From NCBI GenBank assembly GCA_015345905.1, contig JADDTR010000019.1, positions 1 to 64,000 of the forward strand: DNA of 64,000 bases, written 5' to 3'. This DNA is from Aotearoamyces nothofagi (taxonomy: Eukaryota; Ascomycota; Leotiomycetes; Leotiales; Tympanidaceae). The notes beneath the pieces are model-generated. The model was given only the letters and a program-made list of their open reading frames with translations. It was not told where the DNA came from and did no database searches. Position numbers and translations under genes: made by a program. Shown one piece after another: positions 1 to 64,000 of this stretch (positions within the stretch are counted from its first letter, which is position 1; each line of letters starts with the position of its first letter).

Positions 1-217
1 ATTTATTAAATCCAGCTTATATAACTATTAATAGTACTTCTATTATTGCTTTTAATATATAAATCTAATTATCTATTCTATTAAATGCTCTAAACTTCTA
101 CTTTATAATTAGTATTGGCTCTACTTTAATCTACTTTCTACTTGACTTTCTATATAAAATTCTACTTAAAGACAGCTTATACTATTTTCCTAGCCCGGCT
201 GGGAAAATCACTCTGTA
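1..217. other. AT-rich sequence without a gene
   Basis: Very AT-rich DNA with no plausible reading frame. It leads directly into the 23-bp minisatellite. No telomere repeat is visible at the window edge. Confidence 0.6.
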
Positions 218-1318
218 CCTAGGCACTCTTGGGAATTGGGACTCTATGCTCCTATAAACTGGGTTCCTACACTCCTGGGAATTGGGTCCCTGCACTCTTG
301 GGAATTGGGTTCCTACGCTCCTGGGAATTGAGTGCCTGTACTCCTGGGAATCGGGTGCCTACGCTCCTGTAAATTGGGTTCCTGCACTCCTGGGAATTGG
401 GTCCCTGCACTCCTGGGAATTGGGTGTATACGCTCCTATAAATCGGGACCCTGCGCTCTTGGGAATTGGGTTCCTACGCTCCTGGGAATTGAGTGCCTGT
501 ACTCCTGGGAATCGGGTGCGTACGCTCCTGTAAATTGGGTTCCTGCACTCCTGGGAATTGGGTCCCTACGCTCTTGGGAATTGGGTTTCTACGCTTCTAC
601 AAACTGGGTCCCTAGACTCCTGGGAATTGGGTTCCTAGACTCCTGTAAATCGGGTCCCTACGCTCCTATAAATCGGGTCCCTACGCTCCTGGGAATTGAG
701 TGCCTGTACTCCTGGGAATTGGGACCCTACGCTCCTGGGAATTGGGTGTATACGCTCCTACAAACTGGGTCCTTACGCTCCTGGGAATTGGGACCCTACG
801 CTCCTATAAATTGGGTTCCTACGCTCTTGGGAATTGGGACCCTGCGCTCCTGGGAATTGGGTCCCTACGCTCCTGGGAATCGGGTGCCTACGCTCCTATA
901 AATTGGGTTCCTACGCTCCTATAAATCGGGACCCTACGCTCCTGGGAATTGGGTCCTTACGCTCCTGGGAATTGAGTGTATACACTCCTAAGAATTGGGT
1001 TCCTACGCTCCTGGGAATTGAGTGCCTGCACTCTTGGGAATTGGGTTCCTACGCTCCTGTAAATTGGGACTCTACGCTCCTGGGAATTGAGTGCCTGTAC
1101 TCCTGGGAATTGGGACCCTACGCTCCTGGGAATTGGGTGTATACGCTCCTACAAACTGGGTCCTTACGCTCCTGGGAATTGGGACCCTACGCTCCTATAA
1201 ATTGGGTTCCTACGCTCTTGGGAATTGGGTTCCTACGCTCCTGTAAATTGGGACTCTACGCTCCTGGGAATTGGGTTCCTACGCTCCTGTAAATTGGGAC
1301 CCTACGCTCTCCAGGAAT
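218..1318. repeat. 23-bp GC-rich minisatellite
   Basis: Tandem array with consensus unit CGCTCCTGGGAATTGGGTNC plus CTA (23 bp), about 48 units by length. Units alternate between GGGAATTGGG and TAAATTGGG variants and between CTCC and CTCT. Because 23 is not a multiple of 3, the array is read in successive frames and gives a stop-free 23-residue protein repeat in more than one frame. The long open frames here (for example 332-901 and 834-1292) therefore come from the unit sequence and are not genes. The array shows little C-to-T decay, unlike its neighbour at 1890-2395. Confidence 0.9.
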
Positions 1319-1575
1319 TGAGTGAATTGGGTGTACACCGCTTCCTAGGAATAGGAGCGTACGCTCTCCAGGAATTGGGTGCGTGCACGCTCTCCAGGAA
1401 TTGAGTGAATTGGGTGTACACCGCTTCCTAGGAATAGGAGCGTACGCTCTCCAGGAATTAGGTGCGCGTACGCTTCCTAGGAATAGGAGCGTACACTCTC
1501 CAGGAATTGGGTGCGCGTACGCTTCCTAGGAATTGGGTGCGTACGCTCTCTAGGAATTGGGTGCCTGTATACTGA
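1319..1575. repeat. Variant minisatellite units (CTCCAGGAATTGGGTGCG type)
   Basis: The array continues with a related but distinct unit carrying CTCTCCAGGAATTGGGTG and CGCTTCCTAGGAATAGGAGC. Units are less regular in length than in the 23-bp block. The same CGCTTCCTAGGAAT variants return at 7268-7533, so both belong to one repeat family. Confidence 0.8.
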
Positions 1576-1888
1576 GGCAACCCCATTCAGGTATTCGGTG
1601 CGCGCGCTCGGTGGTGTACACGCGACCGAAGGAGAGCCAACCCCAGGAACTAAACACATGAATAACTCAACAACCACTACAGATACACCAATTCTGAGAG
1701 CGGCATTGAAACCGCACTATTGAGTATATTCAGGCCCTAAATTCTAGGGCCTGTAGGAGCACTTTGAAATTCTTAGGGTTATTGGTATTACAGTGTAATA
1801 CCGTTGGGTGCCTACACGGACTACACCTTAAATCTCCCATAGTAAAAAATTGGTATTACAGTGTAATACCAGAGCACTAGTGTTAGGA
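1576..1888. repeat. Array-flanking repeat with paired palindromes, GC-richer copy
   Basis: A ~310-bp unit follows the minisatellite. It contains two copies of the near-palindrome GGTATTACAGTGTAATACC (about 1785 and 1851) separated by roughly 50 bp. A homologous AT-converted copy lies at 2396-2717, and the palindrome-bearing part recurs at 5188-5345. The palindromes could be ends of a very small non-autonomous element, but no target-site duplication could be established by eye. Confidence 0.7.
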
Positions 1889-2395
1889 ATTAGATATATA
1901 CTTTCTAGAAATTAGATAAATTGGATATATACTGCTGTCTAGAAATTGGATATATATACTTTCTAGGAATTAGATTGTCTATATACTTAGACAACTCTAC
2001 TTAGAAATTCAGTATATATACTTGGTAGTATATATACTTCTAGAAATTGAGTAAATTAGATATATACCACTTTCTAGAAATTGGGTATATATACTCTCTA
2101 GAAGTTGGATATATATACTTCTAGAAATTGGATATATATACTCCTAGAAATTGGGTCTCTATACTTCTAAGAATTGAGTAAATTGGATATATATACACTC
2201 TCTAGAAATTGGATATATATACTCTTAGAAATTAGGTATATATACTTTCTAGAAATTGGGTATATATACTCTCTAGAAATTGGATATATATACTCTCTAG
2301 GAATTGGGTATATATACTCTCTAGAAATTGGGTATATATACTCTCTAGGAATTAGGTATATACACTCTCTAGGAATTGGATGCCTATATACTCAA
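1889..2395. repeat. AT-converted copy of the minisatellite
   Basis: Tandem units such as TATACTCTCTAGAAATTGGG (about 23 bp) match the array at 218-1575 after widespread C-to-T and G-to-A change. The pattern fits RIP, the premeiotic mutation of duplicated DNA in Pezizomycotina. The open frame at 2174-2482 is a by-product of the repeat. Confidence 0.85.
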
Positions 2396-2717
2396 GCAAC
2401 CCTATCTGGGAATTCAGTATATATACTCGGTAGTATACTTGGTAGTATACATGACCAAAGAACAGGCAATTCCAGGAACTAAATATATAAATAACTCAAC
2501 AACCACTATAGATATACTAATTCTAAGAGTGGCAATGAAACTGTACAATTGAGTATATCTAGGCCCTAAATTCTAGGGCCTATAGGACCATGTTGAAATT
2601 CTTAGAGTTATTGGTATTATAGTATAATATTAATAGATGCCTATATAGACTATACCTTAAATCTTCTATAGTAAAAAATTGGTATTATAGTATAATACTA
2701 GAGTACTAGTATTAGGC
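2396..2717. repeat. AT-converted copy of the array-flanking repeat
   Basis: This aligns base for base with 1576-1888. Examples are CAGGCCCTAAATTCTAGGGCC against CTAGGCCCTAAATTCTAGGG, and the palindrome GGTATTACAGTGTAATACC turned into GGTATTATAGTATAATA. The differences are almost all transitions. Together with 1889-2395 it makes a complete second copy of array plus flank, directly adjacent to the first. Confidence 0.8.
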
Positions 2718-2734
2718 CTATAAGAGCAGTATAT

Positions 2735-2895
2735 AGTATAGCAGAGAGTAAGCCTTCTCTAAAAAAGAGGTAGTATACTAGTTATAAGAATATAGAATAT
2801 AGAAATAGTAGGACAGCTAAGACTAGAACTGATAGCAGAGGGTAAGCCTTCTTTAAAAAAGAGGTAGTATACTAGTTGTAAGAATATAGAATAGT
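2735..2895. repeat. Direct repeat pair of ~56 bp
   Basis: Two near-identical segments (about 2743-2798 and 2838-2893) share TAAGCCTTCT, AAAAAAGAGGTAGTATAC and AAGAATATAGAATA. They are separated by about 40 bp. The function is unknown; it is probably part of the surrounding decayed repeat. Confidence 0.7.
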
Positions 2896-3019
2896 ATATT
2901 GAAGTAGAGAGAGTTAGTTGTTTTATAAATGGCATTATAGATTAGAAGTTGGCTGTTTTAGACATTGTTAGATATCTATTTGGCTTTTAGACAATTGATT
3001 TTTTGACTCTAATATAGAG

Positions 3020-3310
3020 AGTATACTTATCTAATATATAATAACTACAGTTATAAAGTGCCTATCTGATATATAATAACTGCAGTTATAAAGTGCCTAT
3101 TTGATATATAATAACTGCAGTTATAAAGTGCCTATATAATGTATAATAACTGCAGTTATAAAGTGCCTACTAGATATACTATAACTGCAGTTACTAAGAG
3201 TCTATTCAATATACTATAACTGCAGTTACCAAGTGTCTATTTGATGTACTATAACTATAGTTATTATATACCTATATATTATAGTATAACTGTAGTTATT
3301 AAATATAGTA
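3020..3310. repeat. 35-bp tandem array with TAACTGCAGTTA palindromes
   Basis: About eight units of ~35 bp, each carrying the perfect palindrome TAACTGCAGTTA (or a decayed form) followed by AAGTGCCTAT. Units degrade toward the 3' end of the array, where TAACTATAGTTA and TAACTGTAGTTA appear. The same palindrome recurs singly at 3650, 4000 and 4460, and as TAACTGTAGTTA near 7545. Confidence 0.8.
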
Positions 3311-3384
3311 TACTATAAAGATATAGCAAAGGAGTGAATTATAGAACCAGCAGTGATTGATCTTTGCTAAGAGTCTAAGTATTG

Positions 3385-4680
3385 TATATAGTATCTTATA
3401 GTAGATTATTGTAATATATAGTATCTTACAGTAAGTTACTATAATATACTATATCTTACAATAGGTTATTATAATATATTACACTCTACTAGATAAATCT
3501 TTAGAGTAATTCAATGAATTGAAGTATATAGACTACTAGGGTTTCAATATATATACTTGTAAATATCGAATAAGTTGTATAAAATATATTACTTAAGCAA
3601 ATTATATAGATTGCAATGTATATAATCTTTAGGATTACATGTATTCTATAACTGCAGTTATTCTTACTGTACTTTATAGTAAGTTACTATAAGCTATTGT
3701 AATATATAGTAAATTACAATAAGATATAGTACTTTAATATATACCACCAGATAAATATTCGTTGTAATTCAATGAATTGAGTTGTTTAAGGATAGACACT
3801 ACTGGAGATTCAAGGTATATACTTGTAAATGTCGAAGAAGTTGTACAAAGGGTATTACTTNTATAGACAACTAGGGTTTCAATATATATACTTGTAAATA
3901 TCGAATAAGTTGTATAAAATATATTACTTAAGCAAATTATATAGATTGCAATGTATATAATCTTTAGGATTACATGTATTCTATAACTGCAGTTATTCTT
4001 ACTGTACTTTATAGTAAGTTACTATAAGCTATTGTAATATATAGTAAATTACAATAAGATATAGTACTTTAATATATACCACCAGATAAATATTCGTTGT
4101 AATTCAATGAATTGAGTTGTTTAAGGATAGACACTACTGGAGATTCAAGGTATATACTTGTAAATGTCGAAGAAGTTGTACAAAGGGTATTACTTNTAGT
4201 ATCTTATAGTAGATTATTGTAATATATAGTATCTTACAGTAAGTTACTATAATATACTATATCTTACAATAGGTTATTATAATATATTACACTCTACTAG
4301 ATAAATCTTTAGAGTAATTCAATGAATTGAAGTATATAGACTACTAGGGTTTCAATATATATACTTGTAAATATCGAATAAGTTGTATAAAATATATTAC
4401 TTAAGCAAATTATATAGATTGCAATGTATATAATCTTTAGGATTACATGTATTCTATAACTGCAGTTATTCTTACTGTACTTTATAGTAAGTTACTATAA
4501 GCTATTGTAATATATAGTAAATTACAATAAGATATAGTACTTTAATATATACCACCAGATAAATATTCGTTGTAATTCAATGAATTGAGTTGTTTAAGGA
4601 TAGACACTACTGGAGATTCAAGGTATATACTTGTAAATGTCGAAGAAGTTGTACAAAGGGTATTACTTAAGCAAATTAGG
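3385..4680. repeat. Triplicated identical block joined at single N bases
   Basis: The block ending CAAAGGGTATTACTT occurs identically at about 3538-3860, 3872-4195 and 4344-4667. Single N bases sit at 3861 and 4196, exactly where copies end. The stretch after the second N repeats the sequence that starts near 3385. Identical copies in an otherwise heavily mutated region, joined at Ns, look like an assembly or gap-filling artefact rather than true triplication. Confidence 0.8.
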
Positions 4681-4880
4681 TGGATTTGGGTGTATATACC
4701 TCCTTCGAATTTCATGCACCCAATAAGTGCCAAGACCTTTGTATTACCTTATAGTAACTTACTATAGCATTTGTATACAGATCTGATATAATGTACTAGC
4801 GGCTGTATATATACCAACATTTTTTGTATAGGCCTTGGTGTAGATTATATATAATCCACTGGGTTATAGAGATAGGTAAA
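4552..4880. repeat. ~325-bp dispersed repeat, copy A
   Basis: One of three full-length relatives (4552-4880, 4873-5192, 5552-5875) plus a partial GC-richer copy at 7549-7692. It contains a conserved stretch around TAGTAACTTACTATAGCATT and ends in GGGTTATAGAGATAG. A 60-codon open frame in copies A and B is shared but decays in copy C, so there is no convincing gene. Confidence 0.75.
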
Positions 4881-5192
4881 TATTTGTTGTAATTCAATAA
4901 ATTGAGTTGTTTAAGGATAGATACTATTAGAGATTCAAGGTATATACTTGTAAATATCAAAGAAGTTGTACAAAGGGTATTACTTAGACAAATTAGATGG
5001 ATTTGGATATATATACCTCCTTCGAATTTTATATACTTAATAAGTATTAAGACCTTTGTATTACCTTATAGTAACTTACTATAGCATTTATATACAGATC
5101 TAATATAATGTACTAACAGCTATATATATACCAACATTTTTTATATAGGTCTTAGTATAGATTATATATAATCTACTAAGTTATAGAGATAG
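4873..5192. repeat. ~325-bp dispersed repeat, copy B
   Basis: Adjacent to copy A in the same orientation and more AT-converted. For example, copy A reads GTGCCAAGACC where copy B reads GTATTAAGACC. It is followed at once by another palindrome-bearing element. Confidence 0.75.
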
Positions 5193-5345
5193 ACCTTAAA
5201 TTCTAGAGCCTGTAGGACTATATTGAAATTCTTAGAGTTATTAGTATTATAGTATAATACTAATAGATGCTTGTATAGACTATATCTTAAATCTCCTATA
5301 GTAAAAAATTGGTATTATAGTATAATACTAAAGTACTAGTATTAG
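5188..5345. repeat. Third copy of the palindrome-flanked mini-element
   Basis: About 155 bp matching 1730-1888 and 2560-2717, with both palindromes in decayed form (AGTATTATAGTATAATACT and GGTATTATAGTATAATACT). It is inserted between copies of the ~325-bp repeat and not next to the minisatellite, so it moves or duplicates independently of the array. Confidence 0.65.
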
Positions 5346-5875
5346 AGTTTCAATATATATACTTGTAAATATCGAATAAGTTGTATAAAATGTATTACTT
5401 AAGCAAATTATATAGATTGGAATATATATAGTCCTTAGAATTGTATATATCTTATAACTATAGTTATTCTTACTATACCTTATAGTAAGTTACTATAAGC
5501 TATTGTAATATATAGTAAATTACAATAAGATATAGTACTTTAATATATACTACTAGGTAAATATTTATTGTAATTCAATGAATTAAGTTGTTTAAGAATA
5601 GACACTACTAGAGATTCAAGGTGTATACTTATAAATGTTGAAGAAGTTGTACAAAGGGTATTACTTAGATAAATTAGGTAGATTTAGATGTCTATACCTC
5701 CTTTGAATTTTATATACTTGATAAGTGCTAAGACCTTTATATTACTTTATAGTAACTTACTATAGCATTTATATACAGATCTAATATAATATATTAGCAA
5801 CTGTATATATACCAATATTTTTTATATAGGCCTTGGTATAGATTATATATAATCTACTAGGTTATAGAGATAGAG
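5346..5875. repeat. Repeat block including copy C of the ~325-bp repeat
   Basis: 5346-5551 matches the block triplicated upstream (AGAGTTTCAATATATATACT onward). 5552-5875 is copy C of the ~325-bp repeat, again ending GGTTATAGAGATAG. It differs from copies A and B mainly by transitions. Confidence 0.7.
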
Positions 5876-6650
5876 GGACAATTATAAAGATACTATATCT
5901 GATAACCTTACTATTGATATAGGTTTTATAGTTCTAAATATAACAAGAACTCTCAACTCGATTTTTAGACATCAATAATAAATGTCTAGTATAAAGTCTT
6001 TGATATTAAACTCTATATCAAAGAACAAAGTAGAATAATATCTACTTTTGCCTCTTTATTCTATAGGTACTAAAACTTCAATCTTAGTTATATAGAAGGG
6101 ACTAGAGAGTTTTTATCTTTCTGTTATATAGATAGCTTATAATATTCTTACTATTCTAGATATATAAATAGTAATACTAAATAGTAATACAAAGGGCTAA
6201 CAATTATTTATAAAAGCTGTTAGCTCTAGAGTTGAAAGAATATTCAATATTGTATAAAACCTATATAAATATTATAGAGCTTAGATGAACTCTAATACAG
6301 TTACTAAATCTATAATAGTTAAACACTTCAATAGGTTTAAATAGAAGATATCTAGAGAATAGAACAATGTCGATTATCGATATAGTATAGAGGATGTTAA
6401 TAAGTCAATTGAGAAGAGAGAGAGAGATATTATAGTAGAAGTAGAGATATCAAAGGACAAGGTAGATATATTAGACCTACCTCTTATATAGTAAGTATTA
6501 TAATAAATATAGAGAATAGGAACATCAACACTAAGGCCAAGATAAAAGAGAACATTAGATGATAATTAGAGTACAGACAAATTAAGTCCTATAAAGAGCT
6601 AGACAACTTAGCAAAGAAGAGTTTAGAAGTCTAATAGTTTAGAAGTCTAA
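5876..6650 (+). mobile_element. Decayed hAT-type transposase relic
   Basis: One plus-strand frame around 6218-6340 reads AVSSRVERIFNIV, then NLYKYYRA, then MNSNTVTKSIIVKHFNRF, interrupted by stops. This resembles the C-terminal dimerisation region of fungal hAT transposases (an S-S-x-VER-x-F core). Upstream sequence is AT-converted and full of stops, and no intact transposase remains. The stops are consistent with C-to-T change in CAA, CAG or CGA codons. The family call rests on one short motif. Confidence 0.45.
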
Positions 6651-6784
6651 GATATAGAATTGTAATTTTAAATGTAATTGAAATCAAATAGTATTACTAT
6701 TGAGTATTACTATCTATATACTTCAAGCAATGTAATTGAAGCTTTCAGTGTTACTATAAAGTGTTACTGTCTATATAATCAATA

Positions 6785-7095
6785 AATGGTCTAGACTGAA
6801 CTAAACTGGACTAGACTATTATTTACAGTTCAGTCTCAAGCTATATAATATAGACTGTTTTTCAAAGTAGTCTAGACTGAACTGGACTGTAAATATTGGT
6901 CCGGTCTCAAGGACTATAATATAGACTGTTTTTTAAAGTGGTCTAGACTGAACTAGACTGTAAATACTAGTCTGGTCTCAAGGACTATAATATAGACCGT
7001 TTAAAAATCAAGGTGCTTAAAGACTAGACTGGACTGCTTTTTATAGGCCAGTCTAGTCTAGACCGTTTATTTACAGTCTAGTCCGGCCAATCTAC
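6785..7095. repeat. Subterminal-type repeats with CTAGACTGGACTG motifs
   Basis: About four units of ~65-70 bp contain TCTAGACTGAACTGGACTG, CCGGTCTCAAGGACTATAAT and ATAGACTGTTTT. Short motifs TCTAGACTG and CAGTCTAG occur in both orientations. Such clusters are typical of the ends of hAT-like elements and may belong to the relic just upstream. Confidence 0.55.
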
Positions 7096-7267
7096 TTCCC
7101 AAGGTCGTTTGGTATCTTGTATAGCACTATCCTCTCCTAAGCATTGATCGTCGTCGGTCTATTGCTCAGAGTCTAGATTCGGTCGATATAGCCCCAGTCG
7201 ATGCTGCTAAAGACTTGGTGTCGATCAAAGAGTTGGGCTTTGTTCTGTACCTCCCTGTTATACAAGA
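7096..7267. other. Short unique stretch between repeats
   Basis: Sequence of ordinary base composition with no reading frame of note. It is less AT-rich than the flanking repeats and may be a fragment of former gene-bearing DNA. Confidence 0.4.
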
Positions 7268-7533
7268 CAGGTAGGAATTGGGTGAATTGGGTGCACACCG
7301 CTTCCTAGGAATTGGGTGTGTACACGTTTCCTAGAAATAGGAGCGTACGCTCCTATAAATTGGGTGCGCACCGCTTCCTAGGAATAGGAGCGTACGCTCC
7401 TAGGAATTGGGTGAATTAGGTGCGCACCGCTTCCTAAGAATTGGGTGCATGTACGCTTCCTAAGAATAGGAGCGTACGCTCCTAGGAATTGAGTGAATTG
7501 GGTACACACACGCTTCCTAGGAATAGGAGCGTC
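7268..7533. repeat. Second GC-rich minisatellite locus
   Basis: Units CGCTTCCTAGGAATTGGGTG and AGGAGCGTACGCTCCTA match the variant units at 1319-1575. This locus lies about 6 kb away and, like the first array, has escaped AT conversion. Confidence 0.8.
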
Positions 7534-7544
7534 TGATAACTGTA

Positions 7545-7692
7545 GTTATCACTGCCAAGGCCTTTGCGTTAACTTACAGTAAGTTACTGTAGCATTCGCG
7601 TGCGGATCCGACGTGATGCGCTGTATACACACCAACATTTTTTGTATAGGCCTTGGCATGGATCACGCATGATCCGCTGGGTTATAGAGATA
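7545..7692. repeat. GC-rich partial copy of the ~325-bp repeat
   Basis: This matches the 3' half of copies A-C but keeps C and G, for example GCATTCGCGTGCGGATCCGA where copy B has GCATTTATATACAGATCTAA. It contains the inverted pair GCCAAGGCCT ... AGGCCTTGGC about 90 bp apart. It serves as the least mutated reference for the family. Confidence 0.75.
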
Positions 7693-7693
7693 G

Positions 7694-7832
7694 TGTTAGA
7701 GTATATCTAGTTTACTTATATAGCCAGCTCACTTGTTAAGTACATTAGTCTACTTGCTGAGATAAGTATAAGAGAAGGTTATATATATATATATATTCAC
7801 TATTATATACAAACTCTTATACTTATCTAACA
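7694..7832. mobile_element. Possible solo LTR (Ty1/copia-like)
   Basis: A ~139-bp segment starts TGTTAGAGTATATC and ends CTTATCTAACA, giving the TGTTAG ... CTAACA ends common in copia-type LTRs. It also contains an internal inverted pair AGATAAGTATAAGAG ... CTCTTATACTTATCT. Flanking 5-bp sequences (GATAG and CTGTA) do not match, so no target duplication supports it. If real it is an old fossil with no internal region. Confidence 0.3.
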
Positions 7833-8045
7833 CTGTACTATAATATATCTATAAAGCTCTATTATTTGATTATTCTAAGCTGAGTTATATAAAAGTAGTA
7901 ACAGAGTGTCGCCAGATTGTATATTAGAGGATACCACCCTTTTTCTTTTTCCGGCCCCGTGGTAATTTTGATAATGCAGTCGTTCTATAGGTCTAACCGA
8001 CTTCTAAGTCCTATACAGATTTTCCAACCCCTATCGAGTCTGCAT

Positions 8046-9815
8046 CTACACTGCCTTTTCAGGCAAAGTCTCACTGTGCTCCATATGTTCCGGATCAGCA
8101 TCAATGCCCTTCTCCTTTTTAATCGCAGCCGCGCGACTGCACTGATAATTTTCGAACTTAAGCGCTGGTAGCTTCAGTGCAAACATCTCATCCATATCCT
8201 CTAGACTGCGTCCCTTCAACTCGGGTAGGAAGAAGAACACAAAGAAGAACGCCACCACTGTAAATCCACCATAGATGAATGCAACGCGGCCTTGCAGATT
8301 CCCATATTCTGCATCCTGGACATAAGGATTAATGAAGTTGACAGGTAAGGAGGTACCGAATGAGCCAAAGGTGGCAAGTGTAATTGTCTTCTCACGAAGC
8401 CGTTGTGTTGAAGTTTCGGATTGTACAATCCAGACGCAGGGGCCCCAGCTGAAGGCAAAGATAGCGTACCAAATAATGAGCAAAGCAGCGCAGGCGGATT
8501 GGACGGGTTTCGTAAGGTCACCAGAACCATGTGCATTCATGCCACCTACAGCGAACATGCAGCATCCCATGCCAACAGCGCCGATCAAGAGGAGGGGGCG
8601 ACGCCCGAAATGATCGGTAAGGTAAAAGGAGATTCCGCATACGAACATGCCGATGGCACCGATAATAAGTGAGATGATCAAGGGTTGCGAGAAGTTCAGG
8701 GATTCCAGGAAGATAACCAGGTAGTTCCCAAACCCTATTTGAAGAATAGTCAGTAAGATGAAAATATGAAGGGGCGTAAGGATAGAAATATACGTACAGG
8801 AGACTCCAACAGCCTGTTGAAGGATTTGAACACCCATAGATAATACAGTTCGGCGCAAGTTTGTACCTTTGAAGCAATCTAAAAATGTAGCTGCATTGTT
8901 AAGCTCTCTTTCATCCTGCAATTCGCGCTGCAAAAGTGCGACTTCCGCGTGTGCATCATAGTTGTCCTTGCCCTTTCGGAGAAATTCAAGGACTTTGATA
9001 GCTTCATCAGTCCTGCCTTTACCAATGAGCCACCTTGGTGATTCTGGGATATACCAATATGTAAACCCTACCAACAGCATCAGTACTTCTGTCTACAAGA
9101 GCAAAATATATGAGATGAAGTTGACTTACAAACGCCGATAGGGATAAAGAATTGTACCAAAATCACAGAAAGATAAGCCCATTTATCTGTCCTGTTCCTG
9201 ATCAAAAACACTACCAAACCAGCAATAAACTGTCCAAATGTGTTGAAGAACTGATAGAAGGAAATCAGTGCACCACGAATGTTCGTTGGAGCACATTCTG
9301 CTTGATACATTGGCACGACATTAGCGGCGATACCAGCCGAGAGGTATACGATCAAACGCCCGATGATAAATTGCCAGAAGTTTGTGACTGCCGCTGCTTC
9401 CAAAATGTTGCCAATTGCAGCAATAAAGGAGTAGATTAATATCGTCTTCTTTCGTCCGAGTGCCTCTCCAATGGGTGCTGAAACGAAACATCCAATGATG
9501 AGGCCAGCTGATCCAAGACCGGTGGCGGCAGATTGCATAGTAGCGGGTATAGTCATAGCATCGGAGTCGGCGTCATAGCTGCCGTACTTCTCAATGAAGG
9601 GAGTGAGACCGAGAACAGAACTCCACCATCCTGAATATTATGTTAGGTTCGCTACAGTGGTCCATTGGTCTCCAATTTGAGGCCTTGGAATGTGAATAAA
9701 TGTACTCACCAACATCGTAACCGTAGCCGACGCCTGCAATAGAGGCACACATAGCGACGGACAACAGATTGAAGTTCATCTCCTTGTAGAGCGGCTGTTC
9801 CTTGAGGTTGAACAT
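8046..9815 (-). CDS. MFS sugar transporter
   Basis: Sugar-porter permease of the major facilitator superfamily, expected in the plasma membrane. Four exons: 9815-9710, 9630-9130, 9085-8798 and 8734-8046, giving 527 residues, the usual length for fungal hexose/disaccharide carriers. Family signatures are GYGYDVG in helix 1, APIGEALGRKK and HFGRRP (the two loop GRR/GRK motifs), IPESPRWL after helix 6 and PELKGRSLEDMDEMF after helix 12. The third exon is best started after an AAG acceptor (intron 9129-9086, joining IPIGV to LLMLLVGFTYW). A TAG acceptor with a different donor is also in phase. Substrate cannot be told from sequence. It lies at the edge of the repeat block. Confidence 0.92.
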
Positions 9816-10089
9816 CTTGACAGAGGTGATAGTTGAAACGTGATCAATCCAGAGAGTTTCGAAGGAGGTTGCACCGTTGACTCATAAGCCCACGGAGTCA
9901 ATGGGGGGGGTTGAGGGTAGGGGGTGGGGCGTAGATATAGAGATATATATGCAGACGAGGCTGTATTGTGTTGTGTATGGCAGGGGAAGCCCAACGGAAA
10001 GGATTTGACTTTATATATAAATTGAAACGCAACCTGTACATCCGCGACGGCACCCTCTTACGCCACCTTTTGATCTGATCCCTAGACAT
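9816..10089. promoter_or_regulatory. 5' region of the sugar transporter
   Basis: Non-coding region upstream of the minus-strand transporter gene. It has a poly-G run near 9903 and AT-rich stretches, some of which could act as core promoter elements on the minus strand. No specific binding site is claimed. Confidence 0.35.
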
Positions 10090-11745
10090 CCTATTCTGGG
10101 GTACCCCGTGAGATGTGGGAGGATTGGCCATCAGATGTTGCGGTGCTTGCAACTTCCCAATCAGACGCGCGAGCCGGAACAGGGTTCCGAGAGGGGAATC
10201 GAGTAGTACTAATGCGACATTCCTCGAACTGGGACGCCCAGATTAGGCCGGCGCGATCACGTGCCCGTCGCCCGGGAAAGCCAGCGGTGCGCGCTGCGCG
10301 CGCGCCGTGTGGGCCCAGGTGGGTCCTAGGTCCAGCTCCCTTGGCGGTCGTGCCGGTGTTTGCCCGATGTTTCCCCAAGTGCATGGCCCTCGCTGCGCAG
10401 GAACTTGCTCGCTACGGTAGCCGAGCGGTTGCGCGTCGCCGTTCGTGCCGCTCACGTGTCTGCGTCGGTCGAGCAGGTGCGCGTCATCAGGTGGCGGACA
10501 GGCGCGCAGGTCATCCGCCGCCGCAAATCTTTGTCGGGCTGCACGTGCGCGCAGAGGCAGTCGCTGGGCTCTGGGCGGCGGCGGGCACTGCAAAGGCTGA
10601 AGAAGGGCCGCAGAGAGACGGGGACAGTTGGGACGGGACGTAGGCCGCGGCGGTGTGGAATGGGATAGGATATGCCGCCCCAGAGGCATGCCAGATGCTT
10701 GGGACTGTCTATCCCATCCTACCTCCTACCTGGACAATGACGCGCGACGGGCCATGCACAGATCAGAATCCATCCCGGGCGTCGTCAAGTGCTGGCCAGA
10801 CATGGCAACTTCGGGATTGCAGAGACACATGCAGTAGCTGTAAGCACTGGGCGCCCCAGACGCACTCGACGCACTCGACGCATGCATGTATTTCGTATAT
10901 TTCATGTATACGTGAGGCACGCCGGCTGCTAGCGGCGCCAGCGGGATGCTGCACGTACTGTAGCCTCGGCCCCGATGTTTTGCTGGATACCCCATCGGGC
11001 CCATCGGGCCCCGCTGCACCCCACCCGACCTCCTTTAGGCCGCACCCCATTCGGGGGTCGGGGGTGGAGTGCTGAGTGGAGTGCCGAGTGGGGTGAGTTC
11101 TCAGCGGAGGAGGTCGGCGTGGGCGGGCTCGTGGGTGCCGACGAGAATCTCAGTGTGTAGCGAGTGAACTGGCGAGGTGGTGAGTTTGCGAAGGGGGCGG
11201 CGTGCGAGAAGCCGCCCGGAAAGCGCACTGCTGCGGAAGTCTGGGAATGGGCGCATTTTGCAGCGTGTTGATTTGCCAACGCGTTGCTCCCGAACAGAAC
11301 AGCGTTTACACGCACGTGGCCTGGCTGGCCGCCGGACCTGCGGCTACATCGCACCGCGGCAGCCGCCACGAGATTAACCAGAAGGTCGGGCCCATCCAGT
11401 TCATGCCATCTGCTGCGATTCCTTCGCTTTGCGCAATGTAGGGCCACAATGTAGGGCCATAGCACGTCCAGTCGTGGAAATGAAATCGTCGTGTGCCGAG
11501 GCTTTCTTGCACTCCAGCACATCCTGCACCCCGTGGAGTCGAGCAAAAGTGGCCGCTTGGAGCGGAGTCGGGCGGGGTGGGGTGCAAGCGCCTAGAACAG
11601 CCTAGGTCCAGCCTCTCCGCCTCTCCGCCTCTCCGCCTCTCCGCCTTCCCGACTTCCCACCTTTCCCCTCCCTGCACGCTGCATGCTTCACCGCCAGACA
11701 TGCCCTTTCTCCCGCCCCTGGTAGGCACCTGGTAGGGAGATTATG
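10090..11745. other. GC-rich island without a recognisable gene
   Basis: About 1.65 kb of markedly GC- and CpG-rich DNA in a window that is otherwise moderate to AT-rich. Many overlapping open frames occur on both strands, as expected when stop codons are rare in GC-rich DNA. None shows a known domain or a convincing intron pattern. Small repeats include CGCCTCTCC units at about 11613-11645, CCCATCGGGCCCATCGGG near 10990 and GCACTCGACGCACTCGACGC near 10860. A non-coding transcript or an unknown gene cannot be excluded. Confidence 0.5.
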
Positions 11746-14714
11746 GAGAGCTTTATACGAAATTGCCATGGGCGTGGCGAACCAAGACAGACAGGTAAGG
11801 AGGCAGTTAGAGCGTGAAAGCTATTTCGGACTTGAACCAACCGTATTATGAGAGTTGCACCGCCATTCATAGGCAGACCATTGCCTATCGTCTATCCTTC
11901 CGCGAGCAACAGGGGCGTCAAAACGTACATCAGCTTGAGAGCATTTACAAGCCACAGCAGTGTTTGGGCGTCAGCATCCAACGCCCGTCATCGAACTTGT
12001 AAATGCCCAAGAGATGCGACGACGTCGCGAGAGAGCCTAAGATGGCAAACCCCAGAATCACAGCGATATACCTCGAGCTTGCTATACATCAACTATGGAG
12101 GTTGCGTTACTAAGGTTGGCTAGCAGTAGTGGGCCGAAAGATCTGTTTGCAGTGCCACCAGCAAGTGGTTGAGCTGAGCAGTATAACGGAACAAACAGTA
12201 GGATGCTATTGTCTAGGCGGCAGCTACAAGTGATATATTATTAACGCCTGGAGAGGAGTCTGCGATCGCGCGGCCAGTAAACTTTCCCCGACAGAAGTAC
12301 TAGATGATAATACATACCTATCTATACAGTACCATTTCTCACTACAGTCTAACTCCAGAAAACGGTAGAATATATGCATTCGCCGGCTAATCTCCGGTTA
12401 TCCACGTGATTATACTCCACGTGACCTTAAGACGCTTCTTGCAGGTCACCATTGGATGAAGCTATGAATCGTAGTCTATATCTATTAAGCTATTGGCTAC
12501 AAAAAATCGGGTCAACGGGATGCAAATCACCCTTATTCCCCTTATTCCCTGACCTCGCGCAGGCTCCGGGGTCCTTGGATTTTAGCGTAGCGGCCGTTAC
12601 CTCGTGTCTTAATGTACTCCCATTGTAATATTAAGTTAGTTTCAGCCATTTGTAACGTTGTTTACACTTGAACCAGGCGAAGAAATATATGATCAGTGCA
12701 AAGCGCAGCTATTTGGGCAGCGTTGGATATCCTGTACTCGCTGACGCATACTCATCTGTAAGTGTGCGCCTATAGCAGACCTCACGACAGTCGACACCTG
12801 AGGACACAGGCACGATGGGCTGTGTGATGCTTTGATTTGATTTGATTAAACTAACGTGATTAATTCGAAATCATATGATTGCGATGGCTATTCCTATTTT
12901 AGATATAAATACTCTAAAATTAGAAAAGCATACCGGCTATAAAATGCTATTTTTTGAATTATAATTCAAATTCTAGAATATATATTGTAAAAATTAAATA
13001 AAAATTATAAGAATATAGTATAATAAATAGTAGGAAGAATATTTTAGACACAAGGTTTTCTCATACAGGAAAATCAAATCAATAGAGTTAAAATTACGGG
13101 AGATATTCAAGATTTTGATACTATACAGTCATTATATATATATTCCAGCCTGGCCGCCGATATTGTACTGACTGACAGGCTCAAGGTGGGGCGTGCTAAG
13201 GTGTAAAAGATGCTCGCTTAAGATATGAATTCGCTGCCTAAATGCCTGATGACATTCCTAAGGCTCCAAGGCTCCACATTGAGTAGATACACTAGCGACC
13301 AACATTTAGTTCCGAGGTGTACTGTTTGCTGATATCTGAGATCAATGTCGCTACGACGAATGTCGATGTAAAGCAATGTGTGAAAATCGGCATTCGGTGC
13401 TTTACCAATTCCAGTAGTCCCTCAATTTCTGCCAGCTGGAATTCTCCTACAATGACGGTGAACCCTGGGGCATGTTCGAAGAGCGGATGACTGGGAGTTA
13501 CAATACCTGCTATTCTAACCCGAGAGCAGCGTAAAAAGAAAGAAATGGATAGTCCACATTCCATTACCGGCATGTGTTGAGAAATTGGAGTCCCAGATGG
13601 CTACGATAAGATAGGGATTAAGTTAAGTAAAATTCTCCTAGAATTGAATTTAAATTTATAGGTTCGTCGCAGAAAAGACCACAATTCTGTCTCCACGGGC
13701 TGAAGGATCCGCCTTTCAGAAGAACATTCAGATATCATTGTCGGAAATATCCCGCAATATGTACAAGTCTCAAAACGCGACCCCGACCTCTGAGCTGAAC
13801 TGACTTATAGGCTCTAGACGCCGGTTGCTCTTATCTGAGGTCTCAACCTCGAGACGCAATGGCCAACTCCGAAATATGACGAGAACTGATCGCGAATAGG
13901 TTCAGGGGTTTGGAGGTTAATACGTAGGAGATAGTCCAACAGGTCATATATTCAGCAATCGCGGCCAAAAACATATTGGAGATCCCAAGAGAGGGTAGTG
14001 CAATGCGTCAGTAGTCGGAGTAGCGGCTGCCTCGACTCTGGGCGTTTATGACAATGACTAGAAAACCCCGTAGAAGTTACCCCTAGGGCATTGTACCGTG
14101 ATCGTGTAGCAAGCATTGAACATGTAATATTAGTTATCAACTCTAGATACTAGACGTGGAAACTTTGATCAAAGATTCCTGTAAACCAGCACATTTGAGA
14201 CGATGCCAATTAGTCGTGCAGTATCCGGGTTAGGCCATCCGTAGGCTCACCACTCTTCACCGAATTTATCGTCTGCACCAGTGCGCGAGTAGAGGGCAAC
14301 ATGAGCCCGTCGAAAAAGCCTTGTCAACTATTGCATTATCGACGTCCGCATCAGCAACTGATTACGGAAAGGCCGGGGCATATTCGAGAAATCAGCTTGG
14401 AAATCGGCATGTTAACTCCAGGTGGGCTGAGGTTGTTACAGTAGTGGCCCTTCCTACCTTATCGTATATTGTTGCGCAACTGGCCAAGCCTTTTGAGCGG
14501 ATTAATAGTTTTTCCGTAGCGAAGCAGATTTGAAATTTTGGTAGTTCGGCTTAGGGCAAGGTTCTTTTAACCGAAGGAAAAAATCGCACCAAGCCTACTT
14601 CGTAACGGAATACTCAAATCGCGACAAATCATCACGACAATCCTCACGACAAGGCACATCTCTGTACTTCCTACCTCTGCCTTTCTACACTCCTCACTTC
14701 AATCAACCGTAGCA
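11746..14714. other. Long intergenic region
   Basis: No gene recognised. 12830-13150 is AT-rich and may be decayed repeat DNA; the rest has mixed composition with only short frames. 14650-14714, just before the eS28 start, is pyrimidine-rich (CTTCCTACCTCTGCCTTTCT) and probably the 5' untranslated leader of that gene. Confidence 0.5.
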
Positions 14715-15032
14715 ATGGAGTCCTCCAAAGTCCCTGTCAAGCTTGTCAAAGTGACCCGAGTCCTAGGCCGAACCGGTACGCAATCTTCGATAGTTCTCTT
14801 TTCTCTGTACATGGCAAACTAACCCAGAAAAACAGGCTCCCGTGGAGGTGTTACACAGGTGCGCGTCGAGTTTATGGATGATCAGACCCGTTCCATCATT
14901 CGCAATGTCAAGGGCCCAGGTATGGATCCTGTACCTCCAACAAAGAGAGCGGCGACTAACTGATCTACAGTGCGTGAGGACGACATTTTGTGCCTTCTGG
15001 AATCCGAGAGAGAAGCTCGACGCCTCAGATAA
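14715..15032 (+). CDS. RPS28: 40S ribosomal protein eS28
   Basis: Component of the small ribosomal subunit head near the mRNA exit channel. Three exons (14715-14775, 14836-14919, 14971-15032) give 68 residues, the normal eukaryotic length. The reading is [20 protein letters not shown], then [36 protein letters not shown] and the conserved end [10 protein letters not shown]. Introns are 60 and 51 bp with GTACG and GTATG donors and CAG acceptors. The start ATG is the only one giving the conserved N-terminus. The longer open frame that continues past the second donor to about 15120 is intron read-through and not the product. Confidence 0.98.
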
Positions 15033-15955
15033 GGATAGGATGTGGGAGCTACACGAGGGAAGAATAGGAGGAGGACAATGTTTCGTCAGGGCCTGTTTGG
15101 AGGGAGGATTACCATATTGAATCCCAGTGAAGGAAGTGGAAAAAATGAAGGATGCAGCTTCGTTAGAACGACAGCCTCACCTAACCATTAAAGACCTACA
15201 TACTCTTTTCTACTCCTGGACTGCCTGCGTGACCTGAAGCCTTCGTCGATGAACTATTCTGACTGCACGAGGTACTGACTGATGAAGTATTTCCGGCTAT
15301 TACAGCCTATAACTTCATACATTTATAGACAAAAGCGAAAAACAGACCCCCATTTCTCCTTTTCTAACCCCAAAGCATTCAACAAATACACCGCCTCGGA
15401 CCCCCATCCTCCCAACTACGTCAGAATTCACAAGCTGTATTGATCTAAGGTAGGGAGTACACTCTTTTTTCTAGCTCAGAGTACACTAAGCTAATAGCAC
15501 TAGAAGCCCAATTACTTGGACTGTAGTTCTATAGTCTTAAAGCATACGGCTCTTAAGTACTCCATATTACAAAAGAGTCGTATCTCATGAAGCCGGATAC
15601 TCTACAGCAAGATCACATTTTGGTGTGCCGCTGACTCCTGGGACAACATTATCTGCGAGCTTGAAGAGGACATGGGATCATAGTGCAGCAAACATCTTAT
15701 AGTGCCGTTTCTTCGCAGTCTTGCTCACCTATAGCTTAGACTGGAGCAGCAATGGTCCATGTCTAAGAACAAAAATGGAAAAGGCGATGTCGAGAGTGTA
15801 AGAGGAACCTGATAACGAATCACAGGTCAGGGGGAGGTAGGAAGGTGTGGTCTTGGAAATAGTCTTGTCATGAAGCTGAAGAGCTAAGAGTACCCAGGAT
15901 AAGCCTGCTATCTATAGCCCTGGAGATGTCAGCCCTGATAAAGAAGACTGTAATT
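15033..15955. other. Intergenic region downstream of RPS28
   Basis: Holds the eS28 3' untranslated region and further non-coding sequence. No gene seen. Confidence 0.4.
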
Positions 15956-16665
15956 CCAGATCTCTCATCAGGGCAAACACCTATTCCAAATCTAGAAAAT
16001 AAAGAGATAAAGGGAATAAACAACAAACAGCAAACAAGCAAATAACAAATAACAAATAGCAGTCTATCAGGATCCAGGGGTTTCCAGAGCGAGGCACTAT
16101 ACCAAGGATTGGTGGCGGTACATTTGTTTCTAGAGTACAACAAATGAGATATCAGCCATCTTCGTTCTTCCTCAAGGCCTGTCTCAACCATTGATCGTCT
16201 CGATAGTATCTGAAGACACTCCAGTACACGCCCTCAACGTTAATCCTTCTCTCAGGATTCTGTATTTATAAGAACTTAAATATTCTCGACGTCTTCTGCT
16301 CCTGCTTAGCGAAGTACTCTCTTTGGAATATATCCAATAATTCGAGCATATTAGCTTCAATGTCTTTTATCGTACCTGGTAAAATTCCGGTTTTGATTGC
16401 ATTCCGATCTCGTTCGTTGGATTCAGCCAGAGATTGGAAGTCGCCTTCGACGATTGCTACATCAAAGCCGCTATGGGCAAAGTTGCCTTGCGCTTGGCAC
16501 TACATTGTTTCGAGCACAGCATGCCTATGCTTAATGTTGAGCGTCTCTTCATTTACTGCCTGGTAAAATTTCTTGCGTTGCTCGCCTATATTCGTTTTAT
16601 GGTAGTAGCTATGCCACAGAATGGTTGTCTTCAAACTGAGGCGCCAGAATTAATACAAAATATCG
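15956..16665 (-). pseudogene. Remnant of an unidentified protein-coding gene
   Basis: One minus-strand frame stays protein-like for ~700 bp but is broken by several stops. Readable pieces in order are NIGEQRKKFYQAVNEETLNI, FDVAIVEGDFQSLAESNERD, NAIKTGILPGTIKDIEANML, RINVEGVYWSVFRYYRDDQW and ETNVPPPILGIVPRSGNPW, followed by a hydrophobic stretch (CYLLFVICLFAVCCLFPLSL) that would be a membrane helix. Three or four stops fall in this one frame with no splice signals to remove them, so it is probably a decayed gene. The family is not recognised. Some stops are TAG or TGA where CAG, CGA or TGG would be expected, which fits RIP-type decay. Confidence 0.5.
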
Positions 16666-17992
16666 GCATATTTTTTGTCCGTTGACACACGACGATCTTT
16701 CACCATTGATTGGCGGTGAACGATGACAAGCTGGTTTGGTATGCATTGGAATATATCAGCTTAATCTGATGCTGATAGAGGTGGCGACATAATTGGCCAA
16801 GGCGAGACAGACATATTTGTTAGAGAATGAAATAAAAACATTAGAAAGGGAAGGGAAAATTCTTATAAGTACCTAGAGATTCTTAACACATAGCGGCATA
16901 GACCCAAATTTGAGATGATTTGGTGACTTGGCGGCTAAGTAATATTTCGGATTTATCAAACGTTGTTATAAGGCAGTATAATAAGAAGATATCATCAAAT
17001 TAAAGATATAAATTCTCTTCATTTCTAATCTTTCGAGGATAACGTATACCAAGAAACAATTAAAACCTAAATTAGACTATGCTAACAAAAATATATACTC
17101 GATTAATATCTTGTCTAAAAATCTAGTTCAACAAAGAGAAACTAAAGAATAATATACAGTACAAGGCAATTTCGAGACTTAACGCTAGGCTAGACAAGTT
17201 ATTTTTGTTAACCTCTAAATGTCTGTAGGAGCTCAAGCAGTCTATCTTTTTGACCAATAATCGATCTGCCTAAGTTTGACACAATTTTATAGAGCAAATT
17301 CCAATGAACAGTTTAGGATTATGATTGTGTTTGCATCTTGGAATGTAGGCGCTGTAGCGGGAGGCGAGTAGTGACGGAAATGAAGATGTGGATGGATTTG
17401 TAGAGATGTACTCCGCCTAGAATCTAACTATTTAGAGCATTCCAAGGACCTCTATTAATATCCTAGTACTAGAGCGTTCTACTATGTACAATCTACTCTA
17501 CACAGCATCAGAAATGCTTTCGGGAACTTCGGGAAATCGCCGGAAGGACCTTGACCCGTAACCGGGGTAGGAACGAAGGGTGGATTCTCCGCCCCGATCA
17601 CGTGCCGGCCCGACCCTCGGTGCCGCTGTAATACGCCATCCTCACGCGGACACGGAGCTACGAGGTAAGCTCCCTTTCCGCATGTATCGTCGTCCACACA
17701 TCTGATCGAGGTGGATTCCCAAGAACCGGGCTGCTAGAAATTTCAGGATATCAGATATCAAGTTCACATCTTCTTTATCCTGTCATGAAAAGTAAGTGTT
17801 TGGTAAAGGTGATTTATTCTCTCGATAACGAGATTCCCTCTTCGAGTGCTAAGCTAAAGTAGTTGCTAAGCTAAAGTGATTACGCTATATCATTCTGTGA
17901 GGTTCACCCGAACATATCCGCTCAATCCCTTCACCAGAACACGACGAGTAAACAGTATACGGAGTAAGCATTAGCAGTGCTGCTTCGAGACC
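16666..17992. other. Intergenic region upstream of the glycosyltransferase
   Basis: AT-rich from about 16830 to 17300, then mixed. No gene recognised. The last few hundred bases should include the promoter of the gene at 17993. Confidence 0.4.
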
Positions 17993-19726
17993 ATGGATGG
18001 GAAGCATATCAAGGAATATAGCAGTCCAGATAGGTCAACAATCCTTCTTGTAGTAGGGACCGGGGGCTTTACTCATGCAGGTAAATAACCGATTGATCAG
18101 TCGGTCAGCTATTTTATGACCTCTCTCTCTCTCTCCCTCAAAGCCCCAACCTTTTCTAACGTCGTTTTAGCCCCTGTCCTTGAGCTAGGTCGTATTCTTG
18201 CGGCGAGAGGTCATCGTATTGAGTTTGCAACTCATAAAGGTCAGGAGAAATGGGTTGAGACACCCTACTATGCCTTTGTCTCACGCGTCTATACCATGGG
18301 CCCACCCATGCCTGTTGAGGTAGCCATCCCACACTATCTTGGGATGCAGCAGTCGGATCCACGGAAGGATTTCAAGCAGGTATTCAAACCAAAACATACC
18401 GTCGACGCTTTCTGGACTTCAGATTACGCTTGCCTGAAAGAGATAGTCCCCGTCTCCAAACCCGACGTGATTGTCGCCGACTTCTTTGTAGATGCTGTCA
18501 AAGACATCCAGTATCAGACTGGCATTCCCATCGCAACTGTTTGGCCACAGATGCCATATGGGATGGTAGGTGCATCTTATATACCAGGAATCCCTGGCTT
18601 CCAGATAGATGCGTTGACGAGTGAGTATGCTTCACTATGGACTAGGTTTCGTGCCGCATTGAGACCTCTCCGAGCGCTGCCTGCTATCATGGATTATCTT
18701 AGCTTCGTTCAGAACATGAGACGGAGCGCTGGAGTTAATTACAAACTGCCCATCTTCAACAAACCAAACTATCTTCTTCTGGTCAACTCCTTCTGGGGTC
18801 TTGAAAGTCCTAAAGATCTGCCTCCTCTAGTTGCAGCCGTGGGCCCAATACTAAGCGAAGAATTCCAACAACTTGATGATACATATGAGAAGTTCTATAG
18901 CTCTCATCATCGTGTTCTTTATGTTGCTTTCGGAACACATATTCAGGTATCTCCACCTGATCTTCGTAAATTTCTCACGGCATTCAGTGAGCTCCTCCAT
19001 GACGGGCTCATAGATGGAATTATCTGGGCAGTCAATAATAACCAGCGTAAACTATTTAATCAAAGCGAAAAGTTGTTCGAAGGTGATACCCTCGTTGGAG
19101 ACATATTGGATAACCATCATTCGGCATGGCTGTTCACGCCATTTGCACCCCAAAGAGCAATTCTGGCCCGGCCAGAAACTGTGCTCTTCGTAACACACGG
19201 CGGCGGTTCTAGTGTGAACGAGGCATTATTCCATAGAACTCCCATGCTTACGCTGGGATTTTTCTTTGATCAACTACTGAACGCTCTTCGCCTTTCAGAG
19301 GCAGGCGTTGGCCTTCCATTGGACAAAGCCGATTTCTCCACTTCAGAAATCGTAGCCAAGATACGGGCCATCCTAGAAGATAAGGATGGTAAATTCGCTC
19401 GGAATTTAGACCGCATGCAACACATAGCTAAAATATCGGCGCGAAAGAAAGAACTAGGTGCTGATCTCATCGAGGAAGTGCTGTATGATCACCGCTTCAG
19501 CCTAATTCCTCCTGGCGTCAGAGCGTACGAAAGCAATCACAGGAGCAGGCCGATGCACCTGCAGACTGCAGATGCGAGGATGTCGACATGGCGTGCTAAA
19601 AACTGGGATTTGGCTGCCGTTAGTGTTATCGGGGGTATTTCAGTTGCAGGGCTGATATTTACTCTCACGACAATCGTTCGATGTACAGATTTAATATCTA
19701 TATTGAAAAGAAAAATATTAGGATGA
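17993..19726 (+). CDS. UDP-glycosyltransferase (GT1) with C-terminal membrane anchor
   Basis: Transfers a sugar from a UDP-sugar to a small lipophilic acceptor, which is not identifiable here. Two exons, 17993-18080 and 18144-19726, give 556 residues; the 63-bp intron has a pyrimidine-rich tract before its AAAG acceptor. The N-terminal acceptor domain starts LLVVGTGGFTHAAPT and contains LELGRILAARGHRIEFAT. The C-terminal donor-binding domain carries the GT1 signature around residues 355-425: FTPFAPQRAILA, THGGGSSVNEALFHRTP and DQLLNALRLSEAGVGLPLD. A hydrophobic helix near residues 520-545 (VSVIGGISVAGLIFTLTTIV) is followed by a short basic tail. That is the single-pass topology of animal ER UGTs, but no clear N-terminal signal peptide is seen. 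Confidence 0.9.
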
Positions 19727-22017
19727 TATATATTGATATATAAAGACATTAGCTTTAGCTCCGCGTTGATTTATTGTTTATCTATATTTCTATAAGACCA
19801 TATATGAAGCTATTGTAGTTGTTAGTATGCTTTTCTACTTAAATGTATCCTTAGAGAAATATTTTTTTTTTTTGTGTTCTTGGTAAATATGATAACTAAA
19901 AGAAACGAAGATGATAGGGCACTTGGGGATGTTTCTGTCGACGAGGAAACAACAATGGCAACCCGGGCTCTTGATGCTACCGCATAGTTGTGACTCGACA
20001 ATCTCAGCCCTGTGATCTCTAGTCTCCAAGCTTAGCATTTGTGAGACCTTATTCAGGAGCTCAAAACCGCATTCTTGTTTCAGCAGGTAGCATGCGACTG
20101 GCCGGCTTGAGCGATACGGTTTGACATGAACGTTTCACCGGTTACTCGGCAGGCATTTCTTGGCTCTCCAAAGCAAACATCGACATCTAGACTTTCCTGG
20201 CAATCAGACTTCTTTGGGAATCTCTCTTCTACCAGATGGGAAGCACCAGGCCGAAAAATACGCAGGGTTATTATATGGGATCCGGCCGAGCCCGACTGGG
20301 TCGCTGGTGACAGTTGACTTGCTTGGTGTCTGGGCCGAGATGGCATGTATCTGACACCGAAAGTTTGCTCCTAGGCGACATTTGAGGTTTTACTGTCCTC
20401 GTGGCCTATTCGTCCTCGTACTTATACTCCGACTGGTACAACAACGTCTTGTCCGACGTGTAGTTTCCCGTCAGTTCTGGAACTTTCGCTAACGCCAGCT
20501 TCTTCGGACCCAAATCAGTATTCCTACTTGTATCATTTCTTAGGCTTTGCTCCTTTATGCCGTTTTCGAAGTGAAGTCTGTCTGTCGCGTTATACGAAAA
20601 GTCGAGACTCGAAGTTTGCCATCCGGACAACAAAAAAACGCAATCATTTCCTGGTACTATTTCAGCATCGAGGCTGTAACAATGGCTATATTATAAAAAT
20701 GAATGTTTATATTTCAAGTTGTGTTGACATGGAGCGCGACGTCATTGTTTGCTTCCTGAGGCTCCTCACGTGACAGTATCAAACTCGACAGAAACGGATA
20801 ACAGCTCAGAGTACCGGCAAGTGGCAGCTCCTACGTTGCATTCCTCGAGCCTGATAGTCCCGAGTACAAAAATATAACTCTGTCAAAGCTTCAATGGCCC
20901 AGATCACAGATGGCAGCATAGTATTGCAAATTGCATACGGCATTACTGAGCTATCAGATATCATGGTGGTTATGCAGCAGTGCAACGAAGTCTTAGTCGC
21001 TATATCCTACTTTTAGAAAGGGACGTTTTGAAGAGGAATGTCTGTGGTAGTGAGGTCTTTCTTAATAAGCTGAAGAGGATTATGGTCTTAAAATAAAGGC
21101 TTCGCAGATTTGCCAGTATCACGACGGTACATCGCATATGGTTGAGCGAAACGCTTTTCACCTCCCAAGAAAACGGTCATATGTCTCATGTTAAACAAAC
21201 AGGCTCGAGCAATTTTCGAAGTCTGTTTCCTGCAGCTTTCTTTTGCTTCACATTCTCCATTTATCGCGTGCTGTTGCAAGGTCGAATACACCTTGATGGT
21301 ATCACCTCGGCCTTCTATGCCTTAGGTTAAATATGGTGGATTACGCACGGCACCCGCAGAATCCATGATGATGGGCCGGCCCTCGCCATTTTTTTTTTAC
21401 ATATTTCCTCACAGTTTCTTGCATATCAAAATGCTACAGCAACTGAGAAGGGCAGTATTACCAGTATCACCAGCAGTACCCAAGCATCTCATTTGTACGA
21501 CTTCGTGGCGCACGAGGGAATGGGAATCCTGTACGCGGAGAAAGGGGGCTCATCGTTTCTCGGGTAGCTTCTCCAAGGCTGGTCGGATGGCCGTCTCTAG
21601 TGCACGAGGCGGCTTGGATATTGCCTCGTTGCTGGATCGCCCCCTGTTATTCCCGGATTTGTAGAACTACAGGTGAGGTGGCCGTGCAGTGGATCTTAGT
21701 TGCACCTATTGTAGAACGGCCCCGAGACAGAGAAGAAGCTGATCAGCACGTGCAGAACGGCTGGTATCTGTTTCATATATGAGCTGAAGAGATCGTATTC
21801 GATCTCGTTCGAGTTGTTGTACGATACATATCAATTTCATCTTACTTCGTCTTTATTGCGTCTCGACGCGTGTGGCTTTCTGTGGACGAGATAACGCCTT
21901 CTGCACGGCATCTTATTCCTTGTCTCTCCTCTCTTTTTATCTTTGCGCCTCTGCGAGATATCTGTATTTAAGTCCAGAGGACCCCCTTGGCCACCGTCAA
22001 GTGTCCAACTTCCTAAG
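19727..22017. other. Intergenic region
   Basis: No recognised gene. A poly-T run lies at about 19861-19874. A 75-codon minus-strand frame (20633-20406) has a protein-like composition but no start context, homologue or splice partner that I recognise, so it is not called. The last ~150 bp before 22018 are pyrimidine-rich and likely the TmpA-like gene leader. Confidence 0.4.
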
Positions 22018-23367
22018 ATGGCTCTTACAGTTTCGAACGGGCGGGGTGCAAGAGAATCCCCTTCGCAGTCCAGCAGACGTTTCACGCGCTGGCTTCGCTC
22101 ACTCATTTCTGAATACAGGCTTCTCTTCACCCTCGTGTTTGCTCTTAATCTGGCGGGGGTTATCTGCTTTCTCTATGGCTGGTACATTACTGGCTCACCC
22201 AATGAAACAACATGTGCTCTAGCAACATCCGTCAACCTCGCCTTCTCTATCGTCATCCGTGAGGAACATGTGGTTAATCTTCTCTACACTATCTGTACTT
22301 CACTTCCGCCCAAAGCTCCATTATGGCTTCGTCGGCGCTTTGGAAAGATTTATCACCTTGGAGGTCTCCATAGTGGATGTGGCGTGGCAGCTACATTCTG
22401 GTTCATTCTCTACTCCATCGACACCGCCGTTCGTTTCATCCTGAAGACAAACCATGGCGCCGAAAACTGTATCATTCTTGTCATCACCTGCATCCTTGAT
22501 ATTCTTTTGCTTGCAATGGTCATCATGGCCCACCCTTCCCTCCGAGCAAAACTCCACAACGAATTTGAAGCCATTCACCGTCTCGCCGGCTGGTCAGCTG
22601 TGGCACTATTATGGACTCTCACAATCCTCGATACAGATTCCAAACGCGCTGCAATTACTACTCTCGCAAAAGCTTTATTCACCAGCGCCAACATCTGGCT
22701 CCTTTTCATCGCCACAGCTGGTATCATCATTCCTTGGCTTAACTTCCGCAAGATCGTTGTGCGCCCTGAACGTCTATCTACACATGCGCTGCGCCTCCAT
22801 ATCGACTACGTGACGCCGCAACCTGGGACCACCATCCGCATCTCGGATAGGCCGCTGTTTGAGTGGCATTCCTTCGCCACATGGGCCAGACCAGGCAAAG
22901 AAGGCTTCTCGCTCATAATCTCCAATGCGGGCGACTGGACGAAGAAACTTATCGAAGCCCCACCTAGCACCGTGTATGCACGCCGTACTCCCACCTGCGG
23001 TGTGCTCCGTATCGCACCTATGTTCCGTAGTGTCCTACTCATCGCAACCGGGTCTGGGATTGCACCATGTCTGCCCGTCATCATGGCGCAGCGCACACGC
23101 GTCAATCTCTTTTGGTCGACAAGAGATCCGTTGACGACGTATGGACCTGAGATCGGGGCTATTATAAAGGGTTTGGGCCAGACGGCGTATATTCATAATA
23201 CATCAACGATGGGACGTCCATCGATGCTGCCACAGGTGTTGCAGCTATATCGCGAGACCGAGTCGGAAGCTGTCATTGTCATTTCGAATCCAAAGTTGAC
23301 GCTAAAGCTCGTGCAGGATCTGGAGTCTTTGGGCATTCCGGCCTTCGGACCGATTTGGGACTCGTGA
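22018..23367 (+). CDS. TmpA-like integral membrane oxidoreductase
   Basis: Multi-pass membrane protein with a C-terminal FAD/NAD(P)-binding reductase-like half, similar to Aspergillus nidulans TmpA, which is linked to conidiation signalling. Intronless, 449 residues from the ATG at 22018 (context AAGATGG); an in-frame ATG at 21943 would add 25 residues. Hydrophobic helices include LLFTLVFALNLAGVICFLYG, GVAATFWFILYSI, IILVITCILDILLLAMVIM and ANIWLLFIATAGIIIPWLN. The soluble part starts near RPLFEWHSFATW, continues with a glycine-rich nucleotide-binding segment IATGSGIAPCLPVI and ends with AVIVISNPKLTLKLVQDL. The same domain is found at the C-terminus of some NRPS-like proteins, but no adenylation domain is nearby here. 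Substrate unknown. Confidence 0.8.
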   Translation: MALTVSNGRGARESPSQSSRRFTRWLRSLISEYRLLFTLVFALNLAGVICFLYGWYITGSPNETTCALATSVNLAFSIVIREEHVVNLLYTICTSLPPKAPLWLRRRFGKIYHLGGLHSGCGVAATFWFILYSIDTAVRFILKTNHGAENCIILVITCILDILLLAMVIMAHPSLRAKLHNEFEAIHRLAGWSAVALLWTLTILDTDSKRAAITTLAKALFTSANIWLLFIATAGIIIPWLNFRKIVVRPERLSTHALRLHIDYVTPQPGTTIRISDRPLFEWHSFATWARPGKEGFSLIISNAGDWTKKLIEAPPSTVYARRTPTCGVLRIAPMFRSVLLIATGSGIAPCLPVIMAQRTRVNLFWSTRDPLTTYGPEIGAIIKGLGQTAYIHNTSTMGRPSMLPQVLQLYRETESEAVIVISNPKLTLKLVQDLESLGIPAFGPIWDS

Positions 23368-26242
23368 TAATTGACTTGCGAGAAAGACCTGCAAATCATT
23401 TTCTTCTTTTCGTTCTTTGCTTTCTGTACGGAGGATCTTTGAGATGGGATAGCGTGAAGGTAGCTTGAATCTCGGTTGGCTGAATGTTGTATATAGAAGA
23501 CTGCTGCTTCCTGACCTGGTTAGAGTATATGAATTAATGAGTTTTGGAGAAACGGTATACCTGATTCTAGATAGATTTTCTTTTAGAAGGGGTATTTTCG
23601 TCAGACGGTTGTCTTTCGTTTATTATTCTACGTGTCCGTCTCTCCTTATATATGTCTCGTCTCTAGATATTAAGATTTCCTTGGAATATAAACTCTATTA
23701 TTGATACCTCAACACCGGGTTTCATTGGCTGATATTCCCAAAGTCGAGATGGGTTAGCAGAGATATGGAGAAGCCTCGGTATTTCCTGAGATCCTTTAAT
23801 CGCCGGCGAGGTATAGTTGCTTCCCCGGGCTTAGCTGTAAGAGTAATCAAGTATCTAGAGTTTGCCGTCCTTAGTCCTATGGGTGGGGTTTATTGAGATT
23901 AGTGATTTTCACGAGGCTTGAGCGGCAGGCATTGAGTGTTTAGTGAGTAGTGCTGATGTGGTTCTGCATATGGGTGTTGTTGGGGTAGAACTTACGCAGC
24001 ATGGATGGGTTGTTATGATGATCATCGATATACTGATTTGGTGTCCACTGTCTATACCGAGTCAAAGGCATGGACTCTGCATGCATGCACGTGACAGAGC
24101 TCCCTATTGGTTAATGCCGCCGTTGGCTGTAGCAGCACTGTCACATACCTCACTGTGTAACCAATTCTTCCTGAACCTGCTATCCCTGCTTCGTAGTTCT
24201 TCCCGCGGATCGTATCTGCAGCGGGAGGAACACGAATTGATGCGTACGGCTTCCGCCTTTCACTAGGACATATAGCGTCCTAGCCAGATGGGCCACAAGT
24301 GTCTGTGATATACCCTGCATCTCAACATCCTCACATTCCCATCAAATGTATTGATTCCTATTAGGATTTAATTGCCGGGCTTCTTTGGCTCCAGTTCTCT
24401 TAGTGAGTCGGTCCAGAATTCTCTTGAAATACAATGGGTCTCATCTATCTGATTGGTTGAGATCACTACCTGAAGTGGTAATGACAGGCTTTTCGGCGGC
24501 GCGTGTACACTGTATATTATAGGCCTCGAGGCTGGTACATGCTATGTCCAGGGCTAAGCAGGCTACAGGGCTCTAGAGCGTCATTGTTGATGAAAGACTC
24601 CTCCGACTGAGTCTGTAGTTGTACCCAGGAAGGTTCACTGACCGCTAGATGGATCAAGTAGGCTGCTGCAGAAAGCTGCTTAGAATTCCTAGAAGGAAAA
24701 AGCAAAGGTTGGTGGAGCTCTTGGCCAGCTCTTGAAGTCCGCACCGCATAAGCTGCATGGAGTCAGTATGGAGTATCATCTGATCTTTTTTCACGGCTCT
24801 CTAATCCTTCCACCTATCTCGCAATACCATCCCAGCCACACTCGTTCCTAATATGTTGGGCTTCGCAGTCTTGGGGACAAGCAAGCAATACTCAGCGAGA
24901 CTCCCGGACAGTAGTGAGAGCGTTAAGCTGCTGGTCCAGTAGGCAGTAATTTGTTGGAAATGCAAACCCCGGCATTAACCATGGATCGTGCATCGGGGCG
25001 GGTCTCGAGACGGTGAGCGTCAATGCGTCGGCAACGGTTGCGGCGTCTGGGAATTGGTCAGGGCTGACTTTCGCAATCCCCGAAAAAGGACTCTGCAGTA
25101 GGTTGGTTAGCTATTTCCCCTTTGAACTGGGATTATGTCGCGTGGAGCTTGTGGGGCGAGGAGAAAGACGTACCTCTGTGGGTAGAATCCGAACAGATAC
25201 GCCGCGAAAAATCCTGGTCTAGCCTGGATGATCTGTCGGGTCTATCAAAAAATCTCAGCTATGCAGTTTGCATGATCAAGGCAATGGGCAGGGCAATATG
25301 GGCCCCAAGAAGTTGAATCTGTATTTCCCCAGCGAAAGTTCATATACAGCTGAAGGTTTGTTGGCTGTTAATTTCTTGATATTTCGTAGCATCATAGGGA
25401 GCAGAGTAATAGATGCATAGATTTATAGCTGCTGATAATTATTTTGCAAAGGCGAGGAATGGGGAGGGCACAAAATGGATGGTTGATGGTTGATGGTTGA
25501 TGATCGACGAAGCTTTGGAGCAAGCCTTGGAGCCTTGGAGCCTTGGAGCCTTGGACCGCCGTACCTTGGCCTAGCCATTGCCTGGGAGGAAGTTTTAATA
25601 ACCTTCCGGGAACTAGAACTCGCTAATGGGTCGGCGCCGCTAACCGTCGGGGAGGTGCCGTGAGACTTTGGAGACGCAGGTACAGCGGCAGGGGTCAGCT
25701 TCGACGTCGACGTTGACGCTTTGGCTGCCAGAACTAACAGAACCTACAACTTCATTTAGAACCATCGATTAACTATGACTTCAGCAAAAGGAAAGATAAC
25801 GGCCAGCTAGTAGTGTCAGAATGTTGTTGAGCACGGTTCACCTCCGCCTGTAACCGTTGAGACTTCCGCCAAATCACAACTTATCGATTACAGGGCAAGC
25901 AAGGCAAAAAGAACACATCACAGAAAGCATCTCGACGTCACGGCAATTACCGCTACTAGATAGAGAAAAAAACGGCCCAATGCCTCCTCCACGAATGGAT
26001 GTGGCATTACTATTAAGTATACAATTATATACTACTTGGATCTCGTAATCATTAAACCCGACACCTCAACAATCCATGGCCCGGAAAGAGCCAAACTAGA
26101 TGAATGTTCACAGCAAGCTCCTCGCGATGCAACCATGGATTCCGAACCATCAGCACACCAAATAGACATACAACAGTGACATGTCTAAGCGACAAACGAA
26201 CTCAAGACGAATGAGACAACTGAGCCTATAACATGGCCTGGC
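23368..26242. other. Intergenic region
   Basis: Nearly 2.9 kb without a recognisable gene. Simple repeats are present: GATGGTTGATGGTTGATG near 25485 and CCTTGGAGCCTTGGAGCC at about 25532-25556. The 3' end holds the terminator region of the minus-strand peroxidase gene. Confidence 0.45.
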
Positions 26243-28870
26243 TTACAAGGCACCACCACTCTTGGCGACACCTGGATAAGTGGACTTCAAATATTCAGTG
26301 AAGTCTGTACCGTTAATGCCTAAATCTTTGAGATCTGGGCAGGTGAGGTCCAAAAACGTGCTATCAATAATGTCCGTAATTAAGTCTAGAACAGGGGTGA
26401 TGGTTGCGAAGAGACTTGACAAGCTGTTTGGCACAAACTCCTTGACAAATTCGAGACCGAAACAGATCAGGTTGTTTCCTTCGAGAAGGTTGGATGCATT
26501 GAGGAGACCGCCAGAAAGATCTGAAATGTCAATACCAGTGAAGGTGTTTACGCCGTTCGTGTTGCCGCCAATGCTGAGAGGTGTCAGTGATTAATCATAG
26601 AATAGATGCGGCGCATGTACCTGAGGAGACGAGGGTACTTGGTAGCCCATGACACCAAGTCAACACCGTACGAGACAAAGGTATAGTCGCCAGATGGTCG
26701 GTACCAGATGTCAGGGATACGTTCCCAACCAACCTTGTAGGTGAAGTTTCCCTCCTCACCGTAGACTCCGAAGAAGCTCTTGAGGGTCTCCTTGCCTGGA
26801 AACTTGGTTAGATTCCATATCATGGAGCTTTGATATTACATACCAAGAATTCCTTCTGGATGCTCGGCAGAAGAGTTGGGGAAAAGGCGACCAGTAAAGG
26901 CATATGCGGCATTCCGAACAACGAGACCAGCAGAGGGACCGTAGAAGAAGTATGGGTTGCTAGCAATGCTTTGCTCGAAACGACGCTGGTTGTGTGCCAG
27001 TATGACGTCCATGTCGTAGTTTGGCTCGGTAGCGTTAATTTGCAGGTTGTACAAGTCCATAAAGTACGACATGTTCATATTGTTGTTGTCACCAACAGGA
27101 TCATAAAGGTCACCTCGAGTTCCAGATGCATCCTCTTCGAATTGGTTGTGCGTTCCTTGGAGGCCACGCGGTTCACCTATAATCTGTTAATAGGTGATCA
27201 TAAGGCATTTCATCTAGAATATCTTACCTAGGAGACCTCCTAGGTTGCCGAGGATGTTTTGCGACTCCGAGGACACGCCCCCCATAGAGACACCGGGCTG
27301 GAGCGAGATTGGGTTTCCACCTTCGACTGTACCATAGATTGCAAGAACAGTTGCAATATCGATACCCATGCCATAGACTAATCGTCGTTAGCATTAACAA
27401 CAATCAATGTCGAAATTGTTCTTACCTGCGTTGACTTGGGCGATGTATTCGGTGATCTACAAGGATGTAAGTATAAATCACAGACCTAGAATTCAGACTT
27501 ACAGTCGCAACACCATTGTGAGGAAGATAGCCATGATTCGCCAGAGCATTCAAACCAGGACAGGGACCACGAGTATCGCCATTTTCAAAGTCTGGTGCAA
27601 CAAATGCATGATTGCCCGTAACTATATGATTAATTAACTCTATATTCTAGAAACGAAGATATTCCCTCGTCAACAACACGATTCAAGCACACTACTAACC
27701 ATCAATGCGTTGGGCCTTGGCATCAAAAGTGGTCCGCTTCTCCTTTCCAAGAACAGGAAGTTCACCAGCCACGGATTCCGCGGCTCCAACGACGCCGCTT
27801 GCTGGGCGAAGAACCGAGCGTGCTTTACCGGCGATAGATCCAACGAGGCTGCTAGGAATGGCGTGGCCGGCTACAGACTCAACGCCGTCGACAACGTTTT
27901 TCTTCGTGAGTCTTTTGAAGGCATGTAAGGGGATAGCGCTCTCAATGTTGATGGTAGATTTAACAGTTGAGCTTGTGCTATCAACAATTTTGCCCGTCTT
28001 GTCGGTAACAGTGCCGATCACGTTCTTCTTAACTGGGAGAACACCCTCGACAGTGTCGACGGCATCTCCAGCAGCATCTTTAACGGATTCAACAGCACCA
28101 GTGTCAGGGTCTAAGAGGCTACGCCTGATAATGTCCGTAACAGCATCAAGAGGAACAACACCCTCAGCAGTGTTTACAAGGCTGCCAGCAGTATCAACGA
28201 TGCTCTTCTTGATGATGCTGGTGACACTATCAAGAGGAACAAGACCATTAACAGTGCCAAGGATATCGGCGTTGTCGAGGACTTCACGCTTAACACTCGT
28301 ACCGAGGGAATCAATTGGAATGAGAGTATTGGCCGTGTCTAGGACATCTCCGAGAGCTTCAGCAGCGACTTGTCCGCTAGTACCGATGATATCCTTCCTG
28401 ACGACTGAAGTGAGGCTATCCAGAGGAACCAAGCCCTCAGCAGTGCTGACAATGCCACCAACAGTGTTCACAACGGTGCGTCTAATGACATCCGTGAGCT
28501 GGTCAAGTTTAGCCCCACTAGCCAAGCCAGTAGCAGTGCCAACCACGTCACGTGGAACTTTGGGAATAATGTCTTCGACGATAGGACCAATTGAATCAAT
28601 TATATCTCCAACGGCCGGAAGTGGTGCTTCCCGCTTAGTATTGACGCCAGCGAGATCCGAAGCTGTCTCTGTGACACCACTGACGGTGCTGCCTACTGTC
28701 TCGAGAACAGATCTCTTGATGCCTACACCTGGTGCAATTTCGTCAATGATACCATTGATAGCATCCTCGAGACCTTCGATCTGGCGTCTGCCGTTAGTGT
28801 TCGCTGGTAGAGCGTTGACATGCTGCTCCACCAGGAGGAGTAACACGGACAAGTAGTGAAACGACTTCAT
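26243..28870 (-). CDS. Secreted heme-thiolate peroxidase with kexin-type repeat pro-region
   Basis: Chloroperoxidase/unspecific-peroxygenase family enzyme, predicted secreted. Seven exons (28870-27700, 27621-27503, 27456-27426, 27377-27228, 27176-26844, 26795-26621, 26573-26243) stay in phase to give 769 residues. Residues 1-20 are a signal peptide. Residues 28-379 are imperfect ~28-residue repeats, best seen at 131-158, 195-221 and 222-249, sharing GLVPLDSxT and ending in dibasic pairs (28-29 RR, 52-53 KR, 79-80 KR, 130-131 RR, 158-159 RK, 194-195 KR, 221-222 KK, 249-250 RR, 281-282 KK, 319-320 KR, 323-324 KK, 378-379 KR). The peroxidase domain then begins TTFDAKAQRIDVTGNHAFVA, with the heme-cysteine motif RGPCPGLNALANHGYLPHNG and an acid-base segment QFEEDASGTRGD matching the family EGD/EHD motif. 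Family members usually lack this repeat region. The exon 1-2 join is supported by the conserved sequence that spans it. Confidence 0.88.
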
Positions 28871-31800
28871 CCTAGACGGTATAAAAGATCGGCTGGGAGA
28901 ATGAAAGAGTGGTTTTTATCTGCTCTGCAAGAAGCAGATGGAAAAGAGCGTGAACGAGTTGGGTTAATAAGAAAGAAGAATAAATCCGGCTTGGGAAAAC
29001 CTGCTAGAATATATACATAGAGTAAACTTGGGTGGCACTCAAAAGAAAGGCGTTTCGTGTGGCGATCATTATTACGATGATCACCACTGTCTAATTCAAC
29101 TGGCTGCATGATAGTAGAATGGGGTAGTTGGTTCTGGGGTTTCTTTAGCATTTCGGACATAGGGCCAATGATGAGACAGGAATGGAAGTTGGAGCTCGGC
29201 GTCTGGGAATGTTAAATGCGGCGGAAGCAATGGAGATTTTCGAAATGGCACCACTTCCAGAAAGGAGTGTAAAGTTGAGTAGACGTCCTCCAGAGGAGAC
29301 ATACGGAAAGGTAGTAACGAATCAGGCGAGCTGCTTTGCTAATGAGAGGGCCCGAGGTCCGTGTGGCAGCGTACCAGGCAGGGAGCAAAGGTGAATTCTA
29401 GAATCCAATAACGACGATCCTACGACGAGGTGGCTGGGTCCGCAATACGGAACCAGGGTGCGAGAAGACCCGATATGGCGAAGGGGAGTTGGAAATAGCA
29501 CGTTCCTATAGCTTCCTTATATAAACCTAGAAGTTAGAAAATAAGGACTCCAAAAGTCTATCTTAAAAAGGCGATGCTACTAGCGAATATAGACAAATTG
29601 TGGAGTAAAGGCCGCGACACAGAAGTCCGACTCCAAAGCAGCACGACGGCAACAAAAATGCCAAATCCCCAAATCCTCACAACCAATCCCTCAAGTCCAA
29701 CGCCGTACAAGAAGCAGCAGAAAAGCACAATACACCCAGCCATTCCGCAAGGCCGTATGATCGGCCTTGTCAAAGGGGAGTGGGTGTCAGGAGAGCAATG
29801 CAGCGGATGCAGAGTAGCGTTTCCGCGAGACATATCTGAAATGAGGAACTTGGAGCTACAGACAGCAAGGCCAGAGACTCTCCGCCCAGCGAAAGTGAAT
29901 GATCAACGAGACGGAAGCTTGGTTGAGAGATGAGAGGATGGGATGGGTGCTGTTTGATAGACGCCGGCGCGCACGGGGGCTGGCGACTGTATTGCACTGC
30001 ACTGCACTTCATGGACTGGATGTAGGTCTGTACTGTATGCATGAATGCAGGTCCCGGTATACAAGCATGTAGGCACAACAGTCTCTCCAACAGGAGATGC
30101 GGGCAAAGGTTCGCACGCACGTCAAGTCTACACGGATACAGCAGAAGCAGAATCCCTACAAGAGAACCGGGGCGGAGGGCTACACTAGGCTCGCCTTCTT
30201 TTCTGACAGCGGGTCAACGATGTTCCTTGGCAGGGGTCGCACGCATCCTTGCCGCGCTGGGGGTTTGGCATTTCGCTTGTGGAGCCGGGGGCGGCTGGGG
30301 AGGGCGGAGCGGGAGCGGGACGGGGGCCGGGACGGGGCCAGGGCCGGAGATGGGTACGAGAGTCACCGCCCAGATGCCGAGTGGTGGGAACGGGTCGGGG
30401 GATCATTTTGAGGCTCGGGCTTTCTTTCCATTCCTTTCCTCCCTTTTCCTCCCTTCTTTTTGAGGGCAGCGTAGGTAGGTCACAGGTGTTACTGCTTGGC
30501 GATGATGATCACGGCAATGACGATGACAGCAACGACGCCGGCGACGATCTGGAGGAGAGAGACTTGGATGGGCAGGGGAAGCATCTACGGCTGGCTATGT
30601 ACCGCTTGCCTTTGGCGTCAAAAGCCGTTCGGAGCTCGGCTTGGGATCGTCGCAGCGGGATATATCGCTCTTCGACGGCTCTTTTAGAGTCCGCGAGTGA
30701 GACGCCAGGCTTGGATATAAGGATGCGTAGGATGCGTATACATAGCACAAGTGTCTACGGAGGATACACTATGCAATCTTGTGCGTGTCAGCTAGACGGC
30801 CTCATGGAGCTACAGATATCCGGGCAGTTCAGGCAGCAGTCCAGGTAGGAGCCATGACAGACGGGAGTCTCCAGGATGACGAGAGATCCTGAGAATTCTG
30901 GGTCCATCCCGGGCATATAAAGACAGCTTTGGAAGGAAAGAAATAAGCAAAATAAACCTCTTTTTTCTGGCCGTCTAGGTAGACTACGACACCAGGATTA
31001 TACTCCGTGCTGTAAACACCCAGACCATTACAAGCAGACTAATATAAGGATCGCCACAGCGACGGAGATAAGGGTCGGGGTATAGCTGTAGTGCGCCTAG
31101 CCTACATACAGTAAATGTGTCGGGAGGTTTCCTGACAGGCCCCGGAGGAGATATAAGCTTTGGAGGCTGGCCTGGGCCTGCTGGTTGGGGAGGAGATCAG
31201 GTGGTGTGGCTTTTGGATCCTGAGTCTTAGATCGCCCCAGTGTTGGGGCCGCGGGTTCGTTCTGGTGCGTTTGGGATAGAGGCATATGCTCTGCGTGCTT
31301 GGGATTGATCAGGAAGCGGTCCGGAGGTGGGTCATTGCTCCTGTCTAGTCGCGCATATCAATCTAGGTTTTCGGATTTCTGTTTCTTGGTCATTACTAAT
31401 TGGATTCTTTTGAAAGAGAAACTGTAAACTGTAAATTAATTATGTAAAGTGTAAAGTATGAAGCGTGAAGTGTGAATTGTGCAGTGTACATTGTTTCCTC
31501 TTCTATCCAAGAGTGTCTAATTTCTGTAAATGTAGCTAAAGGTTTGAGTATAATAATGTAATATAACATAACATAACTTATCAGAAATTCGCCATTGAAT
31601 ATAAGCCTCATAATATTGCAGTTGTCTACAAATTGCCTCTTCTCTTGAATCTCTTTTCTTCCAAGCTTGTTAGACAGCTAGTGAACGTTGTATTTGGGCA
31701 ATGCTATAACACGCTGTCGACAGGAATTTAGTGATAAATATCCCCCAGCCTTTATCTAGCCCTCCCAGCAACGACGTATACTGCTACTGTGCTCTTTCCT

Positions 31801-32903
31801 TTCCTTGCATATCCAGTGGCTATGCGGTGAAGGATTCAGTCACATTATAATCCCAGAATCCTGGCGTATAATTCCCGCCAGCGCGGTTTCCCGCTGGCCT
31901 GTCAAAGTCGGGAAGTCCCAGCACTCATGCCTAGTACGAATCCAGCAATCAACTCTTCCTGATCAGCAATAGAGGCCTTCCTAGTCGGTGTTTCCATATC
32001 TTCCATCCAAGACACGCTGTTGTACCTTGGCGCCCCGCCACTTCCAAACTGCCCCATGCCGGTGATGTCTGTGCCAGCCAGGTCTGTGCCTCCTGGCTCC
32101 AGAACCATGCAACGAAGCTTGTCAAACTCATGTCGCTATGCCAAGAGAGCCTGATGTACTGTGAAAGATTGTGCCTGTCTAAGCCCTCTTGCAGCGTCAC
32201 TACCGGCAACTTCCTTCTGATATTGTCAGGGTCACACCAACTCGCAGCACAGAACGTGGCGATCGACCCAAATGCGAGCTTTTGGAAAGGGATTGCCCAT
32301 CCCAACATGCATTGATCATCGTATTTCATCGTTTGGGAAGAGAAACATTGCAACAGCCGGACATTTGAATGCTGCCGGTGTAATGCACCGAGGGAAATGG
32401 TGGAGACGGCCCCATTTTAACAATCACTTTTGGGGGCCCTAATGTTTTCCAGACTGTTGTGACAAAAGATATCAGACTTCGTCGACGTAAACGCCGTCCA
32501 AAGGCGGAAAATGGACGGAGTGCCCAGTCTCCAGGAAATCCCAATCAGATAATGTGACCAATAGATTCGTCTTGTCTTCCGCGGCGTGTGAATGTGTCTA
32601 TTATCTTGTCAAGAGATCTGCATTCCCCGTCATATACCATATGCACTTGAATAGTTACGCGTGTCTCATCGGCCCTCATTGATTTGTGGTAGCCCTATAG
32701 ACTGCACGTTCTCTCCTCCTCCAACAGAAATTCTGAAGTGGAGTTTATGGAGGTTATCAGGAGAACTCCACATATATCATTGAAGTCATCGTCCAGTTAC
32801 AGTTGTTGTTGTTGTTCTTTTCATATGAAGGAGCTGGGTTCTGCAGTCATTACCTTCAACTTCTCGGTATCAGCAGTACGGTTGTAGACAATCTGCCTTC
32901 AGG
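28871..32903. other. Long intergenic region
   Basis: About 4 kb with no gene that I recognise. 30282-30352 is a dense run of G-tracts on the plus strand. 31425-31495 has short imperfect repeats around GTAAAGTGTAAAGTATGAAG. A GTT trinucleotide run lies near 32805. A 119-codon plus-strand frame (29574-29933) and several minus-strand frames near 30500-30750 lack any known domain and are not called. Confidence 0.4.
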
Positions 32904-34689
32904 ATGAAGTTAACTCGTTCCTTACTCGTCCTTGTCGGCATTCTCTTCAGCATCGTCAAGGCCGATTTCACCCAATATATCTCGCAAATCCCGGCCTGTG
33001 GTGTAAGTAAATATTGCACAGAACTGTTGTGTCCACGCTGAAATTCCATAGTTGCAATGCATTGCTGCTGCTCTTGAACAGTCGGTGTGTACCGAAACCA
33101 ACTCGACATGCCTCTGTACGAATGTCGAGTTTATCGCAGCTTCAGGTCTCTGTGTGGAGGCAAATTGCACCGTCGCCGATATTTTGAGTATGATAATATT
33201 GACTATTTAACCGCTGTCGTTATACTAACAGCCGTACACAGCTGTGACCAGAATCGACGAACTGGCATGTAACAAGCCGGTCAAGAGCTATCAGACTGTC
33301 CTCAAGACAATCGCATTAACATTCTGTATAACTGCTTCAGTTTGCATCATTCTACGCGTACTTACAAGGCATCTTGTTGCCAGCTGTATTGGTACAGATG
33401 ATTGGATCATGGTTGGAACTGGAGTATGTGCTTTCCGATTCTGTACCACAATGATAATAACCATCACAGGTGTTAAACCTGGTCTATCTTGTGATTGCAG
33501 TTGTGAGTAAGTAGCATGGCTGTCCTCTCCCTCCTGACGCGGCTAATTCTATTCAAGTGTTTGACATGGGATTCGGTGCCAACCTTTGGGAGAGCGACGT
33601 CCCGACCCTAAAAACGATCTTCAAGGTAAGAAGAAAAAGCCCATCTACAGATCCGGACAGAACTTATTTTGCAGTTATATCTCATCGATGAGGCGTTCTA
33701 TCTCGTAATTCTAGCCACGACCAAGATCTCGCTCCTGCTTTTCCTCCGACGCATCTTTCCCAGCCGTCGGTTCCAGATCTCCGTATGGATCCTTGTGGGA
33801 ATTAACGCTGCGCTTGGGCTTATATTCGTCTGCATCACCGTTTTCCAATGCAGACCCATCTCTTACGCTTGGAACAAATTCGACGGGATTTCCCAAGGGA
33901 CATGCAATAACGTTAATGCACAGACGTACGCCAGTGCTGGTATCAACATCATCCAAGACTTTGCCATCCTGCTGCTTCCGATCCCGGAACTGCTCAAGCT
34001 GAACGTCTCATCGAGGAAGAAGCTTCAGCTGCTGCTCATGTTCGGTGTTGGGCTCTTGTAAGTCATGGATGTATCCTCGAGACATGCTATCAGGCTAATC
34101 GCCATTCCAACCACAGTGTGTCCATCACAAGTATTGTGCGATTACAATCACTCGTCATCTTTGCAAACTCCACAAACCCAACGTGTAAGTGTCCTCCCCT
34201 CCCTCCATCTGCCATACCTAACCCAAGACAGTCGACTACTCCCCCGCCACGTACTGGACGGCCATCGAGACCGAAGTCGGCATAATCTGCGCTTGCATGC
34301 CCGCCCTCCGTAATCTTCTCGGACACATGTTCCCCAGCGCCTTCGCCTCAACCAAGCAAGATAGCACGGGTAAGGTCAACTCCAACTCGGGCATCTGGCA
34401 GACGCGCTCCTTCAAGCTCGACAATAAGCAGCGTTCCAACGCAAACTTCCATGAGCTAGATGACCGCACCAACGTGGCCGGCAGCGACAGCTCGCTCTCG
34501 GGAAACATGGTTGGCAACGAGAGCCAGCAGAATATCATCGAGGGCGACGCCAAGAACACGGCCCATGTCACTGTGGTAAACGACTCGCTAGAACCGAGAG
34601 CCTTCTGTCCTGTGCCTGCGCCGGCGCCGGCGCCGACAAGGCACGGGAATGACGCCAAAGACCCTTTCCGATTCCACGCTCAGGATTAA
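32904..34689 (+). CDS. CFEM-domain Pth11-like seven-helix receptor
   Basis: Putative fungal-specific GPCR-like membrane protein with an extracellular cysteine-rich CFEM domain. Members include Pth11, needed for surface sensing in Magnaporthe. Eight exons (32904-33002, 33052-33187, 33242-33423, 33470-33506, 33558-33625, 33675-34057, 34117-34184, 34232-34689) give 476 residues. Signal peptide 1-20 is followed by the CFEM domain, whose eight cysteines occur in PACGLQC, SVC, STCLC, GLC, EANC and ELAC. The rhodopsin-like membrane region follows, with helices including TIALTFCITASVCIILRVL, VLNLVYLVIAVV, LVILATTKISLLLFLRRIF and the loop FQCRPISYAWNKFDG. The cytosolic tail is low-complexity with a Pro-Ala run (PVPAPAPAPT). 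The fourth exon is only 37 bp, so automated models may miss it. Confidence 0.9.
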
Positions 34690-35348
34690 CCGGGTGCTGA
34701 TGGTATACGTATGATACAAGAGCCGCGCAGAATCTTTTCTGAGATAGTGTTTAATATAAGGCATCGAACCGGGTAGGAAAGGTTATATATCTCCAGATTA
34801 GGATTTGGAGCGCTGGACAAGCTAGCCTTCTTTCTTCTTTTGTCCTTCTTTTCGTTGGGTAGAATGGTCATAGAATGGCCATTGACGCGCAATAAACAGA
34901 CATTGGACTGCTGCATCATCCTGCTTCTATAGTATAATAAGGCTGTGCCTTGGAGATAGACAATGCGAACAAGTTAGAGTTGCTCCACGATAGTCTTCTT
35001 GTCATCTGTAATCTTGCCGTCACCTACAATCTCATCATCTCGAAAACTTCAGCACGACCAGGTCCGCCGGATAGTATTGGAAGGATGGTATAAAATTGAA
35101 GCAAATATTGGAGGCTCACTCGAGCAACATTAAAGAAGCGAAGACTTTGTAGAGGTGAGGGACTAAATTTCAAATGTTATTAACTATAACAGTCAATCTC
35201 CTATATATCACCAAACCCATCGTGATAGAGCAGTTAGTTGCAATACAGTGATTTGTACCAAAGTTCTTGTTGTGATATAACAGTCGCAACGCTGCAACAG
35301 CGTGATTTGTAAACCAATGTCTAGGGCGTTCATCTGCCCTTAGATATA
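34690..35348. other. Convergent intergenic region
   Basis: 3' flanks of the CFEM receptor gene (plus strand) and the BTB gene (minus strand). No gene or clear repeat. Confidence 0.45.
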
Positions 35349-37093
35349 TTAGCCATCTAAGAAATTCCTCTGCTCATTCCTTGCCACCTCGCTAGTGAAA
35401 GCATCTAGCTTTACAGCAACCAATATACACTCAATACCACTCTTCTGATTGTTCATGCTCTGGACTCTTAGCTTCCATTGTCCCATCCGTACGGCCCATA
35501 TAGATTGTTCTGGCCCGGCTTCTAACCCATTCACCCTCCTACGTTTCCTTGGTGGCAATCCTTGACTCGTCACAGACGGGCTTTCCGGGCTTTTCGTGCA
35601 TTCAGCCTGAAGCTCAATATCCTCTTCCGGTTCGCTCATAGTGTCACAATTCCAGCATCGCCCATCAAGTACTATAGCTGCATCCTGGAGGGAAATCTTG
35701 GCATAATGTTCAATCAGCGGGGTGTTTGCCGGACTTGTTGGCGGCCTGCTTGCACCACCAGATCCCATTAATAGACCTAAAGGCTGTGTAGCTGGAAGGT
35801 TCAACTTATTTGCTACAACCTCGAAGAGTCTGGTGATTCTCGTTTTGCCATCACCAAAGAACGTTGCGCGCATTAATGAGATATCGATCTTGCATTCGCC
35901 ACTAATTTCAAGTACCAGCTCAAATTGGTTATGATCCACATAGGGTCTTGCATAATGAACCCAGCCACTAACAGAGGAGCTTGCACTGAAAGTTGCGCCA
36001 GAGGAGTCTAACACAACAGACAGACCTCGTTGTCTGACATCTTGTAAACGGATGGAAATCTCCTCACGATGGCGAATCGGGTTGTAGCTTATTGAGTGTC
36101 GTAGAAGTCTTTGTTCCAAGCCTTTGAAAAGGAAATAGTTACAGTCTCTGATAAGTTCTGTACGATGCTCTTCGTTACGGATATGAATAGGATATCCTTT
36201 GAGCATATGGAGTAGTTCGGCGAAGATATCTGCAGAGCGATTTGGAATAGCTGGAGGCATGATTGATGGTGGGCGTAGCAGACCCTCTCGGTCTAGACCA
36301 GGGAAAGCTTCCTTAGTACTAGAAAACAAGAATCCGAATCCAAGAGTAAAGTAATTTGGTGAGTCGCCAGGTCCTGAAAATATATCCTTTGGGATTTGAA
36401 ATTCCCGGCCGCCAACAGAAATATATATGCTGGATTCATAGAGTTGGTCGATTAATCGTGGAACTACTAGGGATTAGTACGTTGGAAGGGCTTTGAGCCA
36501 CGGACTTACGTTGATAGAATTGTGCGTCGGCAAAGAGTTTAACAAAGTGGCTCCCATCCCGAGGAGTAATATGATAACCTTGCAGATGCCTCGAAATGTC
36601 TGCAAACGTCACAGGATCCCTATCAATATACAAGGTTTTCACACCTCCGCCTTCTTCTCCATCTCCTTTATTGCGTTCGACTTGAGCTAACTGGCAGAGA
36701 AAGTATTGCGAGAAATATGAAGGAGCTCTAGGCTTCTCAGCAAATGTGCGGCAAATTATGAGAGGGTTTAGAATGGACGTAAAAGAGAATGGGCAGTTGA
36801 GGCCAATAGGTAACTGAGCCCGAGAGGCTCAGTTACGTGATCGGGACTCTTTAAATGTGCAAATCAAGGAGACCACGGTAGAAGCATCGAAGATGAGATC
36901 AGACATGGTATATCAGATACTAACCATCAGAGCCTATCGATGCACCGCTCAACCTGAAGAGCTCAGAACCAATCTGGATCGGAAAGACCTTCTCGTGCGG
37001 TAATGTAGGTGGAGTATCCATTGGCGGTCGCCCTGCAGGATCCCGGAGGATTCCCGGCATATGGCCGGCAGCATTGGTGCTGTCACTGGCCAT
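35349..37093 (-). CDS. BTB/POZ-domain protein
   Basis: Probable adaptor or nuclear protein of a conserved filamentous-fungal family; exact role unknown. Three exons, 37093-36925, 36725-36510 and 36466-35349, give 500 residues. The first BTB unit runs from VFPIQIGSELFRLSGASI through APSYFSQYFLCQLAQVE to the K-tetra-like TLYIDRDPVTFADISRHLQG and VKLFADAQFYQLVPRLI. A second similar unit starts IYISVGGREFQIPKDIFS and continues ADIFAELLHMLKGYPIHIR. The C-terminal part has a basic cluster PPRKRRRVNG that could be a nuclear localisation signal. The 199-bp first intron is longer than others here. Its acceptor (CCTAGAG) was chosen because it restores the conserved SDAPSYFSQYF reading. Confidence 0.85.
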
Positions 37094-37694
37094 TGCTATC
37101 CCCTATAAATCCATGAGGTGAGAAAATGACCAGTTGTGATGGTGGATAGCGATGTTGTCGCAGGAGCGTCGCCGTCGCCATAGGTAACTTTGAAGACCAG
37201 CGGCGCTAGTCCTGCATTGGTCTAGCGCAGCTTTATTAGCAGACCGTCCCAACGTGATACCCAGGCGCAAGGATTCGAGCTTGTACGCATGCAGCAGTAT
37301 ATATTATAATGAACAGCCTCAAAAACATGTATAGCCTTTTCTGGACATGCATATATGTATATATATGCACATGTGTGCAGTTCGCACTGGCGGGAAGTTC
37401 AGGAGTACACGCGCCTGCGCACGCGTTACCAGTTCGTGCCGGTATGTACAAGCACAGCATACAGTATGTATTATCGCTTACGGAGTACTCCCGCCACCAC
37501 ACAACCCCCCCTGCAGTCACGCCGCTACTACTCAATGCTTGTGACCTCGAGTATTGAGGGCCAACCGTTTTAGCCCAGGTCAGATGCTTAATGGTGCTCA
37601 TTGTTATGGCATAATTCACAACCCCGAGACCACACAACGTCGCCGTTAATATACTCTCTTTCAATTGTCCGCAAGCGGCCACCCTGTCGCAATC
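37094..37694. promoter_or_regulatory. Bidirectional promoter region of the BTB gene and SEY1
   Basis: About 600 bp shared upstream by two divergent genes. It contains alternating purine-pyrimidine tracts (CATGCATATATGTATATATA, about 37348-37367) and GT/CA-rich stretches. No defined binding site is claimed. Confidence 0.5.
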
Positions 37695-40512
37695 ATGGAG
37701 TCGCCGAGTGCTAATGGTAATTCTGCGCGGCGACCCTCTGGAGCTTCAAGATACCCGACTGCCCCCTCTGTTATGACGATGAATGGCCACTTCGCTTCTG
37801 TCGGGGAGGCGCCTGTCAAGCAAGACTATGAGCATGGCATACAGGTCGTCAACGAGGAGAAGGAGTTCAAGTATGCTCAATGTCTAGAATCTTTCGAGTA
37901 GCTACTAACAGTGGTCGCATAGCCCCCGCCTCAACATGTATCTTCAACAGACCAAGACAGCGCAAGCCGGTTTCAATTATCACCTTATTTCTGTCTTTGG
38001 CTCTCAGTCGACTGGAAAATCAACCCTACTCAATTATCTGTTTGGCACGGAATTTGGCGTTATGTCCGAGATCGAGCGACGGCAGACAACAAAAGGGATA
38101 TGGATGTCTAAAAACAAACGTGGAGGTGCTGAGGCTTCGCACAAAATGGCTGATAATATCTTGGTAATGGATGTGGAAGGTACTGATGGCCGGGAAAGAG
38201 GAGAAGATCAAGACTTCGAGCGTAAAAGTGCCTTGTTTGCGCTGGCTACCAGTGAGGTGCTCATTGTGAACATATGGGAGCACCAGGTTGGATTATATCA
38301 AGGCGCAAATATGGGTCTCCTTAAAACGGTGTTTGAGGTTAACTTGCAACTTTTCTTGAAAGACAAGCAGTATGTATAGCGTTCATCCGCGGTTCCTATG
38401 CTGACTGTTCCAGATCAAATCCAAGATCGCTGCTCTTCTTCGTCATTCGCGATCACCTTGGGACAACACCTCTCCCAAACTTAAGAAATACCCTTATCCA
38501 GGATCTATCAAAGATCTGGTCCAGCCTCTCGAAACCTGTCGGCCTTGAGCACTCGCGAATAGAAGATTATTTCGACTTCGCCTTTGCGGCCTTACCTCAC
38601 AAGATCCTGCAACCGGAGAAGTTCACCGCAGAAGTAGGAAAACTTAGCACAAGATTCAGGATTGGGCATAGAGCAGCAAAGCAACATGGCTTACATACTG
38701 ACCAGGAGCTAGAGGGCGGCGTCTTCCTACCCGAATATCACAGGCGCATACCGGCTGATGGCTTTTCGGCATATGCAGAGGGTGTCTGGGATCAAATCGT
38801 ACATAACAAAGATCTTGACCTTCCTACTCAACAGGAGCTACTGGCGCAGTTCCGATGCGATGAGATTGCAAGAGAAGCGTTAGTCGCCTTTGATGAAGCT
38901 ATTTCACCTTTGGAGGAGAAGCAAGCAGAGGGCATCAGATTGGGAAGCCTAGTAGTGTTGGTAGACCTAGGTGCTACAGCAACAGCAGCACGAACTAAGA
39001 CATTGAAGGCGTTTGAGACAGAGGCAGGCCGATACCACAAAGGTGTTTATGCCCGGAAGCGCACGGAACTTGAGGCCAAGATCGATACACGCTTGAAATC
39101 ATTGTACCACGGACAGCTTACTGCAGCTCACAAAGTCGGTGTTAAATCGTTCAGCGATGCTGTTGGTGGTGCAGTGAAAGCTGGACAGAAAAAGGGCGCT
39201 TCGTATGAATTCGCCGAAATTGTCAAGCGCGAAAAGGCAATCACAATGAAGCAATACGAGACTGAAGCTAGAGGACTTGCCATTGAAAATGTTTCATGGA
39301 CAAACTTTAAACAACAATATGTTTTATTTGGTAAGGAACTTGATGAAGTAAGTGCTCGTCTGCGAAAAGAAGAGATGCGACGTCTGGCCACACGTGTGGA
39401 GAGATGGGTTCGCTCAAGGTTAGGCGAATCAATCGGCCTTGAATTCAACAAACTTGGGTCTGGCCGTGGAGGTTCAGAAGCACCGGAAACTGGTGATTTG
39501 CCAACAGAGAAGGACCTTTGGGATAGAATATGGGCACTTTTCATTTCTACTGTAAAGGACGCCGAAGCACGATTCCTCGAGCGGGCACAAAGTTTCGATG
39601 CTAGCGAAGATGAGAAAGATGTTGGAATTTGGAGGTTGAGACGGAAATCATGGGGCGTTCTCAGAGCCCGGATTGATGAAGAGGTCATGGAAGGAAATAT
39701 ACTGCTAAAATTGAGAGAAAATTTTGAAGATAAATTCCGATATGATGAAGCAGGTGTGCCACGGATTTGGCGACCTACAGATGATATCGAAGGAGCATAT
39801 ACCAAAGCGCGCGAGTCTACGCTTACACTTATACCCTTATTGTCGCGTTTCCGTCTAGCAGAGACATACGGTTCTCCAGCGCTACCGGATTGGATCGGTC
39901 CTCCACCTGAGTGCGTCGTACCGGAAGATGAGGAGGACCTAACTCCAATTGGGGGAGTAGATGAAGAAGAAGGCAAGAGCTTAGAAGAGGAAATGACCGT
40001 TTTGAGCGAAGCAAAACGTCAAGACCTCGTTGTACGATTCAAGAAGACTGCAGATGGAGTTTATGTTGAGGCAAAACGTAGCGCGATTGGTGGAGTCGCA
40101 CAAGTGCCTCTATATTTCTACGGATTACTTCTCGCGTTGGGCTGGAATGAGATTATTGCTGGTAAGTTTCATATACTCTTGCTTTGAGATCATATATTAA
40201 TAAGTCACAGTCCTCCGTAACCCGGTCTATTTCGTTTTCCTCATTCTCTGCTGTGTTGCCGCCTATGTGACATATACTCTCAACCTTTGGGGTCCAATCA
40301 TTAAGATGACCAATGCAGCCAGTCAGCAAGCAGTGGAAGTCGGAAAGGAGCGTCTTCGTGAGTTCCTTGATACCTCCGAAACTGGACGTCAAGCAATCGC
40401 TATGGGCGGCGGGGGGAGTGTTGATAGTGATGGGATTAGTCTGAATACTCTGGATAGCAGAGGGAGGCGTAAGGTGGCTGCACCAGAAGATGCGAGCGAT
40501 GACGAGATCTAG
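37695..40512 (+). CDS. SEY1: Sey1/RHD3-type dynamin-like GTPase
   Basis: ER membrane GTPase of the atlastin/RHD3/Sey1 class that drives homotypic ER tubule fusion. Four exons (37695-37870, 37923-38369, 38414-40161, 40211-40512) give 890 residues, matching the family. The P-loop [17 protein letters not shown] is near residue 87, switch I around [10 protein letters not shown]3 [18 protein letters not shown] near 140 and the G4 region [11 protein letters not shown] near 216. A long helical-bundle middle domain follows. Two closely spaced membrane helices ([19 protein letters not shown] and [20 protein letters not shown]) form the hairpin anchor, and a cytosolic tail ends in ASDDEI. Intron 3 splits the hairpin. 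The gene is divergent from the BTB gene and convergent with RNH201, 153 bp apart. Confidence 0.96.
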
Positions 40513-40665
40513 TTGCTTGCTAGTCGTTTTGGATTTCATACATAGCATTGTGACGTAGCGATGCATAGATTACTCAATGAAGCTTTATCCCCGTTGTAAC
40601 TGTCCCTAGCAATGTCCTGACGCCTGTATGCATTTCATGATCATATCCCGAACCACCCATGCCTA

Positions 40666-41784
40666 TCAAAAAACCTCGGCCGATACGCGACTCCCAAACC
40701 AACTAGCAAGCTCATCGCCCTCCTTTTGGCTCTCACCCTCAGCATTAAAGAAATCAGTCAACCGACTCGTCTCATCATCTTCTTCTACAGGCCACATCAC
40801 AGCCGCAGCTGCATTCTTCACATCTAAGAGATCCTTGGTCGTTCCCCAGCTGAAACGGCACTCATTCCCCCATCCAAATACAGGGTCCATATTTCGCTTC
40901 AGCCACGATGTGCAACGGACGTCAGAGGGATATCCCGAGCCCCAATCTGGCTCTGTTACCTTTTCTGGCTTGTTATCTCCCTCCTCTTGTTGTTCTGCAC
41001 TAGTCTCCGTATCCATGTTCATCTCATCGCTACTGTAAGCTGTATACATAACCTCCAATGCGGCATCTCGTGTAACCTTTGCACAGACACTCGCTGCACT
41101 GACACAGGGGTATAAACTGTCCGCCTTCTTCGCTACAGTGATCTTTGCTGTTGGGAAGACTCTTTCCAACTTCTTCTGATACGCAGCAGGCTGGCCGATC
41201 GTGTCGATGAAGATCTCTTTGATATTCACTCCCAGTGCGTAGATTCGCTCGATCAGGCTGATTGTGGCATCCATTGCTTGGGCGTTGAGGTTGTAGGTCA
41301 CAACGGGGCGCAGCATTGCAGCTGAGATGTCGCGGGCGGACATCACTTCGACGGCCCAGCCGCAGTTAGCATGGAGAGAAGATGGATCAGGCGAAGTGGA
41401 GGAAGACGCGGAAGGAGTGCATAATGTCTCCATTAGTTGAGAGCGGAAAGATGGAGTGAGGACTTTCGAGTCATCGAAGTGGTGAGTTTGTGAGAGGAGG
41501 GGGGTTGAAAGTGGGAGGGGAAGATAGAATGCCCCGTAGACCATGGGGCCGAGAACTGGGCCGCGACCGGCTTCATCAACACCCAGAGCACATGGCGGCC
41601 CTAGAGAGCGCGGTGTTGGCAAGTCTGGAATATCTTGTGGAGGAGGGAGGAGACTGGGAGGGACGGGTGAGAAGTGGGAGTAGGATGCTCCTGAGAGGAG
41701 GGGTTCGTGATGGATAGATGGAGGAATAAAGACGTCGGGAGCTGGAGTTTCGAGATCTAGATCGACCAGTTGGGAGTCTTCCAT
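40666..41784 (-). CDS. RNH201: Ribonuclease H2 catalytic subunit A
   Basis: Catalytic subunit of RNase H2, which removes RNA of RNA-DNA hybrids and single ribonucleotides embedded in DNA; nuclear. Intronless, 372 residues from the ATG at 41784 (MEDSQLVDLD). An in-frame ATG at 41898 would add 38 residues that look unlike the family N-terminus, so the shorter form is preferred. Type-2 RNase H motifs are GVDEAGRGPVLGPMVYG (catalytic D and E near residues 70-71), FIDTIGQPAAYQKKL, KADSLYPCVSAASVCAKVTRD and GSGYPSD near the C-terminus. The gene is divergent from MIF2. Confidence 0.95.
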   Translation of the reverse strand: MEDSQLVDLDLETPAPDVFIPPSIHHEPLLSGASYSHFSPVPPSLLPPPQDIPDLPTPRSLGPPCALGVDEAGRGPVLGPMVYGAFYLPLPLSTPLLSQTHHFDDSKVLTPSFRSQLMETLCTPSASSSTSPDPSSLHANCGWAVEVMSARDISAAMLRPVVTYNLNAQAMDATISLIERIYALGVNIKEIFIDTIGQPAAYQKKLERVFPTAKITVAKKADSLYPCVSAASVCAKVTRDAALEVMYTAYSSDEMNMDTETSAEQQEEGDNKPEKVTEPDWGSGYPSDVRCTSWLKRNMDPVFGWGNECRFSWGTTKDLLDVKNAAAAVMWPVEEDDETSRLTDFFNAEGESQKEGDELASWFGSRVSAEVF

Positions 41785-42352
41785 GTTCACTTGTTGTAGA
41801 GGTATTGTTATGGATTTTTGAAAGTTTAAATATTGAAGTCGTCGATGGATTGACTCTTTGAGCTTGAGACGCGTTTTTGGGGTTACGCGACTTAGCACGA
41901 GGCTACTCAGCCTTGCACTAAAAGTGTGATTTGTGATTAAACAGGTTATTAGAAGGTTAAGCAGTTTTTGACATATTTAGGAAAATCACGTCACTTAATT
42001 TTACTGCTGATATGATAGAGACACTTTTACATGCGTTCTGTCCCTAGAAAATGTGATTCTTCTGATGTCCAAGCACGCATCGCACGTCAATGACATTAAA
42101 TATCATTGCCTCATATGCCAGGTTAGAAGCTAAGCGAGTTGTTATGATGAAGGCATGCTGAATCTCCAGACCCCACGTCAACACTGGCAGCTCACCATTC
42201 TTACAACACCATCGCCACGAAGGTCGAAAACGGGGCTTAGATGTGCTCGACACGGTCGCCAACGCTGCAACTATTCATTACACTGTAAGAGGCAATTGCG
42301 CCACCACTAGTGTATCGCCTGAATATCAACGCGCCTGCGCTTCGACTTCGGA
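41785..42352. promoter_or_regulatory. Divergent promoter region of RNH201 and MIF2
   Basis: About 570 bp between two divergent start codons. The RNH201-proximal part includes an in-frame 38-codon upstream extension that could be read if transcription starts further out. No specific site claimed. Confidence 0.45.
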
Positions 42353-44402
42353 ATGGCACCAGGCACTGCGTCGCCGCGGCGCAAACCTCGCGACAATCAA
42401 TATCTGTTTGATTTAGGCGTTAGAGGGAGGCAAGCAGGAGCTCCTTGGGAGGAGAGATCATCTGTTAATATTTTATAGGAAAACTGGTCTGACGGTTCCG
42501 GATACCGGGATTCGCGATGAGCATGGATTGGAGCCTATGGATCACCTTTTCTCGTCACCAGAGAAGGCGCCGAGAAGTAATAAGCCGAAAAGTAATGGCG
42601 CTGCAGGGAAGCAGATCTCGACGACATCAAGTGATGAGGATATACCATCTGTCCCAAGTACGTTTGCATTACCGCTCTCGTTACTTAGATGCACGATACA
42701 CGCAATAGAGAATACTAATAGTCTTTGTTACTAGGGATAACTGTAGCACGCACAAGAGAATTACAAGATGCAAAGAAACGTGAGAGTATCCGTATGCCTC
42801 CTCCGCGCTCGAAATCTCCCATTAAGACGTTCCTCAAATCGCCAGCACGAAGGAATCCATCACTCGGCCCCGTGTCTTCACCTATCCGTGGATCTATTGT
42901 GTCACCAAATCGAACAAAACCTCCTCCGTCAGTCATTCGCCGGCTTGATTTTTCGACAGACGATCTTGGTGGCAAACCTGAGAAAACACCCATCCGATCA
43001 TCACCTTCAAAACGATTTACGCAACTTAAATCAATCTCTAGATCTGCTGGCCCAAAGCTTACGAATGGGACGCGGTTTTCCCCGAGGAGTTTGTTGCCCG
43101 CTTTCAACGAAGCTGAAGAAAGCCATGGAGCCCAAAATGAGACTGTGCAGGAGAACAGAGAGGACTCGTATGAGATTGTGCAAGATGCCGACGAGGACCA
43201 GTATTATGGTGAAGATGCAGAAAACGAGGCTCCGGAAGGTAGTCCTGAAGTGGAACAAGAATTTACCCCAAACCCCAAGAAGCGTGGAAGGTCGTCGTTA
43301 GCAACCGAAACGGCAGTGAAGAGGGGCAAAGGCCGGCCGCCGAGGCAGAGTATCGAAGTGCCAGTGGAGATGGAACAACCAGCAGCGAAGAGGGGTAAAG
43401 GCAGATTAAGGCAAAGCATCGAGGTGCCAGTGGAAGAAGAGATAGAAGAGGAGGAAAGGCCGGCCAAGAAGGCGCGAGGCCGTCCAAAGAATGCAACCAG
43501 TGCTTCGAACGCGAAAGCAAAATCTGGGAGGAAACGAAATTCTTCATTCTCAAAAATTGCTTCTCCTCCAGAAGTGCAACGTGGACCTCCTCGTCCTAAG
43601 CAAAACCGTGGCTTATATATTCTCCGTCGGGAAACACCAGCTCTGGATTCATTCTCCCATACGCGATCAGGGAGGCATGTAATAAAGCCTTTGGCTTACT
43701 GGAAGAACGAGCAAGTTGTCTATGGCGAAGATGAGAATGAGGATGATGGTGAAAGAAATTTCATTCTTCCAACCATCAAGGAAGTCATACGCGCTGATCA
43801 AGTCGAAGAGGAGAAGCCTACTCGAGGGAGAAGAAAGGGCGTCAAATCAAAAAGACGGCGAGAGCCAGAATCCGAAGAAGAAGAAGAAGAAGATGACTTG
43901 GCCGAGCCTTGGGAATCAGAACCAGGACGGATACGGGGAGAACTTAGGATATGGAATCCTGCCGACCCAATTGGAGTTTATTCTGAAGAAAAAGAAGATG
44001 AAATTGCTCTGTCTAATGCCGCAATTATAACAACAGAGATACCAGGCTCGACATTCAGGTTTGCGAAGACATTAACTCTGCCGTTCTTCGGCAGCGGAAT
44101 GGTGGATCTGCCACCTGGTGCGATAAAGAAGCCCAAGAACTCGAGAAAGATGCAAATGGCATTTTTTGTACATTATGGGCGAGTAAATGTCACGGTTAAC
44201 GACAACTCTTTCCGCATTGGAAAGGGTGGGATGTGGCAGGTCCCAAGAGGTACGTTTGTTGTGCATATGATCTTATTTGACTCGGTCACTAACGTGCGTA
44301 GGTAATTTCTACAGTATTGAGAATGATTACGATGCACCTGCGAGGATATTCTTCTCGCAAGGCTGTGAAGTGGAAGTAGAAGAAAACTCGGAAATAAGTT
44401 GA
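42353..44402 (+). CDS. MIF2: CENP-C/Mif2 kinetochore protein
   Basis: Inner kinetochore protein that binds CENP-A nucleosomes and links them to the outer kinetochore. Four exons (42353-42429, 42479-42657, 42735-44249, 44302-44402) give 623 residues. The N-terminal Mif2 region reads FDLGVRGRKTGLTVPDTGIR then DEHGLEPMDHLFSSPEKAP. The middle is basic, acidic and disordered, with AT-hook-like GRPPRQ and ARGRPK segments and a duplicated RQSIEVPVE motif. The CENP-C motif lies near residues 390-410 (TRSGRHVIKPLAYWKNEQ), and the C-terminal cupin dimerisation domain has FVHYGRVNVTVNDNSFRIG, GGMWQVPRGN and YDAPARIFFSQGCEV. The first intron (42430-42478) begins GCAAGC after exon AG, a GC-AG intron; no GT donor gives the conserved reading. 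Confidence 0.93.
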
Positions 44403-46387
44403 TAATGGAAGGCCGAGATGTATTATTGTTGGTTCGGTGCGAGGTCTGGCGCTCTTCTGCATTTGGCTGGGTTAAAATGGATGAATAGCTGCCTCTATCT
44501 GGCATAGCGACTTCCGGCGTTGAAGTCGGGATTTCTCATCATTGGCATGGCCATGATACCATGTGGGTCCTGCAAGGACTTTGCTTTGATGTGGTATGCT
44601 TGGGCAGAATACATAGGATTATATTCATGTATGGCTTTTGAAGACGGTTTATTCTGATGGTGTAAAGACTTGTGAAGCATACCTTTGATTTTTGGATGGG
44701 ATATGACGGGACAAGACAAAATGATGTGTTGCTGTTATATATATATGGGTTGCAGGACAGGTGATAAGACACTTTGTTCCACGTTCCACGGCTGTATTTG
44801 TTATTAAACTAGAACCTTCACCGTTTACTAATGGAGGGTTTTATTTGTTATATATAATTCATAAGTGCCTTTGTGGAGAGGCCAAAAGGCTAAGTCAACA
44901 AATCAATGGCTTCAGACTTTTAGAGCAAGGCCTACGTCGCAGATATCTGGTATTAGCACGTGGTATGATCACGCGAATCAAATCTGGGGATCACGAGTCG
45001 ATAACGGCCGACAACGAGAGGTATTGGCGAGTATACAGCAGTAAAGAGCCTGAGCATGTCCTGGAGATGCGTTTTATGCCATTTTCCGGCATTCGGTTGT
45101 GTGTCACGTTGCATGAGCTGCGGATTATTAAAAGGGGACACCCCTGGACATGTGAAACGGCCGAACATCCTCCTGGACCAAAGAGAAGCTATTCACGTCG
45201 TGCGTACGAATACAGCAGCGGCACCCTTACAAATGCCCTAGCCCGTTGAGAATTCTTTGTCAGGCCGTTAATCTATGAAATACAACCGATCAAGTTCCGC
45301 GGTGGAGATAGCCAACGAAGCATCCGTGGCATCCTCGTTCCGAGATCTCGGCGAATCCGGGAATCTGCAAGCAAAGGCCCAGACTGACAGGACAAGAGTG
45401 CTGTCCGACTTTGCATAGGTCGCCTTTGGGCTCTGTCTGATGTTCAGCAGAGCTTGGGCAAATGCCTGGACTCTGGAGACGGAGTTCTGCTGGGTGTTTA
45501 TTATGGCATAGTATTGCGCCGTCACGTGTGCTGGAGGCATGAAATCCAACAAGATCATCGCCTGAGGATTTGTCTCTCATGCTACGCGTACTCTAATCGT
45601 CAACCGGCTGCATTGTTTGCCGCCAGATATTTTCCGGCTTTTCCAAAATATGCTCTGTAAGATATCTTGGGGATCCCTGCCTTGGATGAAACGTCGTGGA
45701 AGCCTTCGAAATAAGGTTGGCGGTGGGCAGGGCCGATGACAGGACGACATCCTCCTGTCGCATTGGCGGCGGCAATGCCATGTTATGCCCATGCTATGCC
45801 CATGCCTGCTCGATGCATCCGCGGCGGCCATATAGGCCGGCACAGGTGTATCAGAAGAGATTGTTTACCTCTCTCTGCCTCTCTGTGCCTGCTCGGCACT
45901 TGCGTGTCGCTAGAATCGTCCCTGTCCTCGACCAGAATTGGGGCTCTGTTTCGGGAAGACAACTCCTTCAATTTGCTAAACCTGGAAATGCAAGTGGTCC
46001 AGGGCAGTGCAGCAGTGCTGCATCATGCCGTGCCAGAACAAAGACGTGAAGGCGTTGTGATCCACTTTGGAAATCCCATATGAACTCAGCATGACGCCGC
46101 AAGTAGATTTCCAGTCCTACACGTTTCGTTTTGATACTGCCGACTGTTGTCTGCTGCCAAGGTGACCTCTTGTCGCTGGCGTTTCATTCTTTCATTCACT
46201 TGTTTACAGGTGCTGGCATATTCACCGCATTCGCTGTCCCTTTTCTACATACCGCCTTCGGCAGACATTCGTTGATTTTAATTCCTGCCGTCCTATTCCA
46301 TCCTATGACTCGTCTCAATTGAGCCATCAGCAGTCACAGTCGAAGAGTAGCCGTTCATTTACAGTCTGAGACTTCAAAGCATTCATC
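44403..46387. other. Intergenic region
   Basis: About 2 kb. Contains a 162-codon plus-strand frame (44761-45249) without recognisable features, which is not called as a gene. GCCCATGCTATGCCCATGCC is a small repeat near 45787. The last ~250 bp before the protease start probably include its promoter. Confidence 0.4.
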
Positions 46388-47753
46388 ATGTTCATTTCTA
46401 AGCCGGCATTTCTTCTCTTCGCAGCATGCGTAGTCTCTGCTGCACCTTGGCGTCATAAGGACATGGACTTGGAGGTCAGCACACTGGGCGGTGAGGTTTT
46501 CAAGGTTCAACAGGTCCATAATTCTGCGTACAAAGGCTTTGCGACATCTGGAGCTGCTGCATTGGCGAAGGCTCTTAACAAGTATAATGTCCCGTTGTCA
46601 GATGAGCTGCAGGCTCTCATAACCTCACTCACTGCTTCCAACAGCTCTGCGAGCAATGGTAAGGTTGGACGTCCACCATCAGAACCATGAAGCTAATATA
46701 TGGTAGATAGTAGTAGCACTGGAACTGTTGCTGCGAATCCTCAAGCATATGACAGAGAGTACTTATCACCAGTCCAAATCGGCACTCCACCACAGACCTT
46801 GAACCTTGATTTTGACACTGGTTCTGCTGATCTGTTAGTCTCTCAATTCACAATTCAGATAGGAACTAATTTTTTACAGTTGGGTCTTCTCTACTCAAAC
46901 TCCAGCGACTGAAGAAACAGGTCAACTCGAATACGCTCCCAACAACAGTTCCACTGCATTTCTTCTTTTAAATTCAACCTGGAGCATTACATACGGCGAT
47001 GGCAGCACATCAAGCGGCGATGTATATATTGACGCGGTTTCAATTGGTGCTGTGACTTTCAAAAGTCAAGCAGTTGAATCTGCCGAGTCGGTCTCCTCCT
47101 CCTTCACCTCTGACAGTGCCTCATCTGGACTTCTCGGTCTCGGATTCAGCACCCTTAATACCGTCCAACCAACCAAACAAAAGACATGGTTTGATAACGC
47201 AAAAACAACTCTCGCATCTCCCTTATTTACTGCCAATCTTAAGAAATCAGAAGCCGGAACCTACAGCTTCGGCACCATTGACCCTTCTGAATATACTGGT
47301 AGCATCACCTACACAGATCTCGATAGCTCTAGTGGCTTCTGGGGCTTTACTTCTTCCGGATTCCAGGTTGGGAATAGCAGCGATTTCAACTCTTCTAGCT
47401 TTCCTGCTATTGCTGACACAGGAACTTCTCTTCTTCTCCTGCCTGACGACATTGTTGCAGCATACTATGATCAGGTTTCAGGTGCCACCCTCGACAGTTC
47501 ACAAGGTGGTTACGTGTTCCCATGTTCATCAGATCTGCCAGATTTCACATTCGGAATTGAAGATAGCTACAAAGGCGTGATCCCAGGTTCATACATGAAC
47601 TACGCTGCAATCTCTACTACAGATTGCTACGGTGGCATTCAAAGTGATGATGGTGTTGGATTCTCTATTTTCGGCGATGTGGCATTGAAGGCACAGTTTG
47701 TTGTATTTGATGCAGGAAATTCGAGACTTGGATGGGCGAATAAGGATTTGTGA
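46388..47753 (+). CDS. Secreted pepsin-like aspartic protease (A1 family)
   Basis: Acid endopeptidase of the aspergillopepsin type, predicted secreted as a zymogen. Three exons (46388-46658, 46707-46833, 46880-47753) give 423 residues. The signal peptide is [20 protein letters not shown], and a ~75-residue propeptide follows. The mature domain begins near [18 protein letters not shown]. Catalytic aspartates are in [12 protein letters not shown] (about residue 127) and [15 protein letters not shown] (about residue 312), with the flap segment [14 protein letters not shown] between them. One disulfide is suggested by [10 protein letters not shown] and STTDCYGG. The C-terminal [15 protein letters not shown] and RLGWANKDL are typical. 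There is no GPI signal, so the enzyme should be released. Confidence 0.95.
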
Positions 47754-48335
47754 GATGTCTGAGGAGTAGAGTGCGAGAACAGTCTCGCTGCTTCAAATAT
47801 GCACCGTAAAAGGCATTAATATCCAGCCAGGCTGGATGGCGTTTTGGGTCGGCCATTGCACTAAATGTGCGGCTTTGATACCTCTGTTGATTAGTAGATT
47901 ACTCATAGATCATCTGGTAATGAATGATATTCTGGCTTCCGAAAGCATAGTGTTACGAGGCATTTTAACAGATGGTCCAGGATTCTTCCATCAAGGCTTA
48001 GCAAGAAACTCTTGCCCAATTTGTGCTAAGAGATTTTCAAAATGACAAGCAATTCAACAGATGATTACACAGGTTTCTTCTCATTCGATAAACATACCTT
48101 CCCATCAGTCAAACATGGATCAAAACTCCGATTTTTAGATTTAGCAATCTGTCTTGAAGTGTCCACCTTTCACGTGTCTACGCGAATCCCCCGTCGCGAA
48201 AACGCGTCAGCTCTCTCCATTACCCCACAAAATCTATAGTACCTTACTCTCCCCACCGACATCAAGGTCGACGATATCGCAAAACCCTTGATCTCTACTC
48301 TCTCTACCTCCTATTGCAAACACTACTCTATTAAA
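47754..48335. other. Intergenic region
   Basis: Terminator of the protease gene and promoter of the CENP-X gene. The sequence just before 48336 is rich in CT (CTCTACTCTCTCTACCTCCT), a common fungal leader feature. Confidence 0.4.
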
Positions 48336-48933
48336 ATGCCTCCCAAGACTGGTCCTAAGCCTTTCAAACCACCTCGTCCTTCAACATCTGCTTCCACCTC
48401 AACAACCAAGAAAGCAAAAGCCGCAATGCCAAAGCAAGCAACCCAATCCTTCACCTCCACTTCACGCCCAGAACAGTCTCCATCCCCCTCCCATACAGAT
48501 CCCTTCGCGTCGCCTCGCCCTCCCGCCTCTCCCGCCGAAGCAGAAGAGGCAGAAGAGGTAGAAGAACCAACAGCAACGATCCCCCCGGAGCTACTAACTC
48601 GTCTTCTTCACGAGTTTTTTGCGGATGACAAGATACGGGTTAGTAGAGGGGCGGATAGGGCTGTGGGGAAGTATATGGAGACGTTTGTCAGAGAGGCGAT
48701 TGCCAGAGCAGCTTTTGAGAGGGCAGAGGGGGGGGCGGGGGATGGGTTTTTGGAGGTGGGTCTTCGGGGGTTTTTTTAGTCTGGGGGAGCGAGAGGAGCC
48801 AGAGTGTTAGTGGAGGATGACATGAGATGAGATGAGATCAGATGAGATGAGATGAGACGATGCTAATATGATGTATGGATTCTAGGTCGAGGATTTGGAA
48901 AAGTTGGCGCCGCAGCTGGTACTTGACTTTTAA
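48336..48933 (+). CDS. MHF2: CENP-X/Mhf2 histone-fold protein
   Basis: Partner of CENP-S/Mhf1 in a DNA-binding histone-fold complex that acts both at kinetochores and with the FANCM/Mph1 helicase in repair. Two exons, 48336-48755 and 48886-48933, give 155 residues. The N-terminal ~85 residues are a disordered Ser/Pro/Lys-rich extension and an acidic run. The histone fold then reads IPPELLTRLLHEFF, DDKIRVSRGADRAVGKYMET, FVREAIARAAFERA and, across the splice, FLEVEDLEKLAPQLVLDF, the conserved CENP-X end. Without splicing the last helix is lost and replaced by a short Gly/Phe tail. An in-frame ATG at 48288 is less likely. Confidence 0.92.
48823..48860. repeat. GATGA microsatellite in the MHF2 intron
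   Basis: Tandem GATGA units (GATGAGATGAGATCAGATGA and further copies) fill part of the 130-bp MHF2 intron. Confidence 0.8.
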
Positions 48934-50237
48934 GCACGGTTATGATTATAAGAGAGTTGGGATCCGGAGTGCAGGCGTATAAATGTATTGGGCTGGCTCT
49001 CGAAAGGAGGAAGAAATGCTCGACTATTGCACGGAAAGGAGTTTCTTTGAGCGGCTCTACATGAGGATTACTAGCAAAAGGCTACCGCGGGAATCCCAGC
49101 GAGATATCGCTGTTCCGAGATACAGTCCATAGGGGCACTAGGGGATTGTCAAATGGCATATAGAAACTCTAAACAAGGCACGAAAACCTGGCCATGTTCC
49201 AGTGCACAAGATAAAAATGCATGTATCGAGTACTATTCGATCGCCTTCGCGAAGGAGGTGGCAATGCCATCGTCATGAAATCGACCGGCGCATTGGACCA
49301 GTGATCGATTGTGACTTGGATATTCGCCCTCTGTTGGAGGCGTCGTAAATACGGCTGTATGTGTGTCTTGGTGAAAACAACCATACATGCTGTAAGCAAG
49401 ACCTCTGTTACTGTTTCGCGCTCTGCTTGTCACCTTCTCGGGCGCATAGAAATAGTCATGGACTGTGGTGGATTCGTTCGTCTGGTCATGGCGTTGTCAC
49501 TGAAACTCGGTAGCGCCATGTTCGCGACTCCGCGACAACGACAAAACTCTCCGTGCTTCATATTTCTGCTGAGCGTCAAAGCTCATACGCCGTGCGAACC
49601 TCAGAGAGTACGATGACTTACCCATCGCCCAGCACGATCTCAATGCCTAATACTGAAAGCTGAAGAGGATGGTATTCCAGAATATCGTCAATTGGAAAGA
49701 TGGCGACTTTGCTGGACTTTATAATGGTATATGGCATAGGGTATATAGTATAAGCTATTGCCATTCTCAATCAGGATGTCATCAGCCTCTCCGAGGAATC
49801 AGGCAGCTGCCAAAGTGCAGACGCGAACATGCCAGGACAATCTCAAAACAGGGTGAAAGGTGGCTTGCCTCTCCGTGTTCGAATCCAAGTCGAAACGCTT
49901 TCAATGGAAAGGACTTCTTCCGAAGAGACTTATCACCTTGCCCTGAACCAGTCACAGCCTAGACTATACGAAAAATAAGAATGGCATCTCAGGAGTTCTA
50001 TTAGAGATTGGCGACCTGGGCTGGCCATCTCTTATTTATGCCTTCGTACCCTCCTCCATCGTTGATATTCTTTTCAGTAATTCATCGTCGTATCCAACTT
50101 TTCCGCCTTTCACTTGCTTCTCTCTCTTTTACTTTTACTTCTAATCCTGCCGGCCAGTTCGACCTTCAAGCGCCAGTCGCATTTTATTATTATACAATCA
50201 TTATATATTATTCTTCATCATCCTTAAAAGATTCAAG
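48934..50237. other. Intergenic region
   Basis: No recognised gene. The AT-rich stretch TTTTATTATTATACAATCAT at about 50180-50199 lies just upstream of the cupredoxin start and may be part of its core promoter or leader. Confidence 0.4.
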
Positions 50238-51031
50238 ATGCAATTCACTACTTTCGCCCTCGCCGCCTTGAGTGCCGCCTCTGCCTTTGGTAAGCAATCC
50301 AATATTTACACCTCCCAACCCATCTAACACAATCCAGCCTCTGATATCACCGTTCACGTTGTCAGAGTCAGCGGCTCGACCAACAACACCCTCACATATT
50401 CGCCCAGTAACATCACTGCAAAAGTAGGCGACATGGTGCAATTCCAGTTCGGAATCGGAAACCACACCGTCACTCAATCCGCCTTTGACACTCCCTGCGA
50501 TCCCATCTCTGATACCTCGAGCACAGTCGGTATCTACAGTGGTTTCCAGCCTGTTACTGCTGGCGCTACTACTGTACCGACATATACTGTCCTAATCAAC
50601 GACACTACGCCAATCTGGCTTTACTGCTCGCAGGCAAAGCATTGCCAGGCTGGAATGGTTGCTGTGATTAACGAGAAGTAAGTCTCTATCTTCGTTTCCC
50701 TGTCTTTCATTCCCCCTCCATCCTCTCCCTACCCCCGCCACAGCAAAGTCACACACTAACCTCATCTCTCAGCACTGCTAAAAATGCTACCCGCTCTCTG
50801 GCAAACTATGCCGCCGGCGCCAAGCTAGCAACCTCCAACACCGCACCAGGCCAGACCGCCACAAATGGCACCGCCAGCACCACCACCGTATCTTCCGACA
50901 GCTCCTCTACCTCGAGTACTGCTGCGAGTAGCAGCTCCAGCACCACCACCACCAATGGCGCTAGTGTCTATAAAATCCCAGCTTTCGGAACCCTTGCGGC
51001 TGTGGCTGTGGCCTTTGCTTTCCTCTTGTAG
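50238..51031 (+). CDS. GPI-anchored extracellular cupredoxin
   Basis: Small blue-copper-like cell-surface protein of a fungal family (serine-rich, plastocyanin-like); redox or copper-binding role inferred. Three exons (50238-50289, 50338-50677, 50773-51031) give 216 residues. The signal peptide is MQFTTFALAALSAASAFA. The cupredoxin domain starts SDITVHVVRVSG, with ITAKVGDMVQFQFGIGNHTV (first copper histidine) and WLYCSQAKHCQAGMVAVINE, which supplies the cysteine and second histidine plus a methionine-like axial position. A Ser/Thr-rich stalk follows, then a hydrophobic C-terminus (FGTLAAVAVAFAFLL) suited to GPI attachment. Confidence 0.92.
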
Positions 51032-51766
51032 ATGCGGCTTGCATAGTGGACTAGGATGGCGGATTAAAGGAGTGATAAAAGACATGCGTGGTCGACGTAA
51101 TATTTTCTTCAGCTTTGGTTGGACCGGGTTTGGCCATACTGGCTTAGATGGATCTCTGTACTGCACCAACTAACTATTCTTGACGCGCTTGATGACGCGC
51201 AGGAAGTAGAAATGAAATGGAGAGTCCTCAATATGATGTTCTATTTCGGATGCTTCTGCAGACTTTCTTGATCTACCAGCCCAGCTATCTGTACATTTCG
51301 ATCCGGCCGTGCATTGCAATGATCGCACGGTAGGGGATATGGGAAAACGTCTCTCAAAAGCCAAAAACAAAACGACATGCGCGTCAACGTCGCCGATGTT
51401 AGGAATTCCGACGCCTTCTCGGCCATCAGATAGGAAAGCTCTCGTTGATAAAAAGACATGTAGATTTTGCTCATTTATAGTTCTACAGTATTCGTCCTAT
51501 CGAGAACAACCTCGACTAGGGCGGCCGAGAATTATTTCCTCAACACTGATCAGCTCTGTCGTCGAAACTTTCGTACGAATAAATAGATCGAGGATTTACC
51601 TCTGGCCTTTTGGATTGAATAATTGCTGCAACTTGACGGCCGTTCAGGGCCGTTGAGGTTTTAGAATTTGTGAACTGTAATTGTCATTCTCGTGGATAAG
51701 AGAAATCCTATTTTTATACAGAGTACAACTCTTTGCTTTAAAATGATGTATAAATAACATAACGCC
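51032..51766. other. Convergent intergenic region
   Basis: 3' flanks of the cupredoxin gene (plus) and the GH76 gene (minus). No gene seen. Confidence 0.45.
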
Positions 51767-53327
51767 TTATATAATAACAAAATAGATGCCACCCACGAGA
51801 CCGGTACATAAGAATGCAGTGAGAATACCAGCTCCCGCTTTCGATCCCGTTGTTTCCGGTTCCGAATCTGTCAAGCTGTCTGTCTCCTCCGACGCTGAAC
51901 TGCTACCTGACCCTGAACTGGTACTGCCAGTACTCGTCCCACCCGTTGAATTGGTCACTAGATCCGAGGCTGCTGTAATCAGGGTCCCTGTGATAATCTC
52001 CAATGCTGTCATTTGTTGTCCAACTCCTGTTGTTCCGTCGTTGACACCGTCGTCGGTCCAGATGATGCCACATGTGGTCCCTCTTGTACCACCGGTGCAT
52101 TGGGCGGCGGCTGCGGCTGCCGACGTCTTTATTAACGGCAGAATAGTGTCGGATGTCCATGATGCATATTTGATTGTCGCTGCCATCCATCGTGCCAGAT
52201 AAGCTTTGAATGAAATTTCATCCGTGTTGCATACACCGGTTGGTTCACAGGCTTGCTCGTACATAACACCATCTGTGAAGAAGGTGGACACTGTATTGTT
52301 TAAAATCCCGTTTGTTCGGGTTTTCCAAATTTCGGTTTCGTTTGTCTAATTAAAGAGGTTAGCTTGAATGCAACAGATAAAAGCAGAAGCTTGGTTGCCA
52401 CTTCCACCAGGATCCAGCATCTGGAGTGCACAATATGGCGAAGCACCAAATTTTAAAAGATCCTTTTTTTTTCGAGTACTTACATAATTGTACATCACAG
52501 CACAACCGTACAACAAGAGCGCAGCATTATAAGACCACTCAGTAGTATCCAAAGTAGTGCAATTAGATGTATCGCTCGATCCATCATAGACCTGGTATGA
52601 CGAGCTTATAAGTCCAATATCGGACAGCCAATCCCAAGCTGTCACTGCCCACTCTGCATAATACGAATCGCCCGTGTATACAGCTAATCTGGCTCCAAGG
52701 TTGAAGAGGATTCCGTTTGAGACGGAGTTTTTATACGTGTATCCAGAATTAAATGTGTAAATCTGCCACCTCAACCCGCCGCCACAGGTTGAATTATCCC
52801 ATCTATCGGCCATATCATTGAACACTGCTTCAGCAAGTGCCAGCCATTGGGGATCGTCGGAACTCGGGTTTTGAAAGTTCGTTTCGGCCGCCGACATGGC
52901 AGCTAATCCCCAAAAGCCTTGATCATCGTTTCCAAGTGATTTGGTTTGATTCGTAGGCATGAAATCATCATCGTCTCCAGCCTGCCATATCATTCCTTGT
53001 TCCACTTCGTCGTTATAAGTCTCGTCTCCTGTGTAATACCAATAATCGATTAATGCGCCGAACATCGCTCCACATTCCCACCAGTAGTATGGATCGGGCA
53101 GGTTCCCAGGGACGTCGCCCGTGTTGTTGCCCGTGTAATATTTCATCATATCATAAGCGACTGTGCTTGCTGCCGATTTTATTGACGCTGCAGATGTTAG
53201 TTTGGACCAAAGCCATAGCATCATGATGCTTACTATCGGACGTAAGATCTAAAGTAATTGCGTCCACTTGCTGAGCGCCGTATATGCAGGCAGTCGCCGC
53301 AAGGCCAAGTACCGTACGGGTCTTCAT
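51767..53327 (-). CDS. GH76 mannan endo-1,6-alpha-mannosidase (Dfg5/Dcw1 type)
   Basis: Cell-wall enzyme of the DFG5/DCW1 family, thought to transfer GPI-anchored mannoproteins from the GPI glycan to wall glucan. Three exons (53327-53234, 53187-52484, 52345-51767) give 458 residues. The signal peptide starts [19 protein letters not shown]. The catalytic alpha/alpha-barrel contains [20 protein letters not shown], the paired-aspartate motif [28 protein letters not shown] and the conserved [13 protein letters not shown]. The C-terminus is a Ser/Gly/Thr-rich stalk and a hydrophobic GPI-type tail ([20 protein letters not shown]). Intron 2 (52483-52346, 138 bp) is longer than most; it was placed by phase and by the conserved [10 protein letters not shown] reading that follows. 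Confidence 0.93.
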
Positions 53328-55758
53328 GGTGTAAAAGATGCCAACGGTGGCTATGTATAGAAATCAGGCAGGTGCCTGGGTTGGCGCTCCAGCACCGGAT
53401 TCAATGAGGATATCGAGACTACAGTGCTATACAATTGCAAAAAAGGGAGATATGCTGAATGCGCTGTAGGTCAGGGGACGCCGTAGATCCGGCGTTGGTC
53501 TGTTCCCAAAGGCGTCGTGGTGGTGGAAGGAGCGACAGGAGCGACAGGAGCGAAGAGGACTGTGCTGGACAGGAATGCCGTATGTACAGTAGCGGTAGGA
53601 GATGGAGATCCCACGATAACAGAGATAGTGAGAGAGAGTGAGAGAAGGACGTCTGTCTACTGAGTAGAGCAATGCAGCAGAAAGAATGACTTCGCCCAAA
53701 GACGACAAAAGAAGGATAACGCAATCTTTTGCCAACCTAGGGACGTGGAGGGCCAGGGCTACGCGCCAACAGCATCTGAGCCTCAAGAGAGCTGGCTGGC
53801 ATGGGGAGCTTTTCCATACTGGCCTTACTGACCTTTCGAGCCCTTCCTGGCCTTACTGTAGTGAGCTGGGGCCAGTCAGTCCAGGGCGTAGTGGGTGCGT
53901 AGTGGGAACGTAGTGAGGGCATAGTGCCACTCGCACTCTGGGAGTCTCCTGTCGTCGTGACGCCGCGGGCATAGCATTGTCCCATTCCCGGGAGACAAGC
54001 TTGGATGAGACCGGAATAGACGCCTTGTCGTCCAGCCCACGATGCAGTGGCAGATGAGGGCCGGCACACGCTGGAAGTCGGCGGCGGGAGGCCCTGAGGG
54101 CGAGGATGAAGGGCCTGTTGTGGGCGCAGGCGTGCCTCTGTCAAATTGCGTATGCAGAGTGGAGTGTTGCTGCTCCGAAGCGATCAAACGAGACAAGCGC
54201 CAACGTCACTGGACGCGTAGGCTCTTTTTGCCGAGACGGCTGCGCCCACTGCCACTGCTGCCGCCGGGCACCGGCAACATCGACAACACAAACAGCCGCA
54301 ACAACAAGAGATATTCTTCACAGCGGGAAGCAGAGCACAACATCTACAGCTGCTCCAGCATCGAACACCTGCCATCGAAAACATCTGCAGCCCCGCCTCC
54401 GCGACAACCGAATCCAGGGTGCGGGCTAGAGAAGTGTGGCCGAGTCCTCACTCAGCGTGGCCGTATTGTGGGTCGTAGACCTGCGCCGGTAGTAGTAGCG
54501 GTTCTGTTATAGCAGGCAGCCCAGCCTCTCTGCGGTAAGGCGGCTCTATTTCGAGATTTCGAGATGTTTGTCTCTGGACTGGGCAACAAAGGAGACGCGG
54601 AATGGAATAACGGTGTCGCAAAGTCCCACGGTGCAGGTCTGGGAGGTGGATCCAGCTACTGTACCAAAGTAAATTACGGATACATGTCCTGGCACCAACA
54701 CCACCCCGAGAATGCTGCGTTCCGGGCAAGAATCGTATACTCTCTCCTCAACCTCATATTCTGCTGCTGTTGGTGTTCTGTACTGTACAGTGCTTGGCAA
54801 TAATAAGCGCCGCTCCTCCGTACACAGCCGTACGTGCCGAAAACGTTCACTTAAGCAATTGCGCCCTGCCATCCTTACCGCGTTCCCAAAGCTTATTTTC
54901 GCCTTTCCGTCATCCCTCCCTTCCTCCCTTCATCTGTCCATCCGTGCAGTATGATGTTTGTACGTACCGCTGGTGGCGAAATATACACAGACATAGCCCA
55001 ATGATGTTATAAGTGTTGTATGGTTTGCATCACTGCACCCTTTGGGATATCTGGCGCCCGGTGCTTTCATTATTTATCTGCGCGGCGCCGGTAGCATTTA
55101 TATGGCACTGTATCGTTATCGAGAACCGACAGAGATGCTTCACAGAATAACTGCCAGTAAACTTCACCACGTAAACTACGCCGCTCTATCGCCTGTGGCC
55201 GAACACTGTTGGTCAACTTTGTTCCTTGAAGGTCACAAGATCCATCCACGATGCCGAGACTCGATCTCTTTAATCACATTCTTCCTGCAATCTATAGTAT
55301 CTTACAGTAGGGTCAATGATAGAGCAGCTGCAACCAACCATGACAACTGGCAGCCAGCTACCATCATATCAACATTAACATCTTATGTGGATGCTAGCCA
55401 TCTCCTCGATGAGAATGCCACCATGACGGTCAACCCATCGCGCAGTAGTCCAGTCCCCGAGAGCGCCAAAGTGGTCAATGCTTCTGGCTCTACTGCTTTT
55501 CCCGCATGCGACTTGTTGGCACTAACGTCCACATATCAGTGGATCAACCCCATCTCACAATTTTCTTTGGCGTCTCAGCCAATTTAGAGATGGCGGGGTT
55601 CAAACCAGCCGGGAGGGAGCTTACCGCTGAGCCAGATGGCTGTTGCTGGTCTTCTCTCGTTGTTGCCGCATGCTACACGGAAGACTCGGCAAGCGGCAGC
55701 TAGGACTGAACGAGTATCCAGAGCATTGACCTTAGAATACCCGTTTCACTATCAATCC
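53328..55758. other. Intergenic region
   Basis: About 2.4 kb. A short tandem GGAGCGACAGGAGCGACAGG lies near 53535. 55588-55645 (minus strand) holds A-box- and B-box-like tRNA promoter elements but no full cloverleaf. A 181-codon plus-strand frame (55042-55587) has no known domain and is not called. Confidence 0.4.
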
Positions 55759-57293
55759 TCACCGGGCTCTGTTTCTATTACCTCTATCATTCTCCTCTCC
55801 TTTCTCTATCCTCTTCTTGGGCCAATTCCGTGCAATATCAATACCTTCTCGAGGAGCCACCAACTCGAGTAGCAAAAACAGCAGGTAGTCGATGACTACA
55901 CACATGCAAAATAGCTTTCCAGCCCAGATTCCGCAGCCGTAATATCTCTTGAGTCGGTCAATAAGTGCGAAACTCTGCACGCCAGCTCTGCCTCTCGTAG
56001 CACTCCAGCTCGCAGCATCGGCGGCATCGTAGCCGTAAAAGTCTGCTTCGCTCAGAACGCCGGATATCCCATCATAAACACGTTCAGTTCGTTGTGCCAC
56101 ATCAGTCCACGAGTACATCATCTTCACTTGATCATGAAACCTCTCGGTTCGGACTTTGTTCGTTCTTAACGCAGCAATAGCTTTGCCAGTAGCCAGTACC
56201 AAGTCATCTTCCTCCGGTTTCGCAAACACTGTCATGTGCGCCGGGAGAACTTCTGGAATCCCACCGACTTGCGTGCATACAACATATAGGCCACAACTTG
56301 CAGCCTCCACAATAACCGTCCCAAATGCTTCTGTTAAACTGGGATGTAAATATATATGCCCTCTAACCATAACATCTCGGACCTCTTCGTGCCTGACTGG
56401 ACCAAGCATCTCTACACGGTCTTGTAGAACATTTCGTTCCAGCATTTGCTCCAGATCTATAGCTTTCGGACCAGACCCGGCTATGATAAATCGAACATTC
56501 GGATGCGTTGCCAAAATTCTAGGTATCGCTGCTATGAGCAGATCCGTTCCCTTATTGTAAAATAATCGAGAGACCACAACGATGGTGATTATGTCGTGAG
56601 GCCCTAGATGATGAGGAAGAGGGGCTGCTTGACTCCCTGGGAATTGCTGCAAGGCCATATCTGATGTATAGGCAGGGTGGGATAAAGGTCGAAAGTTCTC
56701 GGCCACGACAGCGTTTGGGATGACGGAGACCATTAAGGGATCGAGAGACGCCCTCAGAACAGTATTCTCCTTGCTTTGATTATGTCAGCAAAACACATCT
56801 CATGGACCTAGAGTACTCACCATGTATGGCTAACGCAAATGACGTGATCGACGTCACTCAGTATAAATTTGAGCAGCTTGTTCGCCAAAATGCTTGCGGC
56901 ATCTGCGAAGCCAAATAAGGAGTGATCTGTAAAGACTGTTCGCAACCCCATTGTCCTGGCATGTAAAATAGCTTCATGGCAGAGACTGCTCAAACTTGCA
57001 TGCCCATGCACAATTTCAATCTGCTCCCTTATGACAATATTCCTAAAGATTGGAAAGAACGAGAAAACGGTAGGAAATGTGGTAGCTCGATAAATGACTA
57101 GGAATGGTACGTGGTAGACTTTGAGGCCATTTGTAAGATATCGCACTCCAGTGCGCCCCTCGTACGCATGCGTTATGACGATAACTTTGTGACCTCTGTC
57201 GATTAGTTTCGTAGAGAGTTGGTAGATGTGGCTTTCGACTCCTCCAGGTTGCGGGAAGAAATAGTCGCTGACCATTGCAATATTGTATGGCAT
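55759..57293 (-). CDS. GPI3: GPI-GlcNAc transferase catalytic subunit (PIG-A/Gpi3)
   Basis: Catalytic subunit of the ER enzyme that adds GlcNAc to phosphatidylinositol, the first step of GPI-anchor synthesis; GT4 family. Two exons, 57293-56821 and 56773-55759, give 495 residues, the usual length. The N-terminus reads [20 protein letters not shown], then [39 protein letters not shown] and [15 protein letters not shown]. The join gives [17 protein letters not shown], as in PIG-A orthologs, and fixes the AAAG acceptor. The donor-sugar domain has [20 protein letters not shown] and the GT4 E-x7-E motif in [20 protein letters not shown] membrane helix near the C-terminus ([18 protein letters not shown]) anchors it. 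It is divergent from the DBP6-like helicase gene, 288 bp apart. Confidence 0.97.
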
Positions 57294-57581
57294 CGTGACA
57301 AAAGGGTACCGCTTCGCTGATGGGCGAGAGATAAATATGTCGAATTTGGCATTGCGACCTCGGAGAAGAGCTAAAGCTGGTTCTCGTGGTAGATGTTGAA
57401 TGCTTTCCCAGTCACCAAATTGTCCCTTTCGAAACTGGTGGCGCGCATCGACGCGATCTAGGTTGAATCACCGAAAGCGGTGAAAGCTTGAGCGGCAGAA
57501 TAATTTCCCCAGAAAATAAGTTTCCGTTTTTTGAGAGTGAACGTTCACTACACATAACAGAAAGCTCTGCAAAGCTCTGCA
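57294..57581. promoter_or_regulatory. Divergent promoter of GPI3 and the DBP6-like gene
   Basis: 288 bp shared between two divergent housekeeping genes. No specific site claimed. Confidence 0.45.
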
Positions 57582-60020
57582 ATGGCATCACAACTATATT
57601 CCAGATACGTGCCTCCCACGAAGAAGAAGAATACTGTGCCAGTTGCTAGTAATACTGTAACCCCTCCGTTGCCTATTTCACAGCCCAGCATTCCTCAAAA
57701 ACCTTCCACCCAAACCGATGCTTCTGCGACATATACACGATACATACCACCATCTTCAAAGTCGAAATCGCAACCTACTCCACCTCTCTCAATAAATAGA
57801 GACGAGTCGCCCCTAAATTCAAAACGGAAGCATGATACTGTCGAGGGTGAAAGCTTGCTGGTTCCGAAGGCTAAGAAGACCAAGAAAGATAAGACGGCAA
57901 AAATAGAGGAGGCGGTTACTCTTGCGTCCAGGGAAGAAGGGGTGAATGCACATGTTTCTCAAGACATTGGACTAGATTTGAAAGCGGAGAAAAAGCGAAG
58001 AAAAGCGAAGGTGGAAGCTGAACATGATGTGGGCATGGACGCATCTGGGGGCGAAGAATCGGGGCACAAGTCGGTATTGGAAAAAAGGGCGAAATCACAG
58101 AAAAGATCAGAGAAGATTGCTCGAAGGGCACGGCAAAGGGCTTTGGAAAATGGCGAGTTAGAAGAAGTGCAAGAAGTAATTGCAGAAGAACCACAAGAAG
58201 TCCACCCATTGGAACCTTTACCTCAACCTGAGCCTGTTCCTGAACACACTAGGCAGCCGAATTTTTCGACATTACCACCTTGGTTAGAATCTCCAATTCG
58301 CGTTTCCTCCACGGCTACCGCATCATTTTCAGATTTCCAGATTCCGAAAGACGTTATCGAGTCTCTCCATTCTGCGGGATTCAAAGACGCCTTCGCTGTT
58401 CAATCAGCAGTACTTCCTCTCCTTCTACCTTGCAAAGGGCAGGGTGATGTTTTGGTGTCAGCGGCAACGGGCTCGGGGAAAACTTTGGCCTACATCTTGC
58501 CAATGATAGATGATCTTAGTAACACAGTCACCACACGCTTACGAGGGTTGATTGTCATGCCTACGAGAGAACTCGTAACGCAAGCCCGCGAGGTGTGTGA
58601 GACATGTGCAACAGCGTATCGTTCAGGAGGCAAGAGGCGGCTTCAGACTGGAGTGGCAGTTGGAAATCAAACATTGAAGGCAGAGCAAGCATCACTGATG
58701 TATCCGGAATATAACTACAAGCCAGAAGAATCTGCGGGGCTAGTTTCAGCGGCAAACTCAAAGTGGGAGACTTCGAGTCAAGCAACAGATGAGGATGATT
58801 TCCAATTATATGATGAGGAATCTACAATCAAACTTCCGGGCAGTGTGGTAGAATATAGTTCCAAGGTGGATATATTGATATGTACGCCGGGACGTCTTGT
58901 AGAGCATTTGAAGAGCACTCCAGGATTCAAGTTGGATCATCTCGAATGGCTTGTCATCGATGAAGCAGATAAACTGCTCGACCAGAGCTTTCAGCAATGG
59001 CTAGAAGTGGTTATGGGTAGTTTAGCTGTGCGTGAAAAGGTTATCAGGAACGGAAGACGTGGACCAGTAATGGTCACAAAAGTTGTTCTTAGTGCAACAA
59101 TGACCAGAGATATCGGTCAGCTAAGTGCTCTAAAGCTCGATCATCCGAGATTAGTCGTTCTTGAGGGCAAAGAAACTGGCGAGGAAGACGGGGTGAATAA
59201 CGAAACCCTAAATCTTCCAGATACCTTGCAAGAGTCTGCTGTCAAGGTTGAAGAGGACGGTGATAAGCCATTATATTTGTTGGAGCTGCTGAAGCGGAAC
59301 GTTTTAGACAGCTCAATCGTGACAGAAGCTTTGGAAAGTGACTCTGGAGATTCTTCCTCGAGCTCCGATGACGATACTTCTGATGATGACACCTCCGATG
59401 ACGCATCATCAGCAAGTGGTTCTTCTTCGACGTCGTCCGAGACTTCGGAGCTACTCAAGCAGCCAAAATATTCGATTCCGAAGACTTCAGGGACCCCAAG
59501 AGGAGTTCTAATCTTTACCAAGTCTAATGAAAACGCTGTTCGCCTGAGCCGTCTCATTGCTCTTATAGAACCTTCTTTAGCCAACAAAGTTGGGACATTG
59601 ACGTCCACTATCCCCAACTCTATCCGAAAGACAACTCTTCACGATTTCTATTCCGGCACCGTCTCTATCCTCGTCGCTTCCGACCTTGTTTCTCGTGGTC
59701 TTGACCTTCCAGATCTAGCACACGTGATTAACTACGACCTACCCACAAGTCTCACCAGCTACGTCCATCGTGTCGGACGTACAGCCAGAGCTGGCAAGGA
59801 GGGTCATGCATGGACTTTGTTTACGAGTAGCGAAGCCCGGTGGTTCTGGCATGATATTGCGAGAAGTGAACGTGTGCATAGATCTGTAGAGAAGAAGGTC
59901 GCTAGAGTAAATATTGCTGCCGCGGCTTTTGATGAGGAGTTACGACAGCGGTATGAAATCGCTTTGGCGACATTGGGCAAGGAGGCGAGTGGATCTCGCT
60001 CGGAGAAATTTGGCAAATAG
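57582..60020 (+). CDS. DBP6: DEAD-box RNA helicase, Dbp6/DDX51 type
   Basis: Nucleolar ATP-dependent RNA helicase for early 60S ribosome assembly. Intronless, 812 residues. The long N-terminal region is disordered and Lys/Glu-rich. Helicase motifs in order are FAVQSAVLPLLLP, AATGSGKTLAYILPM (I, near 295), MPTRELVTQARE (Ia), CTPGRLVEHL (Ib), VIDEADKLLDQ (II, DEAD near 459), LSATMTRD (III), GVLIFTKSNENAVRL (IV), VASDLVSRGLDLPDLAHVIN (V) and YVHRVGRTARAGKEG (VI, near 728). An acidic serine run (about 585-625; SSSSDDDTSDDDTSDDASSA) is inserted before motif IV, as in several Dbp6 proteins. Assignment to Dbp6 rather than another DEAD-box protein rests on motif I/II context, the large insert between Ia and Ib, and length. 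Confidence 0.88.
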   Translation: MASQLYSRYVPPTKKKNTVPVASNTVTPPLPISQPSIPQKPSTQTDASATYTRYIPPSSKSKSQPTPPLSINRDESPLNSKRKHDTVEGESLLVPKAKKTKKDKTAKIEEAVTLASREEGVNAHVSQDIGLDLKAEKKRRKAKVEAEHDVGMDASGGEESGHKSVLEKRAKSQKRSEKIARRARQRALENGELEEVQEVIAEEPQEVHPLEPLPQPEPVPEHTRQPNFSTLPPWLESPIRVSSTATASFSDFQIPKDVIESLHSAGFKDAFAVQSAVLPLLLPCKGQGDVLVSAATGSGKTLAYILPMIDDLSNTVTTRLRGLIVMPTRELVTQAREVCETCATAYRSGGKRRLQTGVAVGNQTLKAEQASLMYPEYNYKPEESAGLVSAANSKWETSSQATDEDDFQLYDEESTIKLPGSVVEYSSKVDILICTPGRLVEHLKSTPGFKLDHLEWLVIDEADKLLDQSFQQWLEVVMGSLAVREKVIRNGRRGPVMVTKVVLSATMTRDIGQLSALKLDHPRLVVLEGKETGEEDGVNNETLNLPDTLQESAVKVEEDGDKPLYLLELLKRNVLDSSIVTEALESDSGDSSSSSDDDTSDDDTSDDASSASGSSSTSSETSELLKQPKYSIPKTSGTPRGVLIFTKSNENAVRLSRLIALIEPSLANKVGTLTSTIPNSIRKTTLHDFYSGTVSILVASDLVSRGLDLPDLAHVINYDLPTSLTSYVHRVGRTARAGKEGHAWTLFTSSEARWFWHDIARSERVHRSVEKKVARVNIAAAAFDEELRQRYEIALATLGKEASGSRSEKFGK

Positions 60021-60222
60021 GCCACATTAGATAAATGGGACTTTTGATACCATGAGTTTAATTTGAGTAAAACCATTAGACACTCTCAATCTCTCATACG
60101 ATAATAAACTGAATTCCCTATAAATAAAAAGTGCATGTCAGTTATCAGTGAGAGCATTAGCTAGTAATTAGGCTGTTCCATACTCCCTTTAACCCCATCA
60201 ATGGAGTGGCCCCATTATACAA

Positions 60223-61548
60223 TTAACGCTCACCCCCATATTTCCTGTTCAGCTTCCTTAATATTGCCACAGCACCTAAGCGGTAGCCACCACCAAAGAT
60301 TGCATGGTGGTTGAGATGATGGTATCTGATACAAGTCAATAACGGCTCGGTCTTCATATCATCATGGAATACCCACGACTCATACAATGCTACCCGATCC
60401 TCATATTCCTCCACCGGCTCATCTTTCGGTTTCAACGCATGATATTCCTTTAGAAAGCTTTCTCCGTACCCACCAAACATCTGCATGATACCCAGTTCGT
60501 ATTCACTGTGCGCAAAGCACGAACTAGGGTCGAAAACCACCTCCTCGACGCCGCCTTTGCCAATACTCCCCGTCCCATGATTCCCAGACCATAAATCCCC
60601 ATGCACTACTACAGGCGTTACCCCTTTCCCACCATTAAGGTGATCATCGCCAAGAAGTCTCGGTACAACTCTCGACGCTGTCTCTTCAACAATTTCTCTC
60701 AATTCAGGATCTTTACCATTGCTCCTCTCACTAGCTCTCAGAATCGCCAAGAGCCTGCTCCCCGCAAAGAATTCTGCCCAGGAGCTGGAATAATCATTAG
60801 GTTGCTCTGTCGACCCGCAGCATGTTATGACTGGGAATCCAAATTGCGGCGATGAGAAACTAGACGGAATGGGAGCGGGGGTTGTGTGAAGTTTTGCGAG
60901 CTTGGCGGCGAAAGAGAGGTGTGACGGTGGAGCGGAAGATGATTTGGAGCCAAGATTGAGGAAGTCCGTTGCGAGGAAGAATCCAGACGTGTTGGAGAGG
61001 GCTCCATGGGAATAGCTGGTTGGGCAGAAGGAGGGAATGATGGAGTGGATTGCGTTGAGGGATTCGTGCTCGCCTGAAGGGGTTAGATGAGAAGTTTGGT
61101 TTCCGTGATATAAGGAAATTAATGAATGGTGCTTAAATAAATGGAAGCTTATATATCCAGGCATGAAAGGACATTGGAAAGAGCAGAATGGAGTGGGTCT
61201 AGGATACCACGGTCGACAACAGGTGAGGTAATGAATGAACCAAACCATGGCTTTATCCACCATAGAGACCCAGGCCTCATAAACATCAAAGCAAGGATTC
61301 ATGGCCAAGAAAAAAAAGCAACCTATTGAAATGAGAATAACCAAAACCCCTTCGAAGAGCTCACCAGCAAACATAACCTCCGAGTCCTTCCCACCAGTCT
61401 TCACGAAAAACAACTTCTCCTCTCCATCCACCTGCGCTGTGATTTTAAACGTTGACGAGAAGCCTGATCCGCCATGTGACTCAATCTTCGGAGATGCGTT
61501 CTCTATATTGAGTGCTTTGATTATTGCCGGGTCTATTGCTAGTGGCAT
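60223..61548 (-). CDS. Fructosamine-3-kinase-like protein
   Basis: Predicted ketosamine/fructosamine kinase that phosphorylates glycated lysines and so allows deglycation. Two exons, 61548-61365 and 61073-60223, give 344 residues; an in-frame ATG at 61566 would add 6. Exon 1 has the nucleotide-binding start SHGGSGFSSTFKI and FFVKTGGKDSEVMFAG. Exon 2 continues EHESLNAIHSIIPSFCP, then FLATDFLNLG, LAKLHTTPAPIP, FGFPVITCCGSTEQPN, the catalytic VVVHGDLWSGNHG, VFDPSSCFAHSEYELGIMQM and FGGYG. The 291-bp intron is stop-free and a multiple of three, so the unspliced frame stays open (447 residues from 61566). The spliced form is preferred because it joins MFAG to EHESLNAI, as in family members. Confidence 0.9.
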   Translation of the reverse strand: MPLAIDPAIIKALNIENASPKIESHGGSGFSSTFKITAQVDGEEKLFFVKTGGKDSEVMFAGELFEGVLVILISIGCFFFLAMNPCFDVYEAWVSMVDKAMVWFIHYLTCCRPWYPRPTPFCSFQCPFMPGYISFHLFKHHSLISLYHGNQTSHLTPSGEHESLNAIHSIIPSFCPTSYSHGALSNTSGFFLATDFLNLGSKSSSAPPSHLSFAAKLAKLHTTPAPIPSSFSSPQFGFPVITCCGSTEQPNDYSSSWAEFFAGSRLLAILRASERSNGKDPELREIVEETASRVVPRLLGDDHLNGGKGVTPVVVHGDLWSGNHGTGSIGKGGVEEVVFDPSSCFAHSEYELGIMQMFGGYGESFLKEYHALKPKDEPVEEYEDRVALYESWVFHDDMKTEPLLTCIRYHHLNHHAIFGGGYRLGAVAILRKLNRKYGGER

Positions 61549-61898
61549 CGTGTTTTGTGCTTTCATTATAATGCTGGGATGTTGTTGAAATTACTAGACG
61601 TTGTGAATTCACGTGAGCAAGCTACAAAACCATGGCGTGACGTCAACGGCCAATATAATTCTTTTCCGATTGAGGCGATTCGTGTAGATACTATAAAAAT
61701 ATCAATATGGCAATATCTCCAAGACTCCATAGCATATGATAGAATATGTAATAATATATTAATGCATTTCTTTTATTCGCCAAATTCAAAGCGTCAGGAT
61801 ATCATCTATTGCATATAGTCCATCATAATACCTCTTATAAACTCCTGCAAAATCAAACTACCGCCACAATCTAGGCGCCACAATCGGGGAATCATCCC
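61549..61898. other. Intergenic region
   Basis: Holds the promoter of the kinase gene and the terminator of RXT2, both on the minus strand. No gene. Confidence 0.45.
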
Positions 61899-63623
61899 TT
61901 ATTGCCTTCTCGTTCTCGTCTTCTTAGCGGTCGTCGCAGCATCCTCTTCTTCCTCATCGTTCCCTTTCTTCAAATCCTCCTCCAGGCCCCACTCCTCCTT
62001 ATCATACCAATCCTCACCATCCGACATTCCATTCTCGCCCGTGTGCGCCTCAGCCTTAGCCCACTTCATAACGGTCTTTCGCATACGATCCGCTTTGAGT
62101 AGACCATTATAGAGCTTCTCTGCACCGCGACAAATCTCTTCTTGTTTTTGAATGTAGAGTTGGAGTAGACGGCGCGTCTCTTCCGCTTCCTGGGCTGGTA
62201 GGCCAATGTCGGGATCGGGGAGGGCCGAGGGGGGTGGTAGGAAGAAAGGGTGGACGAACGAGGTGTCGGAGGTGGGTGATAGTGAGCGAGCGCGGCTGTT
62301 GTCGGTGCTCCCGGATGCTGCTTGGGCTTGAGCGCGAGTTCGCATGCGGTGGGGTGCGGGGATATTTTCTTGATCTTGGTCTTCAACTAGTGTATCTCCT
62401 TCGTCTTCGACAGGAATGTCTGCATCCTCAGCGGGGTTCTCTGCGTCGTCCACTTGAGAATTTTGTCGTACAAGAGGCTTCCCATCTATTTCTTCGGCTT
62501 TTGGTTCCTGTACAACAGAGCTTTCTTCTACAGACTTTTCGAGAGCATCAGATACTGCTTCCTTTATGTTTTCGGCCTTTGTTACTTCAAGCTCCTTCGC
62601 TAGCCCGACTACCGGAACTTCAGTACCGTCAATGGTAGTGGACTCCGCAGTTATTGCTTCTCCTTCATTCGAAGCGTCAATCATTACCACGTCATCTTCA
62701 GGAGCAATCTCGGGTATTGGCTCAATAGCACCATCTGCCTCGGGCTGTCCTTTTGCAGATACAGCATCTCCTGACTCAACAGTAGGCTCTTCTTCCTGTA
62801 TTTCAGGGGACTCTGCTCTCTCTTCGTTATCATGCATTCTTGCTTTTTCGACCATATGTTCTCGGTAATCGCTCCGCCCATCGCTGAAGAGGTTAATATC
62901 ATTGGGTGTCTCTAATGCCTCGCATGGTATCCAAGTATGATCTCCAGCAAGTTTTGTCAGCAGATGCTTCATTCTCCATAAAGCAGCCTTCTCCTTTTGC
63001 ACCATATCTCGAGATTGGCGTGTGAGTTCCGTAAGTGTCTTCGATGAGAATGGTCTCGAAAGTGTCGGATGATTTGGTAGGTCAGAAGCCGCAGTTAATG
63101 GAGCAAGAAGTTCTAGATTGACTCAGTCATGGACATCTTATTACTGAAGGTAGCCTTACCTTCTATTCTCACTTCCGAGTATGGATAGAATTCTTGAGAA
63201 GCAGCCAAAGCAGTGCCCTCCTCATCATCCTCGCTGCTATCAATCTCAAAGCCGTCTTCGTCATAAAGTGCGGGTCTATGACTGATGATATCTCGCTCGT
63301 ATAGATCATTATATGTGATTGACTACAAACGTCAGCAATTATGCGCGCAATGGCTGTGAATCTAGTCGGACCTGTTTGTAAACTTGCGGGCCACTTGGAG
63401 GGGCTAATTGTCCTTCGCGGACATATCTCGCCCTCTTCCTGAGCTTGTAACCGCGGTTGGTTACTGGCCCGATTGAGTCGTCAGAATCCGACTCTTGAGA
63501 GAGCACAAGTTAGCAAATGTTGAAATAACAGATACCATGACGTAGATAGATCATACCATCTGCTTTGCGCTTAACGGCCATCTTCATCGCAGCTGCAACT
63601 CTAGCGAATGATGCTTGCGACAT
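61899..63623 (-). CDS. RXT2: Rxt2-like subunit of the Rpd3L histone deacetylase complex
   Basis: Transcriptional regulator of the Rxt2 family, a subunit of the large Rpd3/Sin3 histone deacetylase complex; nuclear. Four exons (63623-63557, 63493-63372, 63322-63160, 63112-61899) give 521 residues. The Rxt2 N-terminal domain reads GPVTNRGYKLRKRARYVREG, LAPPSGPQVYKQSITYNDLY, DIISHRPALYDEDGFEID, then across the last splice RIEELLAPLTAASDLPNHPT and LSRPFSSKTLTELTRQSRDM. The rest is a long acidic, disordered region and a helical, charged C-terminus with ETRRLLQLYIQKQEEICRGA and a terminal basic TAKKTRTRRQ. Family assignment is from the conserved N-terminal block; the C-terminal half is poorly conserved. 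Confidence 0.82.
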
Positions 63624-64000
63624 TGGTGATATTCTCAACAGTAACTCTTTTGAGTCTCTTAGATATAGTTGTTCTTATATACTAGTTGTATGAGAAACTC
63701 TCGATCCGAGTTATGCCAGAGCGTATCTCGGACGCAGACGGCTTAACACTAACCAGTGTCTTCGTGGATGATTTCGAACTGACTCGGGAATAGCTGCTAG
63801 TGAGCTTGGGCCCAGCAGGTATTAAGCGCTCTGAAAGTGGCAGAATGCCGTTTAGATATGTAAGGATTTTGATATAACTGTTGCACGGTTGTAAACTCTA
63901 CAACGAAGCTGGTTGCTGTGTTTGTTGGATGGGCGCGAAATACATTTGACCTATCCTGAGAATCGCGGCATATTCCGCGCCGTCATGGGTTAATCGACTT
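63624..64000. promoter_or_regulatory. Upstream region of RXT2
   Basis: Non-coding sequence before the RXT2 start on the minus strand, reaching the window edge. No other gene seen. Confidence 0.4.

Follow-up and report, generated by a model that had tools for sequence, protein, structure and literature searches.

Precursors built from amphipathic repeats with Kex2 sites between them are described in Ustilago maydis, where Rep1 carries twelve repeats of 34–55 residues from which Kex2 releases surface-active peptides (PMC4617103, PMC2515848). In Hum3 of the same fungus, a hydrophobin domain is reported to come after seventeen amphipathic imperfect repeats of 31–36 aa, and putative Kex2 motifs separate fourteen of these repeats (PMC4617103). 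Kex2-processed repeat precursors are reported from almost every fungus surveyed (PMC6339444). A published rule for KEX2-processed repeat proteins (KEPs) calls for three or more repeats of no fewer than 8 aa between KR, KK, RK or RR, with none above 100 aa (PMC7329392), and the commonest KEP motif class in Dikarya is given as 9–24 aa (PMC6339444). One such survey pipeline is described as setting the C-terminal fragment aside and later checking it for known motifs only (PMC6339444). Heme-thiolate peroxidases are likewise widespread in fungi (PMC8772875), carry an -X-P-C-P-X- motif with the heme-ligand cysteine and an -X-E-G-D-X- cation motif (PMC4420034), and form a class described as hard to produce (PMC8868270).

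Here, we describe a gene in a 64,000-nucleotide window of the Aotearoamyces nothofagi genome (GCA_015345905.1, contig JADDTR010000019.1) in which both types of sequence appear to be joined. We favor, with moderate confidence and from sequence, the reading that its product is a heme-thiolate peroxidase destined for secretion, that the propeptide of this enzyme has grown into a repeat precursor processed by Kex2, and that the enzyme would be released together with inert amphipathic peptides. The closest layout found is that of Hum3, in which Kex2-spaced amphipathic repeats also precede a different functional domain, although that C-terminal domain is a hydrophobin whereas here it is an enzyme, and the two are likened by layout, not by sequence. 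Thus, the layout of repeats followed by a domain is already known, and the difference here is that the domain is an enzyme. The layout is also well above chance and unusual. Among the matches listed for the open-access literature, by titles and abstract openings, none is a peroxidase with a Kex2-repeat pro region, and the word peroxidase is absent from the main texts of two KEP surveys (PMC7329392, PMC6339444), whose supplementary protein tables may hold such genes unremarked.

Gene model and the junction between repeats and enzyme

The gene lies on the minus strand, from 28870 to 26243, and its seven exons, spliced in silico, yield an intact frame of 769 aa that encodes, in order, a presumed signal peptide, an imperfect repeat region of 359 residues and a heme-thiolate peroxidase (Table 1). 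All six introns, which were picked by eye, are GT-AG and 46–78 nt long, and the frame is intact across them. The coordinates, strand and gene model stand for the locus picked out in an earlier note on this DNA. Intron 1 is the longest of the six, and its donor, GTTAGT, differs from GTAAGT. Its retention would lead immediately to stop codons (RIDG followed by two stops), and splicing exon 1 to exon 2 through these 78 nt keeps the frame. There is no second Met in exon 1 beyond the first and no in-frame start codon in exon 2 between the last stop and the first conserved residues, so that no separate start for the enzyme is apparent.

Table 1. Features of the gene, with positions in the window
Feature	Position	Strand	Basis
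Whole coding region, 7 exons, 769 aa	26243..28870	minus	GT-AG introns, intact frame; Pfam Peroxidase_2 on spliced enzyme part
Exons 1–7	28870-27700, 27621-27503, 27456-27426, 27377-27228, 27176-26844, 26795-26621, 26573-26243	minus	Splice model
Presumed signal peptide, residues 1–20	28811..28870	minus	Clear by eye; cleavage point judged by eye
Repeat/pro region, residues 21–379, 12 dibasic pairs	27734..28810	minus	Sequence counts
Unit 1, residues 30–53, ends KR	28712..28783	minus	Dibasic sites
Unit 2, residues 54–80, ends KR	28631..28711	minus	Dibasic sites
Unit 3, residues 81–131, ends RR	28478..28630	minus	Dibasic sites
Unit 4, residues 132–159, GLVPLDS core, ends RK	28394..28477	minus	Sites and unit similarity
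Unit 5, residues 160–195, TLIPIDS core, ends KR	28286..28393	minus	Sites and unit similarity
Unit 6, residues 196–222, GLVPLDS core, ends KK	28205..28285	minus	Sites and unit similarity
Unit 7, residues 223–250, GVVPLDA core, ends RR	28121..28204	minus	Sites and unit similarity
Unit 8, residues 251–282, ends KK	28025..28120	minus	Sites and unit similarity
Unit 9, residues 283–320, ends KR	27911..28024	minus	Dibasic sites
Unit 10, residues 325–379, ends KEKR	27734..27898	minus	Sites and sister alignment
KEKR before mature enzyme, common to sister peroxidase (C22)	27734..27745	minus	Alignment with sister
Intron 1, 78 nt, donor GTTAGT	27622..27699	minus	Splice model
Heme-thiolate peroxidase part, residues 380–769, introns within span	26243..27733	minus	GPCPGLN and E-E-D-A-S motifs, Pfam

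The genome that was searched (25.5 Mb, 55 contigs) contains at least five six-frame matches to Peroxidase_2 at two places, and at least one other Peroxidase_2 gene, which we call the sister peroxidase, is located on contig C22. The sister comprises a signal peptide, a propeptide of ~32 residues that ends in KEKR and then FDAASQYVSNQGSHAFVPP, all within one exon, although its gene model is provisional, one junction having no GT donor and being read as GC-AG. The two enzymes are 47% identical. In the window gene, KEKR-TTFDAKAQRID forms the end of exon 1 and VTGNHAFVAP is found in exon 2, such that the local alignment with the sister over KEKR-FDAxxQ-HAFVxP crosses intron 1; its score is 60, whereas shuffles average 18.7 and 0 of 2000 reach that value. 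The residues of exon 1 alone score 25 against 13.3, which is reached by 17 of 5000 shuffles, or by 55 of 5000 when these residues are compared with the whole N-terminus of the sister. This alignment suggests that the end of exon 1 is itself probably peroxidase sequence. KEKR and FDAxxQ are common to the sister gene, and the repeats therefore occupy the ordinary position of a propeptide.

A wrong joining of two adjacent genes at intron 1 would accord with the length, the donor and the immediate stops of that intron, as well as with the shortness of the exon-1 part of the sister match, but it is very improbable given that the KEKR-TTFDAKAQRID end of exon 1 matches the N-terminus of the sister enzyme and that no separate start is present in either exon. 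Rather, the repeats and the peroxidase very probably constitute one gene, as the earlier note had proposed, to judge from the in-frame join, the missing second start and the match to the sister N-terminus. The sister propeptide was also considered as a source of the repeats and was rejected, the comparison scoring 23 against a shuffle mean of 23; its first part likewise gave no signal against the first 60 residues (P 0.21).

The enzyme part

The enzyme part matches Pfam Peroxidase_2 (PF01328) with an E value of 9.7e-45 (153.8 bits, cut-off 26.9), which bears out its earlier assignment as a heme-thiolate peroxidase, and its best match among solved structures is 9rfy, named as a heme-thiolate peroxidase (E 1.4e-21). 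The last KR had been placed directly before the peroxidase domain; it does precede the enzyme part, but lies 15 residues ahead of the Pfam domain, which starts at residue 16 of that part. A further 133 residues of the enzyme extend beyond the Pfam match and can be aligned with the sister gene. The GPCPGLN cysteine motif aligns with the solved enzymes, and the position at which these read E-G-D is E-E-D here and E-T-D in the sister. The window enzyme thus has the Peroxidase_2 domain and the PCP cysteine motif in common with heme-thiolate peroxidases and unspecific peroxygenases, but is unlike the known heme-thiolate peroxidases in its 359-residue repeat pro region and in having E-E-D for E-G-D.

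The distal acid-base pair of heme-thiolate peroxidases consists of Arg or His plus Glu. The Arg/Glu pair of AaeUPO aligns to Ala/Ala in the window enzyme, in a stretch where the alignment is weak. A peroxidase-type activity of the enzyme part is assumed here. Within non-fungal collections, the enzyme part has no match among the plasmids, and the alignment of the peroxidase pair gave 43 pattern matches in genome_contigs and 103 in viral_contigs, none of which was confirmed.

Dibasic sites and predicted kexin processing

The repeats contain the twelve dibasic pairs that the earlier note had counted. Within residues 21–379, shuffled sequences average 3.3 such pairs and none of 20,000 shuffles reaches 12, while KR and RR pairs alone number 8 against 1.4 expected (P 0.0001, shuffles of the same residues). 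Indeed, 24 of the 35 Lys and Arg residues of the pro region sit in pairs, and the 390 residues of the enzyme part include a single dibasic pair, at residue 555. Successive sites are spaced by 24, 27, 51, 28, 36, 27, 28, 32, 38, 4 and 55 residues, so that the range of about 24–55 given before holds for most of the list but not for the one spacing of only 4.

Cutting at the pairs would generate ten units of 24–55 residues including their pairs (22–53 aa between sites), in addition to LPANTNGRR and LTKK. By spacing, the pro region falls within the KEP rule, with units 4–8 clearly alike, and like the KEPs it presents three or more repeats between dibasic sites of a secreted protein (PMC6339444, PMC7329392), although the window units, at 24–55 aa, are imperfect and are followed by an enzyme. 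Compared with Rep1 and Hum3, amphipathic repeats of ~31–55 aa with Kex2 sites are also found here, several units being shorter (24–28 aa), and the likeness is one of working only. For Rep1, no enzyme is described in the accounts cited above.

KK and RK, which are poor Kex2 substrates, occupy four of the twelve sites. If KR and RR alone were cut, the second half would be left as pieces of 64, 55, 70 and 59 residues, of which the first three correspond to two units each and the last to LTKK plus unit 10. From residue 130 on, KR/RR sites alternate with KK/RK sites, a pattern that was seen post hoc and for which no significance is claimed.

The residues following the twelve sites are QIEG, SVLE, EAPL, TVVN, DIIG, EVLD, SIVD, SLLD, NVIG, LTKK, NVVD and TTFD. 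In fungal Kex2 substrates, acidic or small residues are reported to be over-represented at P1', P2' and P4' (PMC2515848). Here, P4' is acidic at six of the twelve sites, with P 0.002 if the sites were independent, which they are not, as the units look like duplicates; P1' is acidic at three (P 0.19) and hydrophobic at one, in a region that is 31% V/I/L/F/M/W/C. A search of the genome for the kexin P domain returned one P_proprotein match (E 2.3e-16, positions 1–57 of 86), and this six-frame match contains one stop.

The kexin-type layout that had been read from the sequence is thus strengthened by the enrichment of sites, by their register with the repeats and by the acidic or small residues after many of them. 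A cut at KEKR is very likely: KEKR and the N-terminus behind it match the sister, and the last KR would free the enzyme. Cuts within the repeats are likely, though held with less assurance than that at KEKR.

Relatedness of the repeat units

The imperfect repeats, first estimated at ~350 residues, span 359, and their similarity is above chance: the summed pair score over the ten units is 1443, whereas 200 within-unit shuffles average 907 and never exceed 993. By the same type of shuffle, 25 of the 45 unit pairs reach P <= 0.05. Units 4–8 are clearly alike, whereas units 1, 2 and 10 are weakly like the others, and because shuffling also destroys periodicity, the weak similarities may reflect a common helix period rather than descent. 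The GLVPLDSxT core that the earlier note had seen as shared by the units needs qualifying: two units carry GLVPLDS exactly and about three more carry variants of it. Tandem Repeats Finder found no tandem array at the DNA level, and direct DNA repeats in the region reach up to 79% over 48 nt.

In comparisons among units 4–9 and the last part of unit 3, which together represent 7 of the 10 units, dN is lower than dS in all 19 computable of 21 pairs, although the alignments were picked by protein similarity, which biases dN downward, and several dS values are near saturation. The units thus look constrained at the protein level, with the alignment choice biased toward low dN.

These observations bear on the main rival explanation, according to which the repeats are a propeptide and nothing else, aiding folding or secretion or silencing the enzyme until kexin removes them, with the fragments being degraded and having no function. 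The ~32-residue propeptide of the sister peroxidase likewise ends in KEKR, and the C-terminal propeptide of chloroperoxidase has been put forward as an intramolecular chaperone in a title cited in PMC9769878. Removal of a propeptide, however, needs one site, and here there are twelve, in register with the repeats; in addition, the units look constrained by the biased dN/dS comparison, and they show no detectable kinship with the sister propeptide. We regard this explanation as unlikely on the whole, and continue to prefer a repeat precursor that releases peptides as well as the enzyme.

Searches with exon 1 returned only the self-match in its own genome, also with a shorter query, one sub-threshold match in Pfam (DUF7217, E 0.1), two matches in NCBIfam, both below threshold, and no match among solved structures up to E 1. 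In viral_contigs, a non-fungal collection that says nothing on related fungi, 17 pattern matches were obtained and none was confirmed. A single-sequence AlphaFold model of exon 1 was uninformative (pLDDT 34).

Composition and helix period of the pro region

When the hydrophobicity spectrum of all ten units is computed over 60–180 degrees, its maximum falls at the alpha-helix angle of 100 degrees, with a value of 2.12 where shuffles give 0.72 (z = 9, reached by 0 of 300 shuffles). In the same spectrum, no excess over shuffles is seen at the beta-strand angles of 160–180 degrees. This contrasts with Rep1, whose peptides are described as forming amyloid-like fibrils. When the units are taken singly, the period at 100 degrees is significant (P < 0.05) in seven of the ten, falls short of this in units 4 and 9 (0.060 and 0.081) and is not seen in unit 6 (P 0.98). 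The net charge of the units, excluding the pairs, ranges from 0 to -6.

Such amphipathic repeats could also remain on the enzyme as an uncut or partly cut stalk that tethers it to a hydrophobic surface or to the wall; the helix period and the KK or RK at four of the twelve sites could be adduced for this. We consider a stalk improbable, as KEKR stands directly before the enzyme in the sister gene too and as eight of the sites are canonical KR or RR where 1.4 are expected.

Tyr, Trp, Cys and Met are all absent from the 359 residues of the pro region, where Phe occurs once and His twice; the enzyme part has 19 Tyr, 3 Trp, 3 Cys, 6 Met, 21 Phe and 6 His. The longest stretch of the protein free of Tyr, Trp, Cys and Met measures 404 residues and reaches into both the signal peptide and the enzyme; among the window's stop-to-stop frames of 200 codons or more, the next longest measures 124. 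The absence of these four residues may stem simply from the aliphatic character of the repeat. N-glycosylation sequons are likewise absent from the pro region, compared with six in the enzyme.

This composition weighs against the suggestion of the earlier note that the enzyme might act on its own released peptides, as a modified-peptide system encoded by one gene. Both parts do reside in one chain, and 22% of surveyed Kex2 repeat precursors are reported to have a DUF3328 (UstYa-type) gene nearby (PMC7329392). Against this, 359 residues offer no Tyr, Trp, Cys or Met, and the only UstYa match of the genome lies on another contig, C4, with none on the contig of the window, C19. Self-modification is therefore very unlikely, and we place it below all the other explanations. 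A UstYa-type (dikaritin) precursor was rejected as well, there being no UstYa match on the contig of the window and no Tyr in the repeat region.

Proposed processing and role of the peptides

In the reading that we favor, the signal peptide would be removed first and kexin would then cut in the late secretory pathway. The cut at KEKR would free the enzyme with TTFDAKAQ as its mature start, and the other dibasic sites would be cut too, KR and RR first. The products would be mostly acidic, aliphatic, amphipathic-helical peptides, of 24–51 residues from the first half, and from the second half of 64, 55, 70 and 59 residues with cuts at KR and RR only, or of 27–55 residues plus one of 4 if KK and RK were also used. 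Having no readily oxidised residue, these peptides are probably not substrates of the enzyme. More likely, they would coat or wet the hyphal surface or the adjoining hydrophobic substrate in the manner of Rep1 and Hum3, or aid secretion of the enzyme.

We propose the surface role from the likeness to Rep1 and Hum3 and from the helix period, and we infer splicing, cleavage, release and the surface activity of the peptides alike. That the released peptides have a function of their own is possible, but we hold it somewhat doubtful. A more elaborate version is quite unlikely, namely that one transcript supplies a peroxygenase-type enzyme together with oxidation-proof surfactant peptides in a fixed multiple, that these peptides wet or coat the hydrophobic surface where the enzyme works, and that retention of intron 1 gives a peptide-only form.

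If the joined gene is real, it represents a testable case of peptides and enzyme being freed from one chain at a fixed ratio, and it would also offer a natural leader for an enzyme class that is hard to produce. For surveys of Kex2 repeats, it would be worth looking behind the last cut site.

Surroundings of the gene

Pfam was also run on 25 other frames of the window, comprising 21 of the 39 frames of at least 150 codons and four shorter ones; the 39 include exon 1 and its antisense. The Pfam matches of the 25 scanned frames suggest no peptide biosynthesis cluster, with the limit that multi-exon genes, and genes in the remaining frames, may be missed in such a scan. The neighbours matched comprise a sugar transporter, a UDP-glycosyltransferase, a fungal rhodopsin-domain protein, Sey1, RNase HII and CENP-C/Mif2, as well as an aspartyl protease, GH76, a group 1 glycosyltransferase, a DEAD-box helicase, fructosamine kinase and RXT2. 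The protease matches are Aspergillus-type, endothiapepsin and Trichoderma, as would suit a filamentous ascomycete. A 5.8S search of the genome gave one weak match (44.7 bits, gathering score 42), and the same search also exceeded the cut-off in 5 of 14 control genomes. The frame antisense to exon 1 is open for 384 codons, a length that is reached in 4.4% of 500 synonymous-codon shuffles.

Putative processing sites and splicing of the repeat exon

From residue 130 of the peroxidase gene product onwards (27734–28480), canonical KR/RR sites alternate strictly with KK/RK sites, a pattern that was spotted post hoc and for which we claim no significance. With this alternation, the canonical sites alone would delimit pieces of 64, 55, 70 and 59 residues, three of which comprise two repeat units each. 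Retention of intron 1 (27622–27699), the donor of which reads GTTAGT rather than the usual GTAAGT, would introduce immediate stop codons, and the predicted product is a secreted, repeat-only protein of 391 residues. It is possible that the gene thereby gives rise to a peptide-only isoform. The length of the open frame opposite exon 1 is reached in 4.4% of 500 synonymous shuffles of the exon, and this frame is therefore probably a by-product.

Open frames and sister gene
Feature	Location	Strand	Remark
Membrane-protein open frame	21895–23364	+	490 codons
Open frame antisense to exon 1	27705–28856	+	383 codons
Sister peroxidase	L007 2783–4375, contig C22	-	short propeptide ending KEKR

Related peroxidase and neighbouring gene

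The window peroxidase and its sister, the two peroxidases found in this genome, share a long C-terminal extension. The distal Arg/Glu pair of the peroxygenase AaeUPO is apparently absent from the aligned positions of both (26844–27176; L007) in a weak alignment. The two may form a subfamily that differs on the distal side. In the sister gene, one junction, just ahead of GPCPGLN, has no GT donor; a GC-AG intron would be required there.

Approximately 3 kb from the peroxidase gene, the membrane-protein frame retrieved no match in a search of solved structures and very weak matches to FAD-binding_8 (E 0.05) and NAD-binding_6 (E 0.14); its product is possibly a TmpA-like oxidoreductase.
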